Under the pieces are notes generated by a model, which saw nothing but the letters and a program-made list of their open reading frames with translations, ran no database searches and had not been told where the DNA came from. Both the position numbers and the translations under genes were made by a program. This document shows, in pieces, positions 1-64,000 of a DNA stretch of 64,000 nt (the stretch's first letter is position 1; each line of letters begins with the position of its first letter). Source of the DNA: Flaviramulus sp. (GTDB taxonomy: Bacteria; Bacteroidota; Bacteroidia; Flavobacteriales; Flavobacteriaceae). The stretch lies in contig JANQTJ010000020.1 of NCBI GenBank assembly GCA_030731745.1, forward strand, positions 1 to 64,000. The letters run 5' to 3'.

Positions 1-116
1 TCGATAGAAATATTAACAATATTAAAATTAGCATTATTTAAAATGCACAACGGGTATCTAAAATATATTTTAGACACATCTAATATGTTTTTTTTAATTT
101 TGACCTAATTTTAAAC

Positions 117-124
117 TACTTTTG
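117..124 (+). promoter_or_regulatory. probable -7 promoter element of the GTPase operon
   Basis: TACTTTTG matches the Bacteroidota -7 consensus TAnnTTTG and lies 25 bases before the first start codon of the operon. A TTTG at 99-102 is the only nearby -33 candidate, but only 14 bases separate the two, shorter than usual, so the upstream half is uncertain. The rest of bases 1-149 is AT-rich with no other signal I can support. Confidence 0.4.
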
Positions 125-149
125 CAATAATAGCTAACACTCCCATAAA

Positions 150-512
150 ATGAAAAAAGAAACAACTCAAGATCCGAAAGAGCATTTAAACGGCAAGTCT
201 AAGGAAACCACTTCAAAAATTGATGCAATTAAAGAACTTATTTTTGGGGAAAATATTCAGGCATATAATTCCGAGTTCGAAGCTTTAAAGCTAGATATTC
301 TAACAAAAAAAGAAGAGCTGCAAAATTTGATAAGTGATGTTGAATCTGAACTTCTAAAAAATATAGACACTTTAAGCACAGATGTAAATATTAGAATTAC
401 TGACCTTGAAAATTCTATTAATGATAGAGTAGACAACCTTGATAATAAAAAAATTGATCGTAAATTATTAAGCGAGCTTTTTATTAAATTAGGAGAGAAA
501 ATTAGTGAATAA
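150..512 (+). CDS. small coiled-coil protein, first gene of a Ras-like GTPase operon
   Basis: A 120-residue soluble protein with no signal peptide or membrane segment. After a polar, charged N-terminus (residues 1-24), residues 25-100 are rich in Leu, Ile, Glu and Lys with heptad-like spacing and read as a long coiled coil. The end (KKIDRKLLSELFIKLGEKI) is an amphipathic helix that resembles the DR-x-x-L-x-x-L-L tail I recall in short coiled-coil proteins of other phyla that sit beside OmpA-like and Rab-like genes; this is recollection, not a search. It is followed after 14 bases by the roadblock-like gene and so is very probably co-transcribed. A scaffold or adaptor role is inference only. 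Confidence 0.8.
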   Translation: MKKETTQDPKEHLNGKSKETTSKIDAIKELIFGENIQAYNSEFEALKLDILTKKEELQNLISDVESELLKNIDTLSTDVNIRITDLENSINDRVDNLDNKKIDRKLLSELFIKLGEKISE

Positions 513-526
513 ACACATTTTCATAA

Positions 527-1345
527 ATGAATCAAGATGAAAAACTAAGTATCATTAAAGATATTTTGCTTACTGATGAGCGAGAGTTTGTTTCATCTAT
601 TGAAAATAAAATAAAAATTCTTGAAAATACTGTTAATAAAAGAGACAACTTATCTGCAAAAGTAAACCCTATTATTGACGAAAAACTAAAAACTTTTATA
701 AAAGAAATTCCAGATACTCTTGGACCAACTATTACAGAAGCTTTAAAAGAGGAGATAAAAAACTCTAAAGATGCAGTTGTTGAGGCACTTTTCCCAATCT
801 TAGGGCAGATGGTGAAACGCTATGTCCAACATGAGATGAAATTACTCTCTGAAAAAATAAACAATCAGGTAAATAATACGTTTTCATTTAAACGTTTTTT
901 TAGAAAAACCAAATCTAAGGCGTCTGGCATAAATGAATCTGATTTAATACTTCAAGAACAAACCAATACCAAAATAGAACAGGCTATTATTATTGAAAAA
1001 GGCTCTGGACTTGTATTAGCCGAATTTTCGAAAAATAAAATGGCCGATGAAGATATGGTGGCTGGTATGCTAACCGCTATTAAGAGTTTTGTTGAGGATG
1101 CTTTTAAAAAAGAAAGTCAAAATTTACAATATATTGAATATGACCTTTACCACATCCACCTTCAAAACTTCTCGTCATTCTACATTGCCATTGTTGTTTC
1201 TGGTGCTTATAATATCATATATAAAGACAAATTAGAAGATAAAATCCTTAAGTTTGCCAGTAACCAAAAAGTAATTAGCACTCTTAAGAATAAGGCTTTA
1301 TTAACCAAAAAATTAGAAGATTTCTTTAAAAATGACGGCATCTAA
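527..1345 (+). CDS. OmpA-associated domain protein with roadblock/longin-like C-terminal half
   Basis: A 272-residue cytoplasmic-looking protein. Residues 45-130 include a helical segment with ALFPILGQMVKRYV. Residues 140-240 contain IEQAIIIEKGSGLVL followed by MVAGMLTAIKSFVEDAF and an alternating hydrophobic strand region, which suggests a profilin-like roadblock/longin fold. The same order of segments occurs, as I recall, at the N-terminus of large soluble OmpA-family proteins in proteobacteria and cyanobacteria; here no OmpA peptidoglycan-binding domain follows. Roadblock proteins often regulate Ras-like GTPases (for example MglB with MglA), and the next gene encodes such a GTPase and overlaps this one by 14 bases, which suggests translational coupling. 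A GTPase regulator or sensor role is therefore plausible but unproven. Confidence 0.75.
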   Translation: MNQDEKLSIIKDILLTDEREFVSSIENKIKILENTVNKRDNLSAKVNPIIDEKLKTFIKEIPDTLGPTITEALKEEIKNSKDAVVEALFPILGQMVKRYVQHEMKLLSEKINNQVNNTFSFKRFFRKTKSKASGINESDLILQEQTNTKIEQAIIIEKGSGLVLAEFSKNKMADEDMVAGMLTAIKSFVEDAFKKESQNLQYIEYDLYHIHLQNFSSFYIAIVVSGAYNIIYKDKLEDKILKFASNQKVISTLKNKALLTKKLEDFFKNDGI

Positions 1346-1820
1346 AAAAATTGTTTTATTAGGTCATTTTGGAGTTGGGAAAACTTCATTAATACGTCGT
1401 TTTGTTGAAAACACCTTTTCTGAAGATTATCAAGTTACTATAGGCGTTCATATTTCTAAAAAAACTATTGAAATCCCAGAACAAGAATCTATTTCCCTTA
1501 TTATATGGGATTTAGAAGGACAAGACGATCTAAAAAAAACACGTTCGTCTTACTTACTTGGAACCAATGGATTTATTTATGTTTTTGATTCATCAAGACC
1601 CTTAACTTTTGAAAACCTTAATTCTGAATTAAAATTTCTAAAAGAAAATTACCCAAACGTTCCTGTAAAAGTAGTTGGAAACAAAATGGATTTGGTAAAT
1701 AAAACATATCTAGCACAATACAGCAGTGTTTTTAAACCTTTGGTCGATTTCTTTGTAAGTGCCAAAACTGGTAGTAGAATTGAAACTCTTTTCTCTAAAT
1801 TAGCTAAAGAGTTAATTTAA
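1332..1820 (+). CDS. Ras/Rab-like small GTPase
   Basis: A 162-residue single-domain GTPase with all G motifs: P-loop GHFGVGKT at residues 11-18, switch I Thr36 (VTIG), switch II DLEGQ at 60-64 with the glutamine that in Ras positions the attacking water, NKMD at 117-120 for guanine specificity, and SAK at 143-145. This is the Rab/Ras arrangement rather than the MglA type, which lacks the canonical DxxGQ. There is no lipidation signal or membrane segment. The start codon lies inside the end of the upstream roadblock-like gene, and the histidine kinase gene begins 4 bases after its stop. It is probably a GTP-controlled switch within this operon; its effector is not evident. Confidence 0.92.
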   Translation: MTASKKIVLLGHFGVGKTSLIRRFVENTFSEDYQVTIGVHISKKTIEIPEQESISLIIWDLEGQDDLKKTRSSYLLGTNGFIYVFDSSRPLTFENLNSELKFLKENYPNVPVKVVGNKMDLVNKTYLAQYSSVFKPLVDFFVSAKTGSRIETLFSKLAKELI

Positions 1821-1824
1821 ATAG

Positions 1825-3339
1825 ATGCTTGAGCCATATAAAAAAAAATATCACACCAATAACTTTCAATATATTCTAGTTGATGATTTGGGATGTGTTT
1901 TAGAAACGGACAATACCCTTTTTACAGTTCAAAAAGATAGTTTACTTCAAACTATTCATCCTTTTTTTGAAATATTAAATAGTTTATTGCAAATTGATAA
2001 TGACTGTTTTGAATTCTCTTGTATTAACCTGAATTTAGAAAAAAAAGTAGTAATTGTTGATACTATTATTTATTCACAAAACAAGAATGAAAATCTCATC
2101 ATTATTGAAAATTTAACCAAGCACTATAATAACTATCAACTTGCAGCACAAACAAGAAATGAGTCTATTATTAACTCTCAAATATTAGAGTTAAAAAATG
2201 AATACTTATTGGAAAAGGAAACTTTCAAGAACAATTTTATAGCAAATTTTAGCCATCAGCTTAGAAACCCAATAACAGCTTCAATAATTTTTAGTGATTT
2301 ACTAATTAATAGTGATTTAAATACTGAACAAAAAAATTATCTAGATATTATACAATCTGCAAATAAGGATTTGAAAAATAGAATTGAAGATATTTTAGAT
2401 ATATCTAAAATTGAATCAGGTAAGTTAATCTTAACTGAAAAAGTTTTTGATTTAAAAAAACTCTTGAATGATATAGTTAATGGTTACAAATTTTTAGCTT
2501 CAAAAAAAGGACTTGATTTTAATTTTGTAATTGATGAAAATATTCCTGAATTTATTAAAGGAGACCAATACAGGTTGAAACAAATTATTGGGAACCTTTT
2601 AAATAATGCTATTTCGTTTACCACTCAAGGCTCTGTAAATTTTAAAATAGCACTTAACTATATACGTGCAAAAAAAGCAAATCTTCGCATTGAGGTGTTA
2701 GACACGGGCTGCGGTATTGCTTCAGAAAACTTGGATTATATTTTTAAAAGATTTTCTAAAATAGAGTCTGAAAACCAAAACATTAAAGGTTCTGGACTAG
2801 GTTTAGCCATCGTAAAATATTTAATTTCTGAAATGCAAGGTAATATCAAAGTTGAAAGCGAAATTAATAAAGGCTCAAAATTTATATGCAATCTAAGTTT
2901 TAAACTTTCAGATTATAATCAAATTTTGAAAGAAGAATTGTTAAGTAAACAATTACTAGGTTTAGAAAAAAAGTATCATATTTTATTAGTTGAAGATTCA
3001 GAATTAATACAGCTTACTATTTTAAAAATATTAGCAGCTACTGGTAATTTTTTCATTAATATAATTTCTAAGGGCGAAGATTTAGTGCCAAATATTATTA
3101 ATCAAGATGTGGACTTAATCTTATTAACAAATACCATTCAGAATTTTTCTGCTATGGATTTAACTGCTTCTGTTCGTAATTTATCAAAAGATTATAAAAA
3201 AACGCCAATTATTGTACTATCTACTCTAGCATTTAAAGATGATGTAAAACGCTTTAAACAAGCAGGTGTAAACGATATTATAACCAAGCCTTTTGATGAA
3301 AAGAAACTGTTAGAAAAAATTTATAAATATATAAAATAA
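1825..3339 (+). CDS. hybrid histidine kinase with degenerate receiver
   Basis: A 504-residue soluble protein. Residues 1-110 look like a PAS-type sensor, followed by a helix to about 135. The dimerisation and phospho-acceptor helix has FSHQLRNP with His144. The ATPase domain has N-box Asn261, DTGCGI at 293-298 and GSGLGL at 322-327. The C-terminal receiver (about 384-504) keeps the acidic pair Glu390-Asp391 and Lys488, but the position normally holding the phosphorylated Asp (D-L-I-L-x-D) is Thr435. The kinase core thus looks active while the receiver probably cannot accept phosphate. There are no transmembrane helices, so the input is cytoplasmic, possibly the GTPase encoded 4 bases upstream. 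It ends at a strong terminator. Confidence 0.92.
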   Translation: MLEPYKKKYHTNNFQYILVDDLGCVLETDNTLFTVQKDSLLQTIHPFFEILNSLLQIDNDCFEFSCINLNLEKKVVIVDTIIYSQNKNENLIIIENLTKHYNNYQLAAQTRNESIINSQILELKNEYLLEKETFKNNFIANFSHQLRNPITASIIFSDLLINSDLNTEQKNYLDIIQSANKDLKNRIEDILDISKIESGKLILTEKVFDLKKLLNDIVNGYKFLASKKGLDFNFVIDENIPEFIKGDQYRLKQIIGNLLNNAISFTTQGSVNFKIALNYIRAKKANLRIEVLDTGCGIASENLDYIFKRFSKIESENQNIKGSGLGLAIVKYLISEMQGNIKVESEINKGSKFICNLSFKLSDYNQILKEELLSKQLLGLEKKYHILLVEDSELIQLTILKILAATGNFFINIISKGEDLVPNIINQDVDLILLTNTIQNFSAMDLTASVRNLSKDYKKTPIIVLSTLAFKDDVKRFKQAGVNDIITKPFDEKKLLEKIYKYIK

Positions 3340-3364
3340 GAAGCGAGCATAAATGCTCGCTTCT
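3339..3364 (+). terminator. intrinsic terminator of the GTPase/kinase operon
   Basis: A perfect 11-bp inverted repeat (AGAAGCGAGCA / TGCTCGCTTCT) with a TAAA loop starts on the last base of the kinase stop codon. A T-rich tract follows, although it is interrupted. Confidence 0.8.
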
Positions 3365-3437
3365 CTTTATCAAATGGTTTTTAAATTAAATAGCTACTAA
3401 TTAACCTTAGTATCCATAAGAATAAATTCTATTTAAT

Positions 3438-5468
3438 TTACATCTTTATAATTATAAATTCAGATCTTCTGTTAAGTTGATGTTCAGACTCAGTACACTT
3501 AACGCCATTATTACAATTATTAATTAATTGAGATTCCCCGAATCCTTCAGCGCTTTCAATTCTGTTTGCTTCAATACCTTGGCTAATTATATAATCTCTT
3601 GTAGACTTTGCTCTTCGGTCTGATAACTTTAAATTATAATCATCGCTATCTCTAGCATCAGTATGAGATTCAATTTTTATAGTCATTTTAGGATATTGTG
3701 CCATCAATAATACAATCTTATTCAACTCTATTGAAGCATCATTTCTTATGAAAGATTTATCCAAATCAAAATAAATAATTCCTATTTTTATTTTTAATAA
3801 ACCACGTTCTTCAACTATTAATTTATTAAGTGTTTCAAGACCTAAGGCAACAACGGTTTCTCCATTTTCGTTTAATGTTATTATTGGTTTTTCTTTAGTT
3901 TCATATCCTGTTTTTGAAGCTATAACTTTAAAATTAGTAGCACAGTTTAGGATTGCATTAAATTTATAAGCTCCAGAAATGGTAGTTATTGCCGTTTCTA
4001 ATTCATCACCAGTTTCAGAAATTAGCGTCATTTCTACATTTGATATACGCTCTCCTGTAATAGAATTTGAAACGTAACCTCTAATTAACTGCTCGCATAA
4101 AACTTCTTCTTTTGGCAAGCGGATGAACGAATAAATATCATCATCGCCTTTGCCAGTTAATCTGTTAGAACATACAAACCCTTTGTTTTTTTCTTCATTA
4201 ACTATAAAACCAAAATCATCAAGTTCACTATTTAAAGGCGCTCCAAGATTTACTGGTTTTTGAAAATTAGCATCAATAATTCTACTTTCATAAACATCTA
4301 AACCTCCAAGTCCTAAATGACCATCAGATGCAAAATACAATGCATTGTCTGTTATATAAGGAAACATTTCGCGGCCTGCCGTATTTACCTTTTCGCCTAA
4401 GTTTCTAGGTTTAGAATATCCAGTATAGGTGCTATCTTGTATTTGGTTATTGGTGTCTTCATTTAAAATATCTACCACAAAAATATCAGTAGCTCCAATG
4501 GAACCAGGCATATCTGAAACAAAGTATAATAACTTTCCATCTGTACTCACTGTTGGATGTCCTACAGAGTAATCTTCACTATTAAAAGGTAACTCTTTTA
4601 CATTTTGCCATGTGGGCAAACTATCTTTATCCATACGTATCTCAGCACTGTAAAGTTTTAAATGATTTGTGCCTTTATCATCTCTTTGTAAATCTCCATC
4701 ATAATTATTTCTTGTAAAATATACTTTCGTTTCGTCTGGAGAAAAAGCTAATGTAGCTTCATGGTAGCGTGTGTTTAATTTATCTGAAAAAGCATCAATC
4801 AATTTTAAATCTGATTCTATTTTATTTAGCTTACCTAAATACATGTTCAAAAAAGGTTGTTCGTTCCAATGATAAATTCTAGTGTGATAGTTAGAAGAAT
4901 CTACTGCTGATGAATATACCAATTGGTCTTTATAATACATAGGACCAAAATCAGAATATTTAGTATTAATAGCTACGTTCTTTAATATAAACTGTGGTAA
5001 AATATCTAAAACATCTTCTACCGTCAAACTTTCTTGATCTAACAAATCAGACCTATCATCTTTGTTTTTAGTTTGTTTAGCAAACTCTTTCATCCAACGT
5101 TTAGCATCTCCATATCTTTCAACACCTTCTAATGTATGTGCATATCTAAAAATATATTCAGCATCAACTTCAGGATAAAAATCAGATATTAATTTATCAT
5201 ACCATCTGTAAGCATTTTTCATATCAGTATTAAAAAAATACGAATCTCCTGCTCTTTTTAAAAGATTGATATATGTTGAATCATTAGTCGTATTAAATTT
5301 TTTGTTTTTTCGTTCAAACTTACCAAGCTCTAATTCATATAAAACTGAAGCTTCTTTATACCACATTCTTTCAAAAAGTTTATCTGCTTTTTTAGTTGAA
5401 CTTTGTGAAAAAGAAATACTAATGGTAAATAATAATAAAAGTGTAATTGTATTTTTCATGTAGTTCAT
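3438..5468 (-). CDS. OmpA-family outer-membrane protein with PD40 repeats
   Basis: A 676-residue envelope protein. The signal peptide ends at ...ISISFSQ; an internal Met4 would be an equally good start. Residues 20-150 form TPR-like helices (AGDSYFFNTDMKNAYRWYDK), 160-450 WD40-like PD40 beta-propeller repeats (FSPDETKVYFTRN, PTVSTDGKLLYFVSD, YITDNALYFASDG), about 463-545 a carboxypeptidase-regulatory-like Ig fold, and about 556-676 an OmpA peptidoglycan-binding domain with the key ESHTDARDS and LSDRRAKS segments. This architecture recurs beside PorP/SprF proteins and T9SS-secreted giant adhesins in Flavobacteria. It starts 2 bases after the PorP/SprF stop and is the last gene of the operon. 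The likely role is anchoring or assisting surface display of the adhesin. Confidence 0.9.
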   Translation of the reverse strand: MNYMKNTITLLLLFTISISFSQSSTKKADKLFERMWYKEASVLYELELGKFERKNKKFNTTNDSTYINLLKRAGDSYFFNTDMKNAYRWYDKLISDFYPEVDAEYIFRYAHTLEGVERYGDAKRWMKEFAKQTKNKDDRSDLLDQESLTVEDVLDILPQFILKNVAINTKYSDFGPMYYKDQLVYSSAVDSSNYHTRIYHWNEQPFLNMYLGKLNKIESDLKLIDAFSDKLNTRYHEATLAFSPDETKVYFTRNNYDGDLQRDDKGTNHLKLYSAEIRMDKDSLPTWQNVKELPFNSEDYSVGHPTVSTDGKLLYFVSDMPGSIGATDIFVVDILNEDTNNQIQDSTYTGYSKPRNLGEKVNTAGREMFPYITDNALYFASDGHLGLGGLDVYESRIIDANFQKPVNLGAPLNSELDDFGFIVNEEKNKGFVCSNRLTGKGDDDIYSFIRLPKEEVLCEQLIRGYVSNSITGERISNVEMTLISETGDELETAITTISGAYKFNAILNCATNFKVIASKTGYETKEKPIITLNENGETVVALGLETLNKLIVEERGLLKIKIGIIYFDLDKSFIRNDASIELNKIVLLMAQYPKMTIKIESHTDARDSDDYNLKLSDRRAKSTRDYIISQGIEANRIESAEGFGESQLINNCNNGVKCTESEHQLNRRSEFIIIKM

Positions 5469-5470
5469 TT

Positions 5471-6388
5471 TTAAAAGAAACGTGGCGATTTTAATTGTTT
5501 TTCTCTTGACCTTAGCTCGAAACGCAACATAATTTCATGCGTTCCAGAGTTAAAGTTTCTCAATCTTGTTGTAGTTGCATCATAGGCGTAACCTATCATT
5601 AATTTAGGACCAATTTGCAAACCTATTAAACCACTCACAGAATCGTCCCAACGATAGGCTACACCTAGCCTTAAAGCATCATGAAACATAAAGTTTGCCG
5701 ATAAATCTGCGATAATTGGTGCGCCCACCACAAACTTTCCTAGAAAAGCAGGTTTAAACTTAATAGTTGGGCTTAAATCAAACACCTTCCCTGCTATTAA
5801 AAAGTAATGTAATCGTTCTGCAGCTATGGCGTTTTGGATTCCATCATAATGTTCATCTGTTAAAAAATTTGGTACAGATAAACCAACATAACTATTTTCA
5901 CTATGCCAATACACTCCAGCTCCAATAGTTGGTAAAAATTTATTTTCAATATTTTGCTGAAACACATTTTCTTGTTCTTGATAAGAACCTCTGGTCCAAT
6001 CAATATTTAACATTCTGCCTCCTCCTTTTATGCCAAAGGACAATTTACTATCATTATTTAAATTGATAGTGTATGAGAAATTAGCGTCAAGATAAAATTC
6101 ATCAGAAGGTCCTAAACGGTCGTTGACTAAAACAACACCTAATCCAACATTTTTACCAACAGGCGATTCTACACTAAACGATTGTGTCATTGGTGCACCA
6201 TCTAAGCCAACCCATTGTGTTCTATGAAGACCCGTTACAGTTAAATGCCCTCTAGATCCAGCATAAGCAGAGTTTACAGTTAATGTGTTAAACATATAAT
6301 CTGTGTATTGGGGGTCTTGTTGTGCATTAACATTATGTAATGCTAGCACTAATACTAGCCCTAATATTATTTTTAATTTTAAATTCAT
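5471..6388 (-). CDS. PorP/SprF family type IX secretion outer-membrane protein
   Basis: Predicted outer-membrane beta-barrel of the PorP/SprF family: the mature N-terminus QQDPQYTDYMFNTLTVNSAYAGSRG and the repeated amphipathic strands ending in a C-terminal phenylalanine are typical. I chose the ATG at 6388 because it opens a standard signal peptide (MNLKLKIILGLVLVLAL...NAQ); an in-frame ATG at 6430 would add 14 residues before it. Members of this family bind the peptidoglycan-side T9SS ring or act as carriers that tether type B cargo such as SprB. Its place directly after the gene for a type B cargo, 48 bases away, suggests it serves that adhesin specifically. Confidence 0.92.
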   Translation of the reverse strand: MNLKLKIILGLVLVLALHNVNAQQDPQYTDYMFNTLTVNSAYAGSRGHLTVTGLHRTQWVGLDGAPMTQSFSVESPVGKNVGLGVVLVNDRLGPSDEFYLDANFSYTINLNNDSKLSFGIKGGGRMLNIDWTRGSYQEQENVFQQNIENKFLPTIGAGVYWHSENSYVGLSVPNFLTDEHYDGIQNAIAAERLHYFLIAGKVFDLSPTIKFKPAFLGKFVVGAPIIADLSANFMFHDALRLGVAYRWDDSVSGLIGLQIGPKLMIGYAYDATTTRLRNFNSGTHEIMLRFELRSREKQLKSPRFF

Positions 6389-6436
6389 CTCTAAATTTTT
6401 ATATTTTAGGTACAATTTTGTTTTTTGCATCTATTA

Positions 6437-9400
6437 TTATCTTACAATGTATAACCAACCTGCTCTTGGTTCTGATCCATCACCTAGGTCTAAAACATAA
6501 TAATAGGTTCCTACCGGTAATTTTTCATTTTTGTTTACAACCGCTCTTCCGTTGGAAACTCCATCAAAGGTATTGTCATAACCTTCTTTTACATAAACTA
6601 CATTACCCCATCTGTTATAGATTTCAAGCTTATTGTTAGGGTAATTATTAATACAATCGATATAGAAAAATTCATTTTTACCATTCCCATTAGGTGAGAA
6701 TTCATTGTAAATATGTAAACATTGAGGATCTATTGTGGCATCATCTGTATCATTGCTTTCATCTGAATCAATTTGATCTAAGAATTCAAGTGACGCTGTA
6801 TTTACATAATCATTAATATCTAATACTTTAACAGTAATTTCTAACATTTCACTTGTACCTGCTGAAACCGATGGGATATTCCACAATCCAGATAACTCAT
6901 CATAAATTCCAGATGAAGCTTCGTAAGATATAAACTCATATCCACTTGGTAACAAGTCGATAATTTCTACTGAAGTAGCATCAATACCGCCTAAGTTTGA
7001 AGCTGTAATAGTAAATATTACCGTTTCAGCTATTGAAGGGTTAGCATTATCCACAGTTTTTGTTACCGCTATATCAGCAATTGGTGTGTTAATGAATGTA
7101 CTATCTTCATCATCTTCACTTTGGTCGCCATCATCATTATCAGGTTCACTGTTCGGATCAAATTGATCGCTTCCAATAATTTGAGCTATGTTTAAATACT
7201 CACCACCTTGTAATGTTGGCATATTTACAGTAGCATCATAAGTAATTGTTAATCCAGACAATGGCACATTTAAACCAGTCCAAGTAATAATGTTTCCTAT
7301 GAGTTCTCCACCATCGCTTATATTGGTAATATTACTGTAACCAATTGGTAAGATATCTTCTAGTGCAACGCCAGTCGCTGCATCAACACCTGCATTATCT
7401 ATTTGTAATGTAAAGGTTACCACATCGCCTACATTAGCATTCATGTTACTTACGGATTTAGCTAAACTTAAATCTGCAGTTTCAGTCATCACTAATATTC
7501 CGTCTTCATCATCTTCACTTTGGTCGCCATCATCATTATTTGGCTGACTATTAGGATCTATCACATCACTTGCAGTTACTTCGGCACTATTAAAATACTC
7601 GCCTGCTGTTCCTGTTGGTGCATTTACTATCACATCAATAAATAAACTTTGCGAGCTTCCGTTTGGAACAGTACCAACAGTCCATAACCCTGATACTTCA
7701 TCATATATTCCTGAAGTTGCACTAAAACGTACAAAGTCAAATCCTTGTGGTAATAAGTCTATCACCTCTACGTTAGTAGCTGCATCCGGACCTGCATTGT
7801 TTACTGTAATTTGGAATGTGATTTCGTCTCCAACATTTGGCATAATTTCATTATCTACTACAGTTTTCACTAAAGATAAATCTGCCATAGCATCTACTGG
7901 AGTAATTAATACATTGTCTTCATCATCCTCACTTTGGTCGCCATCATCGTTATTTGGTGCTGAATCATTATCCGCAACATCAGATCCTGATATTTGAGCG
8001 GTGTTTAAGTAATCTCCAGAACCGTTGACAAGAGCGTCAATTAATAACGTTTCCGTTGCACCATTAGCAATATTACCAATGTTCCAAATTCCTGTTACTT
8101 CATTATAAGTTCCAGATGTTGAACTGAACAAGATATAATCGAAACCTGATGGTAACAAGTCTGTTACTTCTACTCCTGTTGCGTCTTGTGGCCCATCATT
8201 TGTTACTGTTATTATGAATGTAATTTCAGAACCTACAATAGGCATTGTATCTCCATCAACAACATCTTTTGTTAATGATAAATCTGCAACAGAAATTACT
8301 GGGGTTACTATGGCATTATCTTCATCATCCTCACTTTGGTCACCATCATCGTTATTTGGTGTTGAATCTGAATCTGTTATATCAGATGAAGTTACTTCTG
8401 CAATATTTAAATAATCACCTGAAGAATTTACCAATACATCTATCAATAAAGTTTCTGATTCTCCATTGGCTATTCCACCAATATTCCAAATACCTGTTGT
8501 TTCATCATAAGCTCCTGATGTTGAACTAAACAATACATAATCATAGCCAGATGGTAATAAGTCTGTTACTTCAACACCTGTTGCATCTTGAGGACCATCA
8601 TTTGTTACTGTAATTTGAAATGTGATTTCTGAACCTACTAGAGGTGTCAAATCTCCATCTACAACAGTTTTTACTAACGATAAATCTGAAACAGATTCTA
8701 TTGGTGTTACAATAGCGTTATCTTCATCATCTTCACTTTGGTCACCATCGTCGTTGTTCGGAACAGAATCAACATCAAAAACATCTGAAGACGTTACTTC
8801 AGCAATATTCAAATAATCTCCTGTTGCATTGACTAAAACATCAATTAATAAAGTTTCAGATTCACCTGATAACACAGTGCCCAATGACCATAATCCTGTT
8901 GACTCATTATAAGTTCCTGATGTAGAACTGTACAATACAAAGTCATATCCTGATGGTAATAAATCCATCACTTCAACTCCTGTTGCATCTTGAGGACCAT
9001 CATTAAACACTCTTATTTCAAATGTAATTTCAGAACCTACAAGTGGTGTTATATCTCCATCAACAACTATTTTAGTTAATGATAAATCTGCCTGTGCTGG
9101 TGCTATCGTAATAGCATCCTCGTCATCATCGTCGCCATCGCCATCGCCATCCTCATCCACTGTCTCATCGGTAGTTGGGTCACTATCTGGATCGTACTGA
9201 TCACTTGCCGTGATTTGTACTGCATTGGTATACTCACCTGCTGCTCCTGTTGGGGCATTAACTAACGCCTCATAAGTAAGCACTACTGTACCATTATTTG
9301 CCGCTACACTTAATCCTGTCCAACTTGCTGTGTTACCTGTTGGTGTCCCACCATTATTTACTGTTCCTAATGTATAGCCTGCTGGTAAAATATCTTCTAC

Positions 9401-12400
9401 CGCTACACCTGTCGCTACATCTGGTCCTGCATTGGTAACCGTTAATGTAAATGTTACCGTATCGCCTACGTTTGGACTCGTGTTACTTATCGTTTTGCTG
9501 ATACTTAAATCGGCTTCTTGTATTGTTACGCCTACAGTGTCTTCATCATCGTCTGGGATGCCATCACCATTATCATCTACCGTATCATCGCTTGTTGGAT
9601 CACTGTCTGGATCATACTGATCTGAAGCTGTAATCTCTACGCCGTTAATGTACTCATTTGCAGCTCCTGTTGGAGCATCTACCGTAACATCAAAGGTTAA
9701 TGTAACGGTATCTGTGCCTAATGGTACGCTTAAGCCTGTCCAATTTACTGTGTCTAACCCTGCTAAGCTTCCTGCGCCACTTATGTTAGTAACATTACTG
9801 TAGCCCGCTGGCACAACATCTTGTATAGAAACACCCGTGGCCGCTACACTTCCGTCATTACTCAAGGTAATACTAAAGGTAACTACATCACCTACATTTG
9901 GCGTGCTGTCACTTACTGCTTTTGATATACTTAAATCTGAGGTCTGTGGCGTTACCGTGAAGTTATCTTCATCATCTTCACTTTGATCGCCATCATCGTT
10001 GTCAGGAGTACTGTTTGGATCGAACTGATCGCTACCGGTAATCTCTGCTACGTTGGTGTATTCTCCTGCTGTACCCGTTGGGGCATTAACTACAACATCG
10101 TAACTTAAAGTGATACTTGTTGTACCTGCTATACTTGCTATACTCCAATCGATTTGGTTACCTGTCTGGATACCTCCATTATCAATTGTAACTGTGGTAA
10201 TGGTATAACCTGCTGGTACAACATCCGAGACATCGACATTGGTCGCTGTATCTGGCCCATTGTTGGTCACAACAACCTCGAAGGTTACCGTATCCCCTAC
10301 ATTGGGGGTAGCACTACTTGCTGCACTGATGCCTTTGGCTAAAGATAAATCGGCTTGTGCTGGTACTACGACTTCATCATCCTCGTCATCTTCACTCTGG
10401 TCGCCATCATCGTTATCTGGATTACTATCTGGATCATACTGATCACTACCTGTAACTTCAGCTATATTTCTATATTCATCAACAGCACCTGTTGGAGCAT
10501 TAACTGTCACTTGATAACTTACAGTTGTTCCTGCTAATGGTACGTTCAGACCGCCCCAAGTAATTGTGGTATTACCAAGATTGAATGTTCCGCCGTTATC
10601 TATACTGCCTGGAACTAAACTATAACCTATTGGTAAGACATCATCGATACTTACGCCTGTACCTACTGCTGTACCACCATTGCTTATTGCTATACTAAAA
10701 GTCAGTATATCGCCTACGTTTACTGGTGCGCCATTGACGTCGGCTACCGTTTTATCTATTGATAAATCTGCTGTTTGTGGTACGATAACAAAAGTATCTT
10801 CATCATCGTCATCGCCCCCTGTTGTTGGGTCGTTGTCACCATCAGCATTATCTTCATCTACTGTATTGTCTGTTGTTGGATCACTATCGGGATCGTATTG
10901 ATCGCTTCCTGTGATTTGTGTCACATTTAAATATTCGTTTGGTACTCCTGTTGGAGCATTCACAGTTGCTTCATAAGTTACCGTAATACTGCCACTTGAC
11001 GGTACACTTAAGCCTGACCAAGTCGCTGTGTTACCAGCACCTGTTCCCGCATTGTTTACTCTCCCTAAAGTATAACCTATTGGAAGGATATCTTCTACTG
11101 ATACGCCAGTGGCAGTATCTGGACCATCATTGGTAATCACCAATTCGAACACTAACGTATCGCCTACATTTGGTGTCGCGCTCCCTGAGGCTAAACCTTT
11201 AGCTATACTTAAATCTGCCTGTGCTGGTGCTATCGTAATAGCATCCTCGTCATCATCGTCGCCATCGCCATCGCCATCCTCATCCACTGTCTCATCGGTA
11301 GTTGGGTCACTATCTGGATCGTACTGATCACTTGCCGTGATTTGTACTGCATTGGTATACTCACCTGCTGCTCCTGTTGGGGCATTAACTAACGCCTCAT
11401 AAGTAAGCACTACTGTACCATTATTTGCCGCTACACTTAATCCTGTCCAACTTGCTGTGTTACCTGTTGGTGTCCCACCATTATTTACTGTTCCTAATGT
11501 ATAGCCTGCTGGTAAAATATCTTCTACCGCTACACCTGTCGCTACATCTGGTCCTGCATTGGTAACCGTTAATGTAAATGTTACCGTATCGCCTACGTTT
11601 GGACTCGTGTTACTTATCGTTTTGCTGATACTTAAATCGGCTTCTTGTATTGTTACGCCTACAGTGTCTTCATCATCGTCTGGGATGCCATCACCATTAT
11701 CATCTACCGTATCATCGCTTGTTGGATCACTGTCTGGATCATACTGATCTGAAGCTGTAATCTCTACGCCGTTAATGTACTCATTTGCAGCTCCTGTTGG
11801 AGCATCTACCGTAACATCAAAGGTTAATGTAACGGTATCTGTGCCTAATGGTACGCTTAAGCCTGTCCAATTTACTGTGTCTAACCCTGCTAAGCTTCCT
11901 GCGCCACTTATGTTAGTAACATTACTGTAGCCCGCTGGCACAACATCTTGTATAGAAACACCCGTGGCCGCTACACTTCCGTCATTACTCAAGGTAATAC
12001 TAAAGGTAACTACATCACCTACATTTGGCGTGCTGTCACTTACTGCTTTTGATATACTTAAATCTGAGGTCTGTGGCGTTACCGTGAAGTTATCTTCATC
12101 ATCTTCACTTTGATCGCCATCATCGTTGTCAGGAGTACTGTTTGGATCGAACTGATCGCTACCGGTAATCTCTGCTACGTTGGTGTATTCTCCTGCTGTA
12201 CCCGTTGGGGCATTAACTACAACATCGTAACTTAAAGTGATACTTGTTGTACCTGCTATACTTGCTATACTCCAATCGATTTGGTTACCTGTCTGGATAC
12301 CTCCATTATCAATTGTAACTGTGGTAATGGTATAACCTGCTGGTACAACATCCGAGACATCGACATTGGTCGCTGTATCTGGCCCATTGTTGGTCACAAC

Positions 12401-15400
12401 AACCTCGAAGGTTACCGTATCCCCTACATTGGGGGTAGCACTACTTGCTGCACTGATGCCTTTGGCTAAAGATAAATCGGCTTGTTGAATTACAAAAGTA
12501 ACGGTATCTTCATCATCATCATCGCCACCAGTTGATGGATCGTTATCGCCATCGGCATTATCTTCATCTACTGTATTGTCTGTTGTTGGATCACTATCAG
12601 GGTCATCTAGATCACTTGCTATAATTTGCGCACTATTTGTATAATTCCCTGAGTCATTTACAATAGCATCGTAAGTTACTGTAGTTGATAATCCATTACT
12701 TAAAGATAAATTATTCCAAACAATTGAATTATTTCCGATATTATAAACTCCCGAATCTGTTATAGTTCCTGGTACAATATCAAAACCTGAAGGTAAAAGG
12801 TCTTCAATATCTACACCTGTAGCATCACCTGCTCCAAAGTTTTCTAATAAAATGGTAAATGTGACTGTATCTCCAACTGAACCCGAAATTGGCAAAACAG
12901 ATTTTGTTAATTGTAAATCTGCTGTTTCTAATACTATAGTAGCATTGTCTTCGTCATCTTCACTCTGGTCGCCATCATCATTATTTGCATTACTATCAGG
13001 ATCTGATTGGTCGCTAGATATAATTTCAGCTGTATTTAAATATTCATTTACTACACCAGTAGGTGTGTTAATAGTCGCTATTATATTTAAAACAGCAGGA
13101 ACTCCAGTAGTAATAGAACCTATATCCCAAACTCCTGTTCCTGCGTTATAATTACCTCCTGAATCATCACTTTGATAAGCATATCCACTAGGTAATTGAT
13201 CTAAAACATCAACATTTGTTGCTGTATTTGGACCAGCATTTGTTACTGTTATTGTAAATGTAACATTATCGCCAACACTAACATTAGTTGGAGAAACTGT
13301 TTTTTGTAATGATAAATCTGCAGATAGAATAGTAACTGATGCTGTATCTTCATCATCATCATCGCCACCAGTTGCAGGGTCTCCATCACCATCGGCATTA
13401 TCCTCATCTACTGTTTCATCTGTAGCTGGGTCACTATCTGGATCTAAATTATCACTTGCCGTAATTTGAGCAGAATTCACATAAGGTCCCGAAGCATTAA
13501 CGGTTGCGTTAAAAGTTAAGTTTAAAGTTGCTCCATTTAAAATAGCTAAATTAGTCCAGCTGATAGTTTGTGTTCCTAAATCGAATGTGCCACCATTCGA
13601 AACTGTTCCAGGCACTAAAGAAAAACCTAATGGCAAAACATCTTCAACATTAACACCAGTTGCATCAGCATTTGTTGCACTTGTATCATTATTGAAAATG
13701 GAAACTGTAAATGTAACAATGTCTCCTACATTTACATTTGGAGTTGATACCGTTTTTGTTAATTCTAAATCTGAAATTGGATTAATAGTAATAGTTACTT
13801 CATCTGACGCATTACTACACGTTCCGTTGGAAACAGTCCATCTAAAAACATACGTTCCAACTGTTGTTCCTGTAACTACAGTTGCGGGATCATTTTCATC
13901 AATAAAATTAGCTGCAGAAGGACCAGAAACTTGAGTCCAAGTTCCTACTCCAGCACTTGCGGGAGTTGCGCCTAACGTTACTGTTGAAAATTCTGGTAAA
14001 GATTGATCTGGGCCTGCGTTTGCAGTTATTGGATCTGAATATATAAGAATTTCCATAGTGTCAACGGAAGTACATCCTCCTCCAACTGCTGTCCAAGTAA
14101 ATTGATATGTTCCAGCAGATAACCCAAGCACTAAACTATTTGGGTTATTTGGTGCTGTAATTGTTGCCGGAGCTCCTCCTGTTTGCGTCCAAGTTCCAGT
14201 ACCTTCAGCCAAAGGTGTTGCTGAAAGAAAAGCTTGAGTGTTGTCACAATATTCCTGATCTGGACCTGCAATTGCTTGAGAAGGCGGTATTCCTGTATAA
14301 GTTAAACTTACTACATCAGATTGTGGTGCACATGCAGATGGATTTACAAAAGTTGCTCCTGAAGATGGAGGAGGATCATTTGTAACTGTCCAAGTTAATA
14401 CATACACATCATCAATTCCGTCATTTCCAACATCATCTGGAATATTACTTAATGATGTTTGTGGGTTATTAGGAGAGTCTATGATTACAAGACCGCCAGA
14501 TGGATCATCTCCAGGATTTGCAAAAGACCATTGACCAATTCCAACAGCTGGAGCCGTTGCATTAAGCACTGTATTTTGTTGACATGCTAATGGCTGATTT
14601 GGACCAGCTTCAGCTGGACTAGGCCCTTCAAAAACCTCAATTCTTACTATACTTGATTTATCTGTACAAAAACCTGTAGCAAAATTTAATTCGAATATAT
14701 ATAACCCAGGAGCTGATAATCCATTTACATCTGTTGTTTCACTATTGTTTGGCGATACAATTGTTGCTGCCGCTGGACCTGACAAAAACCGCCACTCTGA
14801 GGTAACATCAGCTGGAATTTCAGGAAACATCATCGTTGGATCTAAATTACCAGTCGTTAATGTTGCAGTTGTTGTATCTCCCATGCATATAAATTGGTTT
14901 TCGCCTGCATTAGGATCTTGACTCGGTCCATCACTAACTGTTACAGTTACCTGTTCTGTATTATTACACACAGATCCAGCTCCAGTATAATCAGTTGTAT
15001 ATTCGAATATGTAAACAGAACCAGCATCAACAGGTGCATTTGCTGTATTACTATTACTTGGTGATTGTGTTGGGGCATAAGGTGCTATAATGGCTGGAGT
15101 TGTATCGCCATCAACAGAAATTATACTCCATGTTCCTGTTGTACCCGATGTTGCTTCTAAAAAAACGCTTGTAACTAAACAAAGTTCTTGATCTGCCATA
15201 GGTTGTGCAGGAGCAAAAACATCAATAGTAACATCATCTGAAGAATTAGGACAAAACGGCGAACTACCAACAATGGTCCATCTAAACACATAAGAGCCTG
15301 TTGTAAGATTTGTTACGTTTATGGCATTGTTTCCTGGATCATTTATAGTTGGTGTGTTTGGTCCAGAAACTACGGTCCACGTTCCAGTTTCAGCATTTGG

Positions 15401-18124
15401 GTTAACTAAAGGATCAGCCGTAATATTTGTGTTTGTCGCCGCACAAATTACTTGATTTCCTCCTTGAATAACAGCTGTAGTAGGTGGAATCCCTACTTCA
15501 ATTGTAACTTGATCTGGTGTAGCGGAGGCTACACAATTCCCAAAATCAATTGCCCATTCAAAAACATAAGTTCCGTCTAATAAATTTGAAAAAGTTGCCG
15601 TTGGACTATTAATATCACTTACAGTATAACCTCCTAAACCAGAAACTAAATTCCATGTACCTTGTCCTCCATCTGGTGCAGGAGTTGCATTCATATCAAA
15701 AGATAATAATACAGGGTCTAAACATAATTGTAATTGGTCTGGGCCAGCATCAATAACTGTACTTGAATCAGCTACAACAACTTCTACTGTATCTAGTGTT
15801 GATGGACATGCATTAGGCGGTGGTGCAGAATAAGCTATTTCCCATTGAAATTCATATTGCCCATCTATTAATCCTGTAACTTCTGATGTTGGGCTATTTG
15901 GACTTGTAAAAGATGCTGCATTTGGCCCTGAAATTTGTGTCCAAGTTCCTGTCTCATCAACATCTGGTACATTTCCACTAAGGTTTGGAATTGTCGTCAC
16001 ACCAGATCCAAAACAAAAATCTGCCCCAGCATCAGCTATTGTAGGCGATTCATCTGCCGAAGTTGTTATAATAACATCATCCGTTGCAGCTGGGCCACAG
16101 TTTACAAAATCATTTAAAAGAGACCATGTTAATGTATAAACCGTTGAAGGTAATGCAAAACCTGTTGCTATCGCATTTGGATCATTTACATCAGAAAAAA
16201 CGACGCTGGGATCTGAGGCAGTCCATGTTCCTGTTTGGCTATCTGTACCTGGATCTGCAGCTAATTGTACCGGCGCATTAAAACAAACTGTTTGATTTGC
16301 TCCAGCTTCAACAGGAGAATTATCTAAAGGAGAAACAAAAACACTAGTATCAGATACTAGTGGTGGTGTACAATTTGGGCCAGCAGTTACAGTATATCTA
16401 AACACATATTCCCCTGGAATAAGTCCCGATATAGTTGTGGTTCTAGCATAAATATCTGCTATGGTTGCAGTATTTGGACCAGATACCTGAGACCATACTG
16501 AAATTTCTCCAGGTAAAATGGCACTACCAGCAATTGTACCTCCAACTTGACCACAAATAAAAGTTTGAGGCGATCCTGCATTGGCACCAGATATAGGAGT
16601 AGAAATAAATATATTAATGGCATCGTTAGCAGTATCACAACTCTGTAAAAGATTACCTGTTCTTATTCTTCTAAAATTTACTGTATATGTACCGGCAACA
16701 TCAAAAACATTAATATTGGCTGTACCACTATTTGCACTTCCCAAATTTGTATATGCTGTTGGAAATGTTAGTCCTGAATCTGCAGGACCGTTAACAATAC
16801 TATATTCTGTTCCATTTCCGCTTGTTGAAGCATATGGAACAGGAATTGACGTATCACCACAATCTCCAATAATATCGTTACCAGAATTTGCACTCATGCT
16901 TATAGGATTTACATTATACCTAACATTAACAATAGCACTGGATGTACAAAGAGTAGCCGAGTTTTCAATGGTATACCTAAATTGGTAGGCACTAGGAGAT
17001 GTAAGTCCTGTAACCTGTGTTGTGGCACTAGTTGGGTCTACTATTGTAGCGGCAGGACCACTTATTTGTTCCCAAAGTACCGTTTCATTTGTAAAGTCTG
17101 GAGAATTCCCTACTAAAGTCGTTTCAGTAATTGATGGATCACAAAAACGTTGATTATCATTAGAAATGCTAGCCTGTGTAACATCTTGCGTTGCCGGTGG
17201 TACAGTAACTGTAACTGTATCACTACCAGAAACACAAGGTCCAACAACATCCCATCTAAATGTATAAACCCCCTCAGACAAACCATTAACACTTGTATTA
17301 TTCGCATTAGGACTAACAATATTTGGGCTTGACGGCCCACTAACAAATGACCATGTGCCTTCTTGACCATTAATATTGTTACCTCCAAAGCTTCCGTTTA
17401 AATTTGTGTTTTGGCTTACTGTATAACAGTTAGATAATGTTTGATCAGTACCAGCATCAACTGGTGTTTCACCACCATAATTAGTAATTATAATGTCATC
17501 AAAGGATTCACAAAATTGTCCTGGTGCATATTCGGCACCTGTAATAGTCCATCTTAAAGTAGTTGTCCCAGCACTGCCTTCAGGTAAAGTAATTGTAGAT
17601 GTGGCAGAATTAATTTGGTTAACTACAACTCCTGCCCCGTTAGTTCCATTTACAGACCAAACTCCCGTTTCTCCGGGGTTATCTGGAGCATTTGCATTTA
17701 TTATTAACGAACCTGAACTGTCTGGACAAGAAGACACATCTGAACCTGCATCAGCTATGGTAATTGGCTCTACTATAAACGAAACTGTTTGAGAAGGTGT
17801 ATCTCCATTTGGGCAAACCGCGGATAACTGAAATATATATGTGTTTCCTCCAGAAAATCCTGTAATTACTGGATTATCAATTGAAGGGTCACTAATAACT
17901 ACTAATGGACCTCCGATTTGTGACCACGTAGGCCCTTCTGCATAAGTATCTGGTGAATTACCATTTAACTGAAAAAGGTCATTAGAACAAATTGTTTGAT
18001 CAATGCCAGCATTTATTGTACATGATTGAGCATTTAATGAATCTGCACCAAATAATAGTAATAGTAATAAAAAAGCATATATGTATGTAATACTTGTTTT
18101 CTTGCCAGGGTAGAGATTATCCAT
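6437..18124 (-). CDS. giant repeat adhesin with T9SS type B (gliding-motility-associated) C-terminal domain
   Basis: A 3,895-residue cell-surface protein. Signal peptide: residues 1-33, ending SLNAQ. Residues 34 to about 1450 hold about 15 Ig/PKD-like units of about 95 residues, each with DAGPDQ..C near the start and GTWSQVSGP then [15 protein letters not shown]. About 1450 to 3800 hold 17 DUF11 repeats (DLSLxKTVxxxxPNVGDxVTF ... NxGPxxATxVxVxDxLPxGY) joined by Asp-rich linkers such as [19 protein letters not shown] that probably bind calcium. The last 95 residues ([18 protein letters not shown] ... YNRWGNVVY ... [13 protein letters not shown]) are a clear type B sorting domain. Two 425-residue segments (about 1880-2305 and 2589-3014) match at every stretch compared. 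Probable role: adhesion or gliding, exported with the two genes downstream. No catalytic domain is visible. Confidence 0.95.
9083..10358 (-). repeat. 1,276-bp direct repeat within the adhesin gene, copy 2 in protein order
   Basis: I found no difference from 11210-12485 in any stretch I compared; the copies diverge at both ends (9082 against 12-base-equivalent 11209, and 10359 against 12486). The offset is 2,127 bases, a multiple of three, so the copies are in the same frame. Each encodes three DUF11 repeats. Confidence 0.9.
11210..12485 (-). repeat. 1,276-bp direct repeat within the adhesin gene, copy 1 in protein order
   Basis: Partner of the copy at 9083-10358. The 851 bases between the copies (10359-11209) encode two further, non-identical DUF11 repeats, so recombination between the copies would remove or add 709 residues without breaking the frame. 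Confidence 0.9.
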
Positions 18125-18515
18125 TTAGAGATTTTTAAAGTTGATATATTAATTGTCTAAAATAAAAAATTGACCTTTTTTTGATACTTTTAAAAAAAAA
18201 TATTTTGTTTTTATCGATAAAATACCAATTAAAACGTTTAAAAATAAAAAATGAGAGAAAATAATACAATAAATATAGTATAACACTGTAAACTCAGTGA
18301 AGCAATTTATATTTCAAATATAAAGACATATATCAACTCCTATGAAATAACTTGTTAACAAAAAATTGTTAATAAATTTCTTACGCTATTAAATTTAGAA
18401 TATTTGCATCAATAATTTGAGTAAATGTTAATCTTCTTTCAATTTTTTCTAAACAATTGAAAAAAAAATATAGATGCTGAAACTTCGAACTTGCATGAAA
18501 AGAAACAATTATTGA
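18125..18515. other. AT-rich intergenic region upstream of the adhesin gene
   Basis: This 391-base stretch is very rich in A and T and holds no supported gene. It must carry the promoter of the minus-strand adhesin operon, but I see no good TAnnTTTG element close to the start codon; TATTTTAG on the minus strand about 40 bases upstream of the start is the nearest, with one mismatch. Confidence 0.4.
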
Positions 18516-18649
18516 AAACTGACGTTACATATTTACAAAGAGATTGACGATATGGAATTTCGATTTCCTAAAGGTAAAATGTCCCACGAGGTTTTAAGAA
18601 ATATGAACCTCTACTAAAAACGCAAATAGAAGAAACAAGCAACTCATAA
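18516..18649 (+). pseudogene. possible remnant of a protein-coding gene, frameshifted
   Basis: Two short frames read like protein. From 18516 the frame gives LTLHIYKEIDDMEFRFPKG and then KMSHEVLRN before a stop at 18615. A second frame gives KKYEPLLKTQIEETSNS and stops at 18647-18649. A single frameshift near 18592-18598 would join them into one basic and acidic C-terminal fragment. I do not recognise the family. The position beside a recombinase and a broken tRNA fits mobile-element debris, but the piece is short and chance cannot be excluded. Confidence 0.25.
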
Positions 18650-18804
18650 ACTCATCATCAAACAAAATTATTGATATTAGGGCAAAACAATATTTTTGAT
18701 GTCAAATATATTCAAAACCAATTATTCTAAATTAAATCTGTGAAAACTACAAAATGTTGTATCTATGTTGTACCTGATTAAAAAACACAACCTTTATAAA
18801 CGAA

Positions 18805-18832
18805 AAAAGCCGAAGATTCCTCTTCGGCTTTT
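18805..18832 (-). terminator. strong intrinsic terminator following the tRNA-Leu relic
   Basis: Read on the minus strand: AAAAGCCGAAGA, loop GGAA, TCTTCGGCTTTT, then further T residues. The 12-bp perfect stem begins 2 bases after the discriminator position of the tRNA-like sequence, so it looks like the original terminator of that tRNA gene. Confidence 0.85.
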
Positions 18833-18833
18833 G

Positions 18834-18915
18834 TACAGGCGGCGAGACTCAAACTCCCACACATTGCTGCATTAGATCCTAAGTCTAACTTGTCTACCAA
18901 CTCCTCTAGGTTCAA
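18834..18915 (-). pseudogene. degenerate tRNA-Leu (anticodon UAG)
   Basis: The minus strand aligns along its length to bacterial tRNA-Leu(UAG): AGTTGGTAGACAAG for the D loop, TTAGA-CTTAGGA-TCTAA for an intact anticodon arm with TAG, a long variable arm GCA-GCAA-TGT, and GGGAG-TTTGAGT-CTCGC for the T arm. The acceptor stem does not pair (TTGAACC against CGCCTGT gives one Watson-Crick pair), the D stem has lost two of three pairs, the T stem has a G-G mismatch and the invariant C56 is T. It therefore should not make a working tRNA. A TAAATTTG promoter-like box at 18913-18920 overlaps its 5' end. It lies between the integrase and the adhesin and probably marks an old integration. Confidence 0.75.
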
Positions 18916-19027
18916 ATTTATTGATTTTTGGCCTTTATTTGGCTAGGTCCAAAAACGATTTTACAACCACAAACTAATACTTTCCACTATTTGAAAAACC
19001 CTACTTAACCCAAAAACCAATTTTAAA

Positions 19028-20248
19028 TCACTCTAATATCAATTTTAGCTTTTCCATGTCCTGACTCACCTTCTTTTCCACTACTCTAGCGTAGATTTGT
19101 GTTGTCGCCAACTTTGTATGACCCAAAAGTTTTGAAACCGTTTCTATTGGAACACCATTAGTTAAAGTTACGGTTGTGGCAAAGGTGTGACGCGCCATAT
19201 GAAAAGTAAGGTTCTTATTGATACCGCAAAGATCCGCTAGTTCCTTTAGATAGCTATTCAATTTTTGATTGGACAATTTAGGTAGAAGAATATCATTATT
19301 AGAAGTTCTAAAATTATTTTTATACTTATCGATTAAGAAACTAGCCTTAGGAAGTAAAGGTATTTTAAAAGGTGTTCCAGTCTTAATTCTCTTGGCTGAT
19401 ATCCAAGAAAGACCATCTATTCCCTTTACTAAATTAACGGTTGTCAATCGAACAATATCACTATAAGAAATACCTGTATAACAACTAAAAACAAATAAAT
19501 CTTTAACAACTACTAGACGTTCAATCTTAGAGGATAAATTCTCAATACTTTGTAATTCCTCGCTAGTAAGAAATTCTCGTTCCTTCTTTTCAATTTTTAT
19601 TTTATAATTAACAAATGGGTCTCTATCAATCCATTCCATCTGATAAGCAAGAGTAACCATTCTACGTAATCGTTTTATATGTTTCATAGCTGTATTATTT
19701 CCAATTTTAGATTGGCCACTCTTTGGTATATACGAGCGCAGAAAATCTTCAAAACCTATTACAAAACTATAATCAAGTTCAGAGAGAAGAATATCGGTAA
19801 TTTTATATTCTTTTAAAATATACTCCATCATATACCTTTGACTAGTCTTATATTGACCCATAGTATTTTTATGCAACTTGTGTTGCATCTTATGATTATG
19901 ATAGTCAATAAGATTTTGAAAAGAAAAACGCCTACTGTCTTCACCTAGATATCTAGCTTTTACCATTTGGGAAGTAAATGGCTTATCGTCCTTCTTAAAA
20001 TCTTCGTAAATCCGATAAACTTTTGATTGTACCTCGTTCAAATAAAGATTTAGAATACGTGAATCCTTATCTGTCCCAATTGCTCTCTGGGTTTTTTCAT
20101 CCCAAGTAGTAATATTAATTTTCCTTTTGAGACTAACATTAACGCGCTTACCATTTAAGGTAATACGCACGTAGATATTTACTTGATCTTTAATGACTCG
20201 TTTACCGTATACCCAAAACAGTACTGAAAATGTTGTTGAAGTTCTCAT
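19028..20248 (-). CDS. tyrosine site-specific recombinase (integrase) of the Bacteroidota mobile-element type
   Basis: A 406-residue integrase. Residues 1-85 form an arm-site DNA-binding domain (VYGKRVIKDQVNIYVRIT, a pattern of Bacteroidota integrases), about 108-205 the SAM-like core-binding domain, and 225-406 the catalytic domain. Catalytic residues visible are His350 and Arg353 in HMARHTF, His377 in LGHTKLATTQIY, the nucleophile Tyr386, and Lys286 as a candidate. The first catalytic arginine, normally in a TGLR motif, is absent (TGISYSDI at 258-265), a change also known in IntDOT-type enzymes. It is flanked by tRNA-Asp and the tRNA-Leu relic, with no excision, mobilisation or cargo genes nearby, so it looks like the remainder of an integrative element. 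The reading frame is intact. Confidence 0.92.
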   Translation of the reverse strand: MRTSTTFSVLFWVYGKRVIKDQVNIYVRITLNGKRVNVSLKRKINITTWDEKTQRAIGTDKDSRILNLYLNEVQSKVYRIYEDFKKDDKPFTSQMVKARYLGEDSRRFSFQNLIDYHNHKMQHKLHKNTMGQYKTSQRYMMEYILKEYKITDILLSELDYSFVIGFEDFLRSYIPKSGQSKIGNNTAMKHIKRLRRMVTLAYQMEWIDRDPFVNYKIKIEKKEREFLTSEELQSIENLSSKIERLVVVKDLFVFSCYTGISYSDIVRLTTVNLVKGIDGLSWISAKRIKTGTPFKIPLLPKASFLIDKYKNNFRTSNNDILLPKLSNQKLNSYLKELADLCGINKNLTFHMARHTFATTVTLTNGVPIETVSKLLGHTKLATTQIYARVVEKKVSQDMEKLKLILE

Positions 20249-20420
20249 AGTTGTCGTCTTTTAATGGTTAAACATTATTGAGACGAAAGTCAAATCAACT
20301 ATAATTATATGAGTAAGTTACGTAATTCTGTCAACATAATTAGTAATAAAAAGATATGTTGACGATTTGTGACCTTTTAGAATCAAATAGAACCGAATTC
20401 TATGATTCCCCTAAAAAGAT

Positions 20421-20454
20421 AAATCCTTGTAAATCATATGATTTACAAGGATTT
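20421..20454 (-). terminator. perfect 34-base palindrome downstream of tRNA-Asp
   Basis: AAATCCTTGTAAAT, CATATG, ATTTACAAGGATTT is a complete palindrome 24 bases downstream of the tRNA-Asp 3' end. On the minus strand a T-rich run (ATCTTTTTAGG) follows, which fits a terminator for the tRNA transcript. Because it is fully symmetrical it could also be a protein-binding site. Confidence 0.6.
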
Positions 20455-20478
20455 GAGGGTTTTTGACAACCCTTTTTG

Positions 20479-20552
20479 CGGTCTGGACGGGACTCGAACC
20501 CGCGACCTTCGCCGTGACAGGGCGACATTCTAACCAACTGAACTACCAGACC
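20479..20552 (-). tRNA. tRNA-Asp (anticodon GTC)
   Basis: A 74-base cloverleaf on the minus strand: acceptor GGTCTGG pairs with CCAGACC, discriminator G, D arm TAGTTCAGTTGGTTAGA, anticodon arm with CTGTCAC (GTC anticodon at 20516-20518), and T arm GCGGGTTCGAGTCCCGT. The CCA end is not encoded. All stems pair and invariant bases are present. Confidence 0.97.
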
Positions 20553-20570
20553 GTTGCTTTATTGCGGTTG

Positions 20571-20601
20571 CAAATATACACGCCTTTTTTTATATCTCAA
20601 A
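20571..20601 (-). promoter_or_regulatory. promoter of tRNA-Asp
   Basis: On the minus strand, TTTG (20601-20598) is followed after 19 bases by TATATTTG (20578-20571). Both boxes and the spacing fit the Bacteroidota housekeeping consensus, and transcription would start just upstream of the tRNA 5' end at 20552. Confidence 0.8.
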
Positions 20602-20633
20602 TGTTTTTATATTTTTTTTAAATAAATTTTTAA

Positions 20634-21566
20634 CTAAACAAACTTTTGACGCTCTAACATGTATGTTGTAAGTATATGATTGAAGTCTTTATTTACATCT
20701 GCTTCAACATATTTGATTTTGTATTGCGCACATTTTAAACGCAATGCTTTAAAATAATCATCAATAGCCTTAATATAATTTTCCTTTACAGAATCTGCAT
20801 ATAAATTTATATAAGCTCCATTTTCAACATCCACAAACCGTTTGGGCTTATTATCAAATTCAAAATTTAATTCTTTTGCTTTATCAAACACATGAAATAA
20901 TACAACTTCATGTTTATTATATTTTAAATGACGTAAGGCTTCAAAAAGCTTCGCTTCATCCTCAGAGGTTTGAAACATATCAGTAAATAAAAAAATCAAT
21001 GACCTTCTATGAATTTTTTCAGCAATTTCGTGAAGGTATTTATAAGTTTCAGTTTGCCTATTTTTAGAATTAGATATAACTGCCTCACTTAAATGATTAA
21101 GCAACATTTGATGATGGCGTTCACTCCCTTTTTCGGGTGCATAGTAGTCATAATTATCACTATAAATACTTAATCCTACAGCATCACGTTGCCTTTTTAA
21201 AATTTGCATTAATGAAGCAGCTGCCAATACTGAAAACCCTATTTTATTCAAACTATACATTGAGAATGAATTCATTTTCGGGAAATGCATAGAGCTACTA
21301 TTATCCAAAATGATATGACACCTTAAGTTGGTTTCATCATCATATCGTTTTGTATACAACTTATCAGTTTTTGCAAATAATTTCCAATCTATGTGGCGTG
21401 TACTCTCTCCTTGATTATAAATTTTGTGTTCAGCAAATTCTGCCGAAAACCCATGAAACGGACTTTTATGCATCCCAGCAATAAAACCTTCAACCACTTG
21501 TTTTGCAAGTAGTTCTAAGTTTTTAAAGCCTTCCGCTTTATTAAGTTCGTTTTGTAGGTTTAACAT
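20634..21566 (-). CDS. DUF58 family protein (MoxR-associated, von Willebrand A-like)
   Basis: A 310-residue soluble protein of the DUF58 family. The signature segment GESTRHIDWKLFAKTDKLYTKRYDDE (about residues 53-78) contains the conserved R-IDW core, and IILDNSSSMHF (about 86-96) is the DxSxS metal-site motif of a von Willebrand A fold. Relatives usually sit with MoxR AAA+ ATPases and BatA/BatB proteins; here it follows clpP by 9 bases and no MoxR gene lies in the window. The family is thought to assist assembly or folding of envelope or metallo-proteins, but its molecular function is not established. It is probably the second gene of a clpP operon. Confidence 0.88.
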   Translation of the reverse strand: MLNLQNELNKAEGFKNLELLAKQVVEGFIAGMHKSPFHGFSAEFAEHKIYNQGESTRHIDWKLFAKTDKLYTKRYDDETNLRCHIILDNSSSMHFPKMNSFSMYSLNKIGFSVLAAASLMQILKRQRDAVGLSIYSDNYDYYAPEKGSERHHQMLLNHLSEAVISNSKNRQTETYKYLHEIAEKIHRRSLIFLFTDMFQTSEDEAKLFEALRHLKYNKHEVVLFHVFDKAKELNFEFDNKPKRFVDVENGAYINLYADSVKENYIKAIDDYFKALRLKCAQYKIKYVEADVNKDFNHILTTYMLERQKFV

Positions 21567-21575
21567 AATCTAGGT

Positions 21576-22121
21576 CTATTTTAAAATACCATCAACAATG
21601 CCATAAGCAACTGACTCCTCTGCTCCCATCCAATGGTCACGATTAAAATCTTTGATTACTTTTTCATAGGATTGTCCGCAATTATTAGCTAAAATTTTAG
21701 CACTCAATTCTTTTGTTTTAATAATTTCTTGCGCAGTAATTTCAATATCACTCGCTTGACCTCTAGCACCTCCACTTGGTTGATGAATCATTACTCGCGC
21801 GTGAGGCTGAATAAATCTTTTTCCTTTAGTTCCAGCAGATAATAAAATTGAACCCATACTTGCTGCCAAACCCGAGCAAATAGTAGAAACATCACTTTTT
21901 AAAGATTTAATACAATCGTACATTGCAAATCCAGAAGTTACATAACCTCCTGGACTGTTGATGTATAAATGAATATCTTTTGTTTCTAGGGCATCTAAAT
22001 ACAACAACCTATCAATTACGTGTTTTGCAGATTTATCATCTACCTGTCCCCACAAAAACACTTTACGCTCTTCTATTAATTTGCTATCAATTGCATCTTG
22101 TACTTTTATTGTTTTACTCAT
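21576..22121 (-). CDS. clpP: ATP-dependent Clp protease proteolytic subunit
   Basis: A 181-residue serine peptidase of the ClpP family. The catalytic triad is visible: Ser88 in SGLAASMG, His113 in VMIHQPSGG and Asp162 in NRDHWM. YINSPGGYVTSGFAMYD near residues 53-69 is the conserved strand and oxyanion region. The length is slightly short compared with the usual 190-220 residues, and there is little or no propeptide. There is no clpX next to it, unlike the common trigger factor-clpP-clpX order, so this may be a second paralogue. The product forms barrel-shaped rings that degrade proteins fed by Clp ATPases. It starts a short operon with the DUF58 gene. Confidence 0.93.
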   Translation of the reverse strand: MSKTIKVQDAIDSKLIEERKVFLWGQVDDKSAKHVIDRLLYLDALETKDIHLYINSPGGYVTSGFAMYDCIKSLKSDVSTICSGLAASMGSILLSAGTKGKRFIQPHARVMIHQPSGGARGQASDIEITAQEIIKTKELSAKILANNCGQSYEKVIKDFNRDHWMGAEESVAYGIVDGILK

Positions 22122-22150
22122 AATTTGTTTTTAATTTTCCTCTAAAATAA

Positions 22151-22181
22151 AAAAAGGTTTTCCATAATGGAAAACCTTTTT
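22151..22181 (-). terminator. intrinsic terminator downstream of trxA
   Basis: A 14-bp perfect stem (AAAAAGGTTTTCCA / TGGAAAACCTTTTT) with a 3-base loop; on the minus strand it is followed by further T residues. It lies 21 bases after the trxA stop and 30 bases before clpP, separating the two transcripts. Confidence 0.85.
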
Positions 22182-22202
22182 AAGTTTCTTTATCATATTT
22201 AT

Positions 22203-22520
22203 TTACAAAAGCGAATCTATAGCATCTGTATAAGCTTTTTTTGGTGCTACACCTACTTGTCTACCAACAACTTCTCCGTTTTGAAAAACTAAAACAGTAG
22301 GTATGTTTCTTACACCATATTTAGCAGCAAATTCTTGGTTGGCATCAACATCTACCTTACCTACAACAGCCTTTCCTTCATACTCACCACTTATTTCTTC
22401 AATAATTGGTCCTACCATTCTACATGGTCCACACCAAGCAGCCCAAAAATCTACAAGAACCGGTTTATCACTTTTTAAAACGGTTTCTTCAAACATTGCA
22501 TCTGTAATTTCTAATGCCAT
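22203..22520 (-). CDS. trxA: thioredoxin
   Basis: A 105-residue cytoplasmic thioredoxin of standard length. The active site WCGPC (Cys30, Cys33) follows the conserved DFWAAW strand, and the cis-proline loop RNIPTV lies near residue 75. No signal peptide is present, so it serves as a general disulphide reductase in the cytoplasm, reduced by thioredoxin reductase encoded elsewhere. It is transcribed alone: a terminator follows and a TAATTTTG box lies upstream. Confidence 0.97.
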   Translation of the reverse strand: MALEITDAMFEETVLKSDKPVLVDFWAAWCGPCRMVGPIIEEISGEYEGKAVVGKVDVDANQEFAAKYGVRNIPTVLVFQNGEVVGRQVGVAPKKAYTDAIDSLL

Positions 22521-22562
22521 AATATTTATATTTTTATATGTTCTTAATTAATTTTAATAACA

Positions 22563-22570
22563 CAAAATTA
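22563..22570 (-). promoter_or_regulatory. probable -7 promoter element of trxA
   Basis: TAATTTTG on the minus strand matches TAnnTTTG, 42 bases upstream of the trxA start codon. No TTG at the usual distance is evident. Confidence 0.45.
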
Positions 22571-22646
22571 GTCAAAAAAAACGCGAAAGCTTACAACCTA
22601 ACAATTTGTTTTCCTTATACCTACATTGTTTAAGGTTATTTTAAAT

Positions 22647-22763
22647 ATTTGAGCGCATAAAACAGGCTATCCGCTATATCTTTTTTGTGTTAAACTTTTT
22701 AGCTATCAAATCAAGTTTATTAATGTCACAAAAAAGGATGCCGCTTCTATCCTTTGCGCAAAT
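22647..22763 (-). ncRNA. structured element after dnaE, possibly a Flavo-1-like RNA
   Basis: It begins on the last base of the dnaE stop codon. Minus strand order: ATTTGCGCA, AAGGATAGAAGCGGC, ATCCTTTTTTGTG, a variable loop, CACAAAAAAGAT, ATAGCGGATAGCC, and TGCGC-TC-AAAT. The outer arms pair (GCGCA with TGCGC, then ATTT with AAAT) and the inner arms pair over 12 bp with one bulged C. An alternative short hairpin, AAAGGAT with ATCCTTT followed by T residues (22755-22731), could act as the dnaE terminator. The element at 37784-37868 shares the AGGATnGAnGC and GCGnAnAGCC blocks. The Flavo-1 assignment is from memory. Confidence 0.5.
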
Positions 22764-25700
22764 CAATTCAGCTTATAAAAAACATTATTGTTTTCCAATT
22801 CATTAAGCAATTCTTGTGATACTTTCACTTTTTGTTTTCTACTAGGCATGTTAAGTTTTATTTGATCTTTATTATCGTAAACCACAAAATTAAGCATTTG
22901 GTTTCCAGGATGCATATGCAAAAGTTCTTTTAAAACATTGATTTTTTGAGGTTCTAAATCATCTATATTAACTTGTATGGATAATTTTTTAGCATAATTT
23001 TCCATCACATCATGCAACAATTGGAAACTATTAAACTGCAGCCTAGGATCGCTTTTGTTTCCTGTATCTTTATTTACCCATCCTTCACGAACAAAAGTTT
23101 TAACAAAAACAAAGTTGTTTTTCATTAAAAAATGCCTGAATTTTAAATATTCTTCACCAAAAATTCTAAACTCAAAAGTATCGGTATAATCTTCAATAGT
23201 AAACAAAGCCCAACCTTTACCTTGTTTGCTTACGCGATGCTGAACATCTGTTACAACGCCTCCAAAAACCATTTCCCTATTCACAAAAGATTCTAAATCT
23301 CTAAAAAGGGCTAAACTCGCATTACAAAACGTATTCATTTCTGTTTTAAAATCATCAAGCGGATGCCCAGATATATATATACCTACTACTTCTTTCTCAC
23401 GAGCCAGTTTTTCCATAGTACCCCATTCTTCACAAGGTGGCACTTGGGGTTCTGCTATTTGTACATCACTAGCATCTCCAAACAAACTTACTTGTGAAGA
23501 ATTTTCATTTTCTTGATGCTTAGCCCCGTATTTGATGGCTTTCTCTAAAAATGTAATACCATCACCTTCGTCATGAAAATACTGAGCCCGATGAGTATTT
23601 CCTAAACCATCAAATCCACCAGCTAAAGCCAAATTTTCAAAAGCTTTTTTATTGGCTGCTCTTAAATCGATACGTTTGGAAAAATCAAAAATAGATTTAT
23701 AATGTCCGTCCTTTTTTCTGTTTTCAACAATAGTTATTACAGCTCCTTGACCCACACCTTTAATAGCACCCATACCAAAACGTACTGCGTTATCTTTATT
23801 TACTGAAAATTTATAGAACGATTCGTTAACATCAGGACCAAGCACAGGTAATTTCATACGCTTACATTCTTCCATAAAAAAGGTGACCTGCTTAATATCA
23901 TTCATATTATTAGAGAGTACAGCAGCCATATATTCCGCAGGATAATGGGCTTTTAAATAAGCTGTTTGGTAAGCTATCCAAGCATAACACGTAGAGTGCG
24001 ACTTATTAAAGGCATAACTTGCAAATGCTTCCCAATCTTTCCATACTTTTTCTAAAACCTTAGCATCATGCCCATTCGCACTTGCTTGCTCGATAAATTT
24101 AGGTTTCATTTTATCTAGTACAGCAATTTGCTTTTTCCCCATCGCTTTTCTTAAAACGTCGGCTTCACCTTTTGTAAAACCTGCTAATTTTTGCGATAGT
24201 AACATCACCTGCTCTTGATAAACAGTGATACCATAAGTTTCCTTTAGGTATTCTTCCATAGCTGGAAGGTCATAATCTATAGCTTCATTACCGTGTTTTC
24301 TTCTAACAAAACTTGGTATATATTCCATCGGACCCGGTCGATACAAAGCATTCATCGCAATTAAATCTTCAAAAACTGTAGGTTTTAAATCTTTAAGATG
24401 TTTTTGCATTCCGGGAGATTCGTATTGAAAAACTCCAACAGTTTCTCCTTTTTGAAATAACTCATAGGTTTTTTCATCATCAAGTGGAAACGTATCAGGA
24501 TCTAATAAAATATCGTGTTTAGCCTTTACAATTTTAACCGTATCTTTAATAAGTGTTAAGGTTTTTAAACCCAAGAAATCCATTTTAAGCAACCCTGCTT
24601 CTTCAACAACCGAGTTGTCAAACTGAGTTACATACAAATCCGAATCTTTTGCTGTAGCTACTGGTACAAACTTGGTAATATCATCTGGTGTTATAATTAC
24701 ACCACAGGCATGAATCCCTGTATTTCTTACAGATCCTTCTAGGATTCTTGCTAAATTTACGGTTTCAGCTTCTAAATCGTCTCCTTCAGAAATATTTAAT
24801 AGCTGATTCACCTTTTCTAAATCTTCAGCTCTAAATTTACTGCTCAATTCCTTTTCACTTAAACCAAAAATTTTATTTAGCTTAGACATGGTTGGAATTA
24901 ATTTCGCAATTCTATCAGCATCAAATAAAGGCAAATCTAAAACACGAGCAGTATCTCGAATAGATGATTTTGCAGCCATTGTGCCGTAAGTAATAATTTG
25001 CGCTACTTGATTGCTTCCGTATTTATTAATTACGTAATCCATAACACGGCTTCTACCTTCATCATCAAAATCGATATCAATATCGGGCATACTAATACGA
25101 TCTGGATTTAAGAAACGCTCAAAAAGTAAATCGTATTTAAGCGGATCTATGTTAGTAATCCACAAACAATAAGCTACTACTGAACCTGCTGCAGACCCAC
25201 GACCTGGACCAACAGATACATCCATTTTTCGGGCTTCTCTAATAAAATCTTCAACAATTAAAAAGTAACCTGGATACCCTGTGTTTTGGATAACACTTAG
25301 CTCAAAATCAATACGTTCCTTAATATCATCGGTTAAATCAGGATATCTTTTTTTAGCACCCTCATAAGTAATGTGTTTTAAATAAGCATTTTCACCACGT
25401 TTGCCACCATCAACTAAATCTTCTTCATTTTTAAATTCATCAGGGATATCAAAAGCAGGTAATAACACCTCTCTTGCTAACTCGTATGATTCAACTTTAT
25501 CAACAATTTCTTTTATATTAGTTATAGCATCTGGTAAATCTTTGAACAAAAGTTTCATCTCATCCGAAGACTTGAAATAATAATCTTGATTTGGCAACCC
25601 ATAACGATACCCTCTCCCTCTGCCTATTGGTGTAGCTTGCTTTTCGCCATCTTTTACACATAATAAAATATCGTGTGCATTGGCATCTTCTTTTTTACAA

Positions 25701-27148
25701 TAATAAGTATTGTTGGTAGCTACTAATTTGATATTATACTTTTTAGAAAAATCAATTAATACTTGGTTTACACGATTTTCATCCTCTTGTTTATGGCGCA
25801 TCAACTCAATATACAGATCTTCTCCAAACTGTTCTTTCCACCAAATTAACGCTTCTTCAGCTTGATTCTCCCCTATATTTAGTATCTTACTTGGCACTTC
25901 GCCATATAAGTTTCCAGTTAAAACAATTAAATCTTCTTTATATTTTTGAATGAGTTTTTTATCAATTCTTGGTAAATAATAAAACCCATCCACAAAGGCA
26001 TGAGACGATAATTTTGCTAAATTATGATACCCATTTTTGTTTTTTGCCAGAAATACTACTTGATAACCATTATCTTTTCTTGTTTTATCGGTATGGTCAT
26101 CACAAACAAAAAATTCACACCCAATTATTGGTTTTATCTTAACAGCAGTTGGGATTTCCTCTTTCTCGATAGCCGCTTCATTTTTTGCTGTAACACTTCT
26201 ATTATGATTACTTACAGCTTTCACAAAGTGAAAAGCGCCCATCATATTCGCATGATCTGTTAATGCTACAGCTGGCATATGATGCTCTGCTGCAGCAGCA
26301 ACCAAATCAGTAACGCTAATTGTAGATTGCAACACTGAAAATTGAGAGTGATTATGCAAATGCACAAAATCAACATTTTCAAGATCCGATATGTTTTGTT
26401 TTATTTCTTCTGAAGAAATTTGGTTTGTATCCGCCTTTTTAAAGCGCTCTTTAATTTTAGCACTTTCCTGTTTTAAGTTAATATGTTTTAGACCTATTAA
26501 CTGAATTTTGACAGGGTTTGCTTCATTAAAATTTACAAAATAATCTGATTGAACATCCAATTGCTCTTTAGTGTACTCGCCTAATCTAACAAGCTCCAAA
26601 AAACAACGGGATGTTGCCTCAACGTCCGCCGTTGCGTTATGAGCTTCTGCAAATGGTTTATTAAATAGATATTCGTGCAACTCGGTTAAAGTGGGTAGTT
26701 TAAACTTACCATAACGCCCACCAGGTATCTGACACAATTCAGCTGTGTGCTCTGTACAAGTATCTAAAACCGGGAGTTCTTGCAATGGACTAGCAATACC
26801 TGCCCTCACAAATTCTGCACCCATGATATTTAAATCGAACTTTACATTTTGCCCTACTACAAACTTAGTTTTACCTAAAACTTCATTAAATTTTTCTAAA
26901 ACCTCATTTAAAGAAACTCCTTGCTCTTCTGCTAACTCAGTAGAAATACCATGAATTTTTTCAGCATCATATGGTATATTAAATCCATCAGGCTTAACTA
27001 AATAATCTTGATGTTCGATGCAATTACCCATAGCATCATGCAATTGCCATGCAATTTGAATACACCTTGGCCAATTATCAGTATCGGTAATCGGAGCATC
27101 CCAACGTTTTGGTAATCCGGTAGTTTCAGTATCAAAAATTAAATACAT
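22763..27148 (-). CDS. dnaE: DNA polymerase III alpha subunit with fused 3'-5' exonuclease
   Basis: A 1,461-residue replicative polymerase. Residues 1-190 are a DEDDh proofreading exonuclease with Asp6 and Glu8 (FDTETTGL), Asp105 (NVKFD), His170 and Asp175. From about residue 260 comes the PHP domain (HLHNHSQFSVLQ), then the C-family polymerase core with GPGRGSAAGS and the catalytic PDIDIDF near residue 690, then HhH and OB-fold regions, with VFGGVVTDVQ marking the OB fold. Ordinary DnaE is about 1,160 residues; the extra N-terminus replaces a separate DnaQ subunit, as I recall for other Flavobacteria. It is monocistronic, ending in the structured element just downstream. Confidence 0.97.
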   Translation of the reverse strand: MYLIFDTETTGLPKRWDAPITDTDNWPRCIQIAWQLHDAMGNCIEHQDYLVKPDGFNIPYDAEKIHGISTELAEEQGVSLNEVLEKFNEVLGKTKFVVGQNVKFDLNIMGAEFVRAGIASPLQELPVLDTCTEHTAELCQIPGGRYGKFKLPTLTELHEYLFNKPFAEAHNATADVEATSRCFLELVRLGEYTKEQLDVQSDYFVNFNEANPVKIQLIGLKHINLKQESAKIKERFKKADTNQISSEEIKQNISDLENVDFVHLHNHSQFSVLQSTISVTDLVAAAAEHHMPAVALTDHANMMGAFHFVKAVSNHNRSVTAKNEAAIEKEEIPTAVKIKPIIGCEFFVCDDHTDKTRKDNGYQVVFLAKNKNGYHNLAKLSSHAFVDGFYYLPRIDKKLIQKYKEDLIVLTGNLYGEVPSKILNIGENQAEEALIWWKEQFGEDLYIELMRHKQEDENRVNQVLIDFSKKYNIKLVATNNTYYCKKEDANAHDILLCVKDGEKQATPIGRGRGYRYGLPNQDYYFKSSDEMKLLFKDLPDAITNIKEIVDKVESYELAREVLLPAFDIPDEFKNEEDLVDGGKRGENAYLKHITYEGAKKRYPDLTDDIKERIDFELSVIQNTGYPGYFLIVEDFIREARKMDVSVGPGRGSAAGSVVAYCLWITNIDPLKYDLLFERFLNPDRISMPDIDIDFDDEGRSRVMDYVINKYGSNQVAQIITYGTMAAKSSIRDTARVLDLPLFDADRIAKLIPTMSKLNKIFGLSEKELSSKFRAEDLEKVNQLLNISEGDDLEAETVNLARILEGSVRNTGIHACGVIITPDDITKFVPVATAKDSDLYVTQFDNSVVEEAGLLKMDFLGLKTLTLIKDTVKIVKAKHDILLDPDTFPLDDEKTYELFQKGETVGVFQYESPGMQKHLKDLKPTVFEDLIAMNALYRPGPMEYIPSFVRRKHGNEAIDYDLPAMEEYLKETYGITVYQEQVMLLSQKLAGFTKGEADVLRKAMGKKQIAVLDKMKPKFIEQASANGHDAKVLEKVWKDWEAFASYAFNKSHSTCYAWIAYQTAYLKAHYPAEYMAAVLSNNMNDIKQVTFFMEECKRMKLPVLGPDVNESFYKFSVNKDNAVRFGMGAIKGVGQGAVITIVENRKKDGHYKSIFDFSKRIDLRAANKKAFENLALAGGFDGLGNTHRAQYFHDEGDGITFLEKAIKYGAKHQENENSSQVSLFGDASDVQIAEPQVPPCEEWGTMEKLAREKEVVGIYISGHPLDDFKTEMNTFCNASLALFRDLESFVNREMVFGGVVTDVQHRVSKQGKGWALFTIEDYTDTFEFRIFGEEYLKFRHFLMKNNFVFVKTFVREGWVNKDTGNKSDPRLQFNSFQLLHDVMENYAKKLSIQVNIDDLEPQKINVLKELLHMHPGNQMLNFVVYDNKDQIKLNMPSRKQKVKVSQELLNELENNNVFYKLN

Positions 27149-27365
27149 TTCTTAGGTTTATTGTTGAGTTCTATTTTCCGTTTTGAGCAAAAACGAAGAG
27201 TATAAAAATACGTAGAAATATCACTTTTTTTAAACCAAGTTATTAAGAGTTTTGAACAAAAAAATTGTTTTATTCTGTTGAATACAGAATTACAAATAGC
27301 AAAAAATAAGCTTATAAAATGCCCTAATTTATAATTTCTATGTTTTTTGCTAATAGAAATTACTT

Positions 27366-27373
27366 TACATTTG
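27366..27373 (+). promoter_or_regulatory. probable -7 promoter element of the lactonase gene
   Basis: TACATTTG fits TAnnTTTG and lies 18 bases before the start codon; a TTTG at 27346-27349, 16 bases upstream, is a possible -33 box with slightly short spacing. The remainder of 27149-27365 shows no gene. Confidence 0.5.
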
Positions 27374-27391
27374 ATAATCTAAGACATTCCA

Positions 27392-28453
27392 ATGAAACTA
27401 AAATTTTTATCATTATTGATTGCATTTATTTCACTTAACTGCCAACAACAAACAATATCTCTTCATGTTGGCACCTATACTTCTGAAGACAGTAAAGGCA
27501 TTTATCACATGCAATTTAACACAAAAACGGGAGAGCTATCAAACTTAAGTCTAGCAGCTAATATTAAAAATCCATCATTTATAGCACACTCTCCAAATAA
27601 GAAATTTATGTATGCTGTTGGAGAAGGTGATGAAACGGTTTCATCATTTAAAGTTAAAAAAAATGGAACCTTAGAATTTATTAATAAAGTAAAAAGTTTT
27701 GGTGGTGCACCTTGTCATATTTCAATAAACGAGCAAGGTATTAAAGCAGTAGCTTCAAACTATGTTGGAGGCAATATTGCACTTTATAACATAAATGAAG
27801 ATGGTAGCCTTGAAGAAGCTTCACAAGTTTTTAATCATAATACTAGTACACAAACATCTCATGCTCACTCAGCAATATTTGTAAAAAATGAACTTTTTGT
27901 AGCAGATCTAGGGAGAAACTCCATGTATTTATACAAAAAAGAAAATGATAATAATTACACATTAAAAGACTCCTCTTTAGTTGAATTTATTGAAAATGCT
28001 GGACCAAGACATTTTAAACTAACCAAAAACGGGGAGTTTATTTACATAATTAATGAATACGCAGGAAGTATTACAGCTGCCAAAAGAAATGGTGATAGTT
28101 TTAAACTTATAAATCATTACTCTACACTTTCAGAAGGTTTTGAAGGCATTAATAAATGTGCTGACATTCATTTAAGTACAGACGAACGTTTTTTATATGG
28201 CTCAAATAGAGGAGAAAACACCATAGCTGTTTTTAAAAGAAATACAGAAACAGGCACTTTAGAAAAAATTGAGAACATTGCTGTTAATGGAGATTGGCCA
28301 CGTAATTTCACACTAGACCCTACTGGTAAATTTCTTTTAGTTGCTAACAAAAACAGTAGTAATATCACTGTTTTTAAAATTGATGCAGTATCTGGGAAAT
28401 TATCATTTTTACACGAAGTTAAAATACCTAACCCTGCTTGTTTAATTTTCTAA
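27392..28453 (+). CDS. lactonase family lipoprotein (6-phosphogluconolactonase-like beta-propeller)
   Basis: A 353-residue protein with a lipoprotein signal (MKLKFLSLLIAFISLNC, lipid-bearing Cys17). The mature part is a seven-bladed beta-propeller of the YbhE/Pgl lactonase family: HVGTYTSEDSKGIY starts the first blade, and blades repeat with patterns such as HISINEQGIKAVASNYVGGNIALY and RNFTLDPTGKFLLVANKNS. Cytoplasmic relatives hydrolyse 6-phosphogluconolactone; the lipoprotein signal here places it in the envelope, so the substrate may be another sugar lactone. It has its own promoter and no obvious operon partner. The enzymatic activity is inferred from family only. Confidence 0.88.
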   Translation: MKLKFLSLLIAFISLNCQQQTISLHVGTYTSEDSKGIYHMQFNTKTGELSNLSLAANIKNPSFIAHSPNKKFMYAVGEGDETVSSFKVKKNGTLEFINKVKSFGGAPCHISINEQGIKAVASNYVGGNIALYNINEDGSLEEASQVFNHNTSTQTSHAHSAIFVKNELFVADLGRNSMYLYKKENDNNYTLKDSSLVEFIENAGPRHFKLTKNGEFIYIINEYAGSITAAKRNGDSFKLINHYSTLSEGFEGINKCADIHLSTDERFLYGSNRGENTIAVFKRNTETGTLEKIENIAVNGDWPRNFTLDPTGKFLLVANKNSSNITVFKIDAVSGKLSFLHEVKIPNPACLIF

Positions 28454-28486
28454 TTAAAATCGTAGTATTTCGTTTTAAATAAAGTG

Positions 28487-28515
28487 TTGATAATTAAAAA
28501 AATATGGTATATTTG
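28487..28515 (+). promoter_or_regulatory. promoter of rpsP-rimM
   Basis: TTG (28487-28489), 18 bases, then TATATTTG (28508-28515): an exact fit to the Bacteroidota consensus. The predicted leader before rpsP is about 40 bases. Confidence 0.8.
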
Positions 28516-28562
28516 CGCCCTTATTAATAACAGAGGTCGAGAACCTCAAATAATTAATTATT

Positions 28563-29078
28563 ATGCCAGTAAAAATTAGATTACAAAGACACGGTAAAAA
28601 AGGGAAACCTTACTACTGGATTGTAGCAGCTGATGCACGATCAAAAAGAGATGGTAAATACCTAGAAAAACTAGGTGCTTACAACCCAAACACTAACCCA
28701 GCTACTGTTGATTTAAATGTTGATAGCGCTGTAAAATGGTTACAAAATGGTGCACAACCAACAGATACGGCGAAAGCTATATTATCTTATAAAGGTGCAT
28801 TACTTAAAAACCATCTTGCTGGTGGTGTAAGAAAAGGTGCTTTAACAGAAGAACAAGCGGAAGCTAAATTCACAGCTTGGATAGAAAGTAAAGCAGCAAA
28901 AGTTCAATCTAAAACAGAAGGATTGTCTAAAGCAGAAGCGGAAGCTAAAGCTAAAGCATTAGAAGCTGAAAAAGCTGCTAATGAGGCACGTATAGCTGCC
29001 GCAGTTCCTGTTGTTGAAGAAATAGCTGAAGAAGAAACTCCAACTGCTGAAGTTGAAGCTTCTAACGAAGAAGAATAA
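28563..29078 (+). CDS. rpsP: 30S ribosomal protein S16 with long C-terminal extension
   Basis: A 171-residue S16. The first 80 residues are the conserved domain (MPVKIRLQRHGKKGKPYYWIV, then DGKYLEKLGAYNPN). Bacterial S16 is usually 80-90 residues; here about 85 more follow, first basic and helical, then rich in Ala, Glu and Lys and ending in an acidic tail (EEIAEEETPTAEVEASNEEE). Such tails are familiar in Bacteroidota S16. The product binds 16S rRNA early in 30S assembly. rimM, a 30S maturation factor, lies 64 bases downstream, with a hairpin between. Confidence 0.97.
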   Translation: MPVKIRLQRHGKKGKPYYWIVAADARSKRDGKYLEKLGAYNPNTNPATVDLNVDSAVKWLQNGAQPTDTAKAILSYKGALLKNHLAGGVRKGALTEEQAEAKFTAWIESKAAKVQSKTEGLSKAEAEAKAKALEAEKAANEARIAAAVPVVEEIAEEETPTAEVEASNEEE

Positions 29079-29102
29079 AAAACAATAATTTTTTATACTT
29101 TT

Positions 29103-29132
29103 AAACTCCGATAAAATATATCGGAGTTTTTT
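29103..29132 (+). terminator. hairpin between rpsP and rimM
   Basis: AAACTCCGATA, loop AAATA, TATCGGAGTTT with a run of six T: an 11-bp stem with a full terminator layout, placed 25 bases after rpsP and 10 bases before rimM. It may attenuate read-through so that rimM is made at a lower level than the ribosomal protein. Confidence 0.75.
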
Positions 29133-29142
29133 ATTTAGAAAA

Positions 29143-29667
29143 ATGAAAAAAGAAGATTGCTTTTACTTAGGTAAAATTGTTAAAAAATATAGTTTTAAAG
29201 GAGAATTACTAATAAAACTAGATACAGACGAACCAGAAATTTATGAAAATTTAGATGCCATGTTTGTTGAAGTTCGAGGCACACTCATCCCTTTCTTTGT
29301 TGAAAGTTCTCAACTACATAAATCTGATTTGTTAAGGGTACAATTTGAAGATGTTTATGAAGAAGCCGATGCCGATGCTTTATTAAAAACCGCCGTTTAT
29401 TTACCTTTAGAATTCTTACCTAAATTAGAAGGTAACAAATTCTATTTTCATGAGGTAATTGGTTTTACCATGTTTGATAAAAATTATGGTGAAGTTGGTA
29501 AAATTGTTAGTATAAATGACTCAACAGCCCAAGCACTATTTGAAGTTGAAAAAGATGAAAAACAAATATTAATACCTATGAATGATGAATTTATAGTAAA
29601 ATTAGATAGAAAATCTAAGACTATTTTAGTTGAAACACCTGAAGGATTAATTGATTTATACCTCTAG
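29143..29667 (+). CDS. rimM: ribosome maturation factor RimM
   Basis: A 174-residue protein of normal RimM length. The N-terminal domain starts DCFYLGKIVKKYSFKGELLIKLDTDEPE, the family signature, and the PRC-barrel domain follows from about residue 95 (FYFHEVIGFTMFD ... ILIPMNDEFIVKLD). RimM binds the 30S head (near S19) and helps process 16S rRNA. Its position after rpsP is conserved in bacteria. The stop codon overlaps the stop of the convergent ferritin-like gene by 4 bases. Confidence 0.95.
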   Translation: MKKEDCFYLGKIVKKYSFKGELLIKLDTDEPEIYENLDAMFVEVRGTLIPFFVESSQLHKSDLLRVQFEDVYEEADADALLKTAVYLPLEFLPKLEGNKFYFHEVIGFTMFDKNYGEVGKIVSINDSTAQALFEVEKDEKQILIPMNDEFIVKLDRKSKTILVETPEGLIDLYL

Positions 29668-30128
29668 AAAGAAACAATATTTTTAGCAAATAAATCTTTA
29701 TGAACTTCTATAGAGTACAACGATTTTACAAGCATGTCTTTTTGGCTTTTTATTGAAGACTCTATTTCTTCAGAAAATTCATAGTTATTAAGAATCTTTT
29801 GATACTTTTCAATATCAGCTAATTTTAGTCTCCCTATTTCTGTTAACAATAATTGTTCGTTCTTGGAAGCTATAATCTTTTTAATATTAGAACTTAACTT
29901 ATGATTAGCCACAAAAGAATCTTCAGGATAGGAAGGTACACCTCCTTTTTGTCTTATAGCAGAATCTAACAACCGGATAATTTGATTTCTTTCATGACCA
30001 GATACTCGAAAAAAATTTTTTAAAACTGAATTATTAACACGCTCAAGCGCTTGTAAAAATATTTTCTCAGATTCGAAATTTAGAGTAAGTAATTCGTTTA
30101 AGTAGGCAACAGTTTTTTTTGGTTTTTT
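29664..30128 (-). CDS. DUF2383-like (ferritin-like four-helix) protein
   Basis: About 154 residues, nearly all helical. It resembles the PA2169/DUF2383 family: TVAYLNELLTLNFESEKIF near the start and later helices with HERNQIIRLL, KNEQLLLTEIGRLKLADIEKY and a final SLYSIEVHKDLF. I chose the ATG at 30128 because family members begin just before the KTVAYLNELL helix; an in-frame ATG at 30161 would add 11 residues. Members may be stress-related ferritin-like proteins, but no full set of iron ligands is clear here. It is convergent with rimM, with a 4-base overlap. Confidence 0.65.
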   Translation of the reverse strand, partial: KKPKKTVAYLNELLTLNFESEKIFLQALERVNNSVLKNFFRVSGHERNQIIRLLDSAIRQKGGVPSYPEDSFVANHKLSSNIKKIIASKNEQLLLTEIGRLKLADIEKYQKILNNYEFSEEIESSIKSQKDMLVKSLYSIEVHKDLFAKNIVSF

Positions 30129-30310
30129 CATGTTTTTTTTGGTTAAAATTTGGGGATTCAAGAAAACTGATTAAAAGCTAAAAATAACGATAAAAAACAA
30201 TATTGATTATGTTGTATCAAAATTTTATTACAAATTCTTTAGCTAATTTAACAAAAAAAATGTTATTAACAAAAAAAGAGTGATATTAACAATCTAGTTT
30301 TCGAAACAAA

Positions 30311-31027
30311 ATGACCATTCATCGATTTAATTTTAAAAAATTTCAAGTAAACCAAGACAAGTGTGCCATGAAAATTGGTACAGATGGCGTTTTATTAGGC
30401 GCATGGGCATCATTAGATAAAAACCCTTTTTCAATTTTAGATATAGGGGCTGGTACTGGTGTTTTATCTCTTATGATAGCACAGAGAAGCTATGCCGAAA
30501 TTATAGATGCTATTGAGATAGATGACAACGCATATGAACAATGTGTAGAAAATTTTGAACAATCGCCTTGGGCGGATAGATTATTTTGTTATCATGCTTC
30601 GCTTGAAGAATTTGCAGAAGAAATAGAAGATAAATATGATTTAATAATTTGTAATCCGCCTTTTTATTCAGAAAATTATAAAACTGAAAATCCACAAAGA
30701 GATCTAGCACGATTCCAAGACGCTATGCCTTTCAACCAACTTTTGGAAAGTGTTTCAAAGTTACTTTCATCCAATGGGAATTTTTCAGTAGTTATTCCTT
30801 TCAAAGAAAAAGATAAATTCTTTGAATTGGCTAAAACTAATAATTTGTTTCCCAATAAATTATTACATGTAAGAGGAACTCCATTATCAGAAATAAAAAG
30901 ATGTTTGATTATGTTTTCTTTTGAAGAAAAGAAATTAGATATCAATGAATTAGTTATTGAAAATTCTCGACATAAGTATACCGATGATTACAGAGAATTG
31001 ACAAAAAAATTCTACATAAAAATGTAA
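30311..31027 (+). CDS. trmN6: tRNA1(Val) (adenine(37)-N6)-methyltransferase
   Basis: A 238-residue Rossmann methyltransferase. The SAM motif is ILDIGAGTGVLSLMIAQR (about residues 42-59) and the amino-methylation motif is IICNPPFY (about 113-120), the N-P-P-F form typical of YfiC/TrmN6. The N-terminal CAMKIGTDGVLLGAW segment is also family-typical. It should methylate N6 of adenine 37 in tRNA1Val. It appears monocistronic, divergent from the DUF2383-like gene. Confidence 0.9.
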   Translation: MTIHRFNFKKFQVNQDKCAMKIGTDGVLLGAWASLDKNPFSILDIGAGTGVLSLMIAQRSYAEIIDAIEIDDNAYEQCVENFEQSPWADRLFCYHASLEEFAEEIEDKYDLIICNPPFYSENYKTENPQRDLARFQDAMPFNQLLESVSKLLSSNGNFSVVIPFKEKDKFFELAKTNNLFPNKLLHVRGTPLSEIKRCLIMFSFEEKKLDINELVIENSRHKYTDDYRELTKKFYIKM

Positions 31028-31092
31028 TAAATTCTAAAACAAGAAAATTACTTAATTCTTAAAAAAACATCTATTTTATCTATTATTTTCAA

Positions 31093-31100
31093 TAAATTTG
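31093..31100 (+). promoter_or_regulatory. probable -7 promoter element of the acyl-CoA dehydrogenase gene
   Basis: TAAATTTG fits TAnnTTTG, 27 bases before the start codon. I see no TTG at the usual distance. Confidence 0.45.
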
Positions 31101-31127
31101 CAACAACACTGAATAAAATTAAATTTT

Positions 31128-32306
31128 ATGAAGCCAGATTTATTTGAAGCTCCAGATTATTACAATTTAGATGAGCTTTTAACCGAAGAGCATAAATTAG
31201 TCAGAAACGCATCTCGAGATTGGGTAAAACGTGAAGTATCACCAATTATTGAAGCATACGCTCAAAAAGCTGAATTCCCTAGCCAAATTATAAATGGCTT
31301 AGCAGAAATTGGTGCTTTTGGTCCATACATTCCCATGGAATACGGTGGTGCTGGTTTAGATCAGATTTCTTATGGCTTGATTATGCAAGAAATTGAGCGT
31401 GGAGACAGCGGAGTTCGAAGTACTGCATCTGTGCAATCAAGTTTAGTTATGTACCCTATTTGGAAATATGGCAATGAAGCACAACGTCAAAAATTTTTAC
31501 CAAAATTGGCAAGTGGAGAATGGATGGGATGTTTTGGTTTAACAGAACCCGACCATGGTAGCAACCCAGGTGATATGGTAACAAACTTTAAAGATAAAGG
31601 CGACCACTACTTATTAAATGGTGCTAAAATGTGGATAAGCAATGCACCATTTGCACAAGTGGCTGTGGTTTGGGCAAAAGATGAAAGTGGACGTATTCAT
31701 GGTTTAATTGTTGAACGTGGTTTGGAAGGATTTTCAACTCCAGAAACTCATAATAAATGGTCTCTTCGTGCTAGCTCTACGGGAGAACTTATTTTTGACA
31801 ACGTAAAAGTACCTAAAGAAAATTTACTGCCTAATAAATCTGGTTTGGGCGCACCTCTTGGTTGTTTAGATTCTGCGCGTTTCGGCATTGCATGGGGAGC
31901 AATAGGTGCTGCTATGGATTGTTACGATACGGCACTTCGTTATAGTAAAGAACGTATGCAATTTGGTAAACCTATCGGACAATTTCAGCTTCAGCAAAAA
32001 AAACTTGCTGAAATGATTACCGAAATCACAAAAGCACAACTTTTAGCTTGGAGATTGGGTGTTATGCGTGAAAACGGAACTGCAACATCAGCACAAATAT
32101 CAATGGCAAAACGAAATAATGTTGATATGGCTATAAATATAGCACGTGACGCTAGACAAATTTTAGGAGGTATGGGCATCACAGGAGAATATAGTATCAT
32201 GCGACACTCAATGAATTTAGAAAGTGTCATTACTTATGAAGGAACCCATGACATTCACTTACTAATAACTGGTCTAGACATTACTGGATTAAATGCTTTT
32301 AAATAA
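31128..32306 (+). CDS. acyl-CoA dehydrogenase, glutaryl-CoA dehydrogenase-like
   Basis: A 392-residue flavoprotein of standard length. Visible are the FAD-binding CFGLTEPDHGSNPGDM segment, MWISNAPFAQVAVVWAK, RYSKERMQFGKPIGQFQ and QILGGMGITGEY. The catalytic base is Glu371 in TYEGTHDIH, the position used in glutaryl-CoA and short- and medium-chain enzymes. DSGVRSTASVQSSLVM is characteristic of glutaryl-CoA dehydrogenases, which oxidise and decarboxylate glutaryl-CoA to crotonyl-CoA in lysine and tryptophan breakdown. The substrate remains an inference. The following gene starts 16 bases downstream and could be co-transcribed. Confidence 0.9.
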   Translation: MKPDLFEAPDYYNLDELLTEEHKLVRNASRDWVKREVSPIIEAYAQKAEFPSQIINGLAEIGAFGPYIPMEYGGAGLDQISYGLIMQEIERGDSGVRSTASVQSSLVMYPIWKYGNEAQRQKFLPKLASGEWMGCFGLTEPDHGSNPGDMVTNFKDKGDHYLLNGAKMWISNAPFAQVAVVWAKDESGRIHGLIVERGLEGFSTPETHNKWSLRASSTGELIFDNVKVPKENLLPNKSGLGAPLGCLDSARFGIAWGAIGAAMDCYDTALRYSKERMQFGKPIGQFQLQQKKLAEMITEITKAQLLAWRLGVMRENGTATSAQISMAKRNNVDMAINIARDARQILGGMGITGEYSIMRHSMNLESVITYEGTHDIHLLITGLDITGLNAFK

Positions 32307-32322
32307 TATATTAACACTCCTA

Positions 32323-33054
32323 ATGAAAAAGATTTTTTATTTATTTATAGGTTTGATTGTTATGAGTTTTAATTGTAGTAGTGACCAACAAGCGACTCTA
32401 CAAAAAGAATCAAATGAAGAAAATCTAGATCTGAATCTTGAAGTTAGTACTACTCTAAATATATTATCATTAGGTGATAGTTACACTATTGGAGAAAGTG
32501 TTTGTGAAACCTGTAGATTTCCAGAACAGTTAAAAGACAGCTTGATTAAAAATTTTCAAACTGAAAAAAGTTTTGTGTTGAAAGTGATTGCTAAAACCGG
32601 ATGGACAACCACTAATTTAATCAATACCATAGCATCTGAAAACCTAGAAATCAACTACGATTTGGCTACGCTTCTTATTGGGGTAAATAATCAATATCAA
32701 AAAAAACCTTTTTCAATTTATGAAACTGAATTTCCTAGACTAGTAAATATTGCGATAAGTAAATTAAAAGGAAATAAAAATAATCTTATAGTGATATCTA
32801 TTCCTGATTATGCGTTTACACCATTTGGACAGGAAAATGAAAATATATCTAAAGAAATAGACCTTTATAATGCATTTGCTGAAAACTATTGCTTGATGAA
32901 TAATATTACTTACATCAATATTACAGATATTACCAGAATGGGACTCAATAATACTGATTTAGTTGCTTCGGACGGATTACATCCATCAAAACTAGCTTAT
33001 AATAAATTTGTTGAGCGGATACTTCCTTTTGCTGTTGAAAAGCTAAAAAATTAA
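32323..33054 (+). CDS. SGNH/GDSL hydrolase lipoprotein
   Basis: I chose the ATG at 32323, which opens a lipoprotein signal (MKKIFYLFIGLIVMSFNC with lipid-bearing Cys); an ATG at 32293 would overlap the upstream gene. The mature protein is an SGNH hydrolase: block I ILSLGDSYTIGE with the nucleophilic Ser, block III LLIGVNNQYQ with the Asn, and block V DGLHPS with the catalytic Asp-His pair. CETCRFPEQL, with two cysteines, follows block I. Such enzymes are lipases or carbohydrate esterases; the substrate is unknown. Its place in the outer envelope suggests lipid or polysaccharide deacylation. Confidence 0.88.
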   Translation: MKKIFYLFIGLIVMSFNCSSDQQATLQKESNEENLDLNLEVSTTLNILSLGDSYTIGESVCETCRFPEQLKDSLIKNFQTEKSFVLKVIAKTGWTTTNLINTIASENLEINYDLATLLIGVNNQYQKKPFSIYETEFPRLVNIAISKLKGNKNNLIVISIPDYAFTPFGQENENISKEIDLYNAFAENYCLMNNITYINITDITRMGLNNTDLVASDGLHPSKLAYNKFVERILPFAVEKLKN

Positions 33055-33114
33055 ATCTTACTCTGACCTTATTTTTTCGTTTTTTAAAAATTCTTTTTTG
33101 CTTACATTTACCTT

Positions 33115-34023
33115 ATGCTATCATCAAAAAAAAGATTAGATAACGCTTATAAAACTGCTAAAATCATTGCTTTTGATGATGCTAGCAAGTTTATACTTTT
33201 TAGTGATTGTCATAGAGGTGATAACAGTTTTGCTGATGACTTTGCTAACAACCGAAATATATATTTTCATGCTTTAAAACATTATTATAACGAAGGTTTT
33301 CAATATTGTGAAATTGGTGATGGTGATGAACTTTGGGAAAATCTATCATTCGAATCTATCTTTTTTGCTCATAAGAATGTTTATTCGCTTATGAAACAAT
33401 TTCATGATGAAAAACGCTTGCATATGATTTGGGGAAACCACGATATGGTTTATAGAAACTCTGAATATGTTAAGAAACATTTATCTACCTATTTCGACCC
33501 AAAAACAGGAGAGGATAAAGAATTGTTTAAAGACATCAAGTATCATGAGGGTATTATTTTAAAACATTCAGTTACAAATCAAGAAGTTTTTTTAACACAC
33601 GGTCACCAAGCAGATTGGTGGAATTTTTTGTTTTGGAAATGGAGCAGATTTTTGGTTAGAATACTCTGGAAACCTCTAAATGTTATGGGAATTGCAGACC
33701 CAACGAGTCCTGCAAAAAACTATAAAGAATTAATAAAAGTAGAACGCAGAACCAAAAAATGGATTTCTGAAAATAATAATTTAGTAACTATTGTTGGCCA
33801 TACCCACAGACCACGCTTTCCCGAGCCTGGTGACATACCTTTTTTTAATGATGGAAGCTGCGTACATCCAAGAAGTATAACAGGAATTGAGATTCAAAAA
33901 GGAGAAATATCATTAATAAAATGGCAAATTGAAACAAATGAAGACGGTTTTTTACAAATAGTTAGAATACCTTTAGAGGGTCCTGAAAAAATAATTTATT
34001 ATAAAACTAACCAAATTAAATAA
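33115..34023 (+). CDS. calcineurin-like metallophosphoesterase
   Basis: A 302-residue protein with all five metal-binding blocks: SDCHRGD (D-x-H), EIGDGDELW (G-D), MIWGNHDM (G-N-H-D), LTHGHQAD (G-H) and VGHTHRP (G-H-x-H). No signal peptide is seen. It resembles UDP-2,3-diacylglucosamine hydrolase (LpxH) in its general plan, including a tryptophan-rich segment (HQADWWNFLFWKWSRF), but the family assignment is not firm; another phosphodiesterase is possible. It lies in its own transcript between the lipoprotein and the convergent ferredoxin. Confidence 0.85.
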   Translation: MLSSKKRLDNAYKTAKIIAFDDASKFILFSDCHRGDNSFADDFANNRNIYFHALKHYYNEGFQYCEIGDGDELWENLSFESIFFAHKNVYSLMKQFHDEKRLHMIWGNHDMVYRNSEYVKKHLSTYFDPKTGEDKELFKDIKYHEGIILKHSVTNQEVFLTHGHQADWWNFLFWKWSRFLVRILWKPLNVMGIADPTSPAKNYKELIKVERRTKKWISENNNLVTIVGHTHRPRFPEPGDIPFFNDGSCVHPRSITGIEIQKGEISLIKWQIETNEDGFLQIVRIPLEGPEKIIYYKTNQIK

Positions 34024-34033
34024 ACCCAATATA

Positions 34034-34360
34034 TTAACTTTCTGGAGCCAATTCTACCTCAAGACCTTCCATTTCTGGAGTCATTTGGATTTGACATCCT
34101 AAACGACTATTATATTTAACATCAAAAGCTTCAGATAACATCGCCTCTTCATCATCGCTCATTTCTGGCAACTCCGTATCACTCAATACATAACATTGAC
34201 AAGAGGCACACATAGCCATCCCGCCACAAACACCAATGGTGCCTTCTGGAGCTAATTCGTAAGAACGCACTACTTCCATAAGATTCATAGCCATATCTGT
34301 AGGAGCTATAACTTCATGTATTATACCTTCTCTATCTGTTATTTTAATATTAATATCCGT
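34034..34360 (-). CDS. 2Fe-2S ferredoxin, adrenodoxin type
   Basis: About 108 residues. The cluster ligands read C-G-G-M-A-M-C-A-S-C (the CxxxxxCxxC pattern), with a fourth cysteine in RLGCQIQMTPEMEGL. I chose the ATG at 34360 (MTDINIKITDREG) because the beta-grasp fold starts there; the longer frame from 34393 adds 11 hydrophobic residues with no family match. The acidic surface (DTELPEMSDDEEAML) suits binding to a reductase. The neighbours Nfu and Mrp on the same strand make a role as electron donor in Fe-S cluster assembly likely, although a 174-base gap separates them. Confidence 0.9.
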   Translation of the reverse strand, partial: TDINIKITDREGIIHEVIAPTDMAMNLMEVVRSYELAPEGTIGVCGGMAMCASCQCYVLSDTELPEMSDDEEAMLSEAFDVKYNSRLGCQIQMTPEMEGLEVELAPES

Positions 34361-34567
34361 CATTGCATAAGTTTTGTTAATAAATAAAATCACACATTAT
34401 TTACACTACAAATTTAATAGTTGTGCAACTATTTTTAAGCTAATTTTTGTGAGAATTCGATAGGAAACAAAAAAAATAAGGAATCATTAAAATTATTTAA
34501 CTATGAGATTACTTAATTTATTAGAAAGATATATTATTTAATACTTTATCAGTGTTTTGATTGTATT

Positions 34568-34810
34568 TTATAATTCCACATTTAACACTTGCTCTATTTG
34601 AGGAGCATATTTTTTTATGGTCATTTCAACACCAGATTTTAGAGTCATTTGATTTACACTACAACCCACACATGCACCTTGAAGTTGAACTTTTACTAAT
34701 TTATCATCTTCAATAGATAATAATGAAATATCACCACCATCACTTTGTAAAAAAGGACGAATTTCGTCTAAAGCTTTTTCAATATTAATTCTTAACTCTT
34801 CTGTTGTCAT
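34568..34810 (-). CDS. NifU C-terminal-domain iron-sulphur scaffold (Nfu)
   Basis: An 80-residue protein consisting only of the Nfu domain: RPFLQSDGGDISLLSI near the start and the cluster-binding ACVGCSVNQMTLKSGVE with the CxxC pair. It accepts and passes on 4Fe-4S clusters. It starts 3 bases after the mrp stop and is certainly in the same operon; pairing Mrp with Nfu strengthens both assignments. Confidence 0.95.
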   Translation of the reverse strand: MTTEELRINIEKALDEIRPFLQSDGGDISLLSIEDDKLVKVQLQGACVGCSVNQMTLKSGVEMTIKKYAPQIEQVLNVEL

Positions 34811-34813
34811 AAC

Positions 34814-35950
34814 TTATTTTTTAACGGCTGAACAACCTGCCATGGTAGTTATTTTAATAGCTTCAGTTGGTGGTAAATTATCATTTCTTAATACAACTTC
34901 TTGAACAACATTTTGAGTTAGTTTTTCAAAGGCCTTCTCTAACTGGGTAGCCGTTTGTAAAGCTGCTGGACGACCAATATCTCCTGCTTCTCTGATACTT
35001 TGCACTAAAGGTATCTCACCTAAAAATGGTACTTGCAAATCTTCAGCTAAATTTTTAGCACCTTCTTTACCAAATATGTAATATTTATTTTCCGGTAATT
35101 CCGCAGGTGTAAAATAAGCCATATTTTCTATAATTCCTAAAACAGGAACATTAATACTTTCTTGTTGAAACATGGCTACACCCTTTTTAGCATCAGCTAA
35201 AGCCACATTTTGTGGTGTGCTAACTACAACAGCACCTGTAATAGGAAGCGACTGCATGATACTTAAATGTATATCTCCAGTACCCGGTGGTAAATCAATT
35301 AACATAAAATCGAGTTCGCCCCAATTTGCATCAAAAATCATTTGATTTAGAGCTTTAGCTGCCATAGGACCACGCCAAACAACTGCTTGATTAGGTTGAG
35401 TAAAAAAACCTATTGATAATATTTTTACTCCGTAATTTTCAACAGGTTTCATTTTAGATTTTCCGGCAACGTTTACAGCTAAAGGCTTTTCAGCTTCAAC
35501 ATCAAACATGATTGGAATAGAAGGGCCATAAATATCAGCATCTAAAACACCTACTTTAAAGCCCATTTTGGCTAATGTTACTGCTAAATTTGCCGTAACA
35601 GTAGATTTACCTACACCACCTTTACCAGAAGCAACTGCTACAATATTTTGAATTCCCGGAATAGAATTTCCTTTTATAACGTTTACTTTAGGTTTTAAAG
35701 GTGCATCAACTTTAACATTAACTGTAATTTTAGCCTTTTCGTAAACATGCTCGTGTATGGTTTTTAAAATATCGACCTCTGTGCGTTTTTTAGCTTGTAA
35801 ACTCGGGTTTTTAATAGTAATATCTACAATTACTTCATCACCAAAAGTTACTACATTTTTAACAGCGCCACTTTCAACCATATTTTGACCTTCACCAGGA
35901 ACTGTAATGTTTTCTAACGCTTTAAATATCTCTTGTTTGTTTAATTTCAT
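34814..35950 (-). CDS. apbC: Mrp/NBP35-family iron-sulphur cluster carrier ATPase
   Basis: A 378-residue protein. Residues 1-90 are a MIP18/DUF59 domain. The P-loop ATPase follows, with the deviant Walker A VASGKGGVGKSTVTANLA (about residues 107-124), VLDADIYGPSIP, and LIDLPPGTGDIHLS. The C-terminus carries a lone CSA motif (MAGCSAVKK) rather than a CxxC. The product moves Fe-S clusters to target proteins. Nfu lies immediately downstream. Confidence 0.95.
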   Translation of the reverse strand: MKLNKQEIFKALENITVPGEGQNMVESGAVKNVVTFGDEVIVDITIKNPSLQAKKRTEVDILKTIHEHVYEKAKITVNVKVDAPLKPKVNVIKGNSIPGIQNIVAVASGKGGVGKSTVTANLAVTLAKMGFKVGVLDADIYGPSIPIMFDVEAEKPLAVNVAGKSKMKPVENYGVKILSIGFFTQPNQAVVWRGPMAAKALNQMIFDANWGELDFMLIDLPPGTGDIHLSIMQSLPITGAVVVSTPQNVALADAKKGVAMFQQESINVPVLGIIENMAYFTPAELPENKYYIFGKEGAKNLAEDLQVPFLGEIPLVQSIREAGDIGRPAALQTATQLEKAFEKLTQNVVQEVVLRNDNLPPTEAIKITTMAGCSAVKK

Positions 35951-35978
35951 TTCTTCTATTAAGAATCATTCTAAAATG

Positions 35979-35986
35979 CAAATATA
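35979..35986 (-). promoter_or_regulatory. probable -7 promoter element of the mrp-nfu operon
   Basis: TATATTTG on the minus strand, 28 bases upstream of the mrp start codon, is an exact match to TAnnTTTG. No clear -33 box. Confidence 0.5.
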
Positions 35987-36051
35987 CAGTGAATTGTTTA
36001 GAAACTAAAGTCCTTTTTTTAAAAATGATTTGTGTATTAAAGCTGTAACTA

Positions 36052-36381
36052 TTATAACTCATTAGAAGGATCCCAAAATACAGTTTCAAAGTTTTGAATT
36101 TGATTGTCTACAATTTCTATACCTTCATTTTCTAAAAGTTGTTGCATAAGATTTGTACCCGCAAAATGATGTTTACCAGTAAGAAGGCCTTTTCGATTTA
36201 CAACTCTGTGCGCTGGTATATGTTTGTTGTGAGAACAATTCATGGCGTAACCTACTATTCTAGCACTACGGACTGCTCCTAAGTATTTTGCAATAGCACC
36301 ATAACTGGTAACTTTTCCATAAGGAATTTGATTTGCTACTTCATAAACTTTATCAAAAAAACTGTTTGATTCTTTTTCCAA
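36052..36381 (-). CDS. alkyltransferase-like protein (catalytically dead MGMT homologue)
   Basis: A 109-residue protein matching the DNA-binding domain of O6-alkylguanine-DNA alkyltransferase: IPYGKVTSYGAIAKYLGAVRSARIVGYAMN. The catalytic P-C-H-R motif reads PAHRVV with Ala57 in place of the nucleophilic Cys, the mark of ATL proteins, which bind O6-alkylguanine and hand the lesion to nucleotide excision repair. It lacks the MGMT N-terminal domain. It starts 1 base after the LysE-family gene stop and is the last gene of the trmB-lysE-ATL set. It cannot transfer alkyl groups itself. Confidence 0.92.
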   Translation of the reverse strand: MEKESNSFFDKVYEVANQIPYGKVTSYGAIAKYLGAVRSARIVGYAMNCSHNKHIPAHRVVNRKGLLTGKHHFAGTNLMQQLLENEGIEIVDNQIQNFETVFWDPSNEL

Positions 36382-36382
36382 T

Positions 36383-37012
36383 TTAAAGCTCTTTAATAAT
36401 ATTTATCAGGGTAATAATAGCTATAATCCCAGTGATAGAGCCTATCACATAATTCATATTTTTTTGAGAAGTAAATGATTTTCCTTTTATTTTTTCAAAA
36501 AAGAATATATATGTGTATAACGTTACAAAGGTACCCATAGCAGCTCCAGAAACATAAGATATAATGCTTATTTGATTAAAATCTAACCAACCAAAAGAAG
36601 CTAATGTAATTGTCATATATGCTTGATAAGGAATAGGAAATACATTTATTGCAGACAAAAACATCCCTTGAAAAAAACGACTATGTTTACTTTTCATTTT
36701 AGGCTGTAATTGTTGTTGAGGCTTAGACTTTGATATGAATAAAAAGTAAATAGTTATTAAAATAAAAATGATAAAGGCAACCCTTTGAAGAATATCTACA
36801 ACTTCTGGATGCATGCTTAAATATCTAGCAAAAATTGCTGCTAAATACGTTTGTGCAATTACAATAACACAAACGCCTATAGAAAACATAACACCTCTTA
36901 CATGACCTTCTTTTAAGCTTATTTTTGCAGCTGTCATGTTTAATAACCCTGGTGGAATAACACCAATGAGAGCTATTACTAAGCCTAAAAAAAAGATAAA
37001 AGTTATATCCAC
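36383..37012 (-). CDS. LysE-family inner-membrane exporter
   Basis: A 209-residue hydrophobic protein with about six membrane helices. The N-terminal GVIPPGLLNMTAAKISLKEG segment is the LysE/RhtB signature (P-G-P/L-N plus the basic loop), and a second half repeats the fold around FPIPYQAYMTITLA. Family members export amino acids; the substrate cannot be read from sequence. A linker with KSKPQQQLQPKMKSKHSRFF is cytoplasmic. It starts 3 bases after the trmB stop. Confidence 0.88.
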   Translation of the reverse strand: MDITFIFFLGLVIALIGVIPPGLLNMTAAKISLKEGHVRGVMFSIGVCVIVIAQTYLAAIFARYLSMHPEVVDILQRVAFIIFILITIYFLFISKSKPQQQLQPKMKSKHSRFFQGMFLSAINVFPIPYQAYMTITLASFGWLDFNQISIISYVSGAAMGTFVTLYTYIFFFEKIKGKSFTSQKNMNYVIGSITGIIAIITLINIIKEL

Positions 37013-37015
37013 TAA

Positions 37016-37690
37016 TTATTTTATTTTGAACCTAATATACGTAATTGGTTTATTTTTTTCTAAATATTGCGATTCGTAAAAGGTCTGAATGCTTGTTACT
37101 TCCTCTGGACTTCCTTCTTGTTTATATACATTATGATTAGCATAAAGTACTTCATGCCCAGCGCCATGTAACAAGCCTAATGTATAACCGTGCATAAACT
37201 CACTATCAGTTTTTAAATTAACAACACCCTCTGGCTTTAAAATTTGTTTATACCTTTCAAGAAAAGAGGCATTTGTCATACGATGCTTTGTTCGCTTATA
37301 TTTTATCTGTGGATCTGGGAATGTTATCCAAATTTCATCAACTTCACATGCTTCAAATGCATGATCAATTAGTTCTATCTGAGTTCGTAAAAATGCTACA
37401 TTTGAAATATTTTCTTCTACAGCTGTTTTAGCTCCTCTCCAAAAACGAGCTCCTTTTATATCTATACCAATAAAATTTTTATTTGGATATTTTTGAGCTA
37501 ATGCCACTGAATATTCACCTTTTCCGCAACCTAACTCTAAAACTAAAGGACTGTTATTTTTAAAAACCTCCGTTCGCCAATGCCCTTTTAAATTGAAATT
37601 TGAGTTTACTAGTTCGTCTCGAGTTGGTTGAAATACATTTGAAAAAGTTTCGTTTTCTCTAAATCGTCTAAGTTTATTTTTACTTCCCAC
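37016..37690 (-). CDS. trmB: tRNA (guanine(46)-N7)-methyltransferase
   Basis: A 224-residue methyltransferase. The SAM site is LELGCGKGEYSVALAQKYP (about residues 51-69), followed by FIGIDIKGARFWRGAKTA. The catalytic and tRNA-binding segment EIWITFPDPQIKYKRTKHRMTN is diagnostic for TrmB. It modifies G46 in the variable loop of tRNAs. It is the first gene of a tight three-gene minus-strand operon with the LysE-family and ATL genes. Confidence 0.96.
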   Translation of the reverse strand: MGSKNKLRRFRENETFSNVFQPTRDELVNSNFNLKGHWRTEVFKNNSPLVLELGCGKGEYSVALAQKYPNKNFIGIDIKGARFWRGAKTAVEENISNVAFLRTQIELIDHAFEACEVDEIWITFPDPQIKYKRTKHRMTNASFLERYKQILKPEGVVNLKTDSEFMHGYTLGLLHGAGHEVLYANHNVYKQEGSPEEVTSIQTFYESQYLEKNKPITYIRFKIK

Positions 37691-37783
37691 AGATTATTTG
37701 CTAATAAAAATTTTAATATTTGGTAAAATTAAGGAAATATACGAGAGCTTAGTTATGCTTATCTTTGAAATTACATAAAATCC

Positions 37784-37868
37784 GCGTTAAGGATTGAGCA
37801 ATTGTTGGAGCGCCTCAAAGAGAGCCACTTGCGAAAGCCAGACTACAAAATGAATTTTGGGGTAACGT
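37784..37868 (+). ncRNA. structured 5' element, possibly a Flavo-1-like RNA
   Basis: Order on the plus strand: GCGTTA, AGGATTGAGC, a variable segment around GGAGCGCCTCAAAGAGAGCC, TTGCGAAAGCC, a small hairpin CAAAA-TGAA-TTTTG, then TAACGT. The outer arms GCGTTA and TAACGT pair, including one G-T. The blocks AGGATnGAnGC and GCGnAnAGCC recur in the element after dnaE (22647-22763). It ends 10 bases before the next start codon, so it is probably part of that mRNA leader. Confidence 0.45.
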
Positions 37869-37878
37869 CATAATTAAC

Positions 37879-38934
37879 ATGAAAAAACGAATTTTAGTAG
37901 CGCCTTTAAATTGGGGTTTGGGACATGCTACAAGAAGCATACCTATTATAAACGCTTTAATTTACAATGATTTTGAACCCATTATAGCTAGTGATGGTGT
38001 TGCTTTAACGTTGTTAAGAAAAGAATTTCCTCACTTAGCCTATTTTGAGTTGCCTTCATACAATGTTACATACGCTAAAAAAGGTAGGTTCTTTAAATTA
38101 AAAATACTAAAAGATTCCCCTAAACTATTAAAAGCTATAAAAGCTGAGAAAAAAGCGATTGATAATTTTTTAGAAAAAAATTATGTTTGTGGAATTATTT
38201 CGGACAATAGATTGGGTGTAAGGAGTAAAAAAGTGCCTTCTGTTTTTATAACTCATCAGTTGAATGTTTTGAGTGGAAATACGACTTGGTTAAGTACAAA
38301 AATACATCAGAAAATTATTAAAAAATTTGATGTTTGTTGGGTACCAGATACTGATAGCGCAATTAACTTAAGTGGAAAACTTGGACATGTAAAATCTTTT
38401 GATATCCCTACCATATATATAGGTCCCTTGAGTAGATTAACAAAACATCATTGTGAGATTAAAAATGATATTTTAATATTAATTTCTGGACCTGAGCCAC
38501 AAAGAACACTTTTAGAAGAAAAACTATTATTTGAATTTAAGCGGTACAAAGGAAACATTGTTTTTGTAAAAGGTATTATGGAACAACAACAAACCATGAA
38601 AATAGTTGGAAATATGGTTATTTACAATTTTATGACTTCTGATTTACTTGAAAGAACTATTAATGAAAGTGCTTTAGTAATTTCCAGATCTGGTTATACT
38701 ACAGTTATGGATTTGGCTAAACTTAACAAAAAGGCTTTTTTTATACCTACTCCCGGACAATTTGAGCAAGAATATTTAGCAAAACGATTAACAGAAATAG
38801 GACTTGTAGCTAGTTGTAAACAAAATGATTTTAATTTGAATGAATTGAATAAAGTAGCTGTTTATTCTGGATTAAATACGATTAATTTTGAAGTAAATTA
38901 TAAAAATTTATTTAGCCTTTTCCAACGTAAATGA
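37879..38934 (+). CDS. MurG-like GT-B glycosyltransferase
   Basis: A 351-residue protein without signal peptide. LNWGLGHATRSIPIINAL near the start is the glycine-rich loop of UDP-glycosyltransferases of the MurG/GT28 type, and ALVISRSGYTTVMDLAKLNKKAFFIPTPGQFEQEYLA near residue 280 is the donor-binding segment (R-S-G-x-x-T ... P-x-P-G-Q-x-E-Q). Middle parts are poorly conserved, so the acceptor is unknown; a cell-envelope glycolipid is plausible. The last 27 bases overlap the end of the convergent phoR-like gene. A structured RNA element precedes it. Confidence 0.85.
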   Translation: MKKRILVAPLNWGLGHATRSIPIINALIYNDFEPIIASDGVALTLLRKEFPHLAYFELPSYNVTYAKKGRFFKLKILKDSPKLLKAIKAEKKAIDNFLEKNYVCGIISDNRLGVRSKKVPSVFITHQLNVLSGNTTWLSTKIHQKIIKKFDVCWVPDTDSAINLSGKLGHVKSFDIPTIYIGPLSRLTKHHCEIKNDILILISGPEPQRTLLEEKLLFEFKRYKGNIVFVKGIMEQQQTMKIVGNMVIYNFMTSDLLERTINESALVISRSGYTTVMDLAKLNKKAFFIPTPGQFEQEYLAKRLTEIGLVASCKQNDFNLNELNKVAVYSGLNTINFEVNYKNLFSLFQRK

Positions 38935-39951
38935 AAATTCACTACCAACATTAAATTCACTTTCTACATATATTTTTTCGTTATGTGCCTCTATTATATG
39001 TTTCACTATTGATAAGCCTAATCCAGAGCCTCCTTCTTTTCTAGACCCACTTTTATCTACTCTATAAAAACGCTCAAATAACCTTGGCAAGTGCATTTTT
39101 TCAATACCTTCACCATTATCAGTTACTCGAACTATTACTTTATTTTTGATAAGGTTTTCTATACTAACTTCTGTGGTCCCTTTCTCTCTTCCGTATTTAA
39201 CAGAATTAACAACCAAATTTGATAAAACTTGCTGAATACGCTCTTTATCTGCCTTTACCATTACTGGTTTTTCGTAATTCATATCAAATGTTAAAGTAAT
39301 ATTCTTTTTGGAAGCTTTCATTTCAAACATTTCAAAAACATTCTCGACTAATTCAACAATATTAAATTCTTCCAAATTGAGACTTAAATCTCCAACTTCT
39401 AATTTGGTTATCATATCTAAATCCATTATAATGTAACCCAACCTTTCTACACCTTTATTAGCTCTTTCTAAATATTTTTTTCTTAAAACTTTATCTTCCA
39501 TTGCTCCGTCTAACAAAGTTAAAATATATCCTTGTATTGTAAATAATGGCGTTTTAAGTTCATGAGATACATTACCTAAAAATTCTTTTCGGTATTCTTC
39601 TCTAACCTTAAGAGTTTCTATTTCTATTTTTTTATCTCTTGCAAATTTATCTATCTCTTGGGTAAGAGTTTGCATATCTGTAGTAATAGGACCTTTTGTT
39701 AAGCTTACTGATTCTAAAAGTGTTAGATCATCATAAATCTTTTTAACACGTTTATATATAAAACGCTCAACCCTGTACTGAATAATAAAAAAGGAAAACA
39801 CATATACACTAACAAATAATGCTATTATATGCCAAAACTTAAGTTCATATAAAAAGTATAAAAAAACACTCATTAAGAGTGTTATATACATTGTTATATA
39901 AAGTGAAGTTTTTATTGCAAAACGATATGATTTTTTAAATTTTGCTTGCAT
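38908..39951 (-). CDS. PhoR-like sensor histidine kinase
   Basis: A 347-residue membrane kinase. Two membrane helices lie at about residues 15-35 and 40-58 with almost no periplasmic loop, so it has no classical external sensor domain. A HAMP/linker region follows; the H-box FLGNVSHELKTPLF has His130, the N-box is LSNLVVNSVKYG, and G-boxes are VTDNGEGI and GGSGLGLSIVKHI. It overlaps its response regulator by one base (TAATG), which indicates a phosphorelay pair. The resemblance to PhoR, phosphate sensing, is by family only. Confidence 0.92.
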   Translation of the reverse strand: MQAKFKKSYRFAIKTSLYITMYITLLMSVFLYFLYELKFWHIIALFVSVYVFSFFIIQYRVERFIYKRVKKIYDDLTLLESVSLTKGPITTDMQTLTQEIDKFARDKKIEIETLKVREEYRKEFLGNVSHELKTPLFTIQGYILTLLDGAMEDKVLRKKYLERANKGVERLGYIIMDLDMITKLEVGDLSLNLEEFNIVELVENVFEMFEMKASKKNITLTFDMNYEKPVMVKADKERIQQVLSNLVVNSVKYGREKGTTEVSIENLIKNKVIVRVTDNGEGIEKMHLPRLFERFYRVDKSGSRKEGGSGLGLSIVKHIIEAHNEKIYVESEFNVGSEFSFTLEKAK

Positions 39952-40631
39952 TAATCAACAAACTTATAACCAACTCCTTTAATAGTTTTAAAACTTTTAT
40001 CACCCAATTTTTCACGCAGTTTTCGAATATGAACATCTATAGTTCTACCCCCTACAACAACTTCATTACCCCAAACTGTATCCAAAATTTCGTCTCTTTT
40101 GAAAACTTTACCTGGTTTTGAGGCTAGTAAAGATAATAATTCAAATTCTTTTCTAGGTAAAATAATTTCTTTCCCTTTTGAAGTAATTTTATATTCATCT
40201 CTATTGATAACTAGAGTGCCAATTTTTAAAGTATCTGAAACCTCTTCTTCCTTAAATCGCCTAAGTAAGGCCTTTACTTTACTTACTAAAACCTTAGGTT
40301 TTATTGGCTTTGTAATATAATCATCTGCACCTGCATCAAACCCTGCAACTTGAGAATAATCTTCACCTCTTGCTGTTAAAAAAGTGACAATAGTGTTTTT
40401 TAAATCTGGATTTTTTCTAATTAATTCACAAGCTTCAATACCATCCATTTCTGGCATCATAACATCTAAAATGATGAGGTGCGGAAGTTCATTTTTTGCT
40501 TTTTTAACACCTTCAATTCCGTTTTCAGCAGTTATAACCTGATAACCTTCACTTGATAAATTATAACCAACTATCTCTAGAATATCTGGCTCATCATCAA
40601 CTAATAATATTTTAATATCCTTTTTTTTCAT
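39951..40631 (-). CDS. PhoB-like response regulator (OmpR family)
   Basis: A 226-residue protein. The receiver has Asp12-Asp13, phospho-acceptor Asp56 (IILDVMMPEMDG), Thr in FLTARG and the Lys of YITKPIKP. The C-terminal winged helix has KEFELLSLLASKPGKVF and the recognition segment GGRTIDVHIRKLREKLG, followed by TIKGVGYKF. It acts as a DNA-binding transcription factor with the kinase encoded directly after it. No PhoB box can be assigned from the window. Confidence 0.95.
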   Translation of the reverse strand: MKKKDIKILLVDDEPDILEIVGYNLSSEGYQVITAENGIEGVKKAKNELPHLIILDVMMPEMDGIEACELIRKNPDLKNTIVTFLTARGEDYSQVAGFDAGADDYITKPIKPKVLVSKVKALLRRFKEEEVSDTLKIGTLVINRDEYKITSKGKEIILPRKEFELLSLLASKPGKVFKRDEILDTVWGNEVVVGGRTIDVHIRKLREKLGDKSFKTIKGVGYKFVD

Positions 40632-40827
40632 TATTTCGATTACCTAGTTTGTTTTAGTAAAGATAAAACTAATAACATAATTATGTTAAAGTTATAAAAT
40701 TAATAACATTAAGGTAACAAACAGTACACAAGAATTTAACGTTTCGATGTATCACTTAAATCTTTAACAATTTTTTGGCACCACTTTTGCGATAAATAGT
40801 TAAATTTATAACACCAAATCAAAGTTT

Positions 40828-41169
40828 ATGAAAAAATATTACTTTTTATTCTTTTTTATAATAATCGCATTTTTTACAACCCAAAATGGTGTTGCTCAAA
40901 ATAATGCAGATGCTAATTTAATCAATAAAAATATTGAAGGCTTATCTATTTATCCCAATCCAGTTAGTAGTGGTAAAACATTCATAAATATTAGCTCTAG
41001 ATTTAATTTAAATAAGAAAGTTGAATTTTATAATGTTTTAGGAAAACTCATTTTTTCGATAAACTTATCAGACAAAGAACTTAATATTTCAAATTTGAGT
41101 AAAGGAGTGTATATTTTAAAAATTACTGAAAATAATATAACCGAAACTAGAAAATTAGTAATTAAATAA
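40828..41169 (+). CDS. minimal T9SS protein: signal peptide plus type A sorting domain
   Basis: A 113-residue protein. Signal peptide: residues 1-24 (MKKYYFLFFFIIIAFFTTQNGVAQ). After a linker of about 18 residues, residues 40-113 are a type A C-terminal sorting domain: LSIYPNPVSSGKTFINIS, VEFYNVLGKLIFSINL and LSKGVYILKI, ending KLVIK. Since the sorting domain is normally cut off after secretion, almost nothing would remain as mature protein. It may be a degraded cargo gene or a small secreted peptide precursor. A strong terminator follows, so it is transcribed alone. Confidence 0.88.
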   Translation: MKKYYFLFFFIIIAFFTTQNGVAQNNADANLINKNIEGLSIYPNPVSSGKTFINISSRFNLNKKVEFYNVLGKLIFSINLSDKELNISNLSKGVYILKITENNITETRKLVIK

Positions 41170-41192
41170 TTTAAATTACAAATCATAAATTT

Positions 41193-41221
41193 AAAGCGTT
41201 ACATTTTGGTAACGCTTTTTT
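41193..41221 (+). terminator. intrinsic terminator of the small T9SS gene
   Basis: AAAGCGTTAC, loop ATTTTG, GTAACGCTTT followed by T residues: a 10-bp perfect stem, 23 bases after the stop codon. Confidence 0.85.
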
Positions 41222-41298
41222 ATTTTATCTACTTTTGTCTTTTGTTCTTGATTCATAAATTGTAAAACAATTTTAACTTCGGACTGACAAATCATTTA

Positions 41299-42279
41299 AT
41301 GATAGATATTACTTCCATTTTTAATATTAAAAACCAAACTGAATTTGAAAATTTAGCATTAAAAATTTTTAATTTTCAGTTTGAAAACAATCCTATTTAC
41401 AGATCTTTTTGTGATTTATTAAACAGGCATCCAAGTGATGTAAAATGCATTGAAAACATTCCTTTTTTACCTATACAATTTTTTAAAACTCACGAAGTTT
41501 TAAGTTCAAAAAAACCAATTATAACCACTTTTACAAGTTCAGGAACTTCAGGAATGTTAACCAGTAAGCATCATATTGTAGATTTAAATATTTATATAAA
41601 AAGTTTTACAAAAGGGTTTCAACAATTTTATGGTAATATTGAAGATTATGTAATTTTAGGTCTACTGCCATCTTATTTAGAACGAGAAGGTTCTTCTCTA
41701 ATTTATATGGTAAATTCAATGATTAAAACTACAAAACACTCTGAGAGCGGTTTTTATTTGGATAACATTCTAGAATTAAAAAACACATTAATTAAACTAG
41801 ATTCTGAAGGTAAAAAAATATTACTAATTGGGGTTTCATTTGCGCTGTTAGATTTAATTGAAACTCATCAATTCAACTTAAAAAATACAATCGTTATGGA
41901 AACTGGTGGTATGAAAGGAAGAAGAAAAGAATTGATTAGAAAAGAATTGCATGAAAAACTAAAAAGCGGCTTTGGAATTGACACTATACACAGCGAATAT
42001 GGTATGACCGAACTTTTAAGTCAGGCATATTCTAAAGGAAATGGCATTTATAAAACGCCCAACTGGATGCGTGCTTTAACTCGTGATACTGAGGATGCTT
42101 TAACTTTAAACTCCCCTGAGAAAGCTGGAGGTATTAATATTATAGATTTAGCAAACATTAATTCCTGCTCTTTTATTGCGACACAAGATTTAGGCAGAGT
42201 ATATAAAAACGCCTCTTTTGAAATAATTGGGCGTTTTGATAATTCGGATATCCGTGGATGTAATTTGATGGTACTATAA
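41299..42279 (+). CDS. LuxE-like acyl-protein synthetase / adenylating enzyme
   Basis: A 326-residue protein of the LuxE/adenylate-forming superfamily. The N-terminal IPFLPIQFFKTHEVLSS and the nucleotide-binding TFTSSGTSGMLTSKHH (Ser/Thr/Gly-rich P-loop) are characteristic. Later LLIGVSFALLDLIE, METGGMKGRRKELIRKELH and the SEYGMTELLSQAYS motif (Y-G-M-T-E) complete the adenylation core. No luxCD or luciferase genes are present, so light production is not implied. LuxE-like enzymes activate fatty acids and transfer them to a cysteine; here the partner is unknown, perhaps in a lipid or polysaccharide pathway. Confidence 0.85.
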   Translation: MIDITSIFNIKNQTEFENLALKIFNFQFENNPIYRSFCDLLNRHPSDVKCIENIPFLPIQFFKTHEVLSSKKPIITTFTSSGTSGMLTSKHHIVDLNIYIKSFTKGFQQFYGNIEDYVILGLLPSYLEREGSSLIYMVNSMIKTTKHSESGFYLDNILELKNTLIKLDSEGKKILLIGVSFALLDLIETHQFNLKNTIVMETGGMKGRRKELIRKELHEKLKSGFGIDTIHSEYGMTELLSQAYSKGNGIYKTPNWMRALTRDTEDALTLNSPEKAGGINIIDLANINSCSFIATQDLGRVYKNASFEIIGRFDNSDIRGCNLMVL

Positions 42280-42376
42280 AAAAAATGAATTTTTTGTAAG
42301 ACTTTGAAAGTCTTATCGACTTAAACCAAAACTAAGAAATAGAAAGGTTAATTTTAGTAGGTTAGTTAGTTATTTT

Positions 42377-42409
42377 ATAAAGCCTGAACTCTCACTCAGG
42401 CTTTATTTT
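42377..42409 (+). terminator. intrinsic terminator downstream of the LuxE-like gene
   Basis: ATAAAGCCTGA, loop ACTCTCAC, TCAGGCTTTAT, then T residues. The T run lies on the plus strand, so it mainly serves the plus-strand gene, but the hairpin also sits directly after the tyrS stop and may work in both directions. Confidence 0.75.
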
Positions 42410-43714
42410 TTATACAATTTGCAAAACGAAATAATTCTTTTTACCTCTTTGAAGTAAAACAAACTTATTGTTTATTAAATCTTTTGAAGTAATTTTATAA
42501 TCCTCGTTTACTTTTTCTTTATTTACAGAAATTGAATTTTCTTTTAGTGCCCTACGTGCTTCTCCGTTGGATTTTAAAAATCCACCTTTTTCTGCCAAAG
42601 CAGCAATAATATCTATTCCATTATTAATTTCAGATTGCGATAATTGGGTTTGTGGCACACCATCAAAAACATCTAAAAAAGTTTGTTCATTTAGTTTTCT
42701 TAAGTCTTCACTTGTAGAATTACCAAAAAGAATTTCACTTGCTTTTATGGCATTATCTAAATCTTCTTTAGAATGAACCATAGTTGTAATTTCTTCTGCT
42801 AAACGTTTTTGTAAAACTCTAAAATGTGGCGCTTCGTTATGTTCTTTAATTAATGCATTTATATCTTCTTCACTCAAAAAGGTAAAGATTTTAATATATT
42901 TCTCTGCATCTTCATCACTTGAATTTAACCAATATTGATAAAATTTATAAGGAGAGGTTCTGTTAGCATCTAACCAAACATTTCCGCCTTCAGATTTTCC
43001 AAATTTAGAACCATCAGATTTTGTAATTAATGGACACGTAATTGCAAACCCTTTTCCACTATCTATTCTTCTAATTAATTCAGTTCCTGTAGTGATATTT
43101 CCCCATTGGTCACTTCCTCCCATTTGGATACTACAATTTTTTTCTTTGTATAAATGAAGAAAATCATACCCTTGAACTAATTGATAGGTAAATTCTGTAA
43201 AGCTCATTCCTTCGGACGAATCAGAAGAAATTCTATTTTTAACAGAATCTTTAGCCATCATATAATTTACAGTGATGTGTTTACCAACATCGCGTATAAA
43301 TTCAAGGAATGAAAAATCTTTCATCCAATCGTAATTATTAACTAAAATAGCTGCATTTTTTGCATCACTTTCAAAATCCAAAAAATGTTCTAATTGATTT
43401 TTTATAGCATCTTGATTGTGACGAAGCGTTTTTTCGTCTAATAAGTTACGCTCACTCGATTTTCCAGATGGATCGCCTATCATTCCAGTAGCTCCACCAA
43501 TTAACGCAACTGGTCTGTGCCCACAACGTTGGTAATGAGCTAGTAACATAATAGGTACCAAGTTTCCAATGTGCAAAGAATCTGCCGTTGGATCAAAACC
43601 TACATAAGCACTGCGCATGCTTTTCATTAGGTGTTCTTCTGCTCCTGGCATAACGGTATGTATCATACCTCTCCAAGTTAATTCTTCAACAAAATTCTTT
43701 ATCATTTTCTTCAT
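42410..43714 (-). CDS. tyrS: tyrosyl-tRNA synthetase
   Basis: A 434-residue class I synthetase of usual length. HIGH-type motif [11 protein letters not shown] (residues 42-52), tyrosine and ATP-binding [13 protein letters not shown] and [18 protein letters not shown], and the KMSKS-type loop SKFGKSEGG. The C-terminal S4 RNA-binding domain begins near residue 370 ([19 protein letters not shown]). Two in-frame ATG codons (43714 and 43705) are possible; I kept the first. It attaches tyrosine to tRNA-Tyr. Confidence 0.97.
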
Positions 43715-43729
43715 TTTTAAAAACTATGG

Positions 43730-43737
43730 CAAATATA
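43730..43737 (-). promoter_or_regulatory. probable -7 promoter element of tyrS
   Basis: TATATTTG on the minus strand, 15 bases before the tyrS start codon, is an exact TAnnTTTG match and predicts a very short leader. Confidence 0.5.
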
Positions 43738-43790
43738 AAAATACACTTATAATTACTCATGTATTCTGAATAATTCTTTACATTAGTTGC

Positions 43791-44789
43791 ATGATTTTAG
43801 TTACAGGAGGAACCGGTTTAGTTGGCGCTCATTTACTTTATGCGCTAGCTAGTAGTAGCGGAAAAAAAGTAAGAGCTATTTTTAGAAATGAGCAAAAACT
43901 TAAGAATGTAAAAATTGTATTTTCTTATTATACTGAAAATTATGATGACATTTATAACTTAATTGACTGGTTTGAAGCTGATATTACAGATATTCCTTCT
44001 TTATTAGAAGCCTTTAAAGGCGTTACACATGTTTATCATTGTGCTGCTTTTGTTTCTTTTGAGCCAGATAAGTATCAACTTTTGAGAAAAACAAATATTG
44101 AAGGCACTTCCAATATTGTAAATATTTCTATTTCGAATCATATTGAAAAGCTTTGTTATGTTAGTTCAATTGCAACGTTGGGACATGACAATAAAATTAT
44201 TACTGAAGATACCAATTGGAACCCTGAAGCAGATAACAGTGTTTATGCTATTACTAAATATGGTGCAGAAATGGAAGTTTGGCGAGGTTCTCAAGAAGGC
44301 TTAAATGCTGTAATTGTTAATCCTGGAGTTATTTTAGGAGCAGGTATTTGGCGTTACGGAACAGGTGTTTTATTTAAAAAAGCTCATAAAGGTTTTAAAT
44401 ATTTTACCTCTGGAACAGTAGGTTTGGTTGCTGTTGAAGATGTTACCAATTTAATGATAAAACTTATGGAAAGTAATGTTATTAATGAGCGTTTTATTAT
44501 TGTTTCTGAAAACTGGAGTTATAAAAAATTTTTGAAAGCGTTATCTAAAGCTGTGAATTCTAAACCTCCTCAAAAAATGGCTAGTAGTTTTATATTAAAT
44601 TTAGGCTGGAAACTTGATTGGCTAATCCATAAATTAACTGGTAAAAGAAGGCAATTAACTAAACAGATTGTTCACTCGCTTTCATCTGAAACTTTTTATA
44701 GTAGTGAAAAAATCAAACAAACTTTAAACTACAATTTCAAATCTGTACAAGAAAGCATTACTTCTATTGGGATTCATTATCAGAAATAG
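43791..44789 (+). CDS. NAD(P)-dependent epimerase/dehydratase (extended SDR)
   Basis: A 332-residue extended short-chain dehydrogenase. The nucleotide-binding loop is VTGGTGLVGAHL (T-G-G-T-G-L-V-G, residues 4-11 region), CAAFVSF and YVSSIATLG follow, and the catalytic Tyr and Lys are in NSVYAITKYGAEMEVWR. The C-terminal part is divergent, so the substrate, a nucleotide sugar, steroid-like or flavonoid-like compound, cannot be assigned. Its last 26 bases overlap the end of the convergent DUF4296 gene. Confidence 0.88.
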   Translation: MILVTGGTGLVGAHLLYALASSSGKKVRAIFRNEQKLKNVKIVFSYYTENYDDIYNLIDWFEADITDIPSLLEAFKGVTHVYHCAAFVSFEPDKYQLLRKTNIEGTSNIVNISISNHIEKLCYVSSIATLGHDNKIITEDTNWNPEADNSVYAITKYGAEMEVWRGSQEGLNAVIVNPGVILGAGIWRYGTGVLFKKAHKGFKYFTSGTVGLVAVEDVTNLMIKLMESNVINERFIIVSENWSYKKFLKALSKAVNSKPPQKMASSFILNLGWKLDWLIHKLTGKRRQLTKQIVHSLSSETFYSSEKIKQTLNYNFKSVQESITSIGIHYQK

Positions 44790-45312
44790 GTTCCACTAAA
44801 AACCCTTTTTGTAGTTTACTTTTTTCTGAGTTTTTTAACAAAGAATCCTTATTAAAAACGGCCCTTATATTTATTTTATTTTTTAATAAAGTAGAATCAT
44901 TATTAGCGAATACAGCTTTAAGTGAATCTTCTTCTCTTTTAGTTTTTTCTTTCCACTCTTCAGCTTCTAAATCTTTGTATTTAGTTTGAAGAAGTTCTAA
45001 ACTATCCGTTACTTGATTATAAATCTCTTCATAATCTTTTACATAATATGCATAATATTCATTACTTAAAGCAAATTGTAAACTATCAATTTGATGTTTA
45101 TTGTAAACGTAATTTTCAATATCTACACCACTATCTACCATCAACTTTTTATTTATAGAACTTGCTGAAGAAATAAGTTTTGCATCAATTATAATATTAA
45201 CCATTTGTTCCTTAGAAATTAAATTCTTTGGTTTTTTTGGTCCATTAAATTTATTACAAGCTATGAAAGCTAATAGAGGTATTAAATATGTTATAAATCT
45301 TTTAAAAATCAT
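44764..45312 (-). CDS. DUF4296 lipoprotein
   Basis: A 182-residue lipoprotein (MIFKRFITYLIPLLAFIAC with the lipid-bearing Cys). The domain around residues 30-110 (LISKEQMVNIIIDAKLISSAS ... DSLQFALSNEYYAYYVKDYEEIYNQV) fits DUF4296, a Bacteroidota-specific family of unknown function. The tail is highly charged and helical. Its start overlaps the pyrC stop by 4 bases, so it is translationally coupled to dihydroorotase. Confidence 0.88.
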   Translation of the reverse strand: MIFKRFITYLIPLLAFIACNKFNGPKKPKNLISKEQMVNIIIDAKLISSASSINKKLMVDSGVDIENYVYNKHQIDSLQFALSNEYYAYYVKDYEEIYNQVTDSLELLQTKYKDLEAEEWKEKTKREEDSLKAVFANNDSTLLKNKINIRAVFNKDSLLKNSEKSKLQKGFLVEPISDNESQ

Positions 45313-46655
45313 CTATTAAAAGTTAATCGTTTAGCTGATTTTACATTATTAAACTTGGCATTTTGATACACTAAATTACCATTTAAAAATGTATGCGTAA
45401 TTCTAGATTTAAAAGTTGTTCCTTCAAATGGCGACCATCCGCATTTGTATAAAATATTATCTTTATTAACCGTCCATGGGTTATTTAAATCCACTAAAAC
45501 TAAATCGGCGAAATATCCTTCTTTAATGTAGCCTCTTTTTTCTATTTGAAATAAAATCGCAGGATTGTGACACATTTTTTCAACAATCTTCTCTATAGAT
45601 ATTATACCTTTATGATACATTTCTAACATTGCTGGTAAAGCGTGTTGAACCAATGGTCCACCTGATGGTGCACTAGTATAAACGTTATTCTTTTCGTCAA
45701 TAGTATGTGGTGCATGGTCTGTAGCTATAACATCAATTCTATCATCCAATAAAGCTTCCCATAATTGAAGCCTATCGCTTTCTGTTTTTACAGCAGGATT
45801 CCATTTAATGAGCGATCCCTTTTTATCATAATCTTTATCATTAAACCACAAATGATGAATACAAACTTCTGATGTGATTTTCTTATCCTTTAAAGGAATT
45901 TTGTTAGTAAATAAATCTGTTTCTTTACCTGTTGATAGATGAAATACGTGTAAACGTGCGCCTGTTTTTTTAGCCAATTCAATAGCTTTTGATGACGATA
46001 AATAACAAGCCTCCTCACTTCTTATGATTGGATGATATTTCATTGGAATATCATCTCCAAACTTATCTATATATTCTTTTAAATTACTTTTTATGGTAGT
46101 TTCATCTTCACAATGCACAGAAATAACCATATTGGTACTTGCAAATATTTTTTCTAATATTTTTGGATTATCAACCAACATATCTCCAGTAGATGAGCCT
46201 AAAAATATTTTTAACCCTGCAACAGTTTTAGTATCAACTTTTAAAATTTCATCCAAATTATCGTTAGTTCCACCAAACATAAATGAGTAGTTAGCATAAG
46301 ATGATTTTGCAGCAATTTCAAATTTTTCTTCTAACTTCTTAACTGTTGTGGTTTGAGGATTGGTATTTGGCATTTCGATAAAACTAGTAATACCTCCCGC
46401 TATAGCTGCTTTACTTTCGGTTTCAATATTTGCTTTATGAGTTAATCCTGGCTCTCTAAAATGCACTTGATCATCAATAACTCCTGGTATGATATATTTT
46501 CCTTCAGCATCAACAACTATTACATCTGATGATTTTGCGCTGATAGAATCACTAATCTGCCTTATAAATTCTCCTTCAATTAAAATATCACCACTAAAAA
46601 TAGCCCCCTCGTTTACTATTTTAGCATTCTTTATAAGTATTGTTTTTAATTTCAT
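45309..46655 (-). CDS. pyrC: dihydroorotase
   Basis: A 448-residue amidohydrolase. The metal site is DDQVHFREPGLTHKANIETE (H-x-H/F-R-E-P-G), further ligands are in SVHCEDE, RLHVFHLST and the TDHAPH motif, and SGGPLVQHALPAMLE is near residue 340. The length and the DHAPH motif fit the class I (PyrC/DHOase) group, and the enzyme closes N-carbamoyl-aspartate to dihydroorotate in pyrimidine synthesis. Allantoinase is the nearest alternative. It begins 5 bases after the GT2 gene stop and overlaps DUF4296 by 4 bases. Confidence 0.9.
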   Translation of the reverse strand: MKLKTILIKNAKIVNEGAIFSGDILIEGEFIRQISDSISAKSSDVIVVDAEGKYIIPGVIDDQVHFREPGLTHKANIETESKAAIAGGITSFIEMPNTNPQTTTVKKLEEKFEIAAKSSYANYSFMFGGTNDNLDEILKVDTKTVAGLKIFLGSSTGDMLVDNPKILEKIFASTNMVISVHCEDETTIKSNLKEYIDKFGDDIPMKYHPIIRSEEACYLSSSKAIELAKKTGARLHVFHLSTGKETDLFTNKIPLKDKKITSEVCIHHLWFNDKDYDKKGSLIKWNPAVKTESDRLQLWEALLDDRIDVIATDHAPHTIDEKNNVYTSAPSGGPLVQHALPAMLEMYHKGIISIEKIVEKMCHNPAILFQIEKRGYIKEGYFADLVLVDLNNPWTVNKDNILYKCGWSPFEGTTFKSRITHTFLNGNLVYQNAKFNNVKSAKRLTFNR

Positions 46656-46660
46656 TTTTT

Positions 46661-47383
46661 CTATTTTTTTAATAGACTTTTTAATTTCATTGAAATAACT
46701 CCAAAAATAGCCTCGGATATTATACCTGAGCTTAATTTAGATTCACCAAATATTCTGTCAGTAAAAATAACTGGCACTTCAACTATATTAAATTTCTTTA
46801 AATAGGTTTTAAATTTCATTTCTATTTGGAAAGCATAACCAATAAATTTAATCTTATTTAAATCTATAGTCTCCAACACTACTCTTTTGTAACACACAAA
46901 ACCTGCTGTAGTATCATGAACTTTCATGCCAGTGATTAAACGAACATATTTTGAAGCTAGATAAGACATAAGTACTCTGCTCATTGGCCAATTAACTACG
47001 TTTACACCTGTTATATATCTTGAACCTATAGCTAAATCAGCACCATCTGTATGACAAGCATTATAAAGTTTTATAATGTCTGTTGGATTATGAGAAAAAT
47101 CAGCATCCATTTCAAAGAGATATTTATATGGCCTTTCCAAACACCACTTAAATCCATGAATGTAAGCAGTTCCTAAACCAGATTTTTCTTTCCTAATTTC
47201 TAAAAATAACCTTTTTGTGAATTTCTTTTGAAGCTCTTTAACCTTTAATGCTGTTAAATCTGGCGAATTATCATCAACAATGAGTATGTGAATATCATCT
47301 GATTGAGAAAATACAGCCATAATAATAGCCTCTATATTATCTATTTCATTGTATGTTGGAATAATTACAACAGTCCCTATCAT
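46661..47383 (-). CDS. polyprenol-phosphate mannosyltransferase-like GT2 enzyme
   Basis: A 240-residue single-domain GT2 enzyme similar to DPM1. Motifs: VVIIPTYNEIDNIEAII, the DDNSPD nucleotide-sugar segment, the metal-binding EMDADFSHNPTD (D-x-D) and YAFQIEMKFK. There is no C-terminal membrane domain, as in the DPM1 type. Product likely mannosyl- or glucosyl-phosphopolyprenol used for envelope glycosylation. It is first in a run with pyrC and the DUF4296 gene. Confidence 0.9.
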   Translation of the reverse strand: MIGTVVIIPTYNEIDNIEAIIMAVFSQSDDIHILIVDDNSPDLTALKVKELQKKFTKRLFLEIRKEKSGLGTAYIHGFKWCLERPYKYLFEMDADFSHNPTDIIKLYNACHTDGADLAIGSRYITGVNVVNWPMSRVLMSYLASKYVRLITGMKVHDTTAGFVCYKRVVLETIDLNKIKFIGYAFQIEMKFKTYLKKFNIVEVPVIFTDRIFGESKLSSGIISEAIFGVISMKLKSLLKK

Positions 47384-47500
47384 TATACTTTATTTTGAAA
47401 CCAAAATTAGTTTTGCAAATGTACATTAATAACCTTTTATTTTTTTTAAATATTCTTCAATAATAAGCCTCGTTTTAAAAAATTATAATAATTTTATGGT

Positions 47501-48148
47501 ATGTTACGTAACATTGTTTCAAACGAATTATTTACCATATTATTGGTTGTTGGTTTAGTAATAGTAGCTATTGCTAAATTGATTGCTCCCAAACGTTTTG
47601 AAGATTTTTTAATTGTTTTAGGAAATAATAAATACCTTAAAATTTACGCAAGAGATCAAAAATTCTTTGACACTTTTGATGGCTTATTATTCAGTAATTT
47701 AATTCTTTCACTTTCTGTTTTTTCTATCATAATTTACCAAAGTATTTCAGAAACTAACATTGTTTCAATAAACCTTATGTTTAAAATATGCCTTGGTATT
47801 GCTACTTTTATATTGATAAAAGTGCTTGTTGAGCGGTTAATTTCTAGCCTTTTTGAAATTGATAAAATAATTGACACTTATCTATTTCAAAAAATTAGTT
47901 ACAAGAATTTTTTAGGCCTTTTACTCCTTCCTTTAAATGCTTTATTGTTATTTACTTTTAAACCAAATTTAATATTGTTTTATATAATAATCAGCTTATT
48001 ATTGATAGTTAATATTCTAGGATTAATTAGTTTATTTAAAACCTATCAAAGTTTAATAAAAAACAACTTATTCTATTTTATTTTATATCTTTGCGCACTT
48101 GAAATCGCACCCTATGTCTTAATTTACAAGGTGTTTTTTAGTAAATAA
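47501..48148 (+). CDS. DUF4271 integral membrane protein
   Basis: A 215-residue protein with about six hydrophobic helices (for example FTILLVVGLVIVAIAKL and YIIISLLLIVNILGLISLF). The IAPKRFEDFLIVLGNNKYLKIYARD segment after the first helix is characteristic of DUF4271, a Bacteroidota family of unknown function commonly found just upstream of hemD, as here (20 bases). A link to tetrapyrrole or cofactor delivery is only a guess from position. Confidence 0.88.
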   Translation: MLRNIVSNELFTILLVVGLVIVAIAKLIAPKRFEDFLIVLGNNKYLKIYARDQKFFDTFDGLLFSNLILSLSVFSIIIYQSISETNIVSINLMFKICLGIATFILIKVLVERLISSLFEIDKIIDTYLFQKISYKNFLGLLLLPLNALLLFTFKPNLILFYIIISLLLIVNILGLISLFKTYQSLIKNNLFYFILYLCALEIAPYVLIYKVFFSK

Positions 48149-48168
48149 CCCAATTACTTACTCTTATT

Positions 48169-48918
48169 ATGAAAGTAAAAACTATTTTAGTATCTCAACC
48201 AGAACCTAAAATTGAGAACTCTCCGTACTTTGATCTTCAAGAAAAACAACGCGTAAAAATTGATTTTAGACCATTTATTCATGTTGAAGGTGTTTCTGCT
48301 AAAGATGTTAGACAACAAAAGGTTGATTTAAATAATTACACCGCAATTATTTTAACAAGTAGAAATGCAGTAGATCACTTTTTTAGGGTAGCTGAAGAAA
48401 TGCGTTTTAAAGTTCCTGATAGTATGAAATATTTTTGTCAGTCTGAAGCAGTGGCTTTTTATTTGCAAAAATATGTGGTGTATAGAAAACGTAAAATTTA
48501 CGTTGGTAAACGTTCATTTTCTGAGCTTTCACCATTAATTAAAAAATATAAAGACGAAAAATTCTTGTTACCAAACACAGATAAAGTTAAAGATGAAGTG
48601 CCAGAAACCTTAGATGCTCTAGGGGTAAACTGGAAACAAGCTACTTTTTACAAAACTGTAGTAAGTGATTTATCTGATTTAGCTGATGTTTATTACGATG
48701 TTTTAGTGTTTTTTAGTCCATCAGGAATTGAATCTTTATTTCAAAATTTTCCAGACTTTAAACAAAATGAAACTCGTATAGCTGTTTTTGGAAACACTAC
48801 AATAAAAGCTGTTGAAGAAAAAGGCCTACGTGTTGATATTGCTGCACCAACACCTGAAACTCCATCTATGACGATGGCTTTAGAAAAATATATTGAAAAA
48901 GTAAATAAAGGGAAATAA
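48169..48918 (+). CDS. hemD: uroporphyrinogen-III synthase
   Basis: A 249-residue protein with the two-lobed HemD pattern: ILVSQPEPKIENSPYFDL, LTSRNAVDHFFRVAE, VFFSPSGIESLFQNF and RIAVFGNTTIKAVEEKGLRVDIAAPTPETPSMTMALEKYI. HemD is weakly conserved, but SPSGIES and APTPETPSM are reliable. It inverts ring D of hydroxymethylbilane to make uroporphyrinogen III. Probably co-transcribed with the DUF4271 gene and ended by a strong hairpin. Confidence 0.9.
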   Translation: MKVKTILVSQPEPKIENSPYFDLQEKQRVKIDFRPFIHVEGVSAKDVRQQKVDLNNYTAIILTSRNAVDHFFRVAEEMRFKVPDSMKYFCQSEAVAFYLQKYVVYRKRKIYVGKRSFSELSPLIKKYKDEKFLLPNTDKVKDEVPETLDALGVNWKQATFYKTVVSDLSDLADVYYDVLVFFSPSGIESLFQNFPDFKQNETRIAVFGNTTIKAVEEKGLRVDIAAPTPETPSMTMALEKYIEKVNKGK

Positions 48919-48940
48919 TAAGTTTACTTCTAATAAAATA

Positions 48941-48976
48941 AAAAGGGATGATTCAATCAAAAATCATCCCTTTTTT
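48941..48976. terminator. bidirectional terminator between hemD and pckA
   Basis: AAAAGGGATGATT, 8-base loop, AATCATCCCTTTT: a 13-bp perfect stem with T runs on both strands, between the convergent ends of hemD (48918) and pckA (48979). Confidence 0.88.
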
Positions 48977-48978
48977 AT

Positions 48979-50589
48979 TTAAAACGCATAACGTTGAGGT
49001 CCGCCACGTCTAATTTCCTCACTACAATGTTGCTCAAACTTTTTAAAGTTTTCTCTAAAAGCATTTGATAATTTAAAAGCTGTTGTATAATAAGCCTGAT
49101 CATTATTCCAAGTTGCTCTTGGGCTTAAAACACTTGTTGGTACACCAGGACATTCTCTTGGTTGAGCCACACCAAAAACAGAATGGATATGATAATTATC
49201 GTAATTATATAATCCCAAATCGCCATTTAAAACAGCATTAATCATAGCTCTTGTATATTTTAACTTCATTCGCGTTCCAATGCCATAAGGCCCACCTGTC
49301 CAACCTGTATTTACCAGCCAAACGTTTACACCAGCATGAATCATTTTTTTACTCAACATTTCAGCATATTTAGAGGGATGTAAAGGCATAAAAGGCGCAC
49401 CAAAACAAGCTGAAAAAGATGGCACAGGCTCAACAACTCCTGCCTCTGTACCTGCAACTTTTGCTGTATAACCTGATATAAAATGATAAGCAGCCTGACT
49501 AGGAGTTAATTTAGAAATTGGAGGTAATACTCCAAAAGCATCAGCAGTTAAAAAGAAAATATTTCTAGGGTTTCTACCAATAGAGGGCACTTGGATGTTT
49601 TCGATATGTTCAATTGGGTAACTAACTCTTGTATTTTGAGTTATAGATGTGTTCTCAAAATTAACATTACCTTTTTTATCAAGAATAACATTTTCTAGAA
49701 TCGCTCCTCTTTTAATAGCATCATAAATTTCTGGTTCGTTATCTCTTGAAAGATTTATCACTTTTGCATAGCACCCACCTTCAAAATTAAATACTGAATT
49801 TTCGTTTGTCCAACCATGCTCATCATCACCAATTAAACTTCTATTCGGATCAGTAGATAATGTGGTTTTTCCTGTGCCCGATAATCCAAAAAATATAGCG
49901 GTATCTCCATCTTTTCCCACATTAGCACTACAATGCATAGGAAGTGTATTTTTAAACACTGGAAGTATAAAATTTAACGCTGAAAAAATTCCTTTCTTAA
50001 TTTCTCCTGTATATCCAGTACCTCCAATTAAAGCAATTTTTTTAGTGAAATTTAAAATTGCAAAATTATGCTGTCTAGTTCCATCTTCACCTGGATTAGC
50101 CATAAAACCTGGGGCATTAACAACGATCCATTCTGGATAAAAATTTTTTAATTCCGTTGGCCTTAAAAACATATTATAGGCAAACTGATTACTCCAAGGA
50201 TACTCATTTATAACACGAATGTTTAACTTATAATTTTCATCAGCGCACGCATAACTATCTCGGACAAAAATCTCTTTTTCAGACAAATAATTTACCACCT
50301 TATTGTAAAGCTTATCAAACTTTAAAGGATCAAAAGGAATATTGATATGTCCCCACCAAACTTTATCTTTTGTAATGTCGTCCTTAACAATAAAACGATC
50401 TTGAGGAGAACGTCCTGTAAACTCCCCTGTATTAACAGCTAAAGCACCAGACGAGGCTTCTATGCCTTGCCCTTTTTCAATAGCCATATGATGTAACTCT
50501 ACAGGCGACAATTGATAACATACTTTGGCTTTTTTTATACCATATTGTTCTAACGAAATCGTTGTAGTAGATTGACTAATGCTTTTCAT
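48979..50589 (-). CDS. pckA: phosphoenolpyruvate carboxykinase (ATP)
   Basis: About 536 residues, typical of the ATP-dependent enzyme. The kinase-1a P-loop is GLSGTGKTTLS, with DDEHGWTNENSVFNFEGGCYAK for metal and substrate binding, TGRSPQDRFIV near residue 60 and GGTGYTGEIKKG. I chose the ATG at 50589 (MKSISQ); the one at 50598 adds three residues. It converts oxaloacetate to phosphoenolpyruvate in gluconeogenesis, as expected for an organism that lives on amino acids and polymers. A TAATTTTG box upstream suggests its own promoter. Confidence 0.97.
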   Translation of the reverse strand: MKSISQSTTTISLEQYGIKKAKVCYQLSPVELHHMAIEKGQGIEASSGALAVNTGEFTGRSPQDRFIVKDDITKDKVWWGHINIPFDPLKFDKLYNKVVNYLSEKEIFVRDSYACADENYKLNIRVINEYPWSNQFAYNMFLRPTELKNFYPEWIVVNAPGFMANPGEDGTRQHNFAILNFTKKIALIGGTGYTGEIKKGIFSALNFILPVFKNTLPMHCSANVGKDGDTAIFFGLSGTGKTTLSTDPNRSLIGDDEHGWTNENSVFNFEGGCYAKVINLSRDNEPEIYDAIKRGAILENVILDKKGNVNFENTSITQNTRVSYPIEHIENIQVPSIGRNPRNIFFLTADAFGVLPPISKLTPSQAAYHFISGYTAKVAGTEAGVVEPVPSFSACFGAPFMPLHPSKYAEMLSKKMIHAGVNVWLVNTGWTGGPYGIGTRMKLKYTRAMINAVLNGDLGLYNYDNYHIHSVFGVAQPRECPGVPTSVLSPRATWNNDQAYYTTAFKLSNAFRENFKKFEQHCSEEIRRGGPQRYAF

Positions 50590-50615
50590 AAATAACATTA
50601 AAATTAAATATTAGG

Positions 50616-50623
50616 CAAAATTA
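50616..50623 (-). promoter_or_regulatory. probable -7 promoter element of pckA
   Basis: TAATTTTG on the minus strand matches TAnnTTTG, 26 bases upstream of the chosen pckA start. No clear -33 box. Confidence 0.45.
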
Positions 50624-50652
50624 AGACAATTTTTTAAAGCATCTAATAATTA

Positions 50653-51048
50653 TTAGTTGTTTTTAGTTATAATTTTTATGGAATTAATAAAAACTATTCC
50701 CCAAGACATGATTAATAATAGTCCGCCTATTGGTGTAATAAAACCGATAGTTTTAAAATCAAAACTTGTTAAGGTATTTGTTGCCAATAAATAAATTGAG
50801 CCTGAAAATAAAATTACACCAAACAACACTAAATAAAATAGGATTGTTTTAACTTTATCTTTTATAAATGAGGTACTTCCAATAAAAAGTAATAATAAAG
50901 CATGATACATTTGATAACGAACTCCAGTTTCAAAAGTATTTTGAGCTTCTACTGTAATGAGTTGTTTTAACGCATGAGATCCAAAAGCTCCTAAAACAAT
51001 ACTTATCAGGCCTAATAAAGACGCTGTAATTAAAATTTTTTTGTTCAT
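50653..51048 (-). CDS. DUF423 membrane protein
   Basis: A 131-residue protein with four membrane helices. The first helix and loop (LLGLISIVLGAFGSHALKQLI) and YQMYHALLLLFIGS are typical of DUF423 (YgdD-like), and TPIGGLLLIMSW is the conserved last helix. The function of the family is unknown. It follows a promoterless-looking spacer and may be read alone. Confidence 0.9.
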   Translation of the reverse strand: MNKKILITASLLGLISIVLGAFGSHALKQLITVEAQNTFETGVRYQMYHALLLLFIGSTSFIKDKVKTILFYLVLFGVILFSGSIYLLATNTLTSFDFKTIGFITPIGGLLLIMSWGIVFINSIKIITKNN

Positions 51049-51156
51049 ATAATAAATTATTCGTAATAAATAGTTTTAATATTTATTAATTTCGTAAAAT
51101 TGAATACGTTTCAAGCATTTCAATAATTAAAACAAAACTAGTCAACAAAATCCAAA

Positions 51157-52518
51157 ATGAGAAAGATTTTAATCATAGGTTTAGGGAAATCTACTTCTTT
51201 TCTTTTAAAATATTTACTAGATAAATCTATTTCAGAAAATCTATTTATCACTATTGGCGATATCCATATTGAAAAAACTAAGAAAATAATAAATGGTAAT
51301 AAAAATGCTGAAGCTCTAATTTTGGATGTCTTTAACGATGAAGCTCGCTCAAAAGCCATTGAAAAATCAGATATCGTAATCTCTATGCTTCCTGCACGCT
51401 TTCATATTCAAGTTGCAAAAGATTGCATTTTACTTAAAAAACATCTGATAACAGCTTCATATATTAGTGATGAGATGCAAGCTTTAGATAAAGACGCTAA
51501 AGCTAACGGACTGATATTTATGAATGAAATTGGTTTAGACCCAGGGATCGACCATATGAGTGCTATGCAAATTTTAGATAAAATTCGAGATAACGGCGGT
51601 CATATTATTTTATTTGAATCGTTTACTGGTGGCTTAGTAACTCAAGAAAACGATACCAATTTATGGAATTATAAATTTACATGGAACCCCAGAAATGTAG
51701 TGACTGCAGGACAAGGTGGTGCCGCAAAATTTTTACAGGAAGGCACTTATAAATACATTCCTTATAATCGTTTGTTTAGACGAACTGAATTTTTAGACAT
51801 TGACAAATATGGCCGATTTGAAGTTTACGCAAACCGGGATTCGCTTAAATATCAATCCGTTTACGGATTAGATACTGTTAGAACGTTGTATCGTGGCACC
51901 ATAAGACGCGTTGGTTTTAGTAGAGCTTGGAATATTTTTGTTAGCTTAGGTATGACAGACGACAGCTATACAATTGATGATAGTGAAAATATGAGTTATA
52001 GAGATTTTATAAATGCATTCTTACCCTATAGCCCTTCAGATTCTGTAGAATTAAAGTTACGCCATCAACTTAAAATAGATCAAGATGATATTGTTTGGGA
52101 CAAACTTATCGAACTTGATATTTTTAACGCAAAAAAACGCGTTGAACTCAAAAAAGCTACACCGGCACAAATACTTCAAAAAATATTAACAGATAGTTGG
52201 ACACTTGAAGAAAATGACAAAGACATGATTGTTATGTACCATAAATTTGGTTATGAAAAAGACGGAAAAAAATACCAAATAGATGCAAGTATGGTAGTTT
52301 TGGGTGATGACCAAACTTATACTGCCATGTCAAAAACAGTAGGCTTACCAGTCGCAATTGCTACACTCGCTATTTTAAATGGTAAAATTAAAACGCCTGG
52401 TGTTCAACTTCCAATAAGTAAAGAAGTATATCACCCTATTTTAAAAGAATTAGAATCTTTTGGCATCTCGTTTAACGAAAAACAAGTACCATATTTGGGA
52501 TACAACCCCCTTAAATAA
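51157..52518 (+). CDS. saccharopine dehydrogenase family protein
   Basis: A 453-residue protein. The N-terminal Rossmann fold has ILIIGLGKSTSFLLKYLL, DIVISMLPARFHIQVAKDCI and the MNEIGLDPGIDHMSAM segment typical of saccharopine dehydrogenases and reductases, followed by FESFTGGL and the AGQGGAAKFLQ motif. In lysine degradation such enzymes split saccharopine to glutamate and aminoadipate semialdehyde. The adjacent Lrp-type regulator gene downstream and the glutaryl-CoA-like dehydrogenase elsewhere in the window fit lysine catabolism, but the exact step is inference. Confidence 0.9.
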   Translation: MRKILIIGLGKSTSFLLKYLLDKSISENLFITIGDIHIEKTKKIINGNKNAEALILDVFNDEARSKAIEKSDIVISMLPARFHIQVAKDCILLKKHLITASYISDEMQALDKDAKANGLIFMNEIGLDPGIDHMSAMQILDKIRDNGGHIILFESFTGGLVTQENDTNLWNYKFTWNPRNVVTAGQGGAAKFLQEGTYKYIPYNRLFRRTEFLDIDKYGRFEVYANRDSLKYQSVYGLDTVRTLYRGTIRRVGFSRAWNIFVSLGMTDDSYTIDDSENMSYRDFINAFLPYSPSDSVELKLRHQLKIDQDDIVWDKLIELDIFNAKKRVELKKATPAQILQKILTDSWTLEENDKDMIVMYHKFGYEKDGKKYQIDASMVVLGDDQTYTAMSKTVGLPVAIATLAILNGKIKTPGVQLPISKEVYHPILKELESFGISFNEKQVPYLGYNPLK

Positions 52519-52559
52519 TTAATTTTAGTGACTTACCCTTTGGGTACACTTTTCGTTTC

Positions 52560-52590
52560 AATCTTTTTATTTAAAAAAATAAAAAGGATT
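52560..52590 (+). terminator. possible terminator after the saccharopine dehydrogenase gene
   Basis: AATCTTTTTATTT and AAATAAAAAGGATT form a stem of 12 pairs with one bulged base, around a short A-rich loop. The following T run is weak, so the assignment is tentative. Confidence 0.4.
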
Positions 52591-52671
52591 TTCACTTAAA
52601 TCGCTATCGTAACTCGTTGTTTCAATTTAAAAGTAAATGGTTATTTTTATGTTTTTAAATGAAATCATAAT

Positions 52672-53142
52672 ATGGACAAAAAAACAAAAACTATCACTAT
52701 AGATGGGATTGACAAAAAGATACTTCGAGACTTAATGCAAGATGCTCGAATACCAATTTTAGAAATTGCGCGTAATGTTGGTATTTCAGGAGCAGCGATT
52801 CATCAACGCATACGAAAACTAGAAAAATCAAAACTAATCTCTGGTTCAAAATTTATTATTGATCCTAAAATACTGGGCTATTCAACTTTGGCATTTGTTG
52901 GTATTTATCTGGATAAAGCTGCCAATACAGATGATGTAATAAGAGCTCTTAAACGCATACCAGAGGTTATTGAATGCCATTACACTACTGGTAATTATAG
53001 CCTTTTTATAAAACTGTACAGTTTAGATAACACCCATTTAATGCATATTTTAAACAGAGAAATTCAAACCATTACAGGTGTTTTAAGAACCGAATCTATC
53101 ATATCACTAAATCAACAAATTGACAGACAGATACATATATAA
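52672..53142 (+). CDS. Lrp/AsnC-family transcriptional regulator
   Basis: A 156-residue regulator. N-terminal HTH: IDKKILRDLMQDARIPILEIARNVGISGAAIHQRIRKLEKSKLI. C-terminal RAM/AsnC ligand domain: GYSTLAFVGIYLDKA and VIECHYTTGNYSLFIKLYS. Such proteins sense amino acids. It follows the saccharopine dehydrogenase gene on the same strand, so it may control amino-acid, perhaps lysine, breakdown. The ligand is unknown. Confidence 0.94.
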   Translation: MDKKTKTITIDGIDKKILRDLMQDARIPILEIARNVGISGAAIHQRIRKLEKSKLISGSKFIIDPKILGYSTLAFVGIYLDKAANTDDVIRALKRIPEVIECHYTTGNYSLFIKLYSLDNTHLMHILNREIQTITGVLRTESIISLNQQIDRQIHI

Positions 53143-53245
53143 TTAACAAAGTCAAAGTGGTTTCTTACGCAACCTTTTAATATTATTGCATCTTTAATTG
53201 GTATAGTAGTTGTTACTATGCTGTAAACTAATTTAATAATTATTT

Positions 53246-53812
53246 ATGAAAAAAACGCTACTGTTATCACTCATTTCTTTGTTACTATCTTATACATCTT
53301 TTTCTCAGGAAACAGAACAAGACAACACAACAAATCAAAACTTTAACGAATTAAAACTAAATATGACTAACCTAATTGGATTTAAATGGTTTGATGTAGG
53401 CTATGAGCGTACCATAAATGAAGAGTCTTCATTTGGTGTTGGCTTACTTACACGAATTGGTTCTGATAGAGATGATAGTGATGGTTTAGATGAGTACAGA
53501 ACGTTTTCTATAACACCTTATTATCGACATTTTTTCTCCAACAAATATGCTCAAGGCTTTTTTGTTGAAGGATTTGCTATGATACATTCTGGCGAAGATG
53601 AATTTTATAGTTATGACCCAATAACTCAAACCGAAAGTTTTAGAGGTGAAAAATATACAGATTTAGCCATTGGTGTTTCCGCTGGAGCAAAATTTGTTAC
53701 AAAAAGAGGTTTTATAGCAGAAATATACTTAGGTATTGGTAGAGACATGTTAGAACAAAGTGATATTGAAGTTGTTGGTAGAGGTGGTATTGCCCTTGGT
53801 TATAGATTCTAG
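53246..53812 (+). CDS. outer-membrane beta-barrel protein of unknown function
   Basis: A 188-residue protein with a signal peptide (MKKTLLLSLISLLLSYTSFSQ). The mature part alternates hydrophobic and polar residues in strands (NLIGFKWFDVGYERTI, SFGVGLLTRIG, FSITPYYRHFF, GFFVEGFAMIHSGED, LAIGVSAGAKFVTKRGF) and ends in a terminal aromatic (GGIALGYRF), as barrel proteins do. It probably forms an 8-stranded barrel. No further family can be named. A strong bidirectional terminator follows. Confidence 0.75.
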   Translation: MKKTLLLSLISLLLSYTSFSQETEQDNTTNQNFNELKLNMTNLIGFKWFDVGYERTINEESSFGVGLLTRIGSDRDDSDGLDEYRTFSITPYYRHFFSNKYAQGFFVEGFAMIHSGEDEFYSYDPITQTESFRGEKYTDLAIGVSAGAKFVTKRGFIAEIYLGIGRDMLEQSDIEVVGRGGIALGYRF

Positions 53813-53827
53813 AAAATCAAAATTTAT

Positions 53828-53863
53828 AAACAAAAACCCAAGCGAATGCTTGGGTTTTTGTTT
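53828..53863. terminator. bidirectional terminator downstream of the beta-barrel gene
   Basis: AAACAAAAACCCAAGC, loop GAAT, GCTTGGGTTTTTGTTT: a 16-bp perfect stem, the longest in the window, with T-rich sequence on both strands between convergent genes. Confidence 0.9.
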
Positions 53864-53890
53864 TATGAGATTCCTACCTTTACAGGAATT

Positions 53891-55432
53891 TTACATTTTC
53901 ATCAACCAAGTACGCACATCAACTTCTTGTTTAATAATTTGTCTTAAATCTTCAATTTTTACGCGTTCTTGCGCCATAGAATCTCTATGGCGAATAGTAA
54001 CGGTGTTATCTTCTAAAGTATCATGATCTACAGTAATACAAAACGGCGTACCGTTGGCATCTTGGCGTCTATAACGTCTTCCAACAGCATCTTTCTCATC
54101 ATAATCTACATTAAAATCCCATTTTAAATCATCAACAATTTGTTTAGAAATTTCTGGTAAGCCATCCTTTTTCACCAATGGCAATACTGCTGCTTTTACA
54201 GGCGCCAAAACACTTGGTAATTTTAAAACCGTTCTTGTTGTACCATTCTCTAATTCCTCTTCAACTAAAGCATTTGAAAAAACCGCTAAAAACATGCGAT
54301 CTAAACCAATAGATGTTTCTAACACATATGGCACGTAACTTTTATTTTCTTCAGGATCAAAATATTGTAATTTTTTACCTGAGAATTTTTCGTGCTGACT
54401 TAAATCAAAATCGGTTCTAGAATGAATCCCTTCCAATTCTTTAAAACCAAAGGGAAATTTAAACTCAATATCAGCAGCTGCATCTGCATAATGAGCCAAT
54501 TTTTCGTGATCGTGAAAACGATAATTCTCAGCACCCATTCCTAAACTTAAATGCCATTTCATTCGAGTTTCCTTCCAATGGTTATACCATTCAACTTGTG
54601 TACCTGGTTTAATAAAAAACTGCATTTCCATTTGTTCAAACTCTCGCATTCTAAAAATAAATTGTCTTGCAACAATTTCATTTCTAAAGGCTTTACCTGT
54701 TTGAGCAATCCCAAAAGGAATTTTTAAACGACTTGTTTTTTGAACATTTAAAAAATTTACGAAAATACCCTGAGCTGTTTCAGGTCGCAAGTATAAATCC
54801 ATAGCATTTTCTGCGGATGCACCAAGCTTGGTTCCAAACATTAAGTTAAACTGTTTAACATCTGTCCAGTTTCTACTCCCTGTTAAGGGGTCTGCTATTT
54901 CTAATTCTTCAATTAGTGCCTTAACATCAGCTAAATCTTCATTTTCTAAAGATTTTGCCATTCTGGAAAGTGTAGCGTTCATTTTTTCTTGATACTCAAC
55001 AACACGCTGATTTGTTGCCAAAAAGTGTTGTTTATCAAAAGTATCACCAAAACGTTTTGCCACTTTAGCGACTTCTTTATCAATTTTGGCTTCGATTTTG
55101 GCACAATAATCTTCAATTAAAACATCGGCTCTATATCGCTTTTTAGAATCTTTATTATCAATTAATGGGTCATTGAAGGCATCAACATGTCCAGAAGCTT
55201 TCCAAGTAGTAGGATGCATAAATATGGCAGCATCAATACCAACTATATTTTCATTCATCTGTACCATGGCTTTCCACCAATAGTCACGTATATTCTTCTT
55301 TAATTCTGCTCCGTTCTGCGCATAGTCATAAACAGCGCTTAAACCGTCATAAATTTCACTACTCTGAAATACGTATCCGTATTCCTTAGCATGCGAAATT
55401 ACCTTCTTAAATTGATCTTCTTGATTTATCAT
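53891..55432 (-). CDS. glyS: glycyl-tRNA synthetase (single-chain type)
   Basis: About 513 residues, the dimeric (eukaryote-like) GlyRS and not the alpha2-beta2 form. Class II motif 2 is FRNEIVARQFIFRMREFEQMEMQFF, motif 3 is TSIGLDRMFLAVFS, and LYLRPETAQGIFVNF and GRRYRRQDANGTPFCITVD are conserved. The anticodon-binding domain starts near residue 415. I chose the ATG at 55432 (MINQEDQFKK); the frame can be extended to 55453. A TATTTTTG promoter-like box at 55437-55444 lies between the two, so transcription may start at or just before the chosen ATG. It charges tRNA-Gly. Confidence 0.95.
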   Translation of the reverse strand: MINQEDQFKKVISHAKEYGYVFQSSEIYDGLSAVYDYAQNGAELKKNIRDYWWKAMVQMNENIVGIDAAIFMHPTTWKASGHVDAFNDPLIDNKDSKKRYRADVLIEDYCAKIEAKIDKEVAKVAKRFGDTFDKQHFLATNQRVVEYQEKMNATLSRMAKSLENEDLADVKALIEELEIADPLTGSRNWTDVKQFNLMFGTKLGASAENAMDLYLRPETAQGIFVNFLNVQKTSRLKIPFGIAQTGKAFRNEIVARQFIFRMREFEQMEMQFFIKPGTQVEWYNHWKETRMKWHLSLGMGAENYRFHDHEKLAHYADAAADIEFKFPFGFKELEGIHSRTDFDLSQHEKFSGKKLQYFDPEENKSYVPYVLETSIGLDRMFLAVFSNALVEEELENGTTRTVLKLPSVLAPVKAAVLPLVKKDGLPEISKQIVDDLKWDFNVDYDEKDAVGRRYRRQDANGTPFCITVDHDTLEDNTVTIRHRDSMAQERVKIEDLRQIIKQEVDVRTWLMKM

Positions 55433-55539
55433 GCTGCAAAAATATAAAACCACTTCAAACTAATAGCTGGTTTGTTAAAAAAATAACCAGTTGATTCATT
55501 AATTTTTATTTAAGTTTACAATACAACATTTATTACACA

Positions 55540-56217
55540 ATGCTTAAACCGCTAATAAACTTATTTTTTCCGGAAGTTTGTTATGCTTGCCATAACTTAC
55601 TAACTGATAATGAAGATACTATTTGCTTAAATTGTAGACACGATCTACCGGTAACAAATTTCCATTTTGAAGATAAGGATGATGTAATAAAAGTACTTTA
55701 TGGACGAGCTAAAATAGAAAATGGAACGGCACTTTTTAGGTTTGAAAAAAAAGGATTAGTACAACAACTAATGCACTCACTTAAATACAAAAACAATGAA
55801 AAAATTAGTTATATTCTTGGAGATTGGCTTGGAAATGAGTTAAAAACATTAAAAAAATACCAAGATATAGATTTAGTAATACCTGTACCGCTCCATAAAA
55901 ATAAACTAAAAAAAAGAGGCTATAACCAAGTTACGAAATTTGGACAACAAATATCAAAAGCAATAAACGCAAATTATAACGAGGATATTTTAATTAAGAT
56001 TACTAATACCAAATCTCAAACTACTAAACAAAGATTAACTCGTTGGAATAATAATGATGAATTATTCGCACTTCAAAATATGGATGCAATTGACAATAAG
56101 CATGTTTTATTGGTCGACGACATCATAACTACAGGTGCTACTTTAGAGGCTTGTGTTAATATTTTACAACAAGTTAAAAATGTAAAAATAAGTATAGCTA
56201 CTATGGCAATAGCATAA
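55540..56217 (+). CDS. ComF family phosphoribosyltransferase-like protein
   Basis: A 225-residue protein. The N-terminal zinc-ribbon has Cys14, Cys17, Cys29 and Cys32 (CYAC and CLNC). The C-terminal type I PRTase fold carries VIPVPLHKNKLKKRGYNQ and the PRPP loop VLLVDDIITTGATLEAC. ComF proteins contribute to single-strand DNA uptake in transformation and recombination in other bacteria; a related GntX role is possible. It is divergent from glyS. Confidence 0.92.
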   Translation: MLKPLINLFFPEVCYACHNLLTDNEDTICLNCRHDLPVTNFHFEDKDDVIKVLYGRAKIENGTALFRFEKKGLVQQLMHSLKYKNNEKISYILGDWLGNELKTLKKYQDIDLVIPVPLHKNKLKKRGYNQVTKFGQQISKAINANYNEDILIKITNTKSQTTKQRLTRWNNNDELFALQNMDAIDNKHVLLVDDIITTGATLEACVNILQQVKNVKISIATMAIA

Positions 56218-56274
56218 GGTATTAGCCGTTATATCTCTAAAATTATGTAGGTTTGTAGAAATTTAAAATTGTTA

Positions 56275-57876
56275 ATGAACAAGACCCTTTCAAATTTTAT
56301 TTTAGCCTTTATTATTGGCTCTTTTTTTATAAACTGCGCAAACACAGGATCACCAGATGGAGGCCCTAAGGACGACATACCTCCAAGTATTATCAAGTCT
56401 CAACCCGAAAATTTTAATACAAATTTTGCTGGCAATGAAATCATAATTTATTTTGATGAATATATAACGATCAAAGATTTAAAAAAGCAGCTAATTATTT
56501 CGCCACCCATGAAAACCCAACCAGTGGTCAAGCCACTTAGTGGTGCAAGTAAATATATTTCTATAAAAATTTTTGATACCCTACAGCCAAACACCACATA
56601 CGCTTTCAACTTTGGAAATAGCATTACCGATAATAACGAAGGAAACCCATATCCATTTTACCGTTATGTATTTTCAACTGGTAACTATATAGATTCACTA
56701 ACTGTAAAAGGCAATATTGTTGATGCTCTAAAAAAACAACCAGAAACCTTTGTTAATGTTGTCCTTTATGAGGTAGACTCAACCTTTACAGATTCTATTA
56801 TTTATAAAGAAACCCCTAAATATGTTACCAATACTTTAGATAGTTTAACTACTTTTTCTATTGAAAATATTAAAGCTGGGAAATACATGTTGATTGCATT
56901 AAAAGATAAAAATAGCGATAACAAATTTCAACAAAAAACAGACCAAATAGGATTTTATAAAAGTTTTATAGAAGTTCCAAATGATTCAGTATATACACTC
57001 AGATTATTCTCAGAAGAGATTGATTTTAGTGCCAGTAGACCTAAATTGCTTTCTGGCGAAAAAATTGCCTTTGGTTATGAAGGAGACTATAAGAATATGG
57101 ATATAAGAATCCTTTCGGAAACTCCCGAAGATTTTGAATATCGTATTACAAAAGATGAGAAAGCTGATACTCTTTATTATTGGTTTAAACCAAGAATGAA
57201 AGTTGATTCTCTTGTTTTTAAAGTATCTAATTTAAATTTTGATAAAGAATTTACAGTAAAAATTAGTGAACAAAAAAGAGACTCTTTAACTATTAGTAGA
57301 ACACCATCAGGAACCATTAATTTAGATGAAGATTTTAAAATTATAGGCAATACACCATTTACTAATTTTGATGCTTCAAAAATTATTTTAATTGATAAAG
57401 ATTCCATAAATATTGATTTTACTTCTGAGTTTGATACTATCACTAATACATTCGCTTTAAGATTTAATAAAACTGAAAATAATGGGTATAAAATGCAAAT
57501 CCTACCAGAAGCATTTATTGATTTTTTTGATTATAAGAACGATTCTTTAAACTTTACTGTAAGCACAAAAAAGAGTTCAGATTTTGGATATGCTAGATTC
57601 ACTTTAGTAAATGCTAAATACCCTCTTATTATTCAATTAACTGATAGTGAAGGAAAAGTGAAAATGGAACAGGCAGTTACAAACTCAGATCCTGTTGATT
57701 TTTTAAACTTATTACCTGGAAAATATTTTATTAGAGTTATTCATGACACTAATGGGAATGGGAAATTTGATACAGGTAATTATTTGAAAAAAATACAACC
57801 AGAGCGTGTTAGTCATTTTCAAGAAATTGAAGTTAGAGCAGATTGGGGATATCAAGAAACACTTCAATTTAAATAA
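56275..57876 (+). CDS. lipoprotein with bacterial Ig-like (SbsA type) domain
   Basis: About 533 residues. Lipoprotein signal MNKTLSNFILAFIIGSFFINC; an ATG two codons upstream is also possible. After SPDGGPKDDIPPSIIKSQPENF comes an Ig-like domain (about residues 35-140: FAGNEIIIYFDEYITIKDLKKQLIISP ... LQPNTTYAFNFGNSITDNNEG), then beta-rich regions that resemble further Ig and carboxypeptidase-like folds, ending with LLPGKYFIRVIHDTNGNGKFDTG. The function is unknown in this widespread Bacteroidota family. Its last 8 bases overlap the convergent omega-amidase gene. Confidence 0.88.
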   Translation: MNKTLSNFILAFIIGSFFINCANTGSPDGGPKDDIPPSIIKSQPENFNTNFAGNEIIIYFDEYITIKDLKKQLIISPPMKTQPVVKPLSGASKYISIKIFDTLQPNTTYAFNFGNSITDNNEGNPYPFYRYVFSTGNYIDSLTVKGNIVDALKKQPETFVNVVLYEVDSTFTDSIIYKETPKYVTNTLDSLTTFSIENIKAGKYMLIALKDKNSDNKFQQKTDQIGFYKSFIEVPNDSVYTLRLFSEEIDFSASRPKLLSGEKIAFGYEGDYKNMDIRILSETPEDFEYRITKDEKADTLYYWFKPRMKVDSLVFKVSNLNFDKEFTVKISEQKRDSLTISRTPSGTINLDEDFKIIGNTPFTNFDASKIILIDKDSINIDFTSEFDTITNTFALRFNKTENNGYKMQILPEAFIDFFDYKNDSLNFTVSTKKSSDFGYARFTLVNAKYPLIIQLTDSEGKVKMEQAVTNSDPVDFLNLLPGKYFIRVIHDTNGNGKFDTGNYLKKIQPERVSHFQEIEVRADWGYQETLQFK

Positions 57877-58648
57877 TAGTAAAGTTGTCCCTGTCGTCTA
57901 AAAACTTAAGTTTATTTCTATACACATCAACATGGCGTTTTTCTAGAGTAACTATTTCAATTTGTTCCTTATTTGGTTTTATAGAAGTTATTTCATTACC
58001 TAAAACATCAATCGCTGCAGAGTTACCAGAATACTCGTAATTAACACCATCCTTTCCTACCCTGTTTACACCAATACAATAACACATGTTTTCAATAGCG
58101 CGGGCTTTTAATAAAGTATCCCAAGCAGAAATCCTAGTTTTTGGCCAGTTAGCAACATATAATAAAACATCATAATCAGCTACATTTCTGGCCCAAACAG
58201 GAAAACGTAAATCGTAACAAATAAGTGGACATATTTTCCAACCTTTATAGTTTATAATCACTTTTTCAGTACCAGCTTTATAAATTTTATCTTCTCCTGC
58301 TAATGTAAAAGTATGTCGTTTATCGTAATTTGAAATATATCCTGACGCTTCGACAAATAATAGCCTGTTAAAATAATGTTCGCCCTCTCTTATAACCAAA
58401 CTTCCAACAATAGCTGAATTCGTTTTTTTAGCAATTGCTTTCATCCAATTTACAGAATCGCCATATAGAGTCTCAGCTACCACAGATGCATTCATTGTAA
58501 AACCCGATGTAAACATTTCTGGCAGTACAATAACATCAACTTTATTTGAAATACTTTCTATTTTTTTAGTAAAATTCTGTATGTTTTGTTCGGGATTTTC
58601 CCAAACTAAATCAGATTGAATTAGCGCTATTTTTAATTCGTCTTGCAT
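57869..58648 (-). CDS. omega-amidase (nitrilase superfamily, YafV-like)
   Basis: A 259-residue amidohydrolase with the nitrilase triad: Glu44 (VLPEMFTSGF), Lys110 (DKRHTF) and Cys144 (LICYDLRFPVWARN). The CYDLRFPVWARN form matches YafV/NIT2 omega-amidases, which hydrolyse alpha-ketoglutaramate and the ketoacid amide of methionine salvage. An aminotransferase related to methionine or glutamine transaminase lies 1.2 kb further on the same strand, which supports a joint role. The separating serine hydrolase gene is on the other strand. Confidence 0.92.
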   Translation of the reverse strand: MQDELKIALIQSDLVWENPEQNIQNFTKKIESISNKVDVIVLPEMFTSGFTMNASVVAETLYGDSVNWMKAIAKKTNSAIVGSLVIREGEHYFNRLLFVEASGYISNYDKRHTFTLAGEDKIYKAGTEKVIINYKGWKICPLICYDLRFPVWARNVADYDVLLYVANWPKTRISAWDTLLKARAIENMCYCIGVNRVGKDGVNYEYSGNSAAIDVLGNEITSIKPNKEQIEIVTLEKRHVDVYRNKLKFLDDRDNFTII

Positions 58649-58726
58649 GTCTTAAAATTACACATTTTAAATAAGATTTAAAATTAATTGAGTAATTTGA
58701 ACCGTTAAAAATATCATAAACTTAAT

Positions 58727-59887
58727 ATGCAAAAAAACAAATTCCTTTTACTTATAATAACTGTTTTACTCTATGTCAATTTAATAGAAGCTCAGATAAA
58801 ATATTTCCCAGACCGAAATGCAAATTGGGAAGTCAAATCTGCATCAAGTTTTAGTATTACAGAAAACACCTTAAAAGAGGCTATTGATTTTGCAATTATT
58901 AATGAGTATTCAGGTTCGAGAGATTTACGTATTGCTATTTTAGAAGGTTTTGCAAGAGAACCTTTTCATCAAATCCTGGGTCCTACAAAAAAACGAGGAG
59001 GCCCGTCAGGACTTATTATAAAAGAAGGATACATAGTTGCCCAATGGGGTGATACAAAACGTGTCGACATGACCTTTAGTGTTACTAAAAGCTTCTTATC
59101 TACCATGGCTGGCTTAGCTGTAGATAAAGGATTGATTAAAAATGAAACAGATAAAGCCAAAGATTATATTTGGGATGGTACTTTTGATGGTTCTCATAAT
59201 TCTAAAATTACATTTCAACATTTACTGCAACAAAATTCCGATTGGTCTGGTGAAATTTGGGGAGGAAAAGATTGGGCAGATCGCCCACCAAGTGAAGGCA
59301 ATTTAGATATTTGGAAATACAGAGAACTTAAAGAGCCAGGTACTTTTATGGAATATAATGATGTTCGTGTAAATGTACTTGCATATTCATTACTTCAAAT
59401 ATGGAGAAAACCGCTACCGCAAGTTCTTAAAGATGAAGTTATGGATAAAATAGGAGCCTCAACAACTTGGAGATGGTTTGGTTACGAAAACGCATGGACA
59501 ACCATAGATGGTATACAAATGAAATCTGTAACTGGAGGAGGGCATTCTGGTGGTGGTCTATTTATTTCAACTGAAGATATGGCTCGTTTTGGCTTGTTAT
59601 TTTTGAATGATGGCAAATGGAAAAATGAACAAATTATAAGTGAAAATTGGATTAATCATGCAACAAACCCATCAATCCCTAATGTAAATTATGGCTATAT
59701 GTGGTGGTTAAACAAAAAAGGACCACGCCATTGGGAAAACGTATCTGAAGATATTTATTATGCTGCAGGATTTGGAGGTAACTTTATTTTAATTGATAAA
59801 AAACATCATATTGTAGCTGTAATAAGATGGTTAGAACCCTCTAAAATAGGCGAATTTATGCAAAAACTTACAAAAGCTTTAGACTAA
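58727..59887 (+). CDS. beta-lactamase-fold serine hydrolase (class C family)
   Basis: A 386-residue exported protein (signal peptide MQKNKFLLLIITVLLYVNLIEAQ). The catalytic SxxK is Ser118-Val-Thr-Lys121, preceded by DMTF and followed by FLSTMAGLAVDKGLI. The second motif is Y-N-D in GTFMEYNDVRVN. The third appears as SGGGLFIS near GGGHSGG. Members are DD-peptidases, esterases or 6-aminohexanoate-dimer hydrolase-like. The substrate is unknown; antibiotic resistance should not be assumed. Its end overlaps the convergent aminotransferase by 4 bases. Confidence 0.9.
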   Translation: MQKNKFLLLIITVLLYVNLIEAQIKYFPDRNANWEVKSASSFSITENTLKEAIDFAIINEYSGSRDLRIAILEGFAREPFHQILGPTKKRGGPSGLIIKEGYIVAQWGDTKRVDMTFSVTKSFLSTMAGLAVDKGLIKNETDKAKDYIWDGTFDGSHNSKITFQHLLQQNSDWSGEIWGGKDWADRPPSEGNLDIWKYRELKEPGTFMEYNDVRVNVLAYSLLQIWRKPLPQVLKDEVMDKIGASTTWRWFGYENAWTTIDGIQMKSVTGGGHSGGGLFISTEDMARFGLLFLNDGKWKNEQIISENWINHATNPSIPNVNYGYMWWLNKKGPRHWENVSEDIYYAAGFGGNFILIDKKHHIVAVIRWLEPSKIGEFMQKLTKALD

Positions 59888-61026
59888 ATTTTATTTAAAA
59901 TATCAGCAGCTTTTTTTAAAGTGTTATCTGTTTTTGCGAAACAAAAACGCAATACTTTGTTATCAAGATTATTTGTGTTAAAAACAGATAAAGGTATTGA
60001 GGCTATACCAAACTCTATTGTTAATCGTTTTGCGAAATCTACATCATATTCTTCTGTGATATCTGAATAATCTAACACTTGAAAATAAGTGCCTTTTGAA
60101 GGAGTGAATTTAAATCTAGAATCCTTAATTAAATTTAAAAATAAGTCTCTTTTTCTTTGAAAGAAATCTGGTAAATCCAGATAATGTTTTGGCTCTTGCA
60201 TATAATCTGCGATACCTTTTTGAGTTGGATGATGGATGCAAAACACATTAAACTGGTGTATTTTCATAAACTCTTCCATTAATTCTTTTGGCGCACAACA
60301 ATATCCAACACGCCAGCCAGTATTATGAAACGTTTTACCAAAAGAACCCGTTATAAAACTTCTAGATTTTAAATCTGAGAACATACACGCACTTTGATGT
60401 TTTTCACCATCAAAAATCATGTGCTCATAAACCTCATCACTCAAAACAATAATGTTAGTGTCTTTTGTTATTTCTTGCAACTTCAACATGTCTTCTTTTA
60501 AAAAAATAGTTCCCGATGGATTGTGAGGTGTATTAATGATAATCATCTTGGTTCGATTATTTATACATTCCCTCACAGTATTCCAATCTACCGAAAAAAT
60601 AGGTGCTTTTAATTGTATTGGAATTACAGTACCTCCGTTTAAAATAATTGAAGGTTCATAGCTATCATATGCAGGTTTAAAAATAATGATCTCATCATTG
60701 GGTTTAATAAATGCATTGATGATTGTAAAAATAGCTTGCGTAGCACCCGCAGTTACTGTAATTTCATTTTCGGGATGATAACTTGAGTTATAAAGCAGGT
60801 GAATTTTTTTTGCAATGGCTACTCTCAATTCTAAATTCCCTGCCATGGGCGCATATTGATTATAGCCCGAATTCATAGCTTTTGAAACTAAATCTACTAG
60901 CTTTTGATTGCTTTCAAAATCTGGAAATCCTTGAGACAAATTAATAGCATCGTGTTTTTTAGCCAACCCACTCATAATAGAAAAAATAGTGGTTTCTACA
61001 TTTGGGAGTTTAGAAATATACTGCAT
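59884..61026 (-). CDS. class I/II aminotransferase, methionine/glutamine transaminase-like
   Basis: A 380-residue PLP enzyme of fold type I. INLSQGFPDF near the start, GYNQYAPMAGNLELR, INTPHNPSGTIF (Asn in the cofactor pocket), VLSDEVYEHM (Asp-Tyr), and Schiff-base Lys231 in GSFGKTFHNTGWRVGY. The QYAPMAG segment is typical of YbdL and kynurenine aminotransferase-like methionine aminotransferases. It would pair with the omega-amidase downstream to regenerate methionine from its keto acid using glutamine. The substrate is an inference. Confidence 0.92.
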   Translation of the reverse strand: MQYISKLPNVETTIFSIMSGLAKKHDAINLSQGFPDFESNQKLVDLVSKAMNSGYNQYAPMAGNLELRVAIAKKIHLLYNSSYHPENEITVTAGATQAIFTIINAFIKPNDEIIIFKPAYDSYEPSIILNGGTVIPIQLKAPIFSVDWNTVRECINNRTKMIIINTPHNPSGTIFLKEDMLKLQEITKDTNIIVLSDEVYEHMIFDGEKHQSACMFSDLKSRSFITGSFGKTFHNTGWRVGYCCAPKELMEEFMKIHQFNVFCIHHPTQKGIADYMQEPKHYLDLPDFFQRKRDLFLNLIKDSRFKFTPSKGTYFQVLDYSDITEEYDVDFAKRLTIEFGIASIPLSVFNTNNLDNKVLRFCFAKTDNTLKKAADILNKI

Positions 61027-61035
61027 ATAATGAGG

Positions 61036-61728
61036 TTAAACTATTTGTAACTGTTTTAATAATTCCTGTTTATAAAATCGTCCAATAGGGATTTTATAAT
61101 CTCTTATATAAATGATATTTCCAGAAATCTTTTCTACAAATTTACTATTAATTATGAAGGATTTATGGACTTGGATAAATTCATTTTGGGGTAGTTTTAC
61201 AGTCCAGTTTTTCAACGAATCAATATAAGAAAACTTTTGTGTTTTTGTAACTACGGTGATGTAATTTCTATCCGATTCAATAAATAAAATAGTATTTAAA
61301 ATTATTTTATGAAGCGTTTTATCTACGTTTAAAAAAATAGTTTTTCCGTTTTCTTCTATGTGTTTTTTTTGCAATTCTAATCGATCTTTAGCTTTATTTA
61401 TCGCTTTTAAAAATCTATCAAACGAGAAAGGTTTTACTAAAAAATCAACAATAGTGTCCAGCTCAAAACAATTTACAGCGTATTGAGGGTAAGCTGTTGT
61501 CATAATAATTGCTGGTGGGTTATTAATGGTTTTTATAAAATCTAACCCAGACATATCAGGCAAATTTATATCTAAAAAAATAACATCAACTTTTCTGGTA
61601 ATTAAAAATGAATTAGCCTCAATAGCAGATTTAAAAGTACCCAGTAATTTCAAATTCGGTAGTTTCTCAATAAAATTCTTTAAAATTTTTTGAGCTGGAA
61701 TTTCATCTTCTACAATAACACAATTCAT
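61036..61728 (-). CDS. LytTR-family response regulator
   Basis: A 230-residue regulator. Receiver: EDE at residues 7-9, phospho-acceptor Asp53 (IFLDINLPDMSGLDF), TTAYPQYAV and Lys of FLVKPFSFD. The C-terminal DNA-binding domain is LytTR: ILFIESDRNYITVVT, then FIQVHKSFIINSKFVEKISGN and IPIGRFYKQELL. Overlaps the kinase gene by 4 bases. Candidate direct-repeat binding sites lie in the divergent promoter region beyond the kinase gene. Confidence 0.95.
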   Translation of the reverse strand: MNCVIVEDEIPAQKILKNFIEKLPNLKLLGTFKSAIEANSFLITRKVDVIFLDINLPDMSGLDFIKTINNPPAIIMTTAYPQYAVNCFELDTIVDFLVKPFSFDRFLKAINKAKDRLELQKKHIEENGKTIFLNVDKTLHKIILNTILFIESDRNYITVVTKTQKFSYIDSLKNWTVKLPQNEFIQVHKSFIINSKFVEKISGNIIYIRDYKIPIGRFYKQELLKQLQIV

Positions 61729-62696
61729 CTCAAATCTAATTTTAATGTCACTTTAAATCTTGCATCTTTTTCAATAGAAAAAGTGTAGGTATCTTTATAA
61801 ATAAGTTTCAATCTTTTTTCTAAGTTTTGAAGCCCAATTTTAAAATCATTGGAACTTACTTTTTCTAAGCTAAAATCATTTTGGCAATTGAAATTTAAAT
61901 TCCCTTCTTCAACTAAAATATCTATAATGATGTTACTATTTAAAGCACTATGCTTAAAAGCATTTTCAATAATTGTAATTAGAAGCAATGGTGCTATTTG
62001 ATACTGAAATGAATCAATAGATTTTGTATACTGAATTTGTTTTACGCCTTCTGTTCTAATTTTTTGAAATTTGATATAATTATCTATAAACTGAATTTCT
62101 TTTTCTAAAGAAATTGTTTCGTCATTACTTTCGTATAAGACGTGTTTCAAATTATCTGAAAGCATCAAAATGAGTTCAGGTGTTTCTTTAGGTTTTTCTA
62201 ATGAATACGAATAAATAGTATTCAAATTATTAAATAGAACATGGGGGTTTATTTGAGATTTTAAAAATTTAAGCTCCATTTCGGCATGTTCCTTTTTAAC
62301 TTTCACTACCTCTTCCTGTTCATCTATAAATCGATACAAAATCCATATAAATGAAAAGAAAATAAGCGGCACCAACGTTTGCCATAAATAATCACTTAAA
62401 CATTTAGGTAAACTACAGCCGCATTGAGCAAAAGCATAACAATAAAGCTGTGTTGCAAAAAATGAAATGGCTGCAAAAACAAATACATAAAGTGCATACA
62501 ACTTCTTTCTAACAAAAAAGGGTAACAAAAAAAAGTTGTTGATGTAAACAATGACTACTAAAAGCGAAACATATTGTAAAAACGGATTTTCTCTCCAATA
62601 ATAATCTGAAAATAAAAACAGTGATACAAATACGAACAACATCCAAAAAAGGATATGAACTAATATTTGTGATATATGTTTATTAATTAATGTCAT
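61725..62696 (-). CDS. LytS-like sensor histidine kinase
   Basis: A 323-residue kinase of the His_kinase (LytS/YehU) type. Four membrane helices: about residues 10-30, 40-60, 68-90 and 105-122; there is no large external domain, but CGCSLPKC gives a cluster of cysteines in a loop. The phospho-acceptor is His152 in KSQINPHVLFNNLN, the typical motif, and the ATP site has IIENAFKHS, with a further QNLEKRL segment. It passes phosphate to the regulator encoded immediately downstream. Confidence 0.93.
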   Translation of the reverse strand: MTLINKHISQILVHILFWMLFVFVSLFLFSDYYWRENPFLQYVSLLVVIVYINNFFLLPFFVRKKLYALYVFVFAAISFFATQLYCYAFAQCGCSLPKCLSDYLWQTLVPLIFFSFIWILYRFIDEQEEVVKVKKEHAEMELKFLKSQINPHVLFNNLNTIYSYSLEKPKETPELILMLSDNLKHVLYESNDETISLEKEIQFIDNYIKFQKIRTEGVKQIQYTKSIDSFQYQIAPLLLITIIENAFKHSALNSNIIIDILVEEGNLNFNCQNDFSLEKVSSNDFKIGLQNLEKRLKLIYKDTYTFSIEKDARFKVTLKLDLR

Positions 62697-62782
62697 GTTT
62701 TAAATGTAGTTAGAAAAGCTAAAATCATCAAACAATATGTATAAAAGTAGGTTTTGTATTTTCAAACAACCAAAAAAAAGAC

Positions 62783-62817
62783 GTTTGTAAACTTAAGTAT
62801 GTTGTTTGTAAACTTAA
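62783..62817 (+). promoter_or_regulatory. candidate LytTR operator: two 14-bp direct repeats
   Basis: GTTTGTAAACTTAA occurs twice, at 62783-62796 and 62804-62817, with start points 21 bases apart (two helical turns). LytTR regulators bind two direct repeats 21-22 bases apart, and the GACGTTTGT of the first copy fits their consensus at 8 of 9 positions. The repeats lie between the LytS-like kinase gene and the divergent thioredoxin gene, immediately before the latter's -33 box. Confidence 0.6.
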
Positions 62818-62849
62818 TTGGTTAAACTTATAAAACAGTAATAAGTTTG
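62818..62849 (+). promoter_or_regulatory. promoter of the thioredoxin/TPR gene
   Basis: TTG (62818-62820) and TAAGTTTG (62842-62849) are separated by 21 bases. The -7 box matches TAnnTTTG, 21 bases before the start codon. The direct repeats end where the -33 box begins, a normal place for an activator. Confidence 0.6.
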
Positions 62850-62870
62850 GTTTCATGAACAATCAAAAAA

Positions 62871-63761
62871 ATGAAACGAACAGTAACAATCGTAATTTTA
62901 TTTCTTAGCATACAATTTTCATTGGCACAAACTTTAAATCATCTTAAAAAAGATGAAAAAGGCAACGAAATATTACTTGGAGAAATAAACAAAAACGGCT
63001 TAACCAATAACTCATTTAACGAATGGTTTTCTGAAAATTATAACGAATATTCAATTAATAAAAGTATCGTTAAACAATTAAAAGATTCCTTAAACACATA
63101 TGATATTAACGTGTTTTTAGGAACTTGGTGTGGAGATAGCAAACGTGAAATCCCAGTATTTTATAAAATTTTAGAAGCTGCAAAATTTCCAGAAAACAAA
63201 CTACAAGTTATAGCTGTTGATAAAACCGAAGAAGCTTACAAACAAAGTCCTAATCACGAAGAAAAGGGTCTAAATATTCATCGAGTACCTACTTTTATTT
63301 TTTATAAAAACGGTTTGGAGGTTAACAGAATTGTAGAATCTCCGCAAGAAACTTTGGAGCGCGACATATTAAAAATTGTTACTAATAATAAGTATACTTC
63401 AAAATACATGGCAGCCAATTACATGCACTATTTATTAAACACTAAATATATTGACAGCCTAAAATTAGATGAGTCGATTTTAGTTTCAAGACTTGCTGAA
63501 TTTGTACAAGGAAGCAGAGAATTAAATACGTTTGGATATTCACTTTTACGTTCTAATCAAATTGAAAAAGCGCTTTACATTTTTGACTTGAATACTAAAA
63601 TATTCCCATACAAATACAATGTATATGATAGTTTGGGTGAAGCCTATTTTGTTGCTAAAAATTTTAAAGATGCTTTAAAAAACTACTTCAAAGTTTTGAG
63701 TTTAAATCCTGATGATAAAAATGCCATTGAAATGATTGAGAAAATAAAAACAGTTATGTAA
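62871..63761 (+). CDS. secreted thioredoxin-like protein with C-terminal TPR repeats
   Basis: A 296-residue exported protein (signal peptide MKRTVTIVILFLSIQFSLAQ). Residues 75-155 are a thioredoxin fold with FLGTWCGDSKREIP; the active site is Trp86-Cys87-Gly-Asp-Ser90, so it lacks the second cysteine. VPTFIFYKNGLEVNR is the conserved cis-Pro strand. Residues 210-296 hold TPR units (NQIEKALYIFDLNTKIFPYKYNVYDSLGEAYFVAKNFKDALKNYFKVLSLNPDD). It is divergent from a LytS/LytT pair that may control it. A periplasmic thiol or protein-interaction role is possible. Confidence 0.88.
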   Translation: MKRTVTIVILFLSIQFSLAQTLNHLKKDEKGNEILLGEINKNGLTNNSFNEWFSENYNEYSINKSIVKQLKDSLNTYDINVFLGTWCGDSKREIPVFYKILEAAKFPENKLQVIAVDKTEEAYKQSPNHEEKGLNIHRVPTFIFYKNGLEVNRIVESPQETLERDILKIVTNNKYTSKYMAANYMHYLLNTKYIDSLKLDESILVSRLAEFVQGSRELNTFGYSLLRSNQIEKALYIFDLNTKIFPYKYNVYDSLGEAYFVAKNFKDALKNYFKVLSLNPDDKNAIEMIEKIKTVM

Positions 63762-63764
63762 TAA

Positions 63765-64000
63765 CTAAACAATATTCATTTTTTTCAATAAAAATGACGC
63801 ATTCATGTTTTTACAAATACCTTGTTTTAAAGTATAATCAAAATGAAGCTCATCGTTTAATATTTCTGCATCAAAATAATAATTTTTAACATCACTTAAT
63901 TCATTTTCAATCTCACATAAACTCAAATCGTGTGTAGCTATAATACCAGTAGCATTTGAGGCTACTAATTTTTCAACAAATTTTCTAGAACCAATAGCTT
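63765..64000 (-). CDS. C-terminal part of a MutS-family protein, cut by the window edge
   Basis: The visible 78 codons read IGSRKFVEKLVASNATGIIATHDLSL, then FDAEILNDELHFDYTL and KQGICKNMNASFLLKKM, ending NIV. The THDLSL element and the FDYTLKQGICKNMNA segment are the end of the ATPase domain of MutS homologues (as I recall, the shorter MutS-related proteins of Bacteroidota). The gene continues beyond base 64000, so its full architecture and start cannot be judged. It is convergent with the thioredoxin/TPR gene, 3 bases apart. Confidence 0.85.
   Translation of the reverse strand, partial: AIGSRKFVEKLVASNATGIIATHDLSLCEIENELSDVKNYYFDAEILNDELHFDYTLKQGICKNMNASFLLKKMNIV

Follow-up and report, generated by a model that had tools for sequence, protein, structure and literature searches.

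Why does a surface-protein gene of Flaviramulus sp. carry the same 1,276 bp twice, and what has kept the two copies identical? In the stretch of DNA that we analysed (64,000 nucleotides; hereafter, the window), the original prediction described 9083-10358 and 11210-12485 as identical, sharp-ended copies lying 2,127 bases (709 codons) apart. Base-by-base alignment confirmed this: 1276/1276 bases agree (0 mismatches) at an offset of 2127 bp, and adding one base at either end breaks the match. Identity at the same offset falls to ~20-40% outside the repeat, other than 47-54% just below 9083, at a neighbouring domain that is alike. Chance is excluded, since other DUF11 repeats of the gene are only ~60-80% alike in DNA. 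Nowhere else in the 2.36-Mb assembly does the repeat match at full length, and a search of a plasmid collection with the repeat returned no match.

The repeat lies in an unbroken ORF of 3895 aa on the minus strand, open in frame throughout the array. Its product runs from a PKD-like N-terminal part through 17 DUF11 domains to a C-terminal CHU_C domain, a type B sorting domain (PF13585, E 1.1e-27 in Pfam; TIGR04131, 41.1 bits against a cut-off of 35 in NCBIfam). Together with the porP/sprF-like gene directly downstream, this domain marks the gene product, by sequence, as a predicted T9SS type B CTD adhesin. A porE-like gene comes third in the order; its near full-length matches to the NCBIfam PorE and CHU_0125 models score under the cut-offs, and its product is probably a peptidoglycan anchor.

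6437-18124, minus strand: T9SS type B CTD adhesin gene (ORF, translation, Pfam, NCBIfam TIGR04131)
5471-6430, minus strand: PorP/SprF-like outer-membrane shuttle and anchor gene, 319 aa (PF11751, E 3.5e-89; TIGR03519 above cut-off)
3438-5468, minus strand: PorE-like gene with PD40, carboxypeptidase-regulatory-like and OmpA domains (Pfam, NCBIfam)

The same genome holds three further PorP/SprF-like genes (G000:C39:60316-61239, 15667-16587 and 4780-5598), the first of which is 43% identical to the gene beside the adhesin. Elsewhere in the window, a small Ras-like GTPase gene (1332-1820) adjoins one for a hybrid histidine kinase with a response-regulator domain (1825-3339). Just upstream of the adhesin, a phage-type tyrosine integrase gene (19028-20248) adjoins a tRNA-Asp gene (20478-20552), a neighbourhood that is possibly an integration site. 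A conserved integrase next to the adhesin as a driver was considered and rejected: the upstream gene is FtsA-like in Hyunsoonleella and encodes a DUF6377 protein in Tamlana sp. I1, and no conserved upstream partner was seen in these two sampled relatives.

Cutting the protein at a recurring domain start gave the 17 units, in which the repeat (R) corresponds to three whole DUF11 domains, a-b-c (425 aa). The exact match takes in 4 nt ahead of a and ~9 nt of the domain that follows c. The full domain order is 1-2-3-[abcde]-[abc]-12-17, so that a 2127-bp unit of five domains (709 aa) is present 1.6 times. The five-domain unit of the original prediction is thus the recombining unit, the exact repeat itself spanning three domains. 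Adjoining domains within the array are 49-67% identical over approximately their first 110 residues, whereas the copies of the block are identical.

9083-12485, minus strand: whole array [abcde][abc], 1.6 units of 2127 bp, with raised fourfold-site GC
11210-12485, minus strand: repeat R, first copy (5' in the gene), 0/1276 differences
12068-12481, minus strand: domain a1
11642-12067, minus strand: domain b1
11219-11641, minus strand: domain c1
10359-11209: stretch between the two R copies, 851 bp
10355-11218, minus strand: domains d and e, single copy in this assembly
10772-11218, minus strand: domain d
10355-10771, minus strand: domain e
9083-10358, minus strand: repeat R, second copy, 0/1276 differences
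9941-10354, minus strand: domain a2
9515-9940, minus strand: domain b2
9092-9514, minus strand: domain c2

A second array, of single-domain 402-bp units, follows the first (domains 12-14, 7883-9091). Its copies have diverged in the window; in Algibacter miyuki (locus L069), domains 23-25 are three near-identical copies.

Orthologous adhesin genes, found through their PorP/SprF-like neighbour, show this layout in further members of the Flavobacteriaceae. The A. miyuki adhesin (5555 aa) reads (abcde)x3 abc in the same phase as the window and so has four abc copies; its contig name ('tig..._pilon') was read as that of a long-read assembly. Two further genomes, G072 and G362, carry one block plus abc (abcde-abc) in the same order and phase. 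In the window, A. miyuki and G072, the edges of the array coincide with the same domain starts to within 0-3 nt; for G362 the left edge falls at that junction too, and the right edge gave no clean reading. In Algibacter W4E, G468 and Hyunsoonleella, slot 4 is taken by another domain and b-c-d-e-a-b(-c) follows, and the 5' edge of the array is therefore not fixed. At slot 4 of loci L070, L117, L122 and L127, a domain closest to domain 2 replaces a1, where the window has a. In Flavivirga algicola, Tamlana sp. I1, sp. 2_MG-2023 and T. agarivorans, a lone abc links domains 1-3 to the C-terminal part. In these Flavivirga and Tamlana genomes with zero blocks, no separate d-e copy was found, the best d-e matches being other domains of the same gene. 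Block number at the same place thus takes the values 0, 1 and 3 among genera.

Near-identity within genomes is equally widespread. By domain, abc copies of one genome are 100% identical in the window, 94.8-100% in A. miyuki, 97.6-99.8% in G072 (13 differences in 1257 bp) and 95.8-100% in G362. The corresponding dS values are 0, 0.01-0.10, 0.03 and 0.08; dS between the window and other genera is ~0.8-1.8 or saturated. In G468 only b is clearly homogenised, and the Xanthomarina copies are only 83-88% alike. In a tree of the domains, the copies of a, b and c pair by genome, mostly with strong support. The d domains fall in a single clade (99/99) to which each genome contributes one lineage, and the e domains in a second, less well supported clade (85/96). 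Within-genome copies that are mostly 95-100% identical, beside near-saturated synonymous sites between genera, are the classical pattern of concerted evolution, to which these sequences point.

We conclude that what is seen as a repeat very probably belongs to an old tandem array of higher order, (abcde)n abc, located in a DUF11 stalk, with copies kept alike by recombination. Because the layout and its same-junction edges are common to several genera, and d and e each group across genera, the [abcde][abc] duplication itself appears old and only the identity recent. Of the earlier alternative, 'recently made or homogenised', the second half stands on the within-genome identity, and the first falls on the layout and junctions that several genera have in common. 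Homologous recombination among the near-identical abc segments, through gene conversion and unequal crossing-over, would keep the copies alike inside each genome. Occasionally it would also remove or add one five-domain block (709 aa) in frame, altering the length of the stalk. The predicted gain or loss of five DUF11 repeats holds to this extent: recombination would shift exactly five domains in frame, and relatives have 0, 1 and 3 blocks, a variation seen across genera. Judged from sequence, then, the protein can change length, as block number does across genera and as we infer for change within a strain.

A one-off duplication of abc (or abcde) in this lineage, recent and not followed by continuing homogenisation, would give the same perfect identity and sharp ends. 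Other genera have the same layout and junctions, however, d and e are common to several of them, and the copies in G072, G362 and A. miyuki are near-identical within each genome too. A recent origin would thus need repeated independent duplication at the same codons, which is less parsimonious than a shared old layout, and we regard such an origin as very unlikely.

The caution about collapse or duplication in assembly in the original prediction was justified. The window comes from a 75%-complete draft of 46 contigs in which no 16S gene was detected, which would fit short reads. With such reads, the assembly graph around R would contain a loop that may be unrolled once, fixing the block number at 1, and copies differing by a few bases could be merged. 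In relatives, contigs break at both array edges. Contigs with the N-terminal side end 8-45 aa past the array 5' edge in Algibacter 4-1434, Algibacter H2, T. nanhaiensis (here past slot 4), Yeosuana and Jejuia. Those with the C-terminal side begin 22-85 aa before domain 12 in six genomes, and the Hyunsoonleella scaffold has a 93-N gap inside its array. Repeats too long for the reads explain these contig ends.

These observations could also reflect an artefact, either with no duplication at all or with a true duplication whose identity and copy number stem from graph collapse or loop unrolling. Against this, G072, G362 and G468 were assembled through the same layout with differing copies, A. miyuki has its four abc copies, and the frame is open across the entire array. 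An artefact is accordingly very unlikely as the account of this locus, and a duplication that does not exist is the unlikely form of it; its weaker form, a wrong block number or smoothed identity, may apply, and the single block in the window may be a lower bound. Adhesin genes of this kind break or collapse at the array in draft assemblies, which makes their true length in drafts uncertain.

The array also differs from its surroundings in base composition. GC reaches 43-45% over 9-12 kb, whereas the window as a whole has 32%. At fourfold sites, individual domains a-e have 23-37% GC and the single DUF11 domains flanking them 5-21%; 13 other window genes pooled give 19%. Stratified by amino acid, array and flanks differ at 29.2% against 12.9% (CMH OR 2.78, p 5e-9), although such p-values overstate the evidence because codons are not independent, genomes share ancestry and the comparisons were chosen after the pattern was noticed. 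Recent import of the array from a higher-GC donor would account for both the identity and a fourfold-site GC ~2x that of the flanks, but it is highly improbable, as the tree places d and e of the window with those of Algibacter W4E and Hyunsoonleella, the array is no less diverged from relatives at synonymous sites than domains 1-3 are, and the same local GC rise occurs at the same slots in several genera.

Under continuing recombination among the abc copies, the reading we favour, GC-biased gene conversion over the exchanging slots is a candidate explanation that fits the GC rise. Hyunsoonleella, Algibacter W4E and G468 show a comparable rise, and A. miyuki, G072 and P. marinus a smaller one. 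The rise is absent, as biased conversion would predict, from Xanthomarina, with its less alike copies, and from the Tamlana genomes with abc alone. By locus, fourfold-site GC is raised over the homogenised slots and not over other DUF11 domains in the window (9083-12485) and also in L069, L070, L116, L117 and L127. The slot-4 domain of Algibacter W4E, outside the repeat, stands at 9%, and in G468 the unhomogenised second c is at 9% against 30% for the first c. In A. miyuki, the three-copy single-domain array of domain 13 reaches 30-32%, compared with 8-17% for the single-copy counterparts in the window, Hyunsoonleella and Algibacter W4E. G362 clearly departs from the pattern: its copies are homogenised, yet GC is not raised. 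Flavivirga, with one abc, stands at 48% against 26%, perhaps a remnant of an array since lost. Variants among the A. miyuki copies could not be polarised and have no clear AT/GC direction, and local codon selection or import from a GC-richer donor is a possible source of the raised GC.

We suggest only tentatively that homogenised repeats within one bacterial gene bear a local signature of GC-biased conversion while neighbouring domains of the same family stay at background. Whether gene conversion prefers GC in bacteria is debated. If the suggestion is true, the adhesin would let biased conversion in bacteria be tested in nature with its control built in, as comparing array slots with the remaining slots of one gene holds expression, domain family and genome constant.

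As to function, the adhesin would be secreted by the type IX system and is likely a rod-like stalk anchored via PorP/SprF, with PorE perhaps contributing to the anchoring. AlphaFold predicted the b-c pair as two all-beta domains (mean pLDDT 88.7) joined by an acidic, low-confidence linker (pLDDT of linkers 54-67), and Foldseek matched the predicted pair to integrin alpha chains. A sequence search of the PDB with the b-c profile gave no match at E 0.001. In the N-terminal part, Pfam returned PKD-like matches only, and no distal binding domain that the stalk might project was identified there.

Our literature search found nothing specific to this adhesin array, which resembles three known systems in part. 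Like type B CTD adhesins of F. johnsoniae with PorP/SprF shuttles, such as SprB-SprF (PMC12618676, PMC9143113), the adhesin has a type B sorting domain and a porP/sprF-like gene directly downstream. It differs from sprB-sprF in the porE-like gene that follows, and from the F. johnsoniae adhesins in its stalk of DUF11 domains with a higher-order array. For type B proteins encoded beside a porE-like gene, wall anchoring rather than mobility has been postulated (PMC9143113). The GC signal parallels bacterial GC-biased gene conversion as described by Lassalle et al. 2015 (PMC4450053), with higher GC where intragenic recombination is inferred; their contrast is among genes across the genome, ours among slots and repeats inside one gene.

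A further likeness is to the Periscope Proteins (SasG, Rib, Sgo_0707 and CdrA; PMC8201768), which also have a repetitive surface-protein stalk with very high DNA identity between repeats, here 0/1276 differences. Their repeat number varies, which is attributed to intragenic recombination; in the adhesin, the variation seen in number is that across genera. Periscope-type proteins are described as arrays of highly similar neighbouring domains, which runs against the rule that adjacent domains ought to be unlike so as not to misfold (PMC8201768). In the adhesin, by contrast, the unit is made of five different DUF11 domains, and neighbours are only 49-67% identical. Repeating five different domains together as one block would leave neighbours unlike each other and yet offer recombination long stretches of identical DNA.
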